Source: Nymphaea colorata
Taxonomy: Eukaryota > Streptophyta > Magnoliopsida > Nymphaeales > Nymphaeaceae
NCBI RefSeq assembly: GCF_008831285.2
Contig: NC_045142.1
Span: 7,106,713-7,170,712 of the forward strand
DNA length: 64,000 bases
Reading direction: 5' to 3'
Below the pieces are notes generated by a model that saw only the letters and a program-made list of their open reading frames with translations, was not told where the DNA came from and did no database searches. Both the position numbers and the translations under genes were made by a program. Positions 1 through 64,000 of this stretch are shown in pieces (the first letter of the stretch is position 1; every line of letters begins with the position of its first letter).

Positions 1-163
1 ATATTTCTCTGGTCAACATTATTAAACTTTTCACTTCAACTTTGCCAACAATTCTGATTAGTCACAGATTCTGATACCGTTTAAGAACTTATACCTCAAT
101 CTATTTTGTTAGTGATTATTTATTCTGGAATTGACCATAGTTCTTCTTTTTGTTTATTTTTAG

Positions 164-412
164 TTATGGATTGGAAATTTCATGGCATATCATTTCTGTA
201 GAAAGGACATGAGACCTCTGAAGTTGCATCCCGAGCTCGAGAAGTTGCTCAAAGAAGAGTTTCGCTTCCTGGACGACTTCAGAGCCAAGTCAAAAGCAAT
301 GAAAGATTGTAGTTATAGTGCTATTGGTGCTTCCAAGGATGAGACAGACAGCAGCGAGTCTCCAGCTTTAGCTGAAGCTGCTGTTGCTACCAGTTCATTG
401 AAGTTGGGATAG
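164..412 (+). CDS. 3'-terminal exon of an unidentified plant gene (partial)
   Basis: A pyrimidine-rich tract ending in TTTTTAG (157-163) looks like a splice acceptor. It is followed by an open frame of 82 codons to TAG at 410-412. The frame is also open at TTA TGG (164-169), upstream of the first ATG (182), so I read this as an exon rather than a complete small gene. The peptide is rich in charged residues in its first half (LHPELEKLLKEEFRFLDDF), suggesting a helix. It ends in an Ala/Ser-rich acidic tail (DETDSSESPALAEAA). There is no membrane segment or motif I recognise. The rest of the gene lies upstream of the window. The AT-rich sequence after the stop fits a 3' UTR. I do not know the product. 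Confidence 0.5.
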   Translation, partial: LWIGNFMAYHFCRKDMRPLKLHPELEKLLKEEFRFLDDFRAKSKAMKDCSYSAIGASKDETDSSESPALAEAAVATSSLKLG

Positions 413-949
413 TGATGGAAGTTGAGAAGGGTGGTGGGCGGGTGGGGGTTATCCAATTCTTTACTATAAGTCCTTTGATGATAAAGGATGATTTGAGTTG
501 AATGGGTGGCTCAGAATTTTTTTTTGCTTTGGAGTTGTTGATTCACCTTGGCTTCCTTGTACATAAGAAAAATGATGGAATGAATTATCAAAATTGATTA
601 ATAACAGATTAGAATTAAATCTGTTTCATTTTTTTAAGGTGCTTTTGTTTTGCTTGTATGCTGGTTACCATTGGTTTGTTTCTTGATGTTACTATTTTAT
701 GTATTTTCACTGTTCTCAAAGCTTGAAATTCAACTGTACGTTGGCATATTAGACATGAGGCTTATCTATGGGTGTTTGGTAACGTTTCTGGCTTGTATGC
801 ATTAATTGCAAAAGCTGGGTCTGGGGTTACGGTATTGAGCAGCATAAATAATGTTAGAATTAAAGCATGTGATGTCAGTTTTCTATGTAATTAAAGTATT
901 TAAAAGAACAAAAGAATGACCTTAACTAGTTTCTTTTCATGGGTGAAAC
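413..949. other. Probable 3' UTR, then intergenic DNA without a gene
   Basis: The first 200 bases after the stop at 412 are T-rich and plausibly the 3' UTR and poly(A) region. No open frame with protein-like composition follows. A GGGTGTTTGGTAACG motif at 770-784 resembles the end of an hAT-type element, but I could not pair it with a convincing partner. Confidence 0.4.
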
Positions 950-1276
950 TACGTTAGCACATTGATTACAAATGTCTTAAGATTATGGAGGACACAAACA
1001 CCAGACAGGACAGATAGAGCAGGCAGAACTAATCATAGAAGACACAAATACCAGACAGAACGGATAGATCGGACAGGACAGAAACAAACATCAGACAGGA
1101 CGGACAGAACAGACATATGTGTAACAAACGCCGGACAAAAAGAACGGAGTGTTCTGTTCCTAAAATCATCAAACGGTGGACAAGGAACACCATTGTCCAT
1201 GAGGACAGGACAGTGGTGTAATGGACAGGATGTCCTGTCTGTCCTGTCCCAGTGGACAGCAATCAAACGCCCTCTA
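950..1276. repeat. GGACAG-rich subterminal-repeat element (hAT-like)
   Basis: Dense imperfect repetition of ACAGGACAGA / CCAGACAGGACGG units over about 300 bases, on both strands in places. The right edge reads ATCAAACGCCCTCTA. Its reverse complement (TAGAGGGCGTTTGAT) resembles the GGGTGTTTGGT end at 767-784. Short clustered subterminal repeats plus GGGYGTTTGRT-like ends are typical of non-autonomous hAT elements. No 8-bp target duplication was found, so class and left edge are uncertain. Open frames here are products of the repetition. Confidence 0.4.
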
Positions 1277-1650
1277 AAGGGACATGAGTATTAGCGTCAA
1301 GTACATAGTGCAGTAGTCATGGCGGGTTATTTGAAGAGGTATGTCTCTAATTTAATTCAATTTCTTTGGGCACTATTCTTGAATAGTAGGGCACCATAAA
1401 TAAGTTGAAATTGATCTAGATATAAGTTGTTGTCATGATAGACTGACGTTCGAGAGAGCTCCTTTTGGATGAGGGTTCAAGCATTTGGTCTCCCAAGATG
1501 TCGTTGAAGACTGAGGCCGGCCTCCAGAGTGCAGAGTGCCTCTCTAGATCCATCTTCCAAACTAGATCCATCTTCCAAACCTCCCAATGTAGTTATAGAA
1601 TCACTTCACTAAATCGTGTTGGATATACGATTATGATTGCATATTACTTA
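1277..1650 (+). repeat. Unclassified repeat, diverged copy of 17733-17890
   Basis: From AAGGGACATGAGTA onward this stretch matches 17733-17800 almost base for base for about 65 bases. Matching resumes at ACTTCACTAAATCGTG (about 1602-1650 against 17837-17885). Between them this copy has sequence absent from the other, including a tandem pair of ATCCATCTTCCAAACT. The family is unknown. The shared left edge coincides with the right edge of the GGACAG-rich element. Confidence 0.5.
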
Positions 1651-1655
1651 GGGAG

Positions 1656-1850
1656 GTGGGGGGAGCCAAAAATTTTTCACGAGGGGTTGAATTAAAGTTT
1701 CTAAAAATTTTGATTAAGGCCGAAATATCATGTTTCAAAATTTTTATATAAAATAAGTGAAATTTTCTAAAATTTACATGTAATTTTTTTTTTTAAAATT
1801 GAGGTAAGGATAGAGCCCATGTGAGCCCTACCTTGACTCTGCTGCCCCTG
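1656..1850. mobile_element. MITE, GGGGCGGAGCCA family, copy A
   Basis: Left end GGGGGGAGCCAAAAA, right end TTGACTCTGCTGCCCCTG, which are inverted relatives of each other. The interior is AT-rich with TTTTATATAAAATAAGTGAAATTTTC, and GAGCCCATGTGAGCCCTACC sits near the right end. The same ends and interior recur at 2439, 26211 and 28616. No coding capacity. Superfamily not determined. Confidence 0.65.
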
Positions 1851-2438
1851 CGTGTTGACCGTTGACCGTGTATGTGTTATAATATCGGGTATGAGGTCCC
1901 ATATACATTTGTTTCTACATTAAGCATTTGATTTTTGCTAGCAGAAAATGGATTGGACCAGTTCATTTGATTTTCGTGGACTTGGCACCAGTCTTCTAAT
2001 GATCATGTTTGTCAACTGAGACCGTAGTTCTAAATCTTTGTTCTTTCTATTGACGGACGAGTTCATGACTTTTTTCAATTGGCTAATCAAAATTGACTGG
2101 CTGAAACCATTTAAACACCGAGTTATAGATTTATCTATATCATTTCATTTGGTCAATAAGTATAAGTAGGCGCCTCCAAAAAAAACTGCGTCAAACCGGT
2201 TAGAGGAGAGGGACAAGAATAGGTCCACTTGGCAGTCATAATGGTACTCTTAATTTCATGATCAACAATATTCAATACCTTCACCATAGCTTTCTTCAGG
2301 AGTCAAACTAAAAACGTCGCATGCCACCCAACCTAACCATTTGTAGTACCCATCCTTTGGTAGGGAGATATATATTTGATATTCAACAACTCAATATCGA
2401 CCCGATTATAAGAATCGGGGTGAAACAAAGAACACCAT
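1851..2438. other. Intergenic, no gene or clear repeat seen
   Basis: AT-rich, stops in all frames, no recognisable coding or RNA gene. Confidence 0.4.
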
Positions 2439-2590
2439 CAGGGGCGGAGCCAAGGGGTCACATGGGCTCTGGCCCTACCTCAAAAAAAAAATTACATGTA
2501 AATTTTAGAAAATTTCACTTATCCTATATAAAAAATTTGAATAATGGTACATCGGCACCTGTCAAAATTTAGAAACTTTAATTTTTGATT
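2439..2590. mobile_element. MITE, GGGGCGGAGCCA family, copy B (inverted, truncated)
   Basis: Starts CAGGGGCGGAGCCAAG and continues with CACATGGGCTCTGGCCCTACC, TTACATGTAAATTTTAG and TTTCACTTATCCTATATAAA. These match the reverse complement of copy A. The far terminal repeat is missing, so this copy is truncated near 2590. Confidence 0.6.
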
Positions 2591-3082
2591 GCGTCTTCAA
2601 TCTTAAATCAATACTCTAATTTCACTTGCTTTCATCAAAGCTGCACAATTTGAGCTCGGCTTGTTTACAAACAAGTCAAGCTCAAGTTCAAATGTTTGCT
2701 TGAAATGTTAAATGAATAATGTTCGAATTGTAAGAATTCAATTAAATTAAACGTGACTTGGCTCTACTATATAATGAATGTTGAATTATGAGAAAATAGT
2801 TAAAATGGGTTGCAACTAAACGAGTTAGAAAAACTGGTGGAGTCAAGTCGAGTTCCAACTCGAGTTTTCTGACCCGAGTTGAACTCGAGCTGGAGCTCAA
2901 GTGCAGCCGTAGCTTTTATTGATGGGAAAATACAGTAAAATTTGTGATATCAAGTGACCGTTTATACTCCAAAGGTTAAATGAAAGCCAAGTAACGAGCA
3001 TTGGTTATAAAATTTTGAAATTTTAAGTCACCAATAATTGATGAAAACTTTTCTCAAATATCAATACGAAAATAAGGTTTTT
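2591..3082. other. Intergenic, no gene seen
   Basis: AT-rich, no coding signal. Contains short GAGTTNGAACTCGAG-like direct and inverted motifs around 2830-2905 that I could not assign to a family. Confidence 0.35.
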
Positions 3083-3141
3083 TTTGTGGGCATGTGTAGG
3101 CAATTGTCTACATAATGCCCACCACCTGCCTCCGCCCCTAG
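3083..3141. repeat. Fragment of a second GCGGAGGC-ended repeat
   Basis: Reads GTGGGCATGTGTAGGCAATTG and ends in CCTGCCTCCGCCCCTA. The TGTAGGCAATTG core and nearby CACCCA motifs recur at 27880-27910 next to AGGGGTAAAGGCAG (27857), suggesting two fragments of one small element. Confidence 0.4.
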
Positions 3142-3555
3142 TTAAATGTTTTTAAAGCAAAAGTATAGAATGTTGTTTCTGCAACCAAATCGAGTTCAAA
3201 CTGACCAAGACCTTGCTTCTTGCTTGCAAAGGCGTCCGCTGTTTCGTCTACAACCAAGAGCCACGTCGCCGGAAAAAAGCATCGGAGAATTGAAGGTCAG
3301 TTAAACATTCATTAGCTGATAGATGATATGCACTTCATTAGAAGCCATTTAAGTTCCAAACTCTCTTCTAGTTTCTCACATATTATTGTGTTTTATGGAA
3401 TAATGGGGTGGAAGATATGGGTGATTAATGTATAGTTTTTAACAAATAAGCTCCTACCTTTTGAACTTCAACAACGAAGCCCACAACATTTTGGTATAAT
3501 CGCCCGACTGTCTTTTGCCCTCAACCTACTAGCAAGGGTCGACAGCTGTCGGCCG

Positions 3556-3870
3556 TAGGGGCGGGCATCAGGCTGCCCAGCCAGCCTGGTAAGAGCTGGA
3601 TTCAGGTCAGCTTGATGCCTGAAACTCGGGCCCGGGCCTAGGCCCCCGGCTCGACCCAGACAGGTTATAATAAAAATTAAATTAAATTTTTTAAAAATAT
3701 AAAATATTTTTAAAATACAAGATATATTTTTCATAATAAATATATATTATTAATAATAAAAAAAATTTTAACAGTTATCGGGCCGGATTGGACCCCCGTC
3801 GGGCTGATTCGGGCCAGCCCATCGTGCGCAGACCCGGCCAGGGTCTTTGGCCGTACCCGTCCATTGCTGG
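3556..3870. mobile_element. GGCCCG-rich hAT-like element (degraded)
   Basis: Left end TAGGGGCGGGCATCAGGCTG. The right end reads CGTACCCGTCCATTGCTGGC, whose reverse complement (GCCAGCAATGGACGGGTACG) has the usual look of the other end of such elements. The GC-rich flanks full of GGGCCGG/CCCGGGCC surround an AT-rich core at 3660-3770. The same composition occurs in the much better preserved element at 26398-27292. No target duplication was found. Confidence 0.4.
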
Positions 3871-4125
3871 CATTGGGAAACCCTAAGAAGTGGTCTATAA
3901 AAATCCAGTTTATCCTTTACTTAAGGTTAATCAATGAGATTAACCAAGCCTATGCCTCCTAGAAGCAAACCCATGAAAATATTTGTTTCTGTTTCCTTTT
4001 TCTTCTTTCTCTTCTTCCTTGCAGGAACTGTTGCTGCTGCCTCTTCACGCACCGACTACAGTCGCCGCAGGTGCACAGACTTGGTGCTGACCATGGACAC
4101 TACTCTGCTGTCGTAACTCCAACAT

Positions 4126-4137
4126 TGGCATCAAAGC
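4126..4137 (+). other. Possible degenerate tRNA-Met primer binding site of an LTR element
   Basis: TGGCATCAAAGC differs at two positions from the TGGTATCAGAGC that primes many plant LTR retrotransposons. It follows CCAACA, a typical LTR end, and is followed by AGGTTC. Upstream a TCTATAAAAATCC box (3894-3906) could be the LTR promoter. I found no partner LTR and no pol sequence downstream, so this would be a relic at best. Confidence 0.3.
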
Positions 4138-6379
4138 AGGTTCTTCGAGTTCCAGTAAGTCCCTTCAGACTTTTGTGATGCCTAAGATGAATGCCTAAGT
4201 GTGTATCATGTTGTTGCTCGAATCATGCTTGGTGATTGTGTGTGCAAGCATGTTTGACTATCTTAATCTAAAACATAAGCATGATAGTTCGTTTTTATTG
4301 TGCTCTGTGCTCTATCGCTGAATTTTAGAGAAACAGAGATCAGTGTCGATCTATGACCCTAGCATGAGTAAATGTTAAAGTGTCATGACTTGTAGACACT
4401 GCAATAAGAACAGAAAACAGAGGGTCTGGACGGCACAGACTAAGAATCGAGGAGAAAGAATAATAAATCGGGTGTAGCTCTCTCTGTCAGAGAGTCATTG
4501 ATGTTTCTGTTCTAGCAAGTGCGTGAAAGCGCAGACATTACATAGCACTCCAAAAAAGAAAAGAAAAAAAAACCTCTTTTTTGTTTTGTTGTTGTTTCTG
4601 TCAACCCCTTTTGCACACCGACCGTGGTCACTCCCGGAGGAGAAAAAAAAAACATATTATTCTTATTCGTTTCGTTCACATTTTTTTCATTTTTATTAAC
4701 TTTAGTGAATTGACAGTTCCTGTGAGTACAAACACATGCACATGCACACCACGGGCGACCTATAGCTGTGAGAGAACCCTCGTGGTTGCCCAAAACAATA
4801 TGGATCCATTCACGCTGCAGCGGAAGAGCACTCATCCATGGATGTGTGAATTCTAAGGAGAGATACTCAGCCTTCCCTAGGATACTCAGTTTGGAAAGAC
4901 AGAAGCCCAACACTCCAAGCACATCACATAACAATACCTTGTGACCTTGCATCGCCTGCGCACCGAATAGGAGAGACCAGTGGCTTAGGCGGGACAACTC
5001 CCAAACACATTGCTACAACCAACTGGTTTCTCATCTCTTATTCTTTCTTACTTATCATTATGATTGTACATTCACAAAATGACCGGCTAACTCATAAGGT
5101 TTGTTCACTCCATGAGTGCACCCACACCTGCAATTCGCATCACTCATCACATCAATTATATTTTTCAAAACTTAGTCGAACCACAGAGAGTAGTCTTGAT
5201 CTGTGATTGGCTTGTAGTTGTCCTATGTAGTTATCACTCTATGATGTTTTCTAATGCACAATTAGGGTCGAGGAAATACTCGACTCGATACCCCACCTCA
5301 TCAGTCCTAAACAGTTATCATTTCTAACATGAAAATGCAATTGCGTAGTGATTTTTAAAGCAAAACTAATAACATATGCATTCAATTTTCATGCATACAT
5401 TCATTCAATCACATCACAATCATTCAATCATATCACACTCATAAAATCCAATGATCCTGAAACACACATTCAAAAGTTGGCCCCAGGTAGGGATTTGGTT
5501 GGAATGTCGTCATACCTATCGCACATCGCCAAAATACCCAAAAATGTCTTGAGTTTCGAATCTGGTCACTGAAGGTTTACTGGACGTGCCAGTGTACCTG
5601 CAAACACAATCAAGCGATAAGTTCTCTACTCGCTTCACTTTACAATTGTACAAATATGAAACATAATCATTGTAGCATGTCATCGCCTCAAGAGGGTGTT
5701 GACGAATAGTATCGACCTACAAAGCCCTTAAAAAGGGCTCTTCCCAACTCTTTGAGGTTGCCACCAAACGATTAGAATTTAAAACTTGAATTCAACCTAT
5801 CACATGTATGTTTATCACTTGTTTTCCTCAGTAGAGGCGTTTTCTCAATAATTACACCCAACTCACATGCTCTTTCCCAACCAACAATGCAATATGCCCA
5901 TCGACAATCGCATGCGCCATGTGTTTACTAAAACGGTTCTAAATCTTCTTAACCACTTCAAATTTCTACCATGTTTTTAAGTAGTTCGAAAATCAACTCA
6001 TAATGTTAAAGAAATAGACATACACGTGGATTTTCGTCATTCTCAAAATAATCCTAAACTTTCTTCAAAATAGCAACATTGCTAGCATGCATTCTAAATC
6101 ATCAAATCTTAAGTCTAGCATGCTTAATCATTAATTATACGTGCGCTAACATAAAATATTAAATAATTTATGCTCGATTAGGCCTCGCTCACCCCAATCT
6201 TAGAGTCCAAACTGTCGTAGTGTTCCCGGCAGCCACCACAAGCGTACGAGTGATCCTCAAACGACTATAATTAACTGTTGCCGTCACCTCCCAAGCCTTC
6301 AACTCACTGATATGAGGGGAATGATGTGTCCCCAAGCTGCAATCCAAACCAACAACCCCCAAAATAGTGAAAAAGATCG
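4138..6379. other. Gene-free stretch, possibly decayed retroelement leader
   Basis: No protein-like frame was recognised. A CTTAAAAAGGGCTC motif around 5729 and a CACAGAGAGTAGTC motif around 5182 have the flavour of LTR-element untranslated regions but prove nothing. The minus strand between 6392 and 6189 has a 67-codon open frame that ends near a GGGGTGAGC, considered with the promoter-like block at 7191-7278. Confidence 0.3.
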
Positions 6380-6860
6380 AAAAAGAATTCAAGAGGAGGG
6401 TTTGTCGTTAGAATAGGGCCTCCGACGGAGCTGAAGACGGGTGAGGGAGGACATGAGAGGAGGGGAGTGGAAGAGAGACAACACATGTGAGAGAAGAGTG
6501 CAAATGAAGAGGGGAGACTAACCGAGAGAGTTTGGGCGGAGGGGAGAGTGTGCAGGAGAGAGAGTAGAGGAAACAAGAAATGGGAAGTGAGAGCTCAAGC
6601 AAAGAGAGAGAGAGTGTGGTGAGAGGGAGGCACTAAGAGAGAGAGACAGACAGAAGAGAGAGAGCGAGAGACAAGAGGGCAAAAGAGAATGCAGAGAAAG
6701 AGGGTGTGCAGAGAGGGAGAGTGCGGGCAAAGAGAGAGAGCATGTGAGGAGCGTGGGAGGAAGAGGGGACTCAATAGGGAGAATCGAGACAGAGGGAGAG
6801 TGCGGGCAGAGAGAGAGCATGTGAGGAGCGTGGGAGGAGGGCATACCAGAGCGCTGCCGC
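6380..6860. repeat. Polypurine GAGAGA-rich tract
   Basis: About 480 bases in which the + strand is overwhelmingly purine. It is made of GAGAGAGAG runs plus diverged longer repeats, for example GGCAAAGAGAGAGAGCATGT (about 6727) against GGCAGAGAGAGAGCATGT (about 6807), each followed by GAGGAGCGTGGGAGGA. The long frames on both strands here are low complexity and not genes. Confidence 0.75.
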
Positions 6861-7190
6861 CGCCGTCGTCACCCTTCCTCCACTGGCCCAAGCGTCGCTG
6901 CTGCACCCTTGTCCGCCTCCTGTTTCTCACACGGTCGAGCCAGAGGAAAAGGCGAAGAGGAAGACGAGGGAGAAAAGCCCCCGCGTTGGGCTCTTCACGC
7001 AAGTGGGTTCGGGTCCGGGTCTGGACCCGGTCCGGCCCACCTGAAAAATGTCGATTGTTACATCTAACCAGACAAAACGCCACCATGGTCGACTTCTGTG
7101 CATAAACAGGTCCTCCTTGCTGTAACGGAGGAGGATGACTGAAAACAGCAGTGATGGAGGCAGCGGAGGCGCGGCGGTCGAGACCCTCAG

Positions 7191-7278
7191 TTAGGGTTTC
7201 GTGAGATGAAAGGGGAACGATGAAGAGGAGAGAGAGAACAAAATGAGAAAAAATCGTTTGAAAAGGGTTTTTATATCC
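7191..7278 (-). promoter_or_regulatory. Promoter-like block reading leftward (TATA box plus AAACCCTAA)
   Basis: On the minus strand GGATATAAAAACCC (7265-7278) is a good plant TATA box. About 65 bases later comes AAACCCTAA (7191-7199), the telo-box/short interstitial motif common just downstream of plant transcription starts. CTCTCTCTCC lies between them. It could be the promoter of an LTR or of a decayed gene. No believable coding sequence follows. Confidence 0.35.
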
Positions 7279-7409
7279 AAACTTGAAAAATTACAAAATT
7301 AGTCCACCAGTTCTACATTATTTTCAGAAATGTTGTTGGATTTTTCATAAATTAATGCCGCAAAAGGTTTTGCTAAAAACTTTTTCAAAAAGAGGTTCAC
7401 AAATAGACG

Positions 7410-7745
7410 ATGCCCTTTCAACTTCGTTCCCGTCTTCCTCCTCCTCCTCCTTCTTCATCCTCCCTTCCCTTCCCTTCTTCCTCCTCCTCCTTCTTCCTCC
7501 TCCCTTCCCTTCTTCCTCCTCCTCCTTCTTCCTCCTCCCTTCCCTTCCCTTCCCTTCTTCTTCCCTTGCTCCCTTCTTCCTCCCTTGCTCCCTTCTTCCT
7601 CCTCCCTCCCTTCCCTTCCCTTCCCTTCCCTTCTTCCTCCTCCTCCCTTCCCTTCTTCCTCCCTCGCTCTTCCTCTTTCCCCATAGTTCTTCCTCTTTCC
7701 CCTTCGTTCTTCCTCTTTTCCCTTCGCTCTTCCTTTTTCTTCCTC
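7410..7745. repeat. Polypyrimidine CTTCCTCCTCC / CCCTTCC tract
   Basis: More than 300 bases of nearly uninterrupted pyrimidine on the + strand, built from TTCCTCCTCC and CCCTTCCCTT units with TTGCTCCCTTCTTCC direct repeats near 7567. Mirror-symmetric tracts like this can form triplex DNA. The Ser/Pro/Leu-rich and Glu/Arg/Gly-rich frames across it are artefacts of composition. Confidence 0.8.
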
Positions 7746-8103
7746 TTTCACGCTGCGCTGGTGAGGAGATGCCCAATCAAGCCGCTGGTGAGAACGATGT
7801 GCAGGAAGACGACGCTGGGCATGAGGAAGATGATGTTGTATAGGAGGAAGACGATGTTGGGTGAAAAAAAGACGCGAGGGTTTCGAGCTAGGGTTCCGAG
7901 TGACAGAATGAGGTTTTGAGCGAGGCTCGTTTCAGCAGAATGAGAAAGACGCAAGGAGTAACATGCAGTGGTGTTGAGGCTGCGGTGGGGGTTGAGGAAG
8001 CAGCAGGCAGCTGTGGAGGATGAAGATGGGAAGCGTAGGATGAAGATGAGAAGCGGAGAGGCTGAACACGAGGAGAAGCCCCAACGGGCAAAAAAAAAAA
8101 CCT

Positions 8104-8143
8104 GGAAAAATATTTCCACCCCTGGCGGTGGAAATATTTTTCC
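8104..8143. repeat. Perfect 17-bp inverted repeat with 6-base loop
   Basis: GGAAAAATATTTCCACC (8104-8120), loop CCTGGC, then GGTGGAAATATTTTTCC (8127-8143), an exact reverse complement. It lies inside a block that ends at about 8262 with CGTCGAACACCCCCTTAAAG. That edge resembles the end of an hAT-like element (GGGGGTGTTCGACG on the other strand). Confidence 0.75.
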
Positions 8144-8262
8144 GGAAATATATACCCGATTTCACCTTCAACAGACAAAAAAAAAATTTCCATGTTTGAC
8201 AAAGTGGTTTGAAATTTATTTCCTGAGCTACAGTAGATTTCCGGCCCGTCGAACACCCCCTT

Positions 8263-9985
8263 AAAGAACAAGATCAAAAGTGTTTTCATAGTCCAAGAAA
8301 TGAATAGATTTCTAGGACAAGAATATGAAATTTTGTTTGATTTTGGGGAGAAAGAAAGGTTCTTAGAACTTCATGACATGAATGAGAACATATGGCACAA
8401 GATTTTTGCTAACTGAGATGTTTAATTCACATGAAGTAAAACTGAATTTCATCATTTTCTAATAGTCAAACACTCATAGAATCAATATTTTAATCCATTT
8501 AAATCAGAATAAAATCTGATTTTTATGACAATTTTGAGGAAAAATGATGATATCCACATTTCCTCTATATTTTAAAGTTTGATTTTATCCTCATTTGCCT
8601 AATTCTTAATTGTTTTGTGCTTCTCATCCATGACTCAAGCTTGTGGATTGCATCTCTAATTCATGTGCTTAATAATATGATGAGCACGTTTAGAGAAAGT
8701 CCTACATTTTAACATGTTTAACATGTTTACATGGTTATCTTGTTGAGGTGTTCTAAGCTATCTTTGATTTGCAAATTCAAAAACTAAATAATCGTATCAT
8801 TAAAGACAAATAGAGAGATTCTCTTTTCGGTGGCATGTTTAAGCTTAGAGAATTCTTTTGCTTCTTTTGATGTAAGTAAGTTGCTTTAGTTACTTACATC
8901 AAAAGTGATACATTTGGCAGTATTACTAATGAAGTAATTTTGTATTATTTCAAAATATGAAGAGCTTGTGTGGTAATGTAAATTTGTTCATAATTATAGT
9001 TTTTTGTTTTGCTTGTTGTGAAGAATAGTTATTCGATTTTTTTTTTTAATTTATACACAAATATAGTTATTTCACTTGTTTTTTGAAGTCAATTGTAAAT
9101 CTACACGGCTATAATTAATTGAATCATTTTTTTGAAGCCAACTGTAACTTTCTTCACAACTATAGTTGTTTGCTTTGTTTTTAAAGCAAATTGAAAATAT
9201 GATCATTATTTATTTAGTGCCCCATAGAAAAAAAAATTATTCTTCTGCCTTTGAACAAAAGTATTTCATCTGCCGTCTTGTAGATATCTGAATCCCCCAT
9301 CCCCACCGGTATTTATTGTTGTTCCCCATGTATTTTTGTTGTTCTTGTTGTTGTTACTACTGCTGCTGTTTTATCTTCTAGTAAAAATAGTGACAAGCAA
9401 CGCGTGCTTTTCTTTTTGTTATTGAGTATTTAATTTCTTTTTTTATAGGCAGTAACTTTTCGATTCTTTTATTATAATTAATTAAATTGTGGTTGTTTAT
9501 TGCCATAGAGTGCAGGGTGCACAAGCACATTAAGAGTTCCTTCTTTGCTACGAAATCTGGGTGGGAATCGAATATGCTAACTTTGCTGGTTATTGTATAA
9601 GCAATTGCATTGTCTGTCCTGCATCGATTGGACGTGAATAAATCAAATTTGAAATAGTTGACACACTTTAAAAAAGAAGGCATTAAAAAAATAAAACACA
9701 AAAATAAAATATTTTCTCATTTTACTTAGTTCAGTTGTGGCAAGTGCCGTGTCACCAAAGCAGACTAAGATCTAGGAAAGCAAAGACATCATACCTTATG
9801 GCTCTCCAGGGGAGTATCTACATGTATGGGTCCTCAAGACACCGGTGCTCGCATTTAAGGATGGATATTTTAGTTTTTTTTTAAGAAATTGCCTTTCATC
9901 CGTGTTTGTGTTTTGTTTGGAGGGATTTTTTTTTTTTAGTTCAGTCATTTCAACTTCCAAAACTACACTCCCATTTTACAGCTAG
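8263..9985. other. Intergenic, AT-rich, no gene seen
   Basis: Stops in every frame. A short palindromic pair TTTTGATGTAAGTAAG / TACTTACATCAAAAG is visible near 8865-8908. Several copies of an ACTATAGTT-type motif occur at 8996-9170. No coding, tRNA or rRNA signal was recognised. Confidence 0.4.
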
Positions 9986-9987
9986 TG

Positions 9988-10520
9988 ATGTCAGAAGATC
10001 GGTTCAGAGCGAATATATCTTTAATGATATCTTTTTTTTTTTAATCTTCACATATTTGAATTAGAATACTAATAAAGAAAAATCGTATCTGAATTTAAAT
10101 CTGAAATCTGATTTTACAATCCACATCTGATTTGAATTTGATTTTCATATTCATATTCAAATCTGAATCCAAATTTTGAACTGAATTTTACTAATTTTCA
10201 AAATGTAATAGCATCAGATTTTGTTAATTTTCAAAATGTAATAGCATCAGAATTTGTCTAAAAATAAGTCTGATCCAAATTCATATCTTATTTCGACTAG
10301 ATATTTATGTATATCTAAATCTGTTTGATCCAAATTCATATCTTATTTCGAACAGATGTTTATGTCTATCTAAATCCAAATGTGAACGGATGTCATTTAT
10401 TAAATCCTAATTAGATCTGATTTTTTAATCGGATTTGAACTTTTTTTCATATTCGATTTTTTTGGATCGGTTTGGTCCGATATCCAATGCAATTCGGATA
10501 TATTGACTTCCTTTACAGGC
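9988..10520 (+). mobile_element. hAT-like non-autonomous element, GGATGTCAAT family, copy 1 (degraded ends)
   Basis: Rich in ATCTGAATTTGAAT / ATCCAAATTCATAT motifs in the same order as 20645-21079. That includes TTTTGAACTGAATTTTACTAATTTTC and the shared right end GGATATATTGACTTCC. Two internal duplications are specific to this copy: GTTAATTTTCAAAATGTAAT (about 10190/10222) and TGATCCAAATTCATATCTTA (about 10270/10326). Confidence 0.55.
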
Positions 10521-11834
10521 CATAAATGACATTCACCAAAGTATAGTTGTGCATATAAATATAAAAACTTAATAGAAAGGCAGTGATGCCAATATTGTGG
10601 TGTTTATGATGGTGTGGATTATTCAGGAAACGGAGACAGCCATCTCTACCATTGACCTTTTTATTTAGACCTTGGATTTTAAGTATTATCCTGTTAGGCC
10701 TTATAATTTGTGCTCACAAGGATCGAACTAGAGCTATGAACTTGAGATTTGCTGCTTCTCATGCCTATGGCCCAATTGGCTATACTTATGCTCCTTGAGG
10801 CTCTTACACAACTTCATAGCTGAGATTGAATGGGTAATTGGAAATTAAACTGCCGATTGCATTACGGACCTTAACAAGAGAACATGTGTCATGCGTTTGA
10901 CATGATCGAGATACTCTTATTAGAAAACTGCCCTTATAAGGGCAAAATTGAAATCCAAAAAATGTCACCCCTCTAAAACTATGAAAGTACCCGTCTAGCA
11001 AAAAATGGGATAAATGTCTTGTCATGTTGGCGACGTAACGTCAAAAGCACTTTAATGACTTAATTAAAAGAAAAAATTGAAAGAGCCATGTTGTATGTCT
11101 TCAGTTCATGTATAAAAGGATGTGATATTAATATTGGTGACAAAAAATTATGGGCCTTAGGTTAAAGGAGTGGAATATGCCCAAAAATCTCATTGTTGAA
11201 AAGTATAGACACTTTCATAACAATAATGAATTAATAACATGGGGTAATAAAAATTAAGAACTTAATAGCAATACTATCTTCAAAATAATGTTTTAATGGA
11301 AATTCAGAAATCAAAGTTATGTATATTATGAATCTTCCAGTCTTAGATGAAGCTCTTAATCCCTTCCCTACCTCCCCACCCCGTCCCTTTATAAGGCCTT
11401 GAATTCTCTCTTACATCAAATTGAAAATGAGTCTATTCGGATCGAATCGATGATTCTACCCAATCTTAACAACATGGTAACAGATCATTTGCTTTCTTTC
11501 TCTCTCTGCTGCGAAATTCTTTCTATTTGACGTTCGAAACAATCATCTTTTTCGTAGTTTTGAGCTGTTTTTTGTTGTAGCAAGCTTCATATGATTTACA
11601 TCAAGAGCATGTTCGGAACGATTGTTTGGCCTTGTAATAGTTCCATTTGAAAAAATCTGATTATATATGAAACCTGTTAAGTGAATTGCATGCATATTCT
11701 ATAAGTTCCCTGGTTTGTTCTATTTCTGCTAGTTATGACTGACACCCACCAATTTTTAAACAAAATAAGATATTATGATGCAAGAAAGTTTTGAACTTTC
11801 TACTAATTCACTTTCAATTCTGACGGGATTCCAT
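10521..11834. other. Intergenic, no gene seen
   Basis: No supported open frame. The region 11340-11560 has a CCTTTATAAGGCCTTG (TATA-like, 11385-11400) followed by CT-rich sequence and AACATGGTAACAG. It looks superficially promoter-like, but no coding sequence follows. Confidence 0.35.
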
Positions 11835-11837
11835 TCA

Positions 11838-12200
11838 TAGATCAAAGCAACAATGGGAAAAATTTATCCTCCATTCTTTTCCACCATAATCATATATATT
11901 AGAAAAGTGATGTTTGAATTGTCCATCAATTAAACAAAGAACGCTTAGTCCAAACATCATTGCCCATGCAAACGTTGCACAAAAAACATAATGGACCATG
12001 AACAAATTAAATACTAGTTTGATACTATACAAACGTTTTAGACAAAATATCATTTCGTCCTTGTGTTTTGGACTCAAATAGTATCTTAGATATTGATACG
12101 CTAACCTGAAAGCCACTAATATTTTCCTCTTGTTTAAAAATGTGTGTGTGTGTAGTTGGTGTTGATCTCTCCGATGCCATATAGGGTTTTTTTCTCCTTT
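11838..12200 (-). repeat. Unclassified repeat family R, copy 1
   Basis: The right part (TCGTCCTTGTGTTTTGGACT... to GATCTCTCCGATGCC) is a close relative of 19502-19680. The reverse complement of the whole block aligns with 21330-21620: ATATCTAAGATNCTATTTG, then TTTTTTGTGCAANGTTTG, GGGCAATGANGTTTG and GGACAATTCAAACANCACTT. Three copies in about 10 kb mark a repeat. Terminal repeats and target duplications were not found. Confidence 0.55.
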
Positions 12201-12412
12201 TTCATCTTATTCTTAACACTAATATTTGATTTCCCTCAATCTTAGCTACATCTTTATTTTTTCTGTAAGATTGCGCTCAACAAAAAGCGAGAGATTTGAT
12301 TTATATCGTCCTAGCAAATTGTGTCTTCCGAGTTTATTTTTCTCTCAATTTGCTGGATGTTTAATGTTGAATGCAAGTTCAACAAAGGGAGATACATATG
12401 AGATTTAGTAAA

Positions 12413-14747
12413 AGTTGTGTGTGTGAGAGAGAGAACAGCTGCCCGGTGGGAAAGCGAGCAAGAAAGAAAGAAGAGAAGGAAAGCCTGGATGGTCCTCTCC
12501 ACCTTTTCCCCGTTAAAGCATTTCTTAGTAGGCAGTACTTAGCAGGTGCCGTCCCATAAGCAAGAAAAATTTTATAAATAATAAAGTCCTCACAATTAGC
12601 CCCTTGAATCACAGAATTTAGTCAGCTGGGCGCCCTCAAATCCGGCTGAGCGTTATGGCATTTGTTTTGATCTACTTGAGAATTGATGGTTTTTCTTTTC
12701 AAATTTTATAATGCGTTATTATTTTGTTTTTAAAAACAAAAAATAGTACACTACCCAAATTTTAAATTTATGAAACAATTGATTTTTTTTTTTCAACCTA
12801 TGGATTCAAAACCGTCAAATGATTTATCCAAATTTCCTTGTCAGGGTTGCTCAAAAAAAATAGTGGCCTTTATGCCATGGTGAAAGTTGTTCAACGGAAA
12901 GGGTGTTGGCCCAATAGATGGTGGAGGGGTTAATAGGCAACCAGCTTTGATTTATAGAGTGTCAACTTCTTGTGTCGCAAATGAGCGGCCAATACGCAAG
13001 TTGAATTGTGGCAGGGGCAAGACGTCGACGTAAGCCCTGTACCTTAAGAGATGAGGGGTTGGTTGGGAGTTTCGGTCTTTTTCAAACGGTGGTTCAAACC
13101 CAAGAAGCATCACCATCAAACATGCACCACCGGTATACTTGGCAGACAATCAAACAAAGACATGGGAATTTTGGAGCAGACAAAAATAATAAGAGGCCCG
13201 CGCAGGATCCAACCCATTTGCACCCCAGGGCATTATGAATGCACCAAAGGTGATATAACAAATCTGTAACCTCCATGTCACAGCATTCAGCATCAAGATG
13301 CAGCTGATTTGGTGAACTTTGTCCCATAACTTGCAGCGCCCGAGTAATCACCTGCAATAAAAAACAAACACGTTAATTCTAACTTCCACTTCATTTTAAA
13401 TAAGTTCTGCAAAACTTTGGTGATACATTCGCTTTCATTCATTTAGAAAGGCCAACAATGGCCTCTTTAGAGAGAGAGCGGATATGCGAGAATAAGTAGA
13501 TTTGACAGTCAGGCTCCAATCGCTCCCTCTTTCCCTTTCTTCTTCTTCTTCCTACATCCTCAACCCCCCTCTCCCTTCTTTTTTATATGCAAATCTCTCT
13601 CTCTCTCTCTCTCTCACTCTCTTTCATCCAGTTTGTTAATTATGATTATCCATGTTCAGATCTCTTATATTACCAAGGGTAGTTTTTGCAAAAAAAAAAA
13701 AAAAGAAAAGAAAAGGTGGTATGTTGGTAACATAGAAGATCTGAAACATGGATAATCATAATTAACAAACTGGATGAAAGAGAAAGAGCGAGAGATTTGC
13801 ATATAAAGAAGAAGCCAAGAAGGGAGAGGGGGGATGAGGATGTAGGAAGAAAGAGAAAGAGGGAGCGATTGGAGCCTGACTGTCAAATCTACTTATTCTT
13901 GCACATCCGCTTTCTCTCTAAAGAGGCCATTGTTGGTGAATGAGTGAGTTGTTTCCTACTAGAGGCCATTACATGGAAACAACTTTACTTTGAACTCACG
14001 TCAGAGATGCTCCCCCCAGCCTGGCCCTAAGCAGCCCCCACATGCTTTCTACGAAAGCATATACGGATGCTCTTTCGGCTGTCTCTTCTCTTGAAGACAT
14101 CTAATACCAAATGCCTCCTCCATCTTTCTAAATGAATGAAAGCGAGTGTATCACCAAAGTTTTGCAGAACTTATTTAAAATGAAGTGGAAGTTAGAATTA
14201 ATGTGTTTGATTTTTATTGCAGGTGATTTCTCCAGCACTGCAAGTTCTGGGAGGGACAAAGTTCACCATCCACACTCAAAGATTGTTATTTTATTGTTCA
14301 GCAATGACAAATGGTCGGACTCAAAATCAGAGGAAGAGGTTTTAAACTTGAATTCACGGTTTTCAAATGTTGAAGATTTCAAATCCAAGGCTACCAAACT
14401 ACGAGATTTGGATAATCACTTGACCGTTTTGAATCGGTAGGTTAAAAAAAATGCTTAATAAATTTTAAAAATTGTGTATTTTACTATTATTGTTTTTAAA
14501 AGTAAAAGAATAACTCATTATAATTTTTTTAAAAAAACCCCATAAAATCTCAAGTAGATTGAATCAAATTATTTTAAAAATTTTTCTGGTTTATGTGACA
14601 GCACCTTCTATGTACAGCCCACCAAGAAATGCTTTCACAGGGAAAAGGTGGGGAGGATCATCCTGTCTTTCCTTCGCTTCTTTCTTTCTCCCTCGCTTTC
14701 ACACCGGGCAGCTGTTCTCTCTCTCTCTCTCACACACACACACACTC
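12413..14747. repeat. Giant imperfect inverted repeat (about 2.3 kb)
   Basis: The outer left arm 12413-12890 (GAACAGCTGCCCGGTG, CTGGATGGTCCTC, CTTAGCAGGTGCCGTC, CTACTTGAGAATTGATGG, CGGATTCAAAACCGTC-like) is the reverse complement of 14356-14747. The middle left part 13290-13450 is the reverse complement of 14124-14285 (TTTTGCAGAACTTATTTAAA, AAGTGGAAGTTAGAATTAA). The inner arms 13451-13680 and 13712-13935 match around TCAGGCTCCAATCGCTCCCT and GTTTGTTAATTATGATTATC. The centre is an A-rich loop near 13689-13711. The right arm lacks the counterpart of 12890-13290 and has its own insert at 13940-14123. A linear third copy lies at 29464-30905. No protein is encoded. Confidence 0.85.
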
Positions 14748-14893
14748 AGAGAGCAACTAATTGTAGGCCTGACCTCTATTCTTGGCCTGGTTGTGGCACC
14801 TCTTGGCCTGTGCCAAGAGAGTTTTCTCCCCTTCATTGCCTCATTCTCAATCTCCCACCTCTTGCTGTGGCTTATATGCTTAAGTACTGTGAA

Positions 14894-14895
<2 letters not shown>

Positions 14896-14982
<87 letters not shown>
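14896..14982. repeat. Compound microsatellite (AT)n then (GA)n
   Basis: About 50 bases of AT followed by about 35 bases of GA, just outside the right arm of the giant inverted repeat. The same AT-then-GA arrangement occurs at 17486-17573. Confidence 0.9.
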
Positions 14983-14983
<1 letters not shown>

Positions 14984-17485
14984 ATTAGGGTTTCAGGGAA
15001 TTGAATTTGGGTGTATTAATTGATCCAATATTGTTTGAACGGGAACCATTAAAATCTCCTACATGTGTTAGACTACCTAATCATGTCTTAGGATCCTTAG
15101 GCATTTAGGGCACATGCCCTACCACCCATGCAACAAGCTGAAACAAATCAAACCTAAACAAGAGAATTCAAAAAAAAAATTAAGATGTAGGAAAAAAATT
15201 ATACCAAATAAGAAATAAAAAATCTTAAGCAAGCAAAAATAAATAAATCAAGGAAAGAAAAGAAAAAGAAGAAAGGAAAGAGAGAGAGGTACGGTATCTC
15301 CTAAAGTTTGTGAAGAAAACTTTGCCTAGAAAAAACCAGATCTAAGCCTTTAAAACTTAGCCTAAAACTGACCTAATGTGAACAAATTTTGGTTTCCAAC
15401 TCTAGCACAAGCTTTCAGCCTTACAATTTGATGCCTTGGTCTTCCCCATGTCCTCTCCTTTTAAAATTGTTGAGAGAAGAGAACTTTTTCTTCATAATAG
15501 GTATAAAACTTAATTTTGTATGGGAAGTTGTGCCACACACCAAATCAAGCCATTTCCTGAAATATTGACATTTTAAGAAGATTTTTGTTGTGCAACATTA
15601 TTTAATTGATAAAAAAGGATACCACCATGAATCCAATTCCTGAATTTGAAATCTAAATCTGATATTTGAATCCAAATTTGAATTGAATCGCCTAAGAACC
15701 TTGTCCATGCATGCAATATTTCTATCAATATGGTCCATTGAGTCCACATAAAATATTGAAAAATGTATAAAATAACAAAGATATTCATCTTGATCTTATT
15801 TTATGACTAAAAGGTGTGGTAGAGTTTGATGCATATCAACGTTCACATTAGTTTTTGAGGATCCCAATGTGATTTAGAACACAAAGTGGTTTGCCATCTG
15901 AGACTTACAATTATGCATTTAATTTTTTTGGGACAAATGCTATAATATATGTATCCATTATTGGTTACTCGCATTTATTTTGTACAGGTAAATTTAAGTA
16001 TAAGTTTGCATTTCTTTAGGTTCTTTTGAGTATATACTTCTTTCGTCATTTATATCATTGATGTAAGCTTCTTGAAAAATATACGAGCACCAAAATTCCA
16101 CTTTTACGGTTTAGAAAACACCTTATATGCTTATAACACGATTTGAAACAATGAGTTTACATATGCACACAAACTATCACTTTCTCTGCTCTTTTTCCTT
16201 AGATTTTTTGAGAAATTCACTGTTTGTTTGAATGATTGTAGGTCATATTTAAGTTATACCTATTTGCTAATACTAGTCCAATAATAAAGAGCAGTGGCAG
16301 GCAAAGTGTTGTAAACTCTTAAATATGGTTTTTTTTTTCTCTAAACAAAGTTTTGTATGGCCCAAGTCATGCTATTTATGTTGTTAGCATATCAACTTAA
16401 AATTGTATCATTTGCTCAATATTAACCAAATTAATGGTGTCCGTTTGGGAATTTTAGCATAAGAAGGTGGGAAAATGTCCATCCATGAGCAAATTGCAAC
16501 TCAGCAAAAAGCATGACTTGGTAATTGGACCAACTTAATGTGTGTATTTGGAGTTCGAAAACAATCAAATCTGCATTAAGATTTTGCTGCAACTTGGATA
16601 AATGATGAACAAAAATTTGAACCTTTTTTGTGTGGGCAATTTCGACTTCCAAGATAAACCATTTAAACACAGAAAAATGGAAGATGAAGAATCATTTCCT
16701 TTCCAACAAAGAAGCACCATGCTGCCTTACATAGTTGTCTGGAAACTCACTTTTCCTTTCTATAAATATTAGAGTGAGTGTTTAACGCCTGCATTTAAAC
16801 CCCGTTTAATCAAACCTAAATCCAAATGCTACTAAAAATGTTCAAGGGTATGAATGAATGACAACTTGAAGTGGTACTTTGGAGACAAATTGTTGTTTAA
16901 GGCATGCAGTTATTGTCAAAAAATGGTTTTGGCAAAAACTCAATTTTGTTAAAATAATATTTCCAAAAGAGACTGAATAGTAACAAACGGACAAGTAATT
17001 AAGCCAAATATATAGTTTTTTATTTTTTATAGTAGAGTTCAAATTATTCACCATTTCCTAGATTGACCAATACTTTCTTGTAGCTAGCTTTTAAGTTTAT
17101 GAAATATGCAAAATGTTTCTTGCATATGGTTTTAGTCAAATTTACATTTGGAATAAGGACTAAACACGAATGCAAGAAGTGGAAGAGCTAAAACACGTTA
17201 TTTCAATTTTAGCATGCTTGGCTTTAGGCTAAGAAGTTATATGTTGGGCCTAGAATATGCGAGTTGTTCGTGTTAGCCCAAAAAGTCCAAAATGCCTTCT
17301 CAATTTAAAAATGAGAAACTCATTTGTAAGGGCAAAATGGAATGGCGGGATGTTTATTTGTCAAAATGAATAAAAGATTCCTTTTTTATAATAATTAAAA
17401 TACCCCTTTATATTCAGCAACTTGGCAACCATTTTCTTTATGGTGCTACTCTCTTTTGTGATTCTGCTATCTATATGAATGTGCG
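14983..17485. other. Intergenic, AT-rich, no gene seen
   Basis: No coding signal. A short piece at 15630-15690 (CTGAATTTGAAATCTAAATC, TTTGAATCCAAATTTGAATT) resembles the interior of the GGATGTCAAT family. The rest shows no recognised repeat. Confidence 0.35.
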
Positions 17486-17486
17486 G

Positions 17487-17573
<87 letters not shown>
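17486..17573. repeat. Compound microsatellite (AT)n then (GA)n
   Basis: About 50 bases of AT dinucleotides followed by about 35 bases of GA dinucleotides. Confidence 0.9.
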
Positions 17574-17578
<5 letters not shown>

Positions 17579-17732
17579 CGGTAGAAGTATAAAGTAGTTT
17601 GATTTAGTACTCAAGATAGACATTTTCATTTGCTTCGATAGTGAAAGTATCATGTGATGTGAAGGAGAAGGCAACTAGTTGAAAATCTGACCTTCTTTTA
17701 GTATTTAAACCAAATTGATCAATGAGTTCATG

Positions 17733-18110
17733 CAGCAAGGGACATGAGTACTAGCGTCAAGGTACATAGTGCAGTAGTCATGCCGGGTTATTTGAAGTTG
17801 CTCGGATGCTTGATGGCTCTTTCCTTGATGTTGAGGACTTCACTAAATCGTGCTCCATATACGATTATGCTTGCATCTTACTATCTGTGCTTCTTGATTT
17901 TGTTCTCATCTCCTTTATCTTTATTCTGGATGGTGGTCTTGTTATTGGGCAAATTCTTGGATATGAGGGTACAGAGATTCAGATTCTACGCATTTTGTCG
18001 CTCGATTTCTCTTGTGGGAGATGAATTCCCTATTCGCCGTCCAATGTTTGGCTGGAATTGGCCTTTCACAATGTGGAATTTCTGTTGAACACAATAAGAA
18101 CTAGGAGCAA
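17733..18110 (+). repeat. Unclassified repeat, longer copy of the 1277-1650 segment
   Basis: AAGGGACATGAGTACTAGCG onward duplicates 1277-1345, and ACTTCACTAAATCGTGCTCC duplicates about 1602-1640. This copy is open for 114 codons (17744-18088) and for 72 codons in another frame (17806-18024). Both peptides are hydrophobic, and I recognise no domain. It could be the 5' part of the LINE relic that follows, but that is a guess. Confidence 0.4.
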
Positions 18111-18449
18111 GGGCGTAGAAGAGGCTTTGGACATGAGATTCTGCTAGGCAATGGTTGGTTTTATATTAAATTGTCATGCTTTATGATCTACGAATTTAGG
18201 ACAATGCCCTCACATGCGCCTTCTTGCAGGCCCCGAACTTGGTTATATGAGATATACTAGTGCTACTGAGCTAGTATGGTTAATGACTAAAATATTCTTA
18301 GTTCATAAAACTTTTTGTAAGATAAAATTGGAAATGAAAAAAAAAAATAGGAGGACGGTAAAGGACATTTTTAGTAAATGACCAAAATGCCCTCTCCTCC
18401 TTTACTGTGCAGGGTGCTCCCGGCGCACCCAAAACAATGCACTTTATCC

Positions 18450-18946
18450 CATTTATTATTTATTTTAAGGGCAAGTTGTATAAGGATTTCTTATAGGTGT
18501 GATGAAAGTTCCAAAATTAGATCCTAGACTAGATGGGGTTGGAGCTATCATCTATGTTGATGATTCTATGTTTTTTGTTAAGGCAGACAGGAAGTCATTG
18601 TGACAGGCTAGTTTTGCTCCATTAGAATTTTCCTCATGTGCTGGAATGCAGGTTAATTCCAGCAAAACTCAGTTTTCCCTTTCAAAATTGGAGAGTATGA
18701 AGAATCATGGATCGAATCTGCTTTTGGTTGGTCTAAAGGTACTTTTCCTACCAAAAACCATGGTCTCCATTTGTCTACTCTTGAGCTTGGAATGAATTGT
18801 TGAGATGACATGATTCGTAAATTGCAAAACAAGCTCAATCTGTAGAGTGGCAAATTGTTGTCCTATGTGGGAAATGTTTGTTTGTTAAAATCAATTTTAT
18901 CAAATCCACCATATTATTGACTCACGGCTTTGAAGTGCCAGGCTAC
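18450..18946 (+). pseudogene. LINE reverse transcriptase relic
   Basis: Conceptual translation across several frames shows the order of a plant L1-type reverse transcriptase. A YVDD catalytic box (tatgttgatgat, about 18557-18568) sits in AIIYVDDSMFF. It is followed by CAGMQVNSSKTQF, typical of the segment after the catalytic box, a HGLHL-like block and a KLLSYVG-like block. In-frame stops and at least two frame changes kill it. RT copies RNA into DNA at a nicked target; only the palm-to-thumb part remains. The relic ends where the CACTA end begins. Confidence 0.7.
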
Positions 18947-19345
18947 CACTACAAAAAACCAAGGTTTTACTGACGGACAGAGAAACATCCGTTAGTACAA
19001 AAGAATATTCACCAACGAAGAAAACTTGCCATCGATAACAATCAAATATTCATTCATCGACGATATCACAACAGTGACAGTAAAAAGAATTTTACTGACA
19101 GTTTGGTCGTTAGAAAATCTTTGAAGTTTACGAACGTGCCAAGAAAGACGTTGATAAAGGCCAGATATTTACTAACATGATTGCAACGGACATTCTTTCA
19201 GCACCGTCAGTCATTGATGATGCACTGATGCAGGCGCATCTGTCAGAAATGGTGGTGCTCTCTTATGTGCCGTAGTTTCACTGACATGTCTTCCGTATGT
19301 CAGTAAGTATGCTCTTTCACTAGCAGCATTTGTCAGTATTTTCCT
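18947..19345. mobile_element. CACTA (En/Spm-like) element end, truncated
   Basis: Starts with CACTACAAAAAACCAAGG, the classic CACTA terminus. Inverted and direct subterminal motifs of the type TTTACTGACGG / GTCAGTAA follow (about 18965, 19092, 19207, 19297, 19331). CACTA elements bind their transposase through such repeats. I found no opposite CACTA end in the window, so this is one end only; no transposase is present. It abuts the LINE relic, implying insertion into it. Confidence 0.6.
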
Positions 19346-19497
19346 AATTTCCACTTTCAATATTAAAGCCCTTACTTCGCCTCACTGCAGTACTTCCACC
19401 GCAAGATCCACTTGTAGAACCATATCCACCGATGGTGAGCGCACTGTCCTCCATTGGCGGACCGTTGACAGGACGAACCCTCACAACTTGCGCACTC

Positions 19498-19690
19498 TAC
19501 TGTCCTCCACCAGCCATCGTCCTTGTGTTTTGGAATCAAATAGTATCTTAGATATTGAAATACTAACGTGCAGGCTACCAATGTTTTCCTCTTTTTTAAA
19601 AAAATATGTGAAAACATTTTCAAAAAATATGTGTGTAGTAGGTGATGATCTCTCTAATAACATTAGAGCGTTTTTTGCCATACAAAGGTG
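19498..19690 (-). repeat. Repeat family R, copy 2 (partial)
   Basis: TCGTCCTTGTGTTTTGGAAT through AGTATCTTAGATATTGA to GATGATCTCTCTAATAAC matches 12056-12190. Only the right part of the family is present. Confidence 0.55.
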
Positions 19691-20636
19691 TATGTTAAAT
19701 CAGATACATAATTTTTTATTCTTTTGCAAAAGTGTCTCCTTCTTCTGGGTGAACATTAGGAGTATTTCATCTTATATATCGTCTAGAAAAAACCAGAAGT
19801 TCCAACCCAACCCTTCGTCCCCTTAATATACAAGGCATTGTTTCAGTACCTCAGGGTACTGCTCGCAGTTGATGTGCTGAAGAGCATTGTACGGCAAGAA
19901 AGCTAACTTGGATTACTAACTGGATTGGAATTTGATGTAGGAAACCCAAACATCAAACAAAGGATTGCATATGGAAGTTTGAAGGAATGTGACTGTCGAT
20001 ATATTTCCATTCATCAAATGGATTGAGCTTTTAATTACCTGGCCAACTTATCTTTCACACTGAAGTTGAAGACTTCAGATCAAGTCTTAGATAGTGGAAC
20101 ATTAATAAGCTTTAGGCAACATAATGACAAGGTCTAGACCAATGCAGGAGTTGCGGGTATCACGTTCCCTAACTTTTCCATGGAACTCTATGTGAGCACA
20201 AATATTTATGTATTACTAGCCTTTTACTAATATTTACAAATTAATATTCCACTCATCTAAACTTCATCTGAAACCTTCAACTTAAGGGCAAATGGTCAAT
20301 GGATGTTAGCTGGCTTGATCCATAAGTTGGCGAAGTAACTAAAACACATACTGTGTCTAATATTGATTGGCAATAGAAACTCATCCTCAAAACTTTCACG
20401 TGCATGTGTTTTTTGGATTCCCGGTTTCTCCTTCTCCAAATCATCTTCTGTAGTCTTCTTCTTCCTCCTCTTTGTTGACGGAGGGGAGAGTTTGCGCCAA
20501 CAGGCACATCTTAGCTGGTCGGAAAGGCAGCCATGTAAAAGATGCATCATCGATTTGATTCTTATGGGTGCTATTCCTATGAATTATAAGTGATGGGATT
20601 GTGACACTATAGTTGACAAGTATATCAAATGTACCC
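19691..20636. other. Intergenic, no gene seen
   Basis: No supported frame. The short frames around 20277-20593 show no family resemblance. Confidence 0.35.
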
Positions 20637-20644
20637 TACCCATG

Positions 20645-21079
20645 TATGGATGTCAATAGATTGGATTTGAATCGGATATACCCTTAATTGTATCTGCTTT
20701 TTTGGATATTCACATATTCGGATTCACATAGGAATAAAGAAAAGTCATATCTGAAATCCAATTTCATAATCCTAATATGATCGGAGTCCAATTTTTATAT
20801 TCATATCTCAATCTAAATCTGAATTTTGAACCGAAGTTTGCCAATTTTCAAAATAAAAGAGCATTAGATATAGGGTGTTTGTTTTAATCTGATCTGAATC
20901 CCTATCCAAATCCGATCAGATATTTATGTATGTTTGAATCTGAATCCGATCGAATGTCATTTCTTGAATTCGAACCCAATCTGTTTTCTTAATTAGATAT
21001 TAAATTTTTGTCCTATATCTAATTTTTCGGATCAATTCTGACTGATATCTTATCTAAATTGGATATATTGACATCCCTA
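20645..21079 (+). mobile_element. hAT-like non-autonomous element, GGATGTCAAT family, copy 2 (best preserved)
   Basis: Left end TATGGATGTCAATAGATTGG, right end CCAATTTAGATAAG-type read inward, finishing ATATTGACATCCCTA. The ends are inverted repeats of each other. Flanks TACCCATG (20637-20644) and CACCCATA (21080-21087) agree at six of eight positions, as expected for an aged 8-bp hAT target duplication. The interior is full of ATCTGAATCCGAT-like subterminal motifs and has no coding capacity. Related copies lie at 9988, 22325 and 25035. Confidence 0.7.
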
Positions 21080-21299
21080 CACCCATATCTCGACACAAAC
21101 TACAACCTAAAAGGCAAGGAGAATGGAAGGCCTTCATATTACTTTTTTGGGCAGTGAGTTGTTTAACACTGCCGCTCACTCACATGAAAGAAGGGAACAC
21201 TTTTGAGGAAGAACAAATAATACATCAAGTTAACATTCACCTATTCATTCGTGTTGAAAAAATCTTCTTATAGCATTTGATAGGTCATCACCTACTAGA

Positions 21300-21620
21300 T
21301 GCTAATAATTTTGAACAAAAAGAGAAAAAACTTTAGTAGCCTGGTGGTTAGCAAATATCTAAGATCCTATTTGATTGCAAAACGCAATGACGGAATAACA
21401 CTTTATGTAGAACATTTTTATAACAGCAAACTAGCCAGTACTTTACCCTTCGGACCATTATATTTTTTGTGCAATGTTTGATTCATATGGGCAATGACGT
21501 TTGCAGTAAAGAGTTCTTCATTTTATTGCTGGACAATTCAAACACCACTTTGCTTCCTAATAATATTATGAATACATGATTATGGAGGACAATTTTTTGG
21601 TCAGTTGCTTTGTTCTATAA
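21300..21620 (+). repeat. Repeat family R, copy 3
   Basis: Aligns with the reverse complement of 11838-12116: GCAAATATCTAAGATCCTAT, TATTTTTTGTGCAATGTTTG, GGACAATTCAAACACCACTT, GATTATGGAGGAC. The open frame inside (60 codons) corresponds to the shadow frame in copy 1 and is not evidence of a gene. Confidence 0.5.
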
Positions 21621-22324
21621 ATAGAGTCTTATCAAGATTGAAAGTTACCTAGTAGAAATTTTAAAATTTGTTTGCATCATAAAATCTTATTTTATATAAA
21701 AAATTGATGGGTCCCCCCAATCATGACCAGTTGAAATACAACATCCAATGCCTTTGAGTTCAGCCAGTTTCTTGTTGAATCACTTGAATTGGAGCTATGA
21801 ATCAACCAATTCAAGCTGAATCCTCTATTTTTCAGCTCATTTTCTGTCATGTTTTTTTTTGTATAAATTTTTATGGAACTATTACATATATCCGATTTTC
21901 AGGTGACCGGGGTTTCCCATCGCCTGGCAGAAAGCTGAAGCTTCCACCCAACTCCTTATTCTCCTAAGGTAAAGGGCTTGGATTTGGTGTCTCAGAGTGC
22001 CGCCCTTGCCGTGCTTTAACTTGCATGTCGGTGGCTTCTCTTTTGCAGCATAGAGGGTTGATGTCATAAATATTTGAAACAGAAACCAGCTGCCTACTGA
22101 CCCTTGCCCCAGCCGTTGCGCCAACTCCCTTGGGAATTACAAATGCCCTATTGAGAAAAATGGAAAAAGTTGTCTTTTCAATTAAGGAAGGAAGAAGTAT
22201 TTTTTGGAGAGGGACAAAGGAATAGAGAGGTAAAGATCCTTTGCCCATAAGGAAGACTGGAAGATTCATAAATTATGTTTTTTTTTCTGGTTTCCATTAA
22301 AATTTGTTAACATTGCATTGTTAC
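21621..22324. other. Intergenic, no gene seen
   Basis: No supported frame. The segment 22130-22240 reads faintly like a decayed LINE, but not enough to call. Confidence 0.3.
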
Positions 22325-22530
22325 TAAGATATTTGTAAACTAAATTCGATCAAAATATGAATCTAATAGGATATTAATATATATCCGAGTCCTAAATTGA
22401 ATCTTGTCATTTCTTCAATCTAATAATCTGAAGATGATATCTTAATCAAATATTAAATTTTGTTTCATATATGATTTTTTTTGAATGATTCAATTAAATA
22501 TCTCATCCAAATCAGATAAATTGACAGTCC
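22325..22530 (+). repeat. GGATGTCAAT family, copy 3 (right half only)
   Basis: Contains ATATATCCGAGTCC, TTGTCATTTCTTCAATCT, TATTAAATTTTGTTTCATAT and ends near AGATAAATTGACAGTCCTGC. This order matches the right half of 20645-21079. Confidence 0.45.
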
Positions 22531-24576
22531 TGCCAACCAGCTCACATTTAAAATGTTGAAAACAATAGTTAAAATACAAAAATACCACTCGATTAAATTT
22601 ATTTAGTTAAAAAAACGAGGGAGACGGATTGTCATTGTTAGGCGAGTGAGTCAAAAACCTCAACCCTTCATTGAACAATGATTTTTTTTTTTTTTTGCAC
22701 TCTTGGTGGTGCAGAGTCTGCAAACTATGTTTTTCCACGATAATGTGGAAAATTAAAATTTACATTTTCTGCAAGAAACTTTTACTTGGAGGGGCGTTAC
22801 TTCAAAAAAATATTATATCTTTAGAGGCATCAATATATAAATGAGAATCCGAGAGGGTTGATGCAATAGACAAAAAAAAAAATGGGTAGACAGATAGTAC
22901 GTGTTTCAAAATTTCAAGTTGAATACTCTAAAAAGATAGCAATAACATATACAAGTTGAAGTATAGCAGAGATATTAAAAATAGATTTAGTACCTATAGA
23001 AAAGGGGTAAAGGGAAGAAGCTTAGGTCCTATTGTTGAGTGGAAGGATGAAAGATTTCTTTTATTCACCCAAATAATTGAATATATTAATATAAAAGTAA
23101 AAAAAAAAATTTATGGGGCTGGTGTGGCAGCTGGCTATACCTACCCACATGTGGGTTGTAAGTCCTTTAACCCAAGGTACATAATTTTTTGTGTACTATT
23201 ACGTCTTGATCTAAGTGAACGAACATGTCATGTGACTTTTAAAAATCCATTGAAATCAAGCCCAAGTACAACAAACTATAACCAAAAAAAAAAAAAAATC
23301 ATTCCTCATGCCCCCAGGAAGATGGTCTGCTTTGATGCCAAAGCATAAAAAGACCCTTAAATAATAATAACACATTATTATGTCTAATGAATCTTCTTCA
23401 AAAAATAAGTCAGATTCATGAACCACTATGTTGCAAGATACCATGAATCATGAGACAATAACAATATGTTACCATTTTGTACGACTCGATGCGGATCATA
23501 CACTAATATGTGTCACCTGGTATGTTGCTGGCACCAAATTTTCGACATAAAGAGGAGCACCCAGGAGCATGAAACCAACTAAAACTAAAAAAAGAATAAA
23601 TGCTATTTGTGTTTTATTTTTCTAATGTTTTTTTTTTAAATTTATCTGTGAATAATTTCAAATTTACATGCCCCTGCGACCCAGGTTCTACAGCGAAAAC
23701 ATTTACGTTCTAAGTCTGGGGAGACAAAGGTTTCCTTACCTTTATTGCTCATGAATCGAGAAGCATAGAGGGACGTGTTTATGGAAGAAGGCAATTGCAA
23801 TTGCTAATACAATAATCCGGAAGATTGACATTCCCCGAGATTTCTTAGCAAAGAAGGAACCGGTGATGAGCTTGTGCCCTGTCCACACTTTATGGCACTG
23901 ACGATCATAATTCAATTTAAACTAAATAATTGAAAAGCCACTGCCTAGAAAATCAAAAAATAGCTTCCTTCACATTTCTTTTGATTATTATATCGCGCTA
24001 CTTGGAGACCACACGGCCTTATGATATGGTTCTGGGCTTTTGGGTCTTTTGAAAGCTATCCGATTTGATCCAGATTCATTTCATTGTGAAGATTGCGTAA
24101 TTTCCATGGGGCCATAAGCTGCTTTTTGGGGAGATACAACGAAAGGGGAGAAGATATTGGGAGAGAACGGTATATTCGTCAACTAAAATGTTGTGTATGT
24201 ACCATTTGCAATTTAAAAGAATATCACCTGAAAAAATTGACTGATTTTACTTATCCTCAAATAAAGGTGAAAGAAAAGAAATGGTAAAAAATTTTGGCTG
24301 TTTAACTATGTAAAGGAAAGGAGAAAAAATATTTTACTAGGTTTACAAGAATGCCCCTAACACCCCTAGTTTTGATTGTAATATATCTCTCTCCCCTCTC
24401 GATTGTCATGCTGAAAAATCTAAATTTCCATTCTCATATATATTATCTATATGATGAGGAAACAACAAATATAATTTCATTTAACCAACAAAGCATTTAA
24501 TTTGAGCTTAAGATGTTACACATGTACAAATTGTAATCAAAATGTCCAACCATTATTTGTATTTCTCACATATATC
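22531..24576. other. Intergenic, AT-rich, no gene seen
   Basis: No coding, tRNA or rRNA signal recognised. The 130-codon frame at 22956-23348 has no family resemblance and runs through poly-A stretches. Confidence 0.35.
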
Positions 24577-24985
24577 ACATACTAAAATGGTCATTAATCT
24601 CCACTTTCAGAATAAGCTTTTATAATTTCCACATAACTAACATGAAATATCACGTACTGAACTAAGATCTAAAACCAGGTACAAAGCTAAAAAAAAAAAA
24701 GCATAAATCACATACTAAATTGGTCATTAGTGTCAATTTTCAAAATAAGCTTTTATTAGCACGTAAATGAAATGAAATATTACATATTACACTAAGATCC
24801 AAAACCGGGTCCAAATAAATATAGAAGATCCACAAAAAATAGATATAGGCGTAGACTTCATACTAAAATAATCATTAATCTCAATTTTTTATCATAAGCT
24901 TATATAATTAACACATTACCAAAATGGAATATCACATAACTAGACTAAGATCCAAAACCAGGTAAAGTAAATATAAAAATAAAGA
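24577..24985. repeat. Tandem array, three diverged units of about 130-150 bp
   Basis: Units begin at about 24577, 24707 and 24858, each with CATACTAAAATGGTCATTA-like sequence. Then come AATAAGCTTTTATAA, ACATGAAATATCAC and ACTAAGATCCAAAACCAGGT. Spacing varies by about 20 bases because of A-rich insertions. Confidence 0.65.
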
Positions 24986-25034
24986 ACGTACAGACATAAA
25001 TTCCGCTTCTTACTTTTTGAATTTGGGAAGGGTA

Positions 25035-25451
25035 ACAATCTCGATATCATAGATTGAATTTGGATCAGATATCTGATCGAAATTATTCACAAAACCTCAA
25101 AAGCTCATGTGCGAAAAACAAATTTAATAACTGGTTAAGAAATTGGATTGGACCCAAATTCAAAAAATGCCATCATCGGGATTCAGATTAAATAAATATT
25201 CAATCGAATTCGGATTTGAATTTAATTTTAGTTTTAGATAAATAATCTTACCCAATATTTATATATTTTCAAATTCAGTTTTTAATGGATAATAATGCAG
25301 TTTAAATACAATTTTTGCATTTAAAAATTGGATTCAGATTTGGTTATGAATTTGAAAGTCTGATTCAGATTTCAAATTTAAAATTCAAACATGCATTAGT
25401 ATAGATTTTTTTCTTTGTTCACATTCAGATCCCAATATATGATATCCCTGT
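25035..25451 (-). mobile_element. GGATGTCAAT family, copy 4 (inverted, degraded)
   Basis: Runs of GGATTTGAATTTAAT, GATTCAGATTTGG and AATTCGGATTTGAATT, with a right edge CCCAATATATGATATCCCT, look like a reversed, aged copy of 20645-21079. Confidence 0.4.
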
Positions 25452-26210
25452 ATATGACACGCACAATAGCTGGCCTAAGTGGTGTGTTGGTTCTTCAGCA
25501 GCAGTTCAAAGGGCGTAATGACTGGCCTCAGACTGATTAAACTTGAGTTTTTGAGGTTGATGTGTGTCTTCGGTCTCAAATTGAATCGGTCCCGAATTGA
25601 ATGCTTCCGGCTGTTTGTTGTTCTAAGAATCTACCCCAATCATTAGCGCAGATTCATATAAAACCATGTAACACAATGGGGGTGGGAGAGGAGGCTCCAT
25701 GGATCAATGACGGATCGAGACCCGATAGATCAACCAAGCACTGACACATGGGAAGTAAAGGCCAGATGGAGCATTTATAGTAATAGGAAACTTGAGGGCT
25801 TTATGGTAGCAACAAGACTAATGCTTTGATGGGGAAAGAAAGCATCTAAACAATTTTTGCGCATCCTTAAATGAAAAACAAAATGATAAAATTTGAAATT
25901 GAAGGAGGGGGTACCCAATGGGCAATTAGGTATCCGGCTCGTGATGGATCAGTCATGGGCCAGATACTTGACCTATGGTTCAGCCCATTAGCTGAGTGAG
26001 GCCAGCCTGGACCAGGTATTGGGGGGCCAATTCGGCCCCATGCACACCTTTAAATATCGTTTCTCCATATTTTTTGTTTCATTTTCTCTCTCTCTCTCTC
26101 ATCTTCCTCGCAGACATGCTGATTCTCTCATAAAACATATATTCTTGACAGGTTACCGAGGCTTTATTAAAAATAACAAAATGCCTATGATGTTGAATAA
26201 TGGTAGACAT
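25452..26210. other. Intergenic, no gene seen
   Basis: No supported frame. A CT microsatellite lies at 26086-26101. Confidence 0.35.
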
Positions 26211-26391
26211 AGGGGCAGAGCCAAAATGTTTTCATAAGGAGGGCTGAATTAAAGTTTCTAAATTTTGACTAGACCCCAAATATAATTTTTCAAATTTTTA
26301 TATAAAACAAATAAAATTTTCTAAAATTTATATATATATATATATAAGGTGTTGCAAAGGCCCAAACGAGCCCTACCTTGACTCCGCCCCT
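26211..26391. mobile_element. MITE, GGGGCGGAGCCA family, copy C (both ends present)
   Basis: Left end AGGGGCAGAGCCAAAATG, right end CCTTGACTCCGCCCCT, which are inverted repeats. The interior shares TTTATATAAAACAAATAAAA and GCCCAAACGAGCCCTACC with copy A. A short (TA)n sits in the middle. The right end lies within a few bases of the hAT element that follows. Confidence 0.7.
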
Positions 26392-26397
26392 GAGTAA

Positions 26398-27292
26398 TAG
26401 GGGTGGGTATCGAGCCGGGCCGGCCCGGCCCGGCCCTCTAAAACCCGGCCCGGCCCGGCCCGGCCCTCTAAAACCCGGCCCGGGTTGGCCCGCCGGGCCT
26501 GAAACCCGGCCCGATATATTGCCGGGCCGGGCTGGGCCGGGTACCGGGCCTGGGCCACAGAAATCAGGCCCAGCCCGGCCCGTTTGGTGGATCCGACCCG
26601 CGCTCGACCGCCCGAGCGGTCGAGCGTCTCGTCCAGGCCCTCCACCGCTCGCTTGCCGAACGGCAGGCGGGTGATGGTTTTTCACCGGCAGGCCACCCAA
26701 CTTCGTGGGTGGCCGCCAGCGGATGCCGCCAAGACGGCCGGCCATCGCGGCGGAGAGGGAGGGGAGCTGCGGGGCTGCGGTGGACGGAGGCGGAGAGGGA
26801 GGGGAGAAGGAGGGGCTGCGGTGGACGGAGGCGGAGAGGGAGAGGGAGAGGGAGACGGAGGCGGAGAGGGAGGGGAGCGAGCGGGGCTGTGGTGGACGGA
26901 GGCGGAGAGGGAGAGGGAGCAGAGGGAGAGGGAGGTAGAGGGAGAGGGAGACGGAGCAGAGGGAGAGGGAGAGGGAGACGGAAGGGAGAGGGAGCAGAGG
27001 GAGAACGAGACGGAAGGGAGCATAGGGAGAAGGAGACGGAAGGGAGAAGGAGCAAAGGGAGAGGGAGACGAGCAGAGGGAGATGGAGAGCGAGCCGAGGG
27101 CTCAGGGCGGAGGCCGCCCGAGGGCGGGAGTCGGGCCGGCCGGGCCGCCGTTGGGCCGCCCTTCCCACCCAGGCCCGGCCGGGCCGCCGTTGGGCCGCCC
27201 TTCCCACCCAGGCCCGGCCCGGTTTGGTTATCGGGCCTGGCTGTCGGGCCCGGGTCCGGCCCGGCGACGGCCCGGCCCGACGCCCAGCCTTA
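26398..27292. mobile_element. Non-autonomous hAT element, GGCCCG-rich, with 8-bp target duplication
   Basis: Left end TAGGGGTGGGTATCGAGCCG and right end GGCCCGACGCCCAGCCTTA are imperfect inverted repeats. CTGAGTAA (26390-26397) and CTGAGTAG (27293-27300) form an 8-bp target duplication with one difference, the hAT signature. Inside: subterminal GGCCCGGCCCG clusters, a block at 26580-26720 with GTCGAGC and CACCCAAC motifs, and a long purine minisatellite (GGAGAGGGAGACGGAGGC-type units, about 26755-27085). The frames across it (up to 305 codons) are repeat artefacts. It cannot encode a transposase and would depend on one supplied elsewhere. Confidence 0.8.
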
Positions 27293-27300
27293 CTGAGTAG

Positions 27301-28615
27301 ACAGCAAGCGGTATTAGATAGACATGAAGTTGATGGTTGGCCAGACTTGGGAAGCTATCAAGGTCTTGAGACTTGCCCGGTCCTTTGTTGAGCCTTGGGC
27401 TGGCCTGGCCCGACCCAATGAGCAACCTTGGAATCGAAGAACAAGTAGAACCAAGTAAGACTTAGATTCGCTCTACCACATTCAAGCGGTAACAAAGTCC
27501 ATCGCTCGACATAATCTTGTGCCTTAACCTATAAAAAAAAGTATTTTCTTTTCAGAACTTTTTAAAATAAAAAATGAATTGTGATGAATTAAGAAGCTTT
27601 TTTTTTTTTATGTGATTGTTGTTATTCATGTTGAAGGAAATGACAAGAGACCTAGAAAAACATTATGCCATGTTGTACCTGGGTTTTCTAATTAATATGC
27701 ATACAAAAGAAGAACTTAGGTGCGTTCCACTATAAAATGGCAAAGTTTATATGTTTCATGACAAGTAATCATTTCTGAAAAATGAAAGAGAATTGTTGTA
27801 CTGCCAAACCGTGAGTCACTTTATATATGACTTACAAGGACTGGCCCATGACATCAGGGGTAAAGGCAGATGTCTGCACTGTGTAGGCAATTGCCCACAC
27901 ACCCATAAAAATTCATACCCACGTTGCATGGGTCCTTATCATGGAGAAAACTCTCTTTTGTGTTCCCACTAGAGACATGCTTGACAAGCTGGAATGGGTT
28001 GGAGTCCGAATATAAATCCATGCATGTACTTAAACTAAGATCACCATCAATTGAGATGCAAAATATGAGTTAATCAAACTCAATCAACCAATTGTCAGCA
28101 GACATTAAACTTTTCTTGTGTTGGATTATGTTACATAGCATTTAGAACTCCTAACTCAAAGAAGTAAATAGAACTTCATAGCTAAAGGACCGCTGTTGCT
28201 GCATCATCCCGGGCCAGAGGTTGGTATGTAGCCAGTCTCTTGTTTGAGTGGACCATGACCTCCATTTAGATTTTAAAAAAACAAAATTTACAACCTATGA
28301 TTTTCAAAATTTTCAATTTGGCCCTAGTAAAAATGCTGAAAAGTATTGTTCAGCCCCTAAGATATTGAATATACAATCCCCCACCTAATGAAAAACTTCT
28401 TGGCATCATCCCTCTTGTGCTAATGGGCGGAACCAGCAGGAACTGCACTGACATAACCCTAAACCACATGGGCAAGTAGAAATTTAGTTTTTTCCCTTTT
28501 TGTTTCGTTTTGTTGAGGGGAGAGAGGGGCAGAGGGGGGCATGGTTTCAGTGTCGTGGGGTTGGGTAGGGCAGGGCAGGGGTGAGGGTGGAGGTGAGAGC
28601 ACGTGTGAGTGTGTG
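27301..28615. other. Intergenic, no gene seen
   Basis: Contains the TGTAGGCAATTG fragment (27857-27925) related to 3083-3141. Otherwise no recognised feature. Confidence 0.35.
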
Positions 28616-28824
28616 CAAGGGCGGAGCAAAGGTAGGGTCCGCTTGGGCCTTGACCCCATCTCAATTTTTTTTTTAAAAATTATATGCCAATTTTAGAAAT
28701 TTTCACTTGTTCTATATAAAAAATTTGAAAAATGATATTTCGGCACTAATAAAAAATTTAGAATCAAAAATTTATAAATTTTAATTCGGTCGCCCTCATG
28801 AAAATTTTTTAGCTCTTACCCCCG
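28616..28824. mobile_element. MITE, GGGGCGGAGCCA family, copy D
   Basis: Starts CAAGGGCGGAGCAAAGGTAG. The interior has TTTTAGAAATTTTCACTTG, TTCTATATAAAAAATTTGAA and TTTCGGCACTAAT in the orientation of copy B. It ends near TAGCTCTTACCCCCGA. Confidence 0.6.
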
Positions 28825-29166
28825 AGTCTGTGGAGAAGAGAGGGGACTCAACTCTTGCTCCGGCGGTGGGATATTCCTCCACCTCACTCGAAAAAGACAC
28901 TAAGAATTGTTGTTCTTAAAGGGGTAGGTTATTGTGGCTGGTTGCATGATACATGCGCTAACATATTGACATTTTTTCATCTTATTCTCAACACTAATCT
29001 TTGATTTCTTTCCATTTCAACGACATTGTCTTTATGTTTTCTGCAATGAATATTTTAAGATTGAATGCTCAATGAAGAGTGAGAGATACTACAACTATTA
29101 TTATTGTGTTGTACATAAAAAAATACATTTTGATTCCATATTATCCTATAAAATGCTATAGTCACG

Positions 29167-29171
<5 letters not shown>

Positions 29172-29243
<72 letters not shown>
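29172..29243. repeat. (TA)n microsatellite
   Basis: About 70 bases of uninterrupted TA. Confidence 0.95.
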
Positions 29244-29248
<5 letters not shown>

Positions 29249-29463
29249 ACCTTAAAAAAATTCAACTGTAGATGTCAGATCTTTTTCTTGATGACATGTA
29301 AAACAATTTTTTAGATGAGAAAAAATGGAAGGTAAGTCTTACTGCCTAGTCAGCTGGAAAAAGGTGGCCGATCTAAGGAGACCCCACATCGAGCATATCC
29401 TTTTCATCAGCACCCGTAGTTTCAGATGGACGGTTATCGTGGCCCGCCCGTATGACCCCATGT

Positions 29464-30905
29464 GAGAGAACAGCTGCCCGTGTGAACGCGGGAAAGAAAG
29501 GCTGGATGGTCCTCCTCACCTTTTTCCTATTAAAGCATCTCCCAGTGGGCGGTACTTAGCAGGCGCTGTCATGTAAAGCAATAAAAATAAAATAATATAA
29601 ACTAAATGATAAAGTCCTCATTAGCCGCTTCAATCACAGAATTTACTCACCCGTCCTCACCTCAAATCTCGGTGATCGTTGGATCATTTGTTTCGATCTA
29701 CTTGAGATTTGATGGTTTTTCCTTTTCAAATTTTATAATGATTTATTATTTTACTTTTACAAGAAATAATTGCAAAATACACAATTTTTTAAAATTTATG
29801 AAGCAATCAAAATGTTTTTTTTTTCTTCAACCATCGGATTCAAAACGGTCAATGATTATCCAAATCTCCCAGTTAGCGTTGCCCTGAAGAAATGGTGGGG
29901 CTTAGCTTCAAGAAGCGACAAGCTAGGTCGTGTTTGGATCAATCGTCAGAGTAGCTAGGAACTTACTTCTAAGAAATCAAGCACATATCATGCATTTGAG
30001 GGAGTGTTTGGTAGCCTCTTATTTGAGATTTTAAAGGTTTGAAAACCACGAATTTAACATTAAAAATTTCCCCATCCGATATTAAATCCCACCCTTTTTT
30101 CAATGCAAAAAAATAAAATAACGATATTAAGTTTAAGTTAAGATGATGAACCATGAAACGGCTCCTAAGAGTCTCATGTGTCTTGATTCTACATTAGTTA
30201 TTGTGGCGCTCTTATAGGTGTCACACAAAATGTTCTGAAACATGAAGAGATCATATCATAAACAGGTCGGACGACTTAGACAGAGTCAGAGGGTGTTAGA
30301 GACATTATGCCCAGCCTTTCAAACAGTCCATAAGGCTATGTTGTTATCCCACAATTTCAAATCGGAGGATCAGATCTCTTGGGACTTAAAATCTCATAAA
30401 GGGGCAAAATCCTAGAAATAGACCGAGGATGGATGTGTTTGAAGAACAAGACATTCTTCACATCCAGGCAAGAATGTCAAAGAGGTGCCGCTCCCCTTGA
30501 AATTCACGAGTTATGTACTTTCAGGTATCAAGTTTAAGAACTGGAAAAGTCCGACTACTTTACCATGGTGAAGTTGTCCAAGGGAAAGAACGGTCGCCAT
30601 CAAACACGCCCCACCCGTGTAAGGCGTAGACAAACCCAATAAATGAATGGGGTTTGGGGTACATACAGAAAATCCGACCCATTTGCACCCCAGGGGCATT
30701 ATGGTCATTTCAAGAGACAATGAATGCACCAGGATGATATAACAAAACTGTAACTTTCATGTCACAGCATCATGATGATGCTGGTCTGGTGAACTTTGTC
30801 CCACAACTTGCAGTGCCCAAGAAATCATTTGCAATAAAAATCAAACACATATATTCTGACATCCACTTCATTTAAAATAAGTTCTGCAAAACTTTGGTGT
30901 ATGAA
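29464..30905 (+). repeat. Linear third copy of the giant inverted-repeat arm
   Basis: 29464-29880 parallels 12413-12860 (GAGAGAACAGCTGCCC, GGCTGGATGGTCCTC, GGTACTTAGCAGGCGCTGTC, TCAAATTTTATAATG). 30540-30905 parallels 12890-13425 (AACCCATTTGCACCCC-like, GTGAACTTTGTCCCACAACT, AAATAAGTTCTGCAAAACTT). It stops at CTTTGGTGTATGAAC, exactly where the inner hairpin begins in the other copy. The middle (about 29900-30530) is unrelated to 12860-12890 and may be an insertion. Confidence 0.75.
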
Positions 30906-31827
30906 CTGGTATGGAAAAAGGGAATGGTGGGGGAATCCGGCCCCACCTCCAGCATTTCCATTTCTCTGTCTTCCAGCTTCTTCCTTGTATTCTCTCTCTC
31001 TCTAAAAGTGGTTCCACTCAAAGATATGTTTGTTAAAGAGATAAAGATTTTCACTTTCTTTAGGTTACATTTTTTTTTATGACATATGACATGGTCAATG
31101 CACTACCATGAATATTTTATGTCTTGGCTGAAAATGACGATTTTACCCTTGTCAAAGGGCATCATTTTTGTGAAATAAGGCCGTCAATATACTAATAATT
31201 CTAGCAGAATCATACATGTAACCAATACACTATGCGCTTTCTTCATTTTTTGAGACAGATTCTAAACATTGTGTTATTGTTGCTGAATAGCGTATGAGTG
31301 ACTCAAACAAAAAGTGAGCGTATCTTTAGATTTGGTTTGATGGTTTATAGTTTCAGCTTTCTAAGTGTACCAAATGGTAATTTTCAACCAACATCTTATA
31401 TATTTGACTAGTTTGCTTCCTTGATTTACAAAATATGATTTGTTGAATTTGAAAAAAACACTATTATGTCAATGAATAAAACAATTTGGTAAATGAAACA
31501 CTTCGTTACTCTGTATGAATCTTTTTATGGACTGTTCTAGTGTTTCATGAATTTAATCAAATCTAGATTTGAAGTAAATTTATGGGATATTCATATAACA
31601 CTTTAATTACCAAACAACCCTTAAATAAACAAAAGCTTGACGGGTTGACTACTGAGTAGAACATTTTGCTTAGATGAAAATAAAGATAGAGTACATTTTT
31701 TTGCATAAAATTCGGCTAAAAAGAAAGTCGTTTTATTCCCATAAAAAGCGGGATTTTAAAAATAATTTTAAAAATAGATTTTAAAATATTTGGAAAATGA
31801 AATAGTTAGTTGGAAAGGGAATGAGAG
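30906..31827. other. Intergenic, upstream of the receptor kinase
   Basis: AT-rich, no gene. Presumably includes distal promoter of the kinase gene; no specific regulatory site can be supported. Confidence 0.35.
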
Positions 31828-31836
31828 AATATAAAA
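31828..31836 (+). promoter_or_regulatory. Candidate TATA box of the receptor kinase gene
   Basis: AATATAAAA about 240 bases before the ATG would give a 5' UTR of roughly 200 bases. Chosen only by position and match; no transcript data. Confidence 0.3.
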
Positions 31837-32033
31837 TTGTTGGTCCGGGGTATATGCGTCAATGCCACGATCCAAGGTCCGCGACCGTCTGAGACGAGGC
31901 CCACGCATTTGACGAAATTCTTCCGGAGTTTGGTCCATCATTTTTCCCTCGTTTTCCCGAGGTTCAGTGGAATTATCAAACTATGATAAGGGTATCGTCA
32001 GTGAAACCGACTGCTTTCTTTCCTTCTTCCACC

Positions 32034-32068
32034 TCTCTCTCTCTGTCTCTGTCTCTCTCTCTCTCTCC
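32034..32068 (+). repeat. CT-rich microsatellite in the 5' UTR
   Basis: CTCTCTCTGTCTCTGTCTCT and further CT units end six bases before the start codon at 32074. Such CT tracts are common in plant leaders and are length-variable. Confidence 0.7.
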
Positions 32069-32073
32069 ATGTC

Positions 32074-35000
32074 ATGGCTGCATTTCGTCTCCTCTTCCTT
32101 CTTCTTCTCTCGTTTGTCTTCGCTTCCTTCACTACAGATGCTCAGTCTCCTGGTACCTTTCTTCCTTTCTTTCCTTTGCTTCTGCTTTTTGCTTTGTTTT
32201 TCTGGGTTCCTGCTTCCTTACTGCTTTTTCCTTTTACTATGACACCAATATTTGTCAAGATGAAATTTCACATGAATTTTATGCTGTAGACTATGAAATG
32301 AGGCAGAGTCTTTCGATTTGTGCTAGTGATGCATGCAACAGCTTGAACTTCTTTGGTTCTTGGATTTTTCCTTTTTCTTTTCCGGTTCGCTTGCCACAGA
32401 ATAACATGTAACCGAGTATTGTGTACTAAAATTTGATGTATCCAGTAAGCAACGCAGAACACGTGTTTCAGTTGTAAAGAGTTTTTGCAGTTGGTGGTGA
32501 ATTCGAGTCATGGTCCCTTATAAATAAGAGAAACCCCAAAAGAATACTCACCATTTTCCAATGTTGAAGCTTTCAATGCTGAATATGATGGACAATGAAA
32601 AAGTTTAGTGTAAAATCTGGGGTATGAAACATGTACCCAGTGCTCAAGTTAAAGTGGCACCGTGGAAATCAAAACTTCTGAAGTTGACCTTTTAGCAGTT
32701 AGCACCTGTTGAGTGCAAAAGCTTGTTTACAGAAAAGTTGTTCAAATATTCTATTTTGTATAGATCAAATTGATGTTCTCGCTTGAGGGCCTTGCAAAAA
32801 ATTTAGGGGACAGACTTGCTTAAACTTGGCTAGCTGTCCCAGAGTGCACCTCTAGTGGGCATAGCATGCTGCGTTTATCTTGGTCAGAATCTTGTGTTTG
32901 TTTCCCAAGACCTGCTTCATGCAAACGAGTTGTAGAGAATTCAGAGACAAAATGCAACCCGTCTTGGTTCCTGAAAGTGCTTTCTGAGGAGCTTCAAAGA
33001 GTCGTAATTTCCATATCTGTTTCAGGACCTCATCTTCTGCATACGAAATGCATTGTGAAAATATTTTTTCATCACAATGTCATTATCCTGTAGCTACTGT
33101 AGCTTATAGAATACTGAGGAAATGAATGTCTTTGTTGCAAGATGTAGATCATGCTTAAAATGCTTTGCGATACATCATTTGCTTATTTAATTTCATTTGG
33201 TTTTTCTATTTTCACTATCATTTTTATTCTGTTTTTAACATGTTGTTCGATTGATCTGGGACAGGCTTTATAAGCATAGATTGTGGTGGAACAGAAAAAT
33301 ATACTGATGAAATTGGGCTTGAGTGGATTCCAGATAATAACTTTAGTTATGGTGAAATAGCAAATATTTCTGTGGCAGGTGAGAGCCGGAAGCAGTATCA
33401 GACACTCAGACATTTCCCTCCAGATGATAGAAAGTATTGTTATATATTAAGTGTTAAATCTAGAATTCGGTATCTTGTAAGAGCGACTTTTTTGTATGGG
33501 CTTTTCGACAGTAGTAGTGTCTTTCCAAAGTTTGACATCTCAATTGGGCCAACTCACTGGTCAACAGTTGTCATCTCTGATGCCAACACTACAGAAATCC
33601 GGGAAGCAATCTTGTTGGCCAATTCAGATTCAATTAGTGTTTGCCTATCTAATGCTTCTACTGGAGTTCCATTCATCTCTACGCTAGAGCTTCGGCAGTT
33701 TAATGATTCAATGTACTATACCAACTTTGAAACTCAGTATTTTCTTAGTGTTTCAGCAAGAATTAATTTTGGGACTGATGACACAACACCTGTCAGGTAA
33801 ACTTAATTTTCAGTGGCTATTTTTTGAAGGGTTCATTTTTCATTCCTCATGCGTTTGCCTCTTAAGAGTGGTTTGTTTAATGATTTAATCTTTCCCTGCA
33901 AAACTACTTTTGACTCAGATGGTTACATGTTCATTGTCCTATAGCTCAACAATAAATATTGAACATTAATGTGTGTCATATGGTTCTACCAGTTGTGTGA
34001 TAAGAACATATGTTAATTTGATTTTTTGCCTTATAAGTGATAGTTGAGAAATTTTTGTACATCTTTTTGTGATCTTCTAGAATTTTGCTGTTCCACATTA
34101 GCCTGTTTTATGCTTGGAACTTTCTGTACCTATAGATAGCATCATTGTCACAAAAAACGTGTACGGGTGTTATATGACAAAAAATTTCTCGGGTATAATA
34201 CGGCAAAGTTGTATATCTCGAAAATAAAATGGGCAAATCTCTGCAAATTTTTAAAAAATTTAAAACATTTATTAAATCCTGAAAATTATAAAAATAAAAA
34301 ATCATAAAAATACGAAAAAAATGAAAAAAAACACGTATCATATGCGTTTTTTCATGTTTTTTATTTTCTGGCGTTTTTTTTCAAAGATGCGTTTTTTTCA
34401 CGTTTCATATGGCTGACTCTGTTTTGGCATATTATACACTATTTTTTTCAATAGGACACGTTTTCTGTGACAGTGGATACCATATAGCAGGTGTAGGTCA
34501 TTCATTGCTACTTTTTTTCTTTAGCGGACATCATCAAGCTTCCAAGCTTTTTTACACCTGCCTGCTCTTACCAGTGTCTGTTATATTAGTTGGCACCATT
34601 GCAATTGCAGATGTAGGTAGTTCAAAACCACTCTAATTTTCCAAATCATGCCATAGTTGGACTACCACTTAAATATATAGCTTATGACACTCCATTTTTT
34701 TGAATGCTATGTCGGTGGGCTGGTGGCTTGGTACCAATTAACATAAATTTAGATGGGTTCATGGATCTTGAGCAACTAATCTGGTAGGACAACTCGAAAA
34801 CTACAGTTTTCAAGTTATTAGGTGCACAAAAAATTTGGCAGATTTGACTTAATCCAATAAAAATGTGGTGGATAAAGACAAGATATTGTACCAAGTCAAT
34901 CACCTGGTAAGGTTTACTGCTATAGCTTCATTGGCATGTGAACAGCAAAAAAGATTATGTTATAAGTATGTATTGAAATATAGGAATAGGTTCGCCCCTT

Positions 35001-38000
35001 GAAAGGACATCTGGAGTTGTTATATTGTGACAAGGACTTGTACGGGGATAAATAGAAATTAAAGACACTTATTTATACCTAGTGAGATATTGACTAGTCT
35101 TCATACAAGGGGACATGCTAGAAGTTCCCAAACTTTGAAAGTGATTTCATCATTGCTATTTACTAATTCACTCTGTATAGTTGTGTTTCGTTTCTGACCT
35201 GACGTATGTCATTTCAGATATCCTGATGATCCATTTGATAGAATATGGATATCGGACTCATTAAGGCGGGCAAATTTTCTCGTTGATGTTGCTACTGGAA
35301 CATACAAAGTGTCAACCAGAAGGCCTGTATATGTGAATAGAAATGAGAGACCGCCAGAAAAAGTGATGCAATCAGCAGTAGTTGGTCAGAATGGGACATT
35401 ATCTTATCGACTGAACTTGGACGGTTTCCCTGGTTCTGGTTGGGCCTTCTGTTACTTTGCTGAACTTGAAGATTTGGGTCCAAATGAGACCAGGAAATTC
35501 AGGCTCATGATTCCAGGCATGTCTGAGTACAGCAAAGCCAGCGTAAATGTTCAAGAAAATGCTCAAGGCAGGTTCAGGTTATATGAACCGGGATACCCGA
35601 ACATATCATTTCCTTTTACTTTGTCATTTGAATTTGTCAAGACAATTGATTCGACCAGGGGGCCTATCTTAAACGCTTTTGAGATAAACAAATATGTACA
35701 GATTAGTGCTGGTTCTCAAGATGGTATGAGCATTCTACATTTCCTGTTTACTGATTTATTCAATGATTTTGGTGGTCTTACCACCAACTAAAGAAACTAC
35801 AAAGTACAAACAGTAGTTGGAGTTATTGATGCATCGCTTCTGTAATTCCAGCGTCAAATGCTGCTACGTTATGTTCACATTATCCACTAGCTACTTGGGC
35901 ACAAGAAGGTGGTGATCCATGCTTACCAGTTCCATGGTCATGGGTGAAATGTACCTCCGATCAACAGCCAAGGATAGTTGCAGTGTAATCTGATTCATTT
36001 TTAAACTACCTTTTGCTTTTCTATTGGTTAATGGCTTATCTGATGAATTACTTTTTTGGCATATCACTTGTTAAACTGCTGCATACCCATGGGGTTTCTG
36101 CTCTTCTACTAGGAGCAGCTCATTAACATCACCAAGTTGACAAGATATCATGAGTTGAAATGCACAGATGCATATCCCTTTGCCAAAATGGCAAGTCAGT
36201 TTGTTCTCCTTGGTGTGTAATTGGGCCAAGGAAGACTGAATTACCTTGATAGAAAGAAGATCGTCTAAATGATGCAAAGTATGTCTTTGTCTTTTTGCAG
36301 TTATTTATCTGGAAAAAATCTGACGGGGAATGTTCCTTCAGAGTTGTCAACTTTGACTGGCATAACTGAACTGTGAGTGTTTCACAAATCTCATGCCATT
36401 TGCTTATATAACAACTTTGTTCACTGTTTCCAGAATCATTGTTTCAGGTGGCTCGATAACAACTCATTCACTGGTCCAATACCAGACTTAAGTGGATGCA
36501 TCAATTTGAAGATCATGTAATCAGCATTTTGCTGTCTTATGCACTTGTTGCGGTTAGTCTTGTTTTTTGACATAGTGATGGAGGACTGACCATATTATTT
36601 CTTTCAGTCATCTCGAGAACAACTTCTTTACTGGTGAAGTCCCTGCATTCTTGGCAGCATTACCAAACCTTAGTGAATTGTAAGTTGAAAATTTAAGATT
36701 TTTCATGACTAAATCAAGAATTATTGCTTTCTAATGGAAGCCCTTAATTGTTAGCGGTTTCTTCCAAAGAAATAGTCTTTCATAGATGCTTCTATTTTAT
36801 TACATTCTGAACTTATATTTAACATTTTCTAACAATTTGTTTTATAAATGTTCAGATACTTGCAGAATAATATGCTGTCTGGAGTGGTGCCTCGTGATCT
36901 GCTTCATAAGAATATTGTACTGAAGTGGGTATTATCTTCTTTACTTTGTCACATGGTGGGCCTGGATATCTATTATTTGCATGGTTTTCTATTCACAGAA
37001 ATGCCTTATCTGCATGCTAGTAGGATATGAAATTTTCAAGGACTTGGGCTTCTCCACTATATCATGTAGATGCACCTTTCACCCTAAAGAAGAAGAAGGC
37101 AAAAACGAAGAGATGGAGAATACAATTTATAAAGCATTATCCTTTCTTGTAATTTACAAATAACTTTTAAAATTTAAAACATATCTTTGTTCGACTTACG
37201 GAAGATTTTCTTTTACAGCTTACAAAAACTTATTTTTATTTCATCCACACCTAATTTTGCCTTAAAATCTCACACCAGCACCAACACCTGCACCCAAGTG
37301 GCCTAGTGCTAGAAGATCGGCTGAGACCCGCTCAACTGAGGTCAACATTCTCTGCTGCCTCTTTCATGCAAGAAGTGTAGGCTACAGCACCAAGCTACTG
37401 GTTCATCTTCTGCAAGCTCAGACAGGCTATCTGGCCATGCCATGGGGCTGGAACAGCAACGACCTTATACCTCTATTTTCTGCAATTCCTTAGCCACTGA
37501 GGAATGGCTAAGGAGCTTGGGTGGTTGTATACTGGCAGATCAAATATGAGTCCAATTGGACTTCTGGTGAGGGAGGTATGGCCCCTAATAGCTCAGACTG
37601 TGACAAGGTGGGTTTTGGCACTGGTGGGCCAACTGCTAGACAAAACTGGCAGAAGATCGTGAATCTTGTGGCGAAGATTGGTTGCTTCTGACCGTTGCAG
37701 AGGTTATGGACCTGTCTGAGTGTTCAAGAAGGCAATCGGAACTGCAGGGAAGTGTGCTCACACATTTGTGACATGGCTAACCTCTTAGCTATCGACTGGC
37801 CAATGATGTTCCCTAGGCCTTTGGTTTCCGACTAGCTTCTTGGATTTTGCAGCTGTCGGTTGTTGTAGATTCAACTTTTGCAGCCGAGTCTTTGTTCCCT
37901 GTGGATGGGCTCATATCACCTTGTTTCTCCACTTGTCATTCCTAATAACAACCCCTCCTTTGCAGGAAGGGGTGCTCATCAAGACCATAAGCCTATGTTC

Positions 38001-41000
38001 TCATCCATAATTTTATGTGTTCTCTCTCTCTCTCTCTCTCTTTCTGTCCTCTCTGTCTTCTGTTCCAACTGAAATTGTATGATTCAGCTACATTAAGCTT
38101 GAAGGTTCTCATTTCCCTTGTCCGCGTGTTGCGGCTGGCCACTAAAATTGCTAGCTAAGTAGGATCAAAGATTAAAGAGAGATGGAGCATCTAGCTTGCG
38201 TATTAGTTGAAGTTAGTACTAAGGGAGCATGTAACTCACTATAAATGTGGCAGATAATATGCCCGCATGCTGGTTTATAATGTCGCTACTTTTTGCAATT
38301 AAAGCACTATTATGCTTGGCTAAGTTAGCTGTTTTCGAAAAAACAACTGTTCTTAAGACTCACTGATGGAAACCGTGAATGCATGACCACAATATTTTCA
38401 GAAAGCAAAAAGTACTAAATGATGGGTTAAATTGTACATTTGAAGTGCCAGCACAGAAGTAAAAGAGTAGGGAAGACGATTTTACTCGGCCAATTTCTGG
38501 TTATACGTCTCATGGGCAGACATATTTTGTCCAAAGGGGGACTTTCCATCTAAGTCACACAGACACTGCAAAGTGACTGCCGCACCCGTGTCGACACCAC
38601 TCGGGTGCGGGTGCTGCTCGGATTCGCACCCAACACAAGTCAACAAGAGTCGGGTGCGGCTGACCACACCCGATCATTTTCGTCCATTTTGGACACGCAC
38701 CCGACTTGAGTTTGACTCGAGTCGGGTGCGGTCAAGCCGCGTCAAGCCCATTTTCTTCTTTTTTTGATATTTTTTATTTTAAAAATTTTTAACGTTAAAA
38801 AGAGGGTTTAGCATTTTTTTTTTTCCATTTCTGTGTTCAGTCCTGGTTTTGTTGTTTTTTGTTTAATGTTTGTACTTTGTAAGCATGTTAATGCTTAATA
38901 TGTTACATTCATTTATACAATACATTATAACTTGTAAGTATGTAGCATATAATATTCATATATAATTTATCCATAAAGTGTGTAGTGTAGAGTGTATAGA
39001 CTATGATGTATACTCTAAATTTCTTAATTCTTATATGTGTGTATATATATATATATTATAATAATAAATTAATAATAACAAATAAATATTCTTGCCGCAC
39101 CGTCGCACCTAAATTTTTGGAGATGTGCCGCTCCGGCACCCGCACCGACACCCGCACCCCTCACCTATGTGATATAGCTTTCCATCTTAAGACTGATGGC
39201 AAATATGAGTGGGCACTGGGTGTTTTTTATTTTTTTGAGTTAGTGCATCCATTGTTGTATACATGTTTCAAGGGCATAAGGGTGTTAAAAGGGAAAGAAG
39301 GAAACAATTTAAATGTGGTTCGGAGTGGACGACTCCCATGTCCACATACTCTCAGCACAGGCACAGATTTACAATCCATGGTGAGAGTTGACACTATTTA
39401 TAAATGTGATTACAAATGGTTGTACATGCCAGCAATAGGAGATGCTGAATTTTCTCTGGTTTAGATCTTGATCTATGGTCATTACTTTCTTGTTGTTATC
39501 CTTGTCTTCTTGAGAGTCTGCTTGACCCGTGGCACTTTCCATCCTTGCTTTATCATTGTCCGCATAAGCAGGACTGCATGGATGGTGCAGATGTATGCTG
39601 TCTAACAGTTGTCCACCATGCATTTGTATTATGAAAGCTTTGAAATGAGAATGGTACATATTGTGTTCTGTCTATTTCGCCATCTTAGCCTTCTTCTCTG
39701 GTATCTTCTCTCTTTTCCATTTGTTCCTCTTTCTTTTCTCCCCCTCATGCCCCCTTTATGTGAATCCCTTTCATCATGTAGAACTCGAGTGCCTAAAAAT
39801 CAGCAAGTACTAGAGATGAATGTGGGTCTTGAAGTCACTGACTTGATTCAAGGTTCTGAGGTCTGGATAAAAGTCTCTTGTAAGTTCCTTTAAATAAAAA
39901 AAAAATGGAAATAATCATAACACATGGCCAATGATTGGTGCTTGACAGCCACCAAATTCCTTGTCAATCTTTCAGGTCTTGAACCAGGGCTTTAATCTTG
40001 AGATTCTTGAAAGAATGCAATCCCATTATTTTGTTTTCTTCTATGAGATGACTGATTATGATCCTTCATGTGATGCAATGTTCTTTCTGCTTCTTGCATG
40101 GTTGACAAAGTGAAATATTTTATCCCTGAGCTAGCGTTACCGATAAGCAGCAGATCAGGAATAGGTTTTCTACCTTAATCTTCTTGACTCGGTACACATC
40201 TTTTCTTGATTTTGTTCACTTCTGTTTTTCAAGTACATTCCAACATTCTCATTTAGGTGCCACAACATTACTGTTCCCAAGGTCCTTTTTAGTACCTCAT
40301 AATCTTCGTGACTAGAAAAAAGCTTTTTATACAGAAAATAGTTTTTTTTTTGGGTTTAATTTTCTGTTATTTTATCTTTCACAGTTCTTTGTTTTGTCAA
40401 TCATATAACCTCCCTTTTTCATAAGCACCATTACGAGTTTTCACTACAGAAAAATATTATTTTTGCATTATGTAGCTCCTTGCCTGGTTCCACATTATCA
40501 TAAGGTTAACTGTTAAGTATGATGCTGGAGATACAAACCTCTTTTTTTTGGTTCTAACCTTGGCTTTAGACTTCTTGGCCACTTCACATGGACACACCTG
40601 GAAAGGTGCTGCACCTTTGTCCACATGGCTTGGCACAGCTGTGCAGGTGTGAGACATGGCTTGAATACAACTTTTGGTCGATTTTTGTATTTTTGAATCA
40701 GTAGTTTAATGTTTAGTAACATAGATAATGTTAATATGTTTCTGACATTTTGTTTCCTAACATCTTACTGCAGCCAAGTTTTTTGAAAATGCTCTGCATC
40801 AGTGTCCGCACATACAAGCATGTGATATAGCATCTTTGTGTTTGCACCTATTTCCTTATGGTGATTCTGGAAGGAAGGAAACTGGTCTGGTCATTATGAA
40901 TTTGCATGAATGATCTCAAAGTGTATGAATTGCTTGATTGCTTTAGTTGGTGAAATATCTCATGCACCATCTGCATGAAAGGAATTGGATTAAAAAGTTC

Positions 41001-44000
41001 AAATGTGATGTGGGATTTGCCTACATTTTTTCGATCTATTGGACTTTTGGTTATAGATGTCTATTTCATGAGGTTGATTTTATGTTTGATTAATTGTTGT
41101 GATATATCTATCATCTTTTGATCCTCATTGTCATTAGATTCTGATGTTTAGATTCTGATGTTTGTAGCTAGTAATTTTTGACTTATATTTAGCTACATGC
41201 AGATAACTCGACTTTGTTTTCTTTTCTCAGATATATCTAGGGTTATAATTTATGCTTTTATTTTAATGATCTCTTTTGCAGCTATTCTGGAAATACAAAT
41301 CTTCATAGAGAAGGAGATCAGAAAGTCAAACTTATTATCGGTGTTGTCATTGGGCTATTCTTTCTTCTTATTACTGCAATGTTTATATATTGCTGCCTCT
41401 TATGTGCTCGAGGTGAAAAGAAGAAAACTGGGAAAGGTAGTTCACTGGCAATTACTTTTGCTAGAAAACAACTATTTAATATAATGGTCTCACTGTATCT
41501 TTGTGTTTTTGTAGTTGAACTTGTTGAACAAATGGTTGCAGCACCTTCACTTCCTGCAGTGCCTTCTCTTCCTGCACCTCCCTCAGATAAGGCAGTTTCA
41601 GTGTTCAGTGATGCTGCCACAGAAGGATCACATTGTTTCACACTGGCTGAAATTGAGACTGCAACTGGCAAGTTTGTAAAGAAAGTAGGTTCTGGTGGAT
41701 TTGGATCTGTGTTCTATGGCAAGCTAAATGATGGAAAGGAAATAGCTGTCAAAGTCCTATCAGCTAATTCCTATCAAGGGAAAAGAGAATTCTCAAATGA
41801 GGTAAAAATGAAATTTGGGGAATTATTAACTAGATAACGGAGCAAACCTCATCAAGAAAAATGTACATTTTTTTTTAGCATATCTTAATTTCTAACGGAG
41901 GTGGGTGCACACATGACAGACACACACACACATGTATTGGCTAGAGTTTATTCTGTCTTTACCTTATGCACCTTACTAACTCATGAAATACAAATGGATC
42001 CGCATACTACAACAAAGGGTGGACATCTATCCATTTTTTTTTTTTTTCGTGATAATGTTTTCTAGGAGATGAGTTCATATCCTCATATAGACAAATGAAT
42101 TGAATATAACTGTATCAGATGTATAAAATTTGGATATGTATGATACGTTATAGTGCAGGAAAACCTGTGAATGCAATGTTTCAATACATAGTGTATCCAA
42201 TTACATTTTGAACTAATAATGTGCAGTAAGAATCCTTCTTTTATTTCTATTGTGAAAGAGTTATGAGAAGTTTTAAGCAAGTCTTTGTTCTGAAAGCTAG
42301 TTTTTAACATGAATCATCAGTTTTCTTCTATTTTGCAGAGCATTTTATTAAAAGATATTACTATTCCATTTTGATGCAGGTCTCCCTGCTCTCCAGGATT
42401 CATCACAGAAATCTTGTTGCATTTCTTGGATACTGTCAAGAAGAAGGGAAGAGCATCCTTGTTTATGAGTTTATGCACAATGGGACCCTGAAGGAACATT
42501 TATATGGTCAGTGTGGCCTGATCTTGTGAAGCTTTGACTACAACGTTTCTTGTGCAGGCTGAGCATGTTGATATCAAGTTACATTTTTGCAGGACCTTTG
42601 ACTCAGGAAAAGTCTGTTAGTTGGACCAAGCGTCTTGAGATAGCTCAGGATGCAGCGAAAGGTTAGAACTGTTTATATTTTACTCTCTTGTTTTCTCATA
42701 TGCAGAACTTAATCTTTACCATTGATTAGGCTTGGCCTGATATCTTCAAGACAACCTATTTTCAGGCATAGAATACCTACATACAGGATGTGTTCCAACC
42801 ATAATCCATAGGGATTTGAAAACTAGCAACATACTTCTTGACAAGAATATGAGGGCTAAGGTCTCAGATTTTGGGCTATCAAAAGTTGCAATAGATGGAT
42901 CTACGCATGTCTCAAGCATTGTACGAGGGACTGTTGGCTACTTGGACCCTGAGTAAGTATTTCTCCAGTGACATCCTGTTCTGCTCTCTTGCTGATTATG
43001 AAGTATTTAAATATATGCCACTTTGTTGGTGCACTCTCCTCTTATTCTAAAAGTTGACTCATCAAATCTTAAAAAAAAAAAAAACTGTACTTTCTGGCTA
43101 GATAATTCTCTTCCTGTAATTCACCTTGAATCTTGTTTAATTGCTTTAGCAATTTCATCTTATGCCTTCACCTATATATAATATCTTACAATCATTTTTA
43201 CCTACAACCCATTTCAGGTTCCTTTTTGTTTTTCTACTTATTCTGTAGATCCTGTCCTACAGTTGGTTTATTAGAAACCAACTTTTGAGTTTTCAAATCT
43301 CAAGAAGTTTTCTTTTAGTGATCTCAAAAATCAATGGTCTGAAATGTTGCAAACTTTGTGGCTAGAAAACTGCAATTTCTTGCTTTTGAAACTTGAAAGG
43401 ATATAAAATATAATTTATCATCTAAGTATTACTATTGGGTTTTTGAAAATGTAACATAACTCAATCCATGCAGTTAAATTAGTGAAAAATACTCTTATGG
43501 TGCACATCACTAACTTTAGGCATTTTGAAGGTCATGGATCATATATTGTAGGTGGCAAGAGGTAAGGACTCGTGTCTTTGTGTGTGTGTGCATTCTAAAT
43601 AATATAGACTCTACCAAAGGGTTGCCACACCCATGACTCAGGTGGGTGTGCAGCTTAGGAGCGACAACTGACAATTTTCTCTTCCTCTGTTTTGTTTCAC
43701 ACACACACACACACACACACATATATAGATATATATATATATATGTTGATCTTAACGTTAAACAAGGAAGAACGAAGAAAAATGAGATAGGAGTTAATCA
43801 AGAGAAGCTAGAGAGGAGAGAAAGAGAGAAAAGGAAGTCGTATGTCGTGGCTCCTCGTCTTCCTTTAGATTAAAAGGAACTAATTATGGTTATGTCTAAC
43901 CCCTTACATAAAGAGGCCAATAAATAATTAAAAATTCAAAGAACTAGTAAATAATAAGTTCCAAAATACAGAAAACCTCAAACCAGTATGTTTTCTCAAC

Positions 44001-47000
44001 ACTCCCCCTCAAGCTGGAGCATTCTTTCATGCTCAGCTTGCTACAACACTTCATGAAATCTGATATAGGGAGAGCTTTGGTAAATAGATTTGCAACTTAA
44101 TCTTCTGAGGCCTCATGTTCAGTAGAGATAATCCCTGCTTGAACCAAGTCCCTAATATAGTGACAATCTAACTCGATATGCTTGGTCCGTGCGTGGAAGA
44201 CCGAATTATTGGCTATATAGGTGGCTGGCTTATTATGACATTGCATTTTTATAGGCTATCAAGGCCTTCTAGCAGGGCTCTCACCATTTTAAGCCATGGC
44301 TCGGTACTCTGACTCTGCACTAGATCGAGCCACAACAACTTGCTTTTTATTTCTCAAGAGACTAACTTACCTCCAACAAAAATATATAATCCCGTAGTGG
44401 ACTTTCTTTCATTAATAGAGCCTGCATAATCTGCATCAGAATAAGCCTCTATCTGGAGTGATGAACTTCTTCTAAATAATAAGCCATTTCCAAGGGAACC
44501 TTTTGGAAATTTCAATAGTAGCATAGTTGCATCCCAATGCGTTTTTCTGGGCTTGTCCATAAACTAGCTCAGTTTTCCCACAACAAAGGACATATCTGGC
44601 CGAGTGATGGTTACATATAGTAGCTTTCCAATCAGTGACCGATATGATTTACTATCAATATGTAAAGATTTATCATCATGTAAGTGAATATGAGAATTCA
44701 TAGGAATAGATGCTGGTTTAGTTCCAGTCATACTTGTTTCTTGTAGCAAATCAAAAACATATTTTCTTTGTAGAAGAACTAAACCTTCTTTACATCTTGC
44801 TACTTCTATCCCCAAGAAGTAACACATAGAGCCAAGATCTTTAGTAACAAAGTGTTGTTTAAGATACTTCTTTGGTTATTGTATTTCTTGCTCGCTGTCA
44901 CCAGTTAAAATAATGTCATCCACATCTCTTGAGGTCCTTTTTGTGAACAATGAATTATCTAAAGGAGATCTATGAAACCGAACTTGGACACAACATCACA
45001 CAACTTTTGAAGCCATGCTCTGGGACTCTGTTTCAAACCATATATAACATTCTTTAATAAATATACCTTAGTACACTCCCCCTGACTCTCAAAGCCTGGC
45101 GGTTGCTGCATATAAGCTACTTCAGATAAATCTCTATACAAAAATGCATTTTTGACATCCAATTGGTACATATTCCATCCATAATGAATTTAACAGATAT
45201 AATTGGTCGTATAGTACCCAAACATGTCACAAGAGCGAAAGTTTCAAAGAAATTAATACCATACGTTTTGTGTGTACCCTTATGCTACCAACCGTGCCTT
45301 GTATCGCTCAACTGTACCGTCGAAGTTATACTCAAGAATAGATACCCTTTTCGAGCCGACAATATCTGCCCGGATGGAGGATCAACAAGATCCCAAGTGT
45401 GGCGAGATAGTAGAGAGTCCATCTCCTCTTCATTCCTTGGTACCACTTAGAGTCCAAAAGAGCTTGTTCATGCGAGATAGGGATTGAAGTAGCTGACAAG
45501 GCATCAATTAATTTGCAGCACATATGATCTCCCAAATGAGTTGTACTAACAAATTTAAAAAGAGGATGAATTGTGCATTGTTTGATCCCTTTACGTAGTG
45601 CAATAGGCAATTCATCAGGATGAGAAGCATCAATTGAACACTCAGGCATGTCATGTAGTTCAGAACTCCATACGACAGTGCACGGTCATTAGGTGATGGA
45701 TTCCTTCTTGAATACATGAGAGGAGAATCTTTAGACCGCGGAATGGAGGAATTGGGACAAGTGGAGGATGATATAAAAGGAAGTGACTCAAGTGGAATAG
45801 GAGGAATTGAAAGTGGAACAGACGGGGGCATCTCAGACTGTGGATATGAATGGCTTGCAGGAAAGAATGGAAAAGACTTGAAAAAGGTTATATCGACACT
45901 GACAAACTCTCGATTAGATATAGGATCTAAGCATCGGTACCCTTTTTGATTTTGAGCCTATCCCACAAATACACATTTACTTGCTTGCACAACTAGTTTA
46001 TCTCGATTAGGTTCAAGTCGATGTACAAAGCATGTGTATCCAAATACACGTAGAGGTAAAAAGAACAAAGCTTTGTTCGGGTAAAGAATTTGAATTGGTA
46101 TCTTGTTATCTATGGAAGAGGATGACATTCTATTTATTAAGTAACATGTGGTTAAGATTGCATCTCTCCAAAATTTGGAAGGCGTATGAGAATGAAGCAT
46201 GATACTGTGAGCTACATCTAACAAATGGCACGTTTTCTTTCAACCACCATTTTGTTGAGATGTGTGAGGGCATGTAAACTGTAGCACAATACCATGATAT
46301 TTATAGAATTCAAGCAGAGATGTAGATTTGAACTCGAGAGCATTGTCAGTGTGAACAACCTTGACACACGAATTAAATTGAGTTTTTATTTTCAATATCA
46401 AAGATTTCAAGATACAAGGAGCTTCAGATCTGTCCTTCACCAAAAAAACCTAAGTGACTCGAGAGAAGTCATTAACAATGAACAAATAGTAATGAGACGA
46501 CAACTGACTCGGGCCTCGACTAGGTCTTCATACATCAACATGAACTAAATCAAATAGATTTTGGTTAGATTGACTTTGACTCGATGGAAATGATGTATGA
46601 CTATACTTACCCAGTTGACAATCTTCACACTCTATAGAGGTTGTAGAAGAAATCTGAGGACATAACTGCCGAAGTTTAGGAAAAGATGGATGACCAATTC
46701 TGAGATGCCATTAGAGCACACTTGAAGGTGAATCAACTAAGAATGACGCCTCTTTAACAGATGCATGCAAGAAGTAAATTCCATCTCTCTCATGGCCTCC
46801 ACCAATCTTCTTCCCAGTCGATAGGTCCTGAATACACAAGTACTCGGGTCAAAAATAACTCGGCAATTCATCTCTTTAGTTAATTTGCATACACATATCA
46901 AATTCTTTGGGAATTCAGAAATATATAACACTTCATGAACATGTAAAGATGGAGATAGACAAACATCTCCATCCGGAGATAGCTTCCATCCACCAATTGA

Positions 47001-50000
47001 ACATGCTATGAGGGATTAAATTTCTGCAAATTTGAAATACCAGCATCTTCACAAAAGTGTTTAGATGCTCCAAAATCAATTATCCAACAACCATTGTAGA
47101 GAGTTTTACTTGCAAAATATGCTCAATTTGTGATAGCAGTGTTAGCCGATAAGGTGGAAGGTGCAATATTTGATCGATGCTCCATAATTAAGTCAAGTTC
47201 AACTGGACTTAAATTGAAAGATGTAGCATCTACAGAAGCGGTAGTGGGATTCACCTTAGGAGCCAGATTGTGTGTTTGGAGCTGGAATGGATGAGGATGT
47301 CATACTCGATGATATAGATGTGTTAGGTTTATCCACTTTGTTCCAACACCTATCCTCTAAGTGGCCAAGTCGACCACAATATGTGCATTAGAGTCTTCCG
47401 CGTCCTCCTGAACCACAACCTCTTTCTCTACCATGGGAAGAGTGTTGTGCACTTCGTCTTCGTCCAAATGAGGCAAGTGTAGATGGTTGAGAGTCATTTG
47501 TAGATGGAAAAGGGTAACAACCAATCTGTTTAGCCTGTTGAAGGCCTCATCTAGATCAGGAAAATCTGATCCTGTAAGCATTTGGGCCTTGGCTGTAGAG
47601 TAATCTGATGACAATCTAGTTATAAATTTAACAACAATCATTTGCTCCATGTGAGACTTGAGACAATGCTTGTAGGGAGGTTTGAATTCATCTTTTCGTG
47701 GGTAAACTTCAGCTTCGTAAAGTATTCAGTTAAATCCATGTCACCTTGTTGCATTTGTAATAGTTCTTGCTGAACTTGTAGAATTTTGCTGATGTTCTTG
47801 TCTTGAGAGTACGTCTGTCAGAGAGAATTCCATATAGCTTTAGCTGTACTATAGCAGTGCCCAACAACAATTTGAGGTTGAGTGCTTAAGCCAAACACTA
47901 AGTATGCTATTTTCTTCCTCCTACCATGCATACTTGCCCATTTTTTCTATTGGCTCATCTTCTTTCAAAATATATTTCTTCCCGTGTACAACAACTGACA
48001 GCATGAAGGTTCTAGGCTTCTAGCCATAGTCACAAAAAACATGAAAAAAACACAATAAATTAAATTGCCGTTTGAAACTTAAAAAAACACGTTTTTTTTG
48101 AAAAAAACGTTAAAAACGAAAAAAGTCGTTTTAAAGCGTTTTTAATGCATTTTTTCCATTTTTTTAATGCCAAACAGTTTTTTTTTTCATTTTCTATTTT
48201 TTATTTGTTGCAAATCTACTTAACTTTTACTGTTTGTGTTATTAGTTTCTCACTTATTTTTTTTCTCCCATTTTTAGTTTTTTTAAATTTTTAAAAATTC
48301 ACTATATTTCCCCCCTTTTTTTCAAGTTCGCCATATTATACCAAGAAAAACCTCACCTTTTAAAACTCTGAAACGTTACTTGTGACTACGGTTCTAGCAT
48401 AGTTAGATCCATTGAGTTTGATAGTAGATCCAAAGGAAAACGGATTTGAGAAAGCTTTGTACTCTACACCAACATTAGTTTGCTTATTTCCAGATTCAAT
48501 TGTATCATGTTGTAGAGATTTATTGGCAGCCATGGTAAAACTTCGAAGATAGAAAAATATGAAAGTCTATGAACAAACCTTTATGTAATTATGAAATACC
48601 CTTGAATGAAAGACAATAGATATTCTGATCGACAAGTAACTCCCAGTGAACACAATTGGTCCAACAAATGAATTAGCTTAACCCACGGCAGACTGCATCA
48701 TGCCTGTACTACAGCAACACCACACCAATAACAAACAATGTTCTGACCTGTAGCTTGTTGTCTCAGCAACTCCACGACAGGCACACAGTTGTAGGTAGAG
48801 ATTACTTCAGATTCATATCTTCAAGCGATCGGCAACTATCCACATATGCTTGAAGCTCCACCAACGACCTTAATTAACATGGGTTAGGGTTTCTGATCAC
48901 GTTGACATATTTGTGATCAGTACCTTAACCCTCAACAGGCTGACAATTACCTTTTTCAGCCAAAATAAAGATTATCAACACCCAAGCATCGATGAAGAAT
49001 AAGAACGAGGAAGGCTCAGCAATTTAAAACGGCGTCAGTAGGGTCCCAGGCTAAGTCACATGGGTACTTCAGTAAGGTCCACGTACCCGTGCGGCGTACC
49101 CATACCCAAAATGGGTACTTTGACACTTGGGTACCTATAGATCCAAACTGCTTAATTTTACTTTGATTTAATTTTTTCCACCTTACTTTTTATTTTATTC
49201 TTTGGATGTGAAAATTCGATTGATGTTCATATTTGACTAGGGGGCTGCTTGGTTGTCCATATGTTTAAAGTGTTTCATAGGTTTCTTAAACACACTGCTG
49301 CAAAAGCCATTGATATATATTTTCTATGTTATTTATTTGTTTATGTTGATGTATATTCTTTATTTTGATACATATTTTCTAAGTATCTCTTATTGTTTAT
49401 ATATATATATATATATATACTGCCGTACCCCCGCACCCGAGCTTTTTGAAAATGGTCAGTACCCGTACCCGCAGCAGCACTCATACCCGTACTTATGTGA
49501 CATAGGTCCCAGGACTGTTTACTCTGATACCATGTTGATCTTAATGTTAAACAAGCAAGAATGAAGAAGGTGAGACGGGAGATAATTGAGAGAAGCTAGA
49601 GAGGAGAGAAAGAGAGAAAAGGAAGTCGTCTGTCGCGGCTCCTTCTTCCTTTAGATTAAAAGGAACTAATTAGGGTTATGTCTAACCCTTTACATAAAGA
49701 TCCAATAAATAATTAAAAATTGAAAGAACTACCGTATACTAAAATTCCAAAATACGAAAAACCTCAAACCATCATGTTTTCTCAACAATATATATACACA
49801 CACATTACACTCACACTCACACCCATGCTTTTTTGGGGAATGTCACATCCGCACCCGTGTTCTCCTACACCCATCACTTGTGTGACAGTGTGCAAGTCAG
49901 CAAGTGTATGTGTGTGCTTGATATAGGGTATGTATCAGGTGCAATCTTTTGTACATACTATTACAGTCTGTTACTTTCACCTGGCTCAATGGCTTAGATA

Positions 50001-51959
50001 TCTTCAGCAAGACCAGACACATAAAAATCAGCCCTTGATTTGTTTGAAACCCCATAGAGCATGTGTTTGTGTGCGTGTAAAATCCTAAAAAGTTTTTTTG
50101 GGCTTGTTTCTGTTAATATATTGATTAAGGTCGAGCCTTTTTAGAGTCCCCAGTTTGACCTTTTTCCCTTGTTTTCCTTCTTCACCCCCCATTCCCGCCG
50201 CTGTCCCAGCCCCTTTTCTTTTTCTCCTTTTCTCTGTTGACTAGGACCACCTTGCTCACCTAGCACTTTTGACTACATTGCTTGAAGATTTGAGGGTGGT
50301 GCCGTGTTAGGGCATTAAAGTATGAAATAAATGGGTCTTCTTGTTTATAATATAGATCACATGGGTACTTCAATAAGGTCTATGTGCCCGTGTCGCCGTA
50401 CCCATACCCAAAGTGGGTACTGGACACACGTGGATACTTTGTAGATCAAAACTTAGCCAAACTGCTTAATTTTACTTGATTTAATTCTTTCCAATTCAGT
50501 TTTCATTTTGTTTTTAGAGTTATTGTTCATTAACATGTAATGTTTTTATTTAAAACACTTGTTTATTTAAATTGCTGTCATTTTGATTTTTTTGTTTTAT
50601 TTTTCTTATACACGTATATACCTCCTGTTGTACCCCCTACTCACATTTTTTAAAATTGCCGTGTTTGTACCCGTATCTCCATACCCATACCCAAAGTGTA
50701 GCCATACCTATGTGACTTAGAATACAGTCTGCTTCTTGCAGCACAAAATCATAAAGCATCCTTTTTTAGGATTCTTGATCATGGTGACTTCTTAGAGTAG
50801 CAATCATGCATGCAGGAAGAATGATCGATCTCAGTCTACATTTGCTTAAAATTTGGATATGTTTTCATATCTATATGGTTGCATGAAAATTTTGTAGTGC
50901 ATATATACATAAGAGAGAGGGTGGTGTTCCCCAAGTTTTGGTGACCCCCCAGTGTCTATCTACTAAAAGACATAATTTCACTTAATTTGATGGTATAGGT
51001 AGAGCTAATAGTTTTTTCTTCCAAATCAGCTTCTGCATAATAATTTTAAAGATAATTATGATTTTTGGCTTACAAGATTCTGATGCACCTTGAACCATTG
51101 ACTTTTGTTTCTCTTGTTTCACACCTTGAATGATGTGCTCGAGAGGTTCTTATTTGTTAAATGTACTACATTGATCTCATCAATCAAATTATTTTTTGTT
51201 CTTTGATCACTTGCTCAGATGTTCTTAGGCCAGTTGGGGCCTATATAACTCGAAGCTGACTGTCCTTGCTTACCTTTCAAGTCATCGGATATGGAGATAT
51301 GTGTAGTCTAGATGTGCTCAGTGGAAAAAAAAAAGTGAACAAGTGAGGTACTTTTCTGAAAGCAAGAAAATACCCTTAACGAGGAAGCAGAAACTCCTTC
51401 CTTTAATGATATCTCAGCCACATATCTCTCCCATCTAATGGATGAGCGTTGGTTGACATAGTTGACACAAGTGAATGGTTGTTACCATATATATTTGTTG
51501 ACGATTTCTCAGCCACATAGCCCTCTCATCTAATGTTTAAGTTAAGGTTTGGTTTGACATAGTTGACACAATTAAATGGATGATATATATATATATATAT
51601 ATATTTGTATTGGTAGGTCTCAAATCTTTGGCTGCTAGACCCGTAAAGAATCATCTTGGTCATTGATCTTTCTAACATGGATGATATGTTGATTGAGAGA
51701 AAAACAAAGAGAGAAATGAGATGTGTTATTTTAATCATTTTGCGTTAATTAACAACATTTTCTCCTTGTTTATTTCTCAACCATCCTTCTTAGAAAAATC
51801 AGTGGCCAAGATGATTTCTTACAGTCTAGCGTCTAAGGGTCTGGTACCTTCCAATTTCTATGTATATATAGGTTTTGACTGGAGGTTGTGCAGATAAGAG
51901 GGCACACATCCCAAGAGAAAGATGGGAGAGAGAGTGATGGCTGTAAAGGGAATGGATTC

Positions 51960-52026
<67 letters not shown>

Positions 52027-52897
52027 TTCAAGTTCCCAAGGTCTGATGATGGGGCTCTACCTGCAAATAGGTGAAACCTGAAAGGCACAAGAAATTTTCC
52101 CTTGTGATTAGTAGTAACTGGAAAGTGTTCTCTCAAAGCCAAAGATAGCAATGCCAGAAACTTTTAGTATAATTTCTCAACTGCCACAGATGCTCCTGAG
52201 GTTTTGGGATGCAAAAGTTATTTTCCAATCACTCTTCTTATTTGAGTTGTATATGAGTCTTTGTAGTTGTTTCATGGTCAAGCCATGTTGGCATTGTCTA
52301 TTTTCCTTCTATGCATCTTCACTTTTGGGCCTTGGCAGGTATTACATCTCTCAACAGTTAACAGAGAAAAGTGACGTTTATAGCTTTGGTGTCATTCTCT
52401 TGGAGCTGATTTCAGGACAAGAAGCCATCTCAAACGATAGCTTTGGTGCCAATTGTCGGAATATAGTCCAATGGGTAAGTACACAAGTATTCTTCTCCCT
52501 TGAGGTGTCTTGATGTAGTAGCGTCAGGGGTTTCTCATGTTCTATAACTTAACTACAGGCAAAGTTGCACATAGAAAGTGGAGATATACAGCAAATAATT
52601 GATCCATCGCTGCATGGTGAATTTGATATTCAATCAGTGTGGAAGATTGCAGAAAAAGCAATGATGTGTGTACAGCCACATGGGAGGTTCAGACCAACAA
52701 TATCTGAAGTACTTAAAGAGATACAGGAAGCAATTTCCATTGAGACAGGAGGATCAGGTTCTGGGGGAGAAGATGACTTTGATATGCTGTCAAGGAACTC
52801 CAGGCATTCATCCATCAACGTAAGTCCTCTTGAGTTAGCTGTGTCTGACTCATACTTGTTACTCGATGAGTCAGTTGTCTTGCCAACAGCCAGATAG
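32074..52897 (+). CDS. Malectin-like domain LRR receptor-like serine/threonine kinase, 15 exons, 943 aa
   Basis: Exons by GT-AG junctions and continuous frame: 32074-32152, 33265-33796, 35218-35723, 35852-35984, 36301-36372, 36448-36516, 36608-36679, 36856-36924, 41282-41436, 41515-41801, 42380-42506, 42593-42661, 42766-42952, 52339-52474, 52559-52897. Order: signal peptide (1-23), malectin-like ectodomain from about 27 (FISIDCGG), short LRRs (about 418-510, one per 69-72-base exon), membrane segment (about 528-552), proline-rich juxtamembrane, kinase. Kinase parts: GSGGFGSV 621-628, AVKVL with Lys642, HRDLKTSN with Asp740, DFG 758-760, then GYLDPEYY. All catalytic residues are present, so an active RD kinase at the plasma membrane is expected. 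Domain order and sequence match the plant LRR-I group typified, from memory, by Arabidopsis At1g67720, of similar length. Ligand unknown. Introns 8 and 13 are enlarged by transposons. Confidence 0.93.
34145..34405. mobile_element. TTGTCACAAAAAACG family element, copy 1, in kinase intron 2
   Basis: Starts TTGTCACAAAAAACGTGTAC, contains CGGGTATAATACGGCAAAGT and ends in GCGTTTTTTTCACG-like sequence. Motif order (GTCACAAAAAACG, CGGGTATTA-like, CGGCAAAGT, TATCTCG-like, long A/T core, GCGTTTTTT) matches the reverse complement of 58157-58478. The family is AT-rich with no coding capacity. Confidence 0.55.
38551..39177. mobile_element. MULE-like element M3, GTCACA family, with 9-10-bp target duplication
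   Basis: TAAGTCACACAGACACTG at the left and ACCTATGTGATATAG at the right are imperfect inverted repeats. CTTTCCATCT is duplicated at 38542-38551 and 39178-39187. The left arm is rich in GACTCGAGTCGGGTGCGG and CGCACCCG motifs, and the right arm in CCGGCACCCGCACCGAC. The AT-rich core has ATATATATAT. Non-coding. A 9-10-bp duplication points to the Mutator superfamily. Confidence 0.75.
40578..40830. mobile_element. MULE-like element M4, GTCACA family (diverged)
   Basis: Left CCACTTCACATGGACACACC, right CACATACAAGCATGTGATATAG. The AGTTTTTTGAAAATGCTCTG before the right end parallels AGCTTTTTGAAAATGGTCAG in M1. No target duplication was recognised. Confidence 0.5.
43744..44001 (-). repeat. 3' LTR of the copia element
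   Basis: 258 bases, TG...CA ends. Partner of 49533-49787. Confidence 0.9.
44002..44012 (-). other. Polypurine tract of the copia element
   Basis: Minus strand GAGGGGGAG immediately before the LTR; primes plus-strand DNA synthesis in LTR elements. Confidence 0.8.
44090..48533 (-). pseudogene. Ty1/copia gag-pol, decayed
   Basis: Reading leftward from an ATG at 48533: gag start (MAANKSLQ), broken by K2, then gag core to about 47357. A CCHC knuckle (CX2CX4HX4C, about 47387-47346) follows. The protease region is poorly kept. Then come pre-integrase (about 46930-46737), integrase pieces (46443-46240 with DNALEF; 46224-45958), RT (45171-44959 with QLDVKNAFL and [20 protein letters not shown] near 44920; 44827-44564) and RNase H (44560-44354 with SDADYAG). 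Gag packages RNA; pol reverse transcribes and integrates. Many stops and frame changes separate the pieces, so it cannot make a working polyprotein. Confidence 0.88.
48025..48390. mobile_element. CATAGTCACAA-ended element K2, inserted in copia gag
   Basis: CATAGTCACAAAAAACATG at the left and GTTACTTGTGACTACG at the right are inverted repeats. CTTCTAGC (48017-48024) and GTTCTAGC (48391-48398) flank it, a near-perfect 8-bp duplication. The interior is AT-rich with GCGTTTTTAATGCATTTTTT. Relatives are at 34145 and 58157. Confidence 0.65.
49051..49504. mobile_element. MULE-like element M1 with perfect 9-bp target duplication, inside the copia leader
   Basis: GGTCCCAGG at 49042-49050 and 49505-49513. 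Ends CTAAGTCACATGGGTACTTC and ACCCGTACTTATGTGACATA are inverted repeats. GGTACC/ACCCGTACCC subterminal motifs surround an AT-rich core. Length 454. Non-coding. The 9-bp duplication supports the Mutator superfamily. Confidence 0.85.
49521..49532 (-). other. Primer binding site of the copia element (tRNA-Met)
   Basis: Minus strand TGGTATCAGAGT directly next to the 5' LTR; complementary to the 3' end of initiator tRNA-Met apart from the last base. Confidence 0.9.
49533..49787 (-). repeat. 5' LTR of the copia element
   Basis: 255 bases, TG...CA ends. Read on the minus strand it would carry the element promoter. Confidence 0.9.
50352..50720. mobile_element. MULE-like element M2, GTCACA family
   Basis: Begins ATAGATCACATGGGTACTTC and ends CATACCTATGTGACTTAG; interior CCCATACCCAAAGTGGGTAC and AACTGCTTAATTTTACTTGA match M1 closely. 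Target duplication no longer visible. Confidence 0.7.
51957..52027. repeat. CT and AT compound microsatellite in intron 13
   Basis: CTCTCTCTCTCT then AT repeats interrupted by TGTA. A second, shorter AT run lies at 51585-51604. Confidence 0.9.
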
Positions 52898-54390
52898 TTG
52901 ACTTGCCTAGAAGTACTTTCTGGAGACGATCTGGGTTACCATCATCATCGTATTATACGAGTGGGAAGAGCTGCACAACTCAACGAAGTAGATCTACTGT
53001 ATCTCTGGTGGGAAATCGTCTCTTAAAGATTGTTGAAGAAGCTGTTGCTTGTGTTGGCCTAAGGATGAAGATTTAGGATGCCAAAGCCTTTGTTTTTCAA
53101 ACTCCCCCTGTTAAGGGTTTCTTGCCATGGTAAATCCATCGAGTCCTGATTGTTGAATATATCATTTTCTTATATTTTTTTGGTCACTTTTCATTATTTT
53201 CCCCTGTTTGGGTGTCTTGTCTATGGTTCCATTGAGTGATGTATATTGATGATTGCCTAAAATATGTTGAAAAAAATATTAGGTCAGAGACTTGCTTCTT
53301 TTCCCATTTCTCTTTCGCTTGAACTGAGAATTTGAAAAAACACACATGCTTTCTTGACATCCTACTGTCAAACTGAAGGCATCAAAGTGTGGTGGTTGCC
53401 TTCTGCCAGAAGCAGGTGCTGATGATTATCTAAGGCTCTACTCGCAAGTTGGGAATCTTTTTTTTTTGGGGATAGGCAGGTGAAATTTAATATCATCGTG
53501 AACTTGTTGAAGGCGCTTTGGAGAAAATTGCACGAGAAACCCATTCTTAATGATTAAGTGGAGATCTCACTTTCTTTAAGGTCAGATTCGAAACGTTTAC
53601 AAAGAAAAACATTGTTCACTCGCATTTCTCGGGTAACTTTCATGCCGTATATAAAATATGTTAATGTTCTTTGCTGAACAAAGTTAAGTAGACATGCCAT
53701 TTAAATTGCAAGGATTTTCTGGAAAAGTCTCATTAAACACGTGTGAGGGAGAGAGAGTCGCTTATAAGGTGCTTGAGACGGATAACCAAAAAATTTTTGA
53801 AAAAGGATTTTCCCGTCTTACCTAATCCTTTTACTCCAGACCATGATCATTGGACAAGAAACCTCAAAAAAGAAAAAATTTGCAAACATATGATTTGAAT
53901 TATTTGAGTTCTTTATGGATCCAAAGTTTCATCCACTACCTCTTAGTGGTGGGTGCTAGTTGGGTAGGTTAGGGGAAAAAAATAATGAAGAAAAAAAATA
54001 TAAAAGGACATGGCCGAAGTTGGGTTATGTGAGAGTGGGTAGCAGAAATTATTAATGTTAATTTCACAGCAATCTGTCTTAGCTCAAGTAAGTTATTTGA
54101 TTAAAATTCTTAGCTGAAATTTCTGGTGAAGAACAAGACATGGGGCAGATAAGTACTAACATTAAGTGACCAATTATATATCGACAATATTCAACAGGTC
54201 TAGGCAACAAAGGCCAGTTTTCTTGTTTTATCCTTTTCTATATATAATAGTCTCTTCATTACTAGCTATTTTTGGGACTGCCTTTCATTTTTCAAAATTT
54301 TTCAAATTCATCTCTATTTTTCTTTAATTAGGACAGTTTCATTGTTAAAGTTGTATCCGTAGATTTGACAAGGAAAAACTTCCAGACTTA
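52898..54390. other. 3' flank of the receptor kinase, no further gene
   Basis: Starts with the likely 3' UTR of the kinase. AATATA/AATATG motifs near 53155 and 53262 could serve polyadenylation. No gene recognised beyond it. Confidence 0.4.
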
Positions 54391-54826
54391 CGTCCTGTTT
54401 GGTTGGAAGGAAAGGGAGGGATTGAGCAATCATTCCTTTGTTTGGTTGGCTAATTAGAAAGGAGGGAAAGGAGGGGAAATAGACAAAGTGTGTTTGGTTG
54501 CGAGGGAAGGGAAAGGAAAGGAAGGGAAAGGAAATGATAGATTAGTGTAAATCCAATCCCTCCAAAATTGGAGGGATTGAGAGGGAAATGAAATGAAAGG
54601 AAGATGAAAAGTTTTTTTTGCCCACAATACCCATGAGGACCCACTTCTAGAAGAAGAAACGGAAGAAGATTTTAGTCTTTTCTTTCATTTCCTTTCTATC
54701 CAAACAAGCTTTTTAATCACTTCTTTCATTTCCTTTTCATTTCATTCATTTCCCTTCCCATTCACTTCCCTTCCATTTCATTTCCCTCCCTTCCTTTCCC
54801 CCCCTTTCCTCCAACCAAACAGGGCA
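54391..54826. mobile_element. Tourist-like MITE (PIF/Harbinger type) with TTA target duplication
   Basis: Ends CGTCCTGTTTGGTTGGAAGG and CCTCCAACCAAACAGGGCA are imperfect inverted repeats. TTA lies immediately outside both (54388-54390 and 54827-54829). GGAAAGGGAGGG subterminal repeats are on the left and CCCTTCC on the right, around an AAAATTGGAGGGATTGAGAG core. 436 bases, non-coding. Confidence 0.7.
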
Positions 54827-54829
54827 TTA

Positions 54830-57634
54830 GGTAGACAGCTTTTTCCTTGTTTGGGGGATGATTTCCATTATAATAAGGTAATGATGAATCGAAGATGATC
54901 TATAAGAGCATAGATCTAGGAAAATTCAGAATCTTGGCAGAAACCATTCTTTTGATTTTTATCCAGAACTTTATAAGAATCTAAAATCAATGATACAAAT
55001 ATCTTGGGCTTATGATGTTAACTATCTAATACAAAATCAAAGCTGTTTTTTAAGTCAGTTTTCAAGTTTTTAGATACAAAATTCACATTCCAGAGGTTAA
55101 TCTCATATGAAAACCTCTTTTTGCTTTACCAACTCAAGTTGATTGGATGGTGATAGATAGGAGGATGAATGCACCGAAAAATCTAAAAGTTGGAAATTAA
55201 TTTGGAAGACTTTAGAAAGAGAAAGAATGATTAAGTGGTCATAACCTTCGAGGAAGATTCAATGAGGGGTCAAATCCCCTTTCTTACCCCTTGCCAATAG
55301 GGTCCAGAACTGCATTGGCTTCCGCAAAGGGTTGATGGCCATGTCATTCAGAATGATTACTGGGCATATACCAACCACTGGCCCAAGCCAATTCACTAAA
55401 CCTCTCGGGCAAACATTTTCAGAATAAGTGACTAGATTTCATATAACTACGTGGATATCTATAGTCCATCCTTATTTAGTTTCAACGTTCCTTCTTAATT
55501 TCTCTATGAGATTAACTTCCTAATTTAATCAGGAAGCTTGACTTTCTAATTTCTTCGTTAACCAAGCTTCTTAATTTTTTAGGGAAACCTACCTTCTGAG
55601 TTTCTTTAAGGACCTAGCTTCTTAATAATTTTCAGGAACCTAAAATTTTTATTCTAACCCCTCATTTTCCTTTATTCCAATGAGACCATTTTAAACAAAA
55701 ACGATTTATTAGAACATGCTCTCATGAAGTAAACTAATTTTCAAACTTTCGTGCAGAACATTTTCAATTAACGTTTAATAATATTTATACTTTTTTTTTT
55801 AAAATTATTGAGAATTCATATGTACAGGATAACACATCCTACCATGCTTAAAAGAAATTTTCCATGTGAAATTTATATCTTACCACAATAACTGTGGGTA
55901 TTTCGCTCACATTTTCCCCTTCGATTTCCAAGTACATTACTTTACCCCATGGTGTTGCCAACAATCTCTAACCAAAAGAATATCCTTCTTATGCAAACGC
56001 CAACTGTACTTGTTTCACAATACCAATTGGTTGCTCCTCATAGTTGAAACCTTCTTGAACACTTAATTTTTCTTTTCTTATCATGAACCACGTAGGTTGA
56101 TTTTGGAACGTTGTTTCGTCTAATGACAGCGTGAAAGATATTTATGAATCTTATAATACTATATATGGAGGTAAAACAACTCATATTAAATAGCTTCTGC
56201 AACTCATATAAAAGTACGGAGGGCTCAACGTATTTCACACTTGAGCTGCACAAAATATCGTTAGGGAATAGCATCACAAATACCTTCAAGTATATAGTTT
56301 GAGTACTTTGTTTGTCAGATCGACGAAGGTAGTTATATCTTTTCTGTCCATCTATGGGCCTTAGAGTGTTGGGGTTTCCCTCAAAACCTTCATTTTATAT
56401 GATGACAAAGAAGGGCAGAAAATATGTTGAATTGTTGGGTGGAAAATTTTTTGAGAATGTAGTAAAACTAAGAGGCCGCACAACAGAAATGTTTTTTGTT
56501 ATAAGTTGCAGTAATGGTGGCACGTCAAAGGGACATTTGACAACAAGAATACAAACACGGTGTTTTATAAATAATCTGCCTAATCTGCCGCACATATTGG
56601 GGTACATTGATAGAATATTGCATTTTAGTGTTTCATGAATCTTTCATGGAATACTGTGTAAGCATTTTTGTTGCCAAAGGCGCCTTAGGAACTCCAAATC
56701 ACTTTAAGTAAGAACAGAAATGAACAGATGATTGTATCATTTGTTTATCTTCTCATGAGTAGGCAAAGATATAGCATCACAAACTAAGTGGAATCTATCC
56801 CGAGGAGGGTTGATGCCCTAGTTTGGGGTGGAGGCTGGTAAGTGACTAGTTTTCATTTCAAGTATCAGTGACATCAACCTCATCTTTTATTAAAGGGTGG
56901 TAATTGATGTGGAAGTTGAAGCACAATGAGAGTGACACTCTAAGATACCAAAAGGGGTCAAGCCCGCTTACATGGAAACTAAGTAGAATCTTAATAAAAC
57001 GCTAGAAATTCTGTTGTTGGAATGTTCATGATATGCTACTTCCGCTTAAGGTAACGTAGGCAGGAAAGTGTTAATTAATGACGACGCCTTCTTGTAATGA
57101 CCTTGGGATGGCTAATTAAATAGTTGCGTTTACTTGGGACTTGTCCCTAGTCACTCTTTCACCAAACTTCTTTGTCAAAAATAAAAAGAGTCAGTTGGTG
57201 GTTTAGTAGGAGTGACGGGCAGTGAGCGAGGGCTATAGTCTATAGGTGACATATGAGGAGGCATATAAGATTACATGTTCAGAATTCGAAGACTCAACCA
57301 TGTGAGTTTGTTCAATAGCATCAGTCGGAAACCATACTGCTTGGACCATCGGGGGCATAATGTACAATAACGCCAGTGAAAGTGACACCTTTTTTTTTTT
57401 CCCGCAATTTTGTTGTAGTGAAAGAGCACAATCATAAAGACAGATATAGAAGATGAACTTTTTTCTTTTCTTTTTTAAAGATCATGGAAATACTCGACCT
57501 TGTGTGATCACTGCATTAAAAATGCACGTATTCATGGAACACAGCGTTTGGAAGAACATATTGTTCTCGTTATCAAACATACCTTAGCTAATAAGTGCTG
57601 TCAGCTCTGTTCACGTGGCTAAGAGGAGGTTTGT
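54830..57634. other. Intergenic, no gene seen
   Basis: About 2.8 kb without a recognised gene or repeat. The longest frame (56354-56638, 94 codons) has no family resemblance. A short CTTAATTT/CTTCTAATTT reiteration occurs at 55480-55630. Confidence 0.35.
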
Positions 57635-57637
57635 TTA

Positions 57638-57733
57638 GGAGCCGTTTGGTAACGGTAATTATTCGTTACTGTTTACGAATAATATCTCAAAAAATGGGCG
57701 GATTAACATTATAGTTTCCAAAAAAACGGCCCC
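57638..57733. mobile_element. Very small (96-bp) MITE with TTA target duplication
   Basis: GGAGCCGTTTGGTAACGG at the left and AAAAAAACGGCCCC at the right are imperfect inverted ends. TTA flanks both sides (57635-57637, 57734-57736). The core ATTATTCGTTACTGTTTACG could form a small hairpin. Confidence 0.5.
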
Positions 57734-57814
57734 TTAAGATACTGGGTGCATACTCTTTGTGTGAACTGGCGGACATGCTGCCATCTAAGAAAACAGCTTC
57801 CAAATAAAGGAGAA

Positions 57815-59464
57815 AGGTAAAATCCTAGGCAGAGATACTTGGCAAGGAGGACTCAGTGTCGGATGCTGACCTTGATGATCTGGAAGTGCGCACGGTTAAT
57901 GGACAACCCCGAGTGATCATTTCGTAGGAGGATTTAGAGGAAATGAAGAGGCCTTTCAAGTACACTGCAATAGCGTGCTTCTTAGGAGGGGCCAGAGGCA
58001 TGATCGAACCCAACTACATTATCTCAGGTTTACGCTCCCTCTGGTATGAGATTCAAAACCTACGATTTTCCTTCGTCTGAAATGGTTAGTTTCTTGTGCA
58101 GGTAGCTTCCAAAGAGGAACTGGAAATCGTCCTCAAGAAACAGGCTTGGAGGCTGGAAACGCCGTTTTTTAAAAAAAAACGCGTATTTAACGCCAAAAAC
58201 AATTCTGTCGTATAATACCCGTACTATTCCTGTTTTTTAAAAAAAACATCAAAAAACAAAAAACGCGTATAATACCCGTTTTTTACCATTATTTTCTCGT
58301 TTTTTGCAGTTTTTTTATTAATTATTATTTTTTATAATTTTTAAGATGTATTAAATGTTTAATTTTTAAAAAAAATTTGTCAAACTTTTCCCGTTTTATT
58401 CCCGATATATAAAACTTTGCCGTATTATACCCGTTTTTTTTCTCGCCGTTTAATACCCGTCCCCGTTTTTTGTGACAACTTAAAAGTACCTCCGTGGGTG
58501 CGGCTGCTAGGACTTGCATCGGTCCTTTGGAACAAACGGATCTACACAGCAGTGGCAAGAGCGGTTGGAGGAGAATTCTTGGAGGTAGATCCTTATACAA
58601 AAATACAATTAAGGATGGGATATGCTCGAATATGTGTGGAGGTACCTCTTTCCTTCGAACTTTGTTCGTCGGTGGAATTGGAATGTGGAAAAAATTATAT
58701 TAGCCTCCAGAATGTTGAATGTGAAGGCCAAATCAAGCTCTGCTCCAAATGACGGATGACCTCTCATCTCACAGAAGACTGCAGATTCATAGAAACCCCT
58801 TAACAACAACCAACTCAGACAGTCGTCCATGGCTGGAAGGAAGTGACTCTCACCAGGAATAGTAGATGCAGTAAAAAGAACGACCCTGGTTCATCTCGAG
58901 AGATGAATCGACCTCCAAGACTGCCTTGAGGGACCATTTCATTGGGGACGCACAAGAACTGACTCCCCCCAAAACCGTGACAGCTGGAATGCAGTACCCC
59001 AATGCGGCGGCACAGCAACAGAGCGACCATGAACCAAACAAGCGTTCCAAGAGGCACATGCAGGCGACGGACAAGAGAATATACAGCAAACCCCGATTGC
59101 TAAGCTGATTCTGGTGAACCCTCAGGAACAAAACGGGAGGACCGAGCATCCTTGCCAACCCCACCAACAAGTGACTCAATCTACCCTGCCTCTTGGGTTC
59201 CCCTCCAAACTGATGTCTGGCCCAGAGACAACTTAGGAGCCATTGAATGTCTCTGGCATCACAGACAGGAAATGACAACCTCACATGGAGAATTCAGGTA
59301 TGATCCCTATCTCCCCTCCTTTCCTATCCCTAAGCATGGGAGGGCCAAGATTGCTAGGTCGTTAGGACCTTATCTTAGAAAAGTGGAAGCGATTGGAGAA
59401 AAGAGTAGCCAGCCCTGCAAATCGGCTAATGAGGAGGATGTAAGATCATTTGGTGAGTCGACAT
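57815..59464 (+). pseudogene. LINE ORF1 (DUF4283-type, zinc knuckle), interrupted and truncated
   Basis: The translation follows the L1-type ORF1 of plants: an acidic start with LDDLEVRTVNGQ, then YTAIACFLGG, a VASKEELEIVLKK block and WRLETP. An insertion (58157-58478) interrupts here. After it, VPPWVRLLGL, LWNKRIYTAVARAVGGEFLEVD and MGYARICVEV are followed by LCSK and a decayed CCHC knuckle with HLTEDC. ORF1 proteins bind the LINE RNA. Several stops break it (for example before EDLEEM). The Pro/Ser-rich tail is cut at about 59464 where the next copia LTR starts. No endonuclease or RT follows. Confidence 0.72.
58157..58478. mobile_element. TTGTCACAAAAAACG family element K3, inserted in LINE ORF1
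   Basis: Read on the minus strand it starts GTTGTCACAAAAAACGGGGA and contains CGGGTATTAAACGGCG, CGGGTATAATACGGCAAAGT, TATATCGGG and CGCGTTTTTT. The motifs match K1 in the same order. It separates two halves of one LINE domain, which marks it as an insertion. The target duplication is not clear. Confidence 0.6.
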
Positions 59465-59954
59465 ATGTCAATTAGGAATTTCAGACATTATGGCTGTCTT
59501 AACGTAAATATCCACTTAAGTGATTGCATTTTGGGATATTACGTCATTTTAGATGGTATGGGGTAATTTTGAACTGTATAGATACCATTTTAGATGGTAT
59601 GGGGTAATTTTGAACTGTATAGATACCAGTACGCAATTACGGACTCTTTGACGGGCGAAATTCGTAATTGTCCTCATTATAAAATGGTAGTGGTCCCTGG
59701 GGTCGTGCAATGGTTGCCAGAAACATTGGTTTCTAGGGTTTTCCTCTTCCCCATTTGAGAGAGACCTCAAGCGCGCCGCACGTTCCCTGGAAGACCCTGC
59801 TGCGATCTTCCCGTGCACCAGATCAGATGGATTCAGGTACACTTCTGCTTCAGTTTAAGGTTTCGTTTATCTCAATGATTTAGTATGAGCATGATCCTGT
59901 TTTAGGGTATCTACGTTTGGTTTTGTATATGCGTTATGGGGAGAAATCCCAACA
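59465..59954 (+). repeat. 5' LTR of the second copia element (left edge estimated)
   Basis: The right edge is firm: AATCCCAACA two bases before the primer site. The left edge TGTCAATTAGG is chosen as the first TG after LINE homology ends. It contains a 41-bp exact tandem duplication starting CATTTTAGATGG at 59545 and 59586. Confidence 0.6.
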
Positions 59955-59956
59955 AT

Positions 59957-59968
59957 TGGTATCAGAGC
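59957..59968 (+). other. Primer binding site (tRNA-Met) of the second copia element
   Basis: TGGTATCAGAGC, the standard plant copia site, two bases after the LTR. Confidence 0.9.
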
Positions 59969-60084
59969 TTATGCTCATTGTTGATTCATTGAATTTTTGA
60001 ATTATTTTGTGCGTCTTTCCATTCGGATGTTCTTTTTTTTCTGTTCGGCTGTAATTGTTTAAAAAAAAAAAAAAAAATTAGGTT

Positions 60085-60850
60085 GAGGGCGTGCGACGAA
60101 AGCCGTCGGGCTTCCGTTGCAGCCATCAGGAGGATCGGAGAAGGGGACGAAAGGATCGGCCGGCGTCAGTCGCCGTTGGGCGATGGCGGGCCTCCTACCG
60201 TTGGGGCGCGTCCCTGCCTGTGGCCACCCACGCCGTTGGGTGGCCTGTCGGTGCTCTCTGCGTATCCGTTGCAGCCATCTGAAGCCGACGCATAAGGAAA
60301 GGGGACGCCGGGTTCCGCCGTTTTGGCGGGCGACGGACGGCCGTTAGGCGACGGCCGGCTTCTGCCGTCCTGGCGGGACTCGCCGGCGATGGCTCCCTTG
60401 CGTCGGGCGTTGCAGCCATTGAAGAAGAACGGGAAAGGGGCAGTGGGAAGGCGACGGCAGGGAGAGGTGATGGCCGGCAGAGGGCGACCGCCGGTGACTC
60501 AGTTGTCGCCGGACGGGCCCGTGCGACCCGCCGCCATCCACCCATAGTCACCGGCGACCCACCGGTGGCCTCCTCGCCGCTTCAGCAACCGCCCAAATCT
60601 TAAAAAGGGGCAGAATGTAGAAGAAGGGGAAACCAACCAGAATCGGCCGGTTTCCGGCGGGCGTCGCCCGCCATCGTGGCGGGCGACATCCGGCGACGTT
60701 GGCGGCACCCGCCGGTGGCCACCCATGGTGTTGGGTGGCCTGTCGGTGGAGCTTCACCGCCCGCCTGCCGTTCGGTGGAGGCGACTCGCGCGGTCGAGCA
60801 GGCGGGTCGGCCCGGGTCGGGTCTTGACAGACCCGATCCGGATCCATCAG
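60085..60850. repeat. GC-rich leader block with homology to the hAT interior at 26.6 kb
   Basis: Near-identical motifs occur twice in direct order: GTGGCCACCCACGCCGTTGG (about 60219) and GGTGGCCACCCATGGTGTTG (about 60714), each followed by GGTGGCCTGTCGGTG. The minus strand of 60690-60840 shares CCGAACGGCAGGCGGG, CAGGCCACCCAAC and GACCCGC/GCTCGACCGC with 26590-26710. The frames here are open on both strands because of GC bias and are not genes. Confidence 0.6.
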
Positions 60851-60899
60851 TTTAAAAAAAAAAAACATTTTGCCGCCTCGCGCCTGAGCCTCTGCGTTT

Positions 60900-61320
60900 G
60901 ATTTTTCGAACCGGGTCGGACCTTTTGAAACGATTCGAACCAATTTAGGACCGGTTCATATAGTTTTGGAACCGATTCGGGCCTTTTCCAAACCGGCTCA
61001 TCCAGTTTTTAAACGATTCGGGCTTTTCCAGACCGCTTCAGTTAGTTTTCGGACCGATTCGGGGCTTTTCTGACCGGTTCATTCAGTTTTGGAACCGATT
61101 TGGGCATTTCAAAACCGAGTCAATTGATTTTTGAATCGATTCGGGCATTTTCAGACCGGTTCACTTGATATTTAGACCTATTCAGGGCTTTTCAGACCGG
61201 TTCATTGAGTTCTGGAACCGTTTTTAGCCAATTTTAACCGGTTCAGTGGGTTTTAGAACCGATACGGTCCATTTTTGACCGGTACGTTCAATTTTTAGAC
61301 TGGTTCAGCCCTATGTAGGG
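60900..61320 (+). repeat. Array of about nine degenerate ~46-bp repeats in the copia leader
   Basis: Each unit resembles GACCGGTTCATTCAGTTTTG followed by GAACCGATTCGGGCATTTTC. Units begin at about 60945, 60996, 61037, 61073, 61121, 61157, 61196, 61238 and 61279, increasingly diverged to the right. Confidence 0.7.
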
Positions 61321-62028
61321 GCATGTGGGTGTTCTAATTGTGGTTTAAGAATGGTACAGGCCATTTTAAGGCCGATTCAGTAGTTCTTGACCCTCTTAAG
61401 CACGATTATGATACTGGTTTATAAATTTTGGATACTTTTGGGCCCCTTTTATTGGATCATTTTGTTTTGGATTCAATGTAGGGCAAATTTGTATGTAATT
61501 TTAATTCATGTATAATGTTTTGCATGTTTTAAATTTGTGGGTATACTTTAGATGAATGTTTGGAATGTGAATTTGAACTTTGGCCATGTCTGTTGTTTCA
61601 AATGAGTAAGTTTGTATTTTATGTCGCGAAAGTGACCTCTGTTGTACGAATTTGCCTGTTTTGAACATTAGATGATAGTATACTTGATCCATGCGGGCAA
61701 TGATCAACCCAAAGGAGGATTGTTGTTTGGTCAGGTTTAAGTATACAAGGCAATGAATATGTGATAATTTTTCAGGTTTCCATGTAAATAGCGAGTCAAT
61801 CCAAAGATAGGCTCGTTGTTTGACAGAGTTAATTATCTATATTCATTGTTGACCAAGAATACCACTTGCAGTTAGTATTTCAATCCAAAGATTGGATATT
61901 AACGTTGCACCAGTACCTTGTGATGGGATTTAGGCCATTGTATTTAAATTCAGTTATATTTGTTAGTACATGTTTTGATTGTGAGCATGTTTGGTATTTT
62001 TGTTCTTTGTACAGTGAGTTCTGCTTCC
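61321..62028 (+). other. Rest of the copia leader, non-coding
   Basis: AT-rich sequence between the array and gag. A diverged pair of CAATCCAAAGAT motifs lies at 61797 and 61881. TTCTTTGTACAG just before gag (62003-62014) resembles a splice acceptor. Confidence 0.4.
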
Positions 62029-64000
62029 ATGATATCTGCAAATTTGAGTACTGTTCCTGAGTTAAATGGTTCAAATTTTAAGGACTGGAAAGAAACTGTT
62101 ATGATTGTTCTGGGTTGTATGGATCTAGACCTTGCATTTAGGGAGTTATGCCCACCTCATCCAACAGATCAAAGTTCTCATGAGGATAAGCGGTACTTTG
62201 AACGGTGGGAACGCTCAAACCGCATGTGTCTAATGATCATGAAGAGATCAATCCCAGAAAATTTTAGGGGCTCTATTACTGAAAAGGCTAGTGCCAAGGC
62301 GTTCATTGAAGAGATTAAAAAAAGTTTTGCTAAAAATGAAAAGGCTGAAACAAACACTCTTTTGAGTAAACTTGTGACGCTGAAGTATAAAAGTAAAGGG
62401 AACATACGGGAGCACATTATGAAAATGTCTCATCTTGCTTCAAAATTATAGGCGCTAGGTCTGAGGTTACCCGAAGACTTTATAGTGCATATGGTTCTTC
62501 TTTCTCTTCCACCACAGTTTGGACAGTTTAAAGTTAGTTATAACTGTCAGAAGGAGAAATGGACTCTTAATGAGCTCATTTCGCACTGTGTGGAAGAAGA
62601 GGAGAGATTGAAGCATGATAGGATAGAAAGTGCTCACTTGGCTACTACGCCTAAAAGTAAGAAAAGAAAGACTGTTAAAGAAGTTGCAGTTGACCAATCA
62701 TCTGTTAAGAAACAAAAGAAGCATAAGGAATGCCTATCAGGCTGCTTCTTTTGCAAGGTGAAGGTCATATGAAGGAGGATTGTACTGAGTATCACGCATG
62801 GCGTGAAATGAAGGGTACATTTCTCACTTTGGTTTGTTCTGAGGTTAATTTAACTTCAGTACCCAGAAACACTTGGTGGGTAGATTCAGGTGCTACTACT
62901 TACATAAGTGTCTCTATGCAAGGCTGCATCAATTGTCGAACGCCAATTGATGCTGAAAGATTCATCTATGAGGGTGATGACATGAAGGCGAATGTTGAAG
63001 CCATAGCAGATTTTCAGTTATTGTTAAAGACTGGTTGCTATTTGAATTTGACAGAAACTTATGTGGTACCATCTCTTATATGGAATTTGGTTTCTTATTT
63101 CCTCATTGGACAAATTCGGTTATTATTGTTCATTTGGAGGAAGTAAATTTAAGTTGTTTCTGTACTCAAATTTGATTGTCACTGGTTGTTTGTCTAGTAG
63201 CGATAACCTTTATTTGCTTGATACGGTTGCTTCATATAATGAAACCTTGCATGTTACGTTTAGTGGTACTAAAAGAAATTAGCCAAAGAGAATTCTGTTA
63301 TGTTATGGCATTGGCGCTTAGGACATTTCTCTGAAAAGAGAATATAAAGGCTTATGTCAAAAGGAATTCTTGAGTCTCTTGATTTTGCAGACTTTAATGT
63401 TTGCATTGAATGCATAAAAGAAAAATGAACAAACATTAAGGGGTTACAAGTTTTTTAATCCATTCAGTAAGTCTTTCTTTGAAAGGGAAACACCCATTTC
63501 TTTGAGGATATTGAGTTTGGGAGGTGATCAGGTTATGAACATTGCCTTTTGAAGAGGGACCTGAGTCCACTCTATTCAGAAGAAGGCAATGATGGTGATC
63601 TCTATACTGAAGAACAAACTCAACTAGCTCAAGAAAATTAAGTAGAGGTGTCACTAAGGAAATCCATATATGGACTAAAGCAAGTTTTCCAGTCATTACA
63701 AACTTCATCAAGTTATAGTTTCATTTGGTTTCGAAATTAATATGGTTGATGAATGTGTATACCAAAAGTTCAGTGAGGGCAAATTTATCTTTCTGGTTTT
63801 ATATGTCGATGATATATTGTTGGCAAGTAATGATGTGGGCATATTGCATGAAACTAAGAAATTTTTGTCATCAAAGTTTGACATGAAGGATTTTGGTTGT
63901 GCATCTTTTGTATTAGGAATCCAAATATTTCGAGATCATTCTCGGAGTATTCTTGGATTATCACAAAAGACCTACATTGATAAGGTGCTTCAGCGATATG
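62029..64000 (+). pseudogene. Ty1/copia gag-pol of the second element, decayed and internally deleted
   Basis: Gag starts at ATG 62029 (LNGSNFKDWKE, typical). An in-frame TAG at 62449-62451 is followed by more gag in the same frame to about 62750. A CCHC knuckle is split by a one-base frame change at about 62770. Protease WVDSGAT (62880s), pre-integrase WHWRLGHF (63306), then a jump at about 63430 past the integrase core to its C-terminal side. A second jump at about 63650 leads into RT at IYGLKQ. RT then reads open to the window edge with YVDDILLASND (63807-63839). The protein cannot be made as it stands. Confidence 0.85.

Follow-up and report, generated by a model that had tools for sequence, protein, structure and literature searches.

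The inverted repeat that begins at position 12413 of the window (the whole 64,000-nucleotide stretch analysed, C5:7106713-7170712) is very probably a palindrome which was built stepwise by inverted duplication, captured DNA from upstream of an ELF4-LIKE gene and has a possible role in hairpin silencing; by the features tested it is not a transposon. The locus lies near a receptor-kinase-like gene and consists of two palindromes with two centres, the younger being set into the older one. In the following, this locus is termed IR1 and a sister palindrome on the same contig IR0. The genome searched comprised 407.8 Mb on 783 contigs.

Structure of the inverted repeat

The best inverted matches scored 406 bits (13452-13936, pairing with itself), 207 bits (13310-13450/14124-14268), 194 bits (12416-12582/14568-14734) and 130 bits (12660-12836/14403-14569, identical at 77%), as compared with a maximum of 35.6 bits in five first-order Markov random sequences. 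These four pairs confirm the inverted repeat reported in the original prediction. The nested pairing described there was also found, but not its single centre near 13700: this is the centre of the younger palindrome, while that of the older one probably lies near 13990, as deduced by comparison with IR0. The following features were assigned:

12413-12582, + strand: outer block 1, left arm (older palindrome); 86% complementary to 14568-14734; outer arm matched within the C5 cluster only
12660-12864, + strand: outer block 2, left arm; partner 14394-14569; aligned with the sister palindrome and the linear relative
12898-13100, + strand: repeat copy, left arm only; relative at 21911-22132 (- strand), nhmmer E 4.8e-15
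13310-13450, + strand: inner block 1, left arm (older palindrome); 92% to 14124-14268
13452-13676, + strand: younger palindrome, left arm; copy of C10:1171481-1171709 (+), 89%; antisense to the ELF4-LIKE gene here
13674-13949, - strand: younger palindrome, loop plus right arm; copied from C10:1171756-1171468 (-), 82% with gaps; gene-sense on the + strand
13995-14106, - strand: middle layer, right arm only in IR1; related to C4:27300168-27300270, 81%
14124-14268, - strand: inner block 1, right arm; 92% pair of 13310-13450
14268-14402, no strand: dispersed (MITE-like) repeat, right arm; at least 11 of the at least 18 genome matches of 13937-14420, on nine contigs
14394-14569, - strand: outer block 2, right arm; pairs with 12660-12864
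14568-14740, - strand: outer block 1, right arm; pairs with 12416-12582
29464-30899, + strand: linear relative of the older arm; likely start codon of a malectin-like-domain gene 1.2-2.6 kb downstream

"MITE-like" is our own label for the repeat at 14268-14402; a related piece resides at 30006-30128. The earlier statement that the right arm had lost one segment and gained another was incomplete: the left arm is without the segment 13985-14123 and holds the ~200-bp repeat copy 12898-13100, which falls within a left-arm stretch (11791-13450) collinear with IR0.

The predicted fold of the inner 961 nt had an energy of -596 kcal/mol, compared with a mean of -238 in 20 shuffles (z -42.7). For the whole locus (2.36 kb) -1114 kcal/mol was obtained, corresponding to -0.47 per nt, whereas the linear relative gave -0.25 and five control windows gave -0.20 to -0.39. 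The strongest-folding control window was one with GC-rich tandem arrays near 26.4-27.2 kb. In the whole-locus fold, 659 of 876 pairs joined opposite sides of the centre, and uninterrupted helices of 86 (G-U pairs included), 49, 39 and 33 bp were present. The capacity for a long hairpin, another claim of the original prediction, was thereby corroborated, and the predicted fold is a very long stem-loop like those of endogenous inverted-repeat siRNA loci of the IR71 and IR2039 type.

Origin of the older palindrome

The outer arm of the older layer gave at least seven genome matches at three loci, all within ~37.5 kb on C5, and the inner block (13200-13450) at least five, at the three loci shared with the outer arm; these counts are lower bounds on copy number. 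One of the loci, IR0 (C5:7100133-7102166), is situated 19 kb upstream of IR1 and is itself palindromic, another is the linear relative. The original prediction had asked whether the other copies are all linear; the answer was mixed, as 29464-30899 is linear and C5:7100133-7102166 palindromic. Since the sister is palindromic, the relative linear and the outer layers were found only in one ~37-kb stretch of C5, the locus does not represent a dispersed transposon, nor is it a one-off. A one-off inverted duplication of an ordinary repeat is contradicted also by the youngest arms, which stem from a linear gene-upstream segment elsewhere (see below).

IR0 is collinear with IR1 including the flanks, at 82.5% over 11791-13450, 80% over 14394-15936 and 92% over 15939-16648. 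Therefore, both arose from tandem duplication of a pre-existing palindrome. A run of 2,500 N begins where the collinearity of 15939-16648 with IR0 stops. The divergence between IR0 and IR1 was similar in the arms (113/1515) and in the flanks (186/2285; p 0.46). An alignment of the four arms and the linear relative contained 26 sites which grouped left with left and right with right arms, one site grouping the arms within a palindrome and none with another pattern, all of them in the outer blocks. From these 26 of 27 informative sites we concluded that the arms had split before the tandem duplication and that the outer blocks have not been homogenised since. As judged from the alignments, the older palindrome, made up of local DNA and a mirrored C4-related segment, demonstrably preceded the duplication that yielded the sister at a spacing of ~19 kb.

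The arms of IR1 diverged by 15.6% in the outer blocks (50/320) and by 5.9% in the inner part including the younger layer (20/341; p 4e-5). In the inner block 13310-13450, none of ~140 columns grouped left with left arms, although orthologous arms differed at 10/140 and 4/141 positions. At the time of the duplication, the inner arms therefore seem to have been identical. Either gene conversion between the arms close to the centre or a later origin of the inner part would explain this.

The linear relative has the same orientation as the left arm, and no inverted partner was found for it within the 64-kb window. That left and right arms are closest relatives with the linear copy as outgroup was not supported in the outer blocks, where the distances were nearly equal (left-right 15.1%, left-linear 16.8%, right-linear 15.8%). 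An apparent homology of the linear relative to the younger arms past 30899 (nhmmer alignments to 30999 and 30937) had a score p of 0.012-0.016 and consisted mostly of pyrimidine runs; it was dropped once the C10 source had been found. The gene downstream of the linear relative has its likely start codon near 32074 (by eye), and its ORF 33255-33800 matched Malectin_like with E 2.1e-46. Malectin-like-domain ORFs reside at 33.3-33.8 and 35.2-35.8 kb of the window, and two further ORFs (41.2-41.8 and 52.1-52.5 kb) showed kinase matches under Pfam's cut-off. We infer that the surroundings are a receptor-kinase gene cluster. A counterpart of the DNA at 43.8-46.9 kb is present ahead of the window, at coordinates -17 to -9 kb relative to its start.

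A middle layer of the palindromes is related to C4. A segment near the centre of IR0 matched one linear place, C4:27300168-27300337, with 170 bp of the left arm (80.6%) and 72 bp of the right arm (87.5%). Relative to an open frame for a DUF761 domain (E 1.5e-14), this place is ~0.6-0.8 kb upstream. The layer thus occurs in both arms of IR0, with the longer copy on the left and the shorter one on the right, but only in the right arm of IR1. In the left arm of IR1, 13452-13949 stands where IR0 carries the rest of this layer.

Origin of the younger palindrome

The stretch 13452-13949 is a 498-bp insert that is absent from IR0. Both of its arms matched the single linear segment C10:1171468-1171756 in opposite orientations, with a perfect run of 64 nt in the left arm (13470-13533). 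They thus possess the extended similarity to one gene, here the upstream segment of ELF4-LIKE on C10, that is expected of (proto-)MIRNA loci formed by inverted duplication. A genome search with 13451-13937, in which 40 of 58 candidates were scored, gave at least 49 matches: two for the palindrome itself, two for the C10 place and 45 short matches in the CT-rich part 13563-13641.

The minus strand of C10 contains an ORF (start codon at 1170459) for a protein of 114 amino acids with an Elf4 domain (E 6.2e-41); five Elf4 matches in the genome were over the cut-off. ELF4-LIKE is a family of the circadian clock. By sequence, the gene has a TATA-like box (1171621), a putative donor GAG/GTACGG (GAG from 1171285) and a putative acceptor ~30 nt before the ATG. 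Its exon 1 looks like a non-coding leader, and the captured segment is predicted to comprise promoter and leader. An ELF4-LIKE paralogue on C8 is laid out similarly, and DNA upstream of it aligned with C10 1171366-1171550 at 70% (E 1e-15), including the 22-nt block GAATAAGTAGATTTGACAGTCA. Since part of the segment is thus retained at the corresponding upstream position of the paralogue, it belongs originally to ELF4-LIKE genes and was copied into the palindrome. A 21-nt core of the stem was listed at four places in 408 Mb, namely the two IR1 arms and upstream of the ELF4-LIKE genes on C8 and C10. Two mismatches were allowed in this search, but all four matches had none; the reversed control pattern gave two matches. 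An exact 21-nt pattern did not occur in viral contigs and blastn gave no match to plasmids, both being collections not expected to contain plants. The alignments clearly show that in IR1, unlike in IR0, a segment of ~290 bp from the DNA preceding ELF4-LIKE on C10 is present as an inverted duplication.

The absence of the insert from IR0 suggests that it is younger than the tandem duplication. Its arms and the C10 segment were about equally distant from each other (unfiltered: left-right 12/199, left-C10 14/218, right-C10 17/198). The distances agree weakly with a younger age: the unfiltered values to C10 (6.4% and 8.6%) are similar to those of the tandem duplication (113/1515 and 186/2285), and of the filtered ones (left-C10 7/205, right-C10 9/150) only left-C10 seems clearly below the 7.5-8% of the duplication. 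Alternatively, the ELF4-LIKE insert may formerly have existed in the sister and then been lost. The younger layer was rich in transitions (transition:transversion 6:1, 6:1 and 7:2 in filtered comparisons), but 7 to 9 differences each are too few for a conclusion.

Transposon, RNA and protein signatures

Foldback and MULE transposons are flanked by a target-site duplication, which is described as 9 bp long in the Tm1 family (PMC3169594). No direct repeat was found between 12360-12425 and 14722-14790, neither of 6-7 nt (exact) nor of 8-12 nt (at most one mismatch), so that a target-site duplication of 6-12 nt is lacking at the outer ends. In this range of lengths, the earlier remark that there is no terminal duplication holds. 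For the linear relative, four exact 6-mer pairs and two 8-mer pairs with one mismatch were detected, none of which resided at matching element ends. The 6-mer AGGCCA, which flanks the ELF4-LIKE insert at 13449 and 13963, was counted as a chance occurrence and not as a target-site duplication. Dispersed copies with unrelated flanks were not found among the genome matches, as the arms occurred at three places within ~37.5 kb and the sister has the same flanks. The original prediction could name no transposon family for the locus, which is in line with the missing 6-12 nt duplication and with the confinement of outer and inner arms to ~37 kb.

No Rfam family reached its gathering score over the whole window. 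Matches to MIR5048 (13558-13839, 50.4 bits, E 2.2e-9, cut-off 160) and to MIR530 over the hairpin (27.4, cut-off 85) were regarded as artefacts of the long stem, because the C10 copy explains the sequence. A resemblance by eye to motifs of miR172 and miR399 was dropped; neither was among the ten Rfam matches over the hairpin. Of 28 stop-to-stop ORFs of at least 45 amino acids in the region, seven were sampled (one of them trimmed) and none had a Pfam match at E 1. As far as these seven go, the result fits the stated lack of coding sequence.

Formation of the locus

The older palindrome would have originated by stepwise inverted (fold-back) duplication beside the receptor-kinase-like gene. The C10 segment may then have been captured by a templated insertion at a palindrome-associated break, whereupon the copied strand would have folded back at a microhomology of 3 nt and copied itself. 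The source span of the left arm (1171481-1171709) is located wholly inside that of the right arm (1171468-1171756), probably because the copied strand folded back in this way. The two C10 copies meet at a common CAA (13674-13676), and ~50 unpaired nt (13677-13729) separate the arms. The nested span, the CAA junction and the short unpaired centre are what fold-back (snap-back) synthesis would leave, and the nearly equal distances between the two arms and C10 are as expected if capture and mirroring were a single event. An in-situ inverted duplication of the whole locus around one centre was rejected on account of the comparison with IR0 and the C10 source.

In yeast, foldback inversions are reported to form via hairpins of single-stranded DNA, the loops of the large-loop class having a median length of 36 nt (PMC7467729). 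Like them, the locus is an inverted duplication whose centre is short and unpaired, and its ~50 nt are of the same order. It differs in that the yeast events described in PMC7467729 are gross chromosomal rearrangements, whereas IR1 holds an interstitial insert from another chromosome. The two successive layers, C4-related and then C10, look like mirrored uptake of DNA from upstream of genes, which for the C4-related layer would presuppose C4 as the source.

Other explanations were weighed against stepwise inverted duplication. That the locus is a foldback element, a MULE or another transposon with long terminal inverted repeats is highly improbable. It does have long inverted arms and an outer boundary common to the left arm, the right arm and the linear relative, and Pack-type elements capture gene fragments, but the missing 6-12 nt target-site duplication, the restriction of the arms to ~37.5 kb of 408 Mb, the linear state of one copy and the origin of the sister as a tandem duplicate including its flanks largely contradict this explanation. 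We consider it improbable, to a lesser degree, that separate insertions, and not one fold-back, brought two copies of a local repeat into a head-to-head arrangement. The almost equal distances of left, right and linear copies in the outer blocks would fit such insertions; however, the inner arms and the C4-related and C10 layers are mirrored too, and each of these two layers matches one linear place on another chromosome. Finally, long palindromes are a known form of assembly or sequencing artefact, such as a fold-back read with a missed adapter. Here the chance of an artefact is close to nil, since the arms differ by 5.9% (20/341, inner) to 15.6% (50/320, outer), roughly 6-16%, and a tandem-duplicated sister exists.

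Potential for gene silencing

Transcription through both arms would give a long hairpin RNA. Possibly, though at a rather low probability, Dicer-like enzymes would cut this RNA to siRNAs of 21-24 nt that perfectly match the promoter and leader of ELF4-LIKE, by analogy with PAI1-PAI4 or Smi. Plants are reported to process such hairpins to siRNAs of 21, 22 and 24 nt without an RNA-dependent RNA polymerase (PMC4687873). The inner stem contains 39 fully paired 24-mers; 28 of them had a perfect match in the C10 region (18 kb), whereas the C8 region (4 kb) contained none. For the 45 fully paired 22-mers, the corresponding numbers were 34 and one. The capacity to form a hairpin is real, and IR1 is a candidate siRNA locus.

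It is rather unlikely that the locus acts as a functional trans-silencer whose siRNAs methylate or cleave ELF4-LIKE on C10 and perhaps, via the 21-22-nt block, the C8 paralogue. In favour of such a function are the 28 of 39 fully paired 24-mers that are perfect in the 18-kb C10 region, the 21-nt core, which was listed solely for the two arms and for the upstream DNA of two ELF4-LIKE genes, and natural precedents, as trans silencing is documented for PAI1-PAI4 and Smi/SP11 (PMC3431836) and for the VIM4-VIM2 inverted repeat (PMC13213937). With respect to C8, the single perfect match among 45 fully paired 22-mers in the 4-kb region argues against it. Differences between the arms did not reveal a wobble bias either (16 for a + strand transcript, 18 for a - strand transcript, p 0.86), and no footprint of methylation was seen in the transition:transversion ratio of the older arms, which look neutral (58:55, compared with 83:103 in the flanks, p 0.28). 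As the arms evolve like the flanks and show no wobble bias, nothing points to selection for the hairpin.

Known systems resemble the locus in different respects. PAI1-PAI4 of Arabidopsis thaliana Ws is likewise an inverted gene duplication apart from unlinked single copies that share its sequence (PMC3431836). There, genes are mirrored tail to tail and methylation in trans was demonstrated (PMC3431836), whereas IR1 mirrors an upstream and leader segment inside an older palindrome and is known from its sequence. The VIM4-VIM2 locus of Arabidopsis Cvi-0 is likewise a head-to-head repeat over 5' gene parts, which needs read-through transcription and yields siRNAs acting in cis and in trans (PMC13213937); both properties would be hypothetical for IR1. 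Its arms belong to neighbouring genes and are 100% identical across the first exon and first intron (PMC13213937), while those studied here show 6% divergence and derive from a gene on another chromosome, the coding part of which is not included. SMI/Smi, the SP11 methylation inducer of Brassica, shares with IR1 the similarity to the promoter of another gene, in our case the predicted promoter in the C10 segment. Its 24-nt RNAs methylate the SP11 promoter in trans, and Smi was tested and is located, as is its target, in the S locus (PMC3431836), whereas source and copy of IR1 are on different chromosomes and were compared as DNA. Small-RNA precursors of the S locus were also reported to act outside canonical silencing pathways (PMC13128112). 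In the inverted-duplication model of MIRNA genes (Allen et al., as cited in PMC3237417), the arms are extensively similar to one gene in opposite orientation, as they are here. The difference from this model is that the arms of IR1 copy a predicted promoter and leader, and that no mature miRNA is known.

Significance

How hairpin small-RNA genes are born is described as an open question, inverted duplication of the target gene being one of the main models (PMC3237417). A gene-derived inverted repeat with silencing potential is of a known kind. Among the papers listed in the literature searches, no ELF4-derived inverted repeat was found. What sets IR1 apart within this kind is its nested construction out of mirrored DNA from upstream of genes on other chromosomes. 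The steps are legible: a local palindrome, a tandem duplication with a sister lacking the last insert, and a mirrored segment whose linear source survives on C10. If RNA is made, one named target (ELF4-LIKE) is predicted, and the sister palindrome is a natural control. The locus also suggests that DNA from upstream of genes may be taken up at the centres of palindromes and mirrored there. It might even be a trap, in which breaks near the centre are repaired by copying and mirroring gene control regions and whose newest product is an active trans-silencer of ELF4-LIKE. We regard this as unlikely, but if it were true, the locus would repeatedly make ready-made silencing hairpins.

Inner arms of the two palindromes

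The nested palindrome of the window (IR1) and its sister about 19 kb upstream (IR0), to which it is related by tandem duplication, were compared in their inner arms (negative positions lie left of the window start):

13310-13450 / 14124-14268, inner arms of IR1
-5709..-5569 / -5261..-5121, inner arms of IR0

Judged from the sequences, at the time of the tandem duplication the inner arms were apparently identical, while the outer arms had diverged earlier. This points either to gene conversion between the arms close to the centre of the palindrome or to the inner part having arisen later. The left-side boundary of the duplication is unreadable due to a run of 2,500 Ns (-2499..0; C5:7104213-7106712), whose end coincides exactly with the left edge of the window.

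Upstream regions of the ELF4-LIKE paralogues

Upstream of the two ELF4-LIKE paralogues, a block of 22 nt is identical (C10:1171529-1171550 and C8:18956084-18956105) in surrounding DNA that is only 70% alike, and this block could be a conserved element, either regulatory or belonging to the leader.

Neighboring repeats and the linear relative C2

Further repeats and element fragments reside in the window:

11714-12297, 19515-19677, 21187-21746, 28869-29089, four-copy repeat
1690-1829 / 2453-2583 and 26217-26392 / 28616-28816, separate inverted-end family, two copies
61948-62451, Copia-type gag fragment (Retrotran_gag_2, E 4e-8)

The inverted-end family (1690-2583 and 26217-28816, about 0.9 and 2.6 kb) also matches C10:1180450-1180533 and resembles a common type of dispersed terminal-inverted-repeat element. 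Copies of the four-copy repeat lie in the same orientation a short distance upstream of IR1 and of C2, the linear relative of its older arm (29464-30899, + strand), hinting that their common sequence extends beyond the arm.

C2 lies upstream of a malectin-like gene, at a distance of 1.2-2.6 kb from its likely start (32074). After exclusion of low-complexity words, it had perfect 24-mers in common with both palindromes, at two positions with IR1 and 13 with IR0. C2 would thus offer any siRNAs another possible target.
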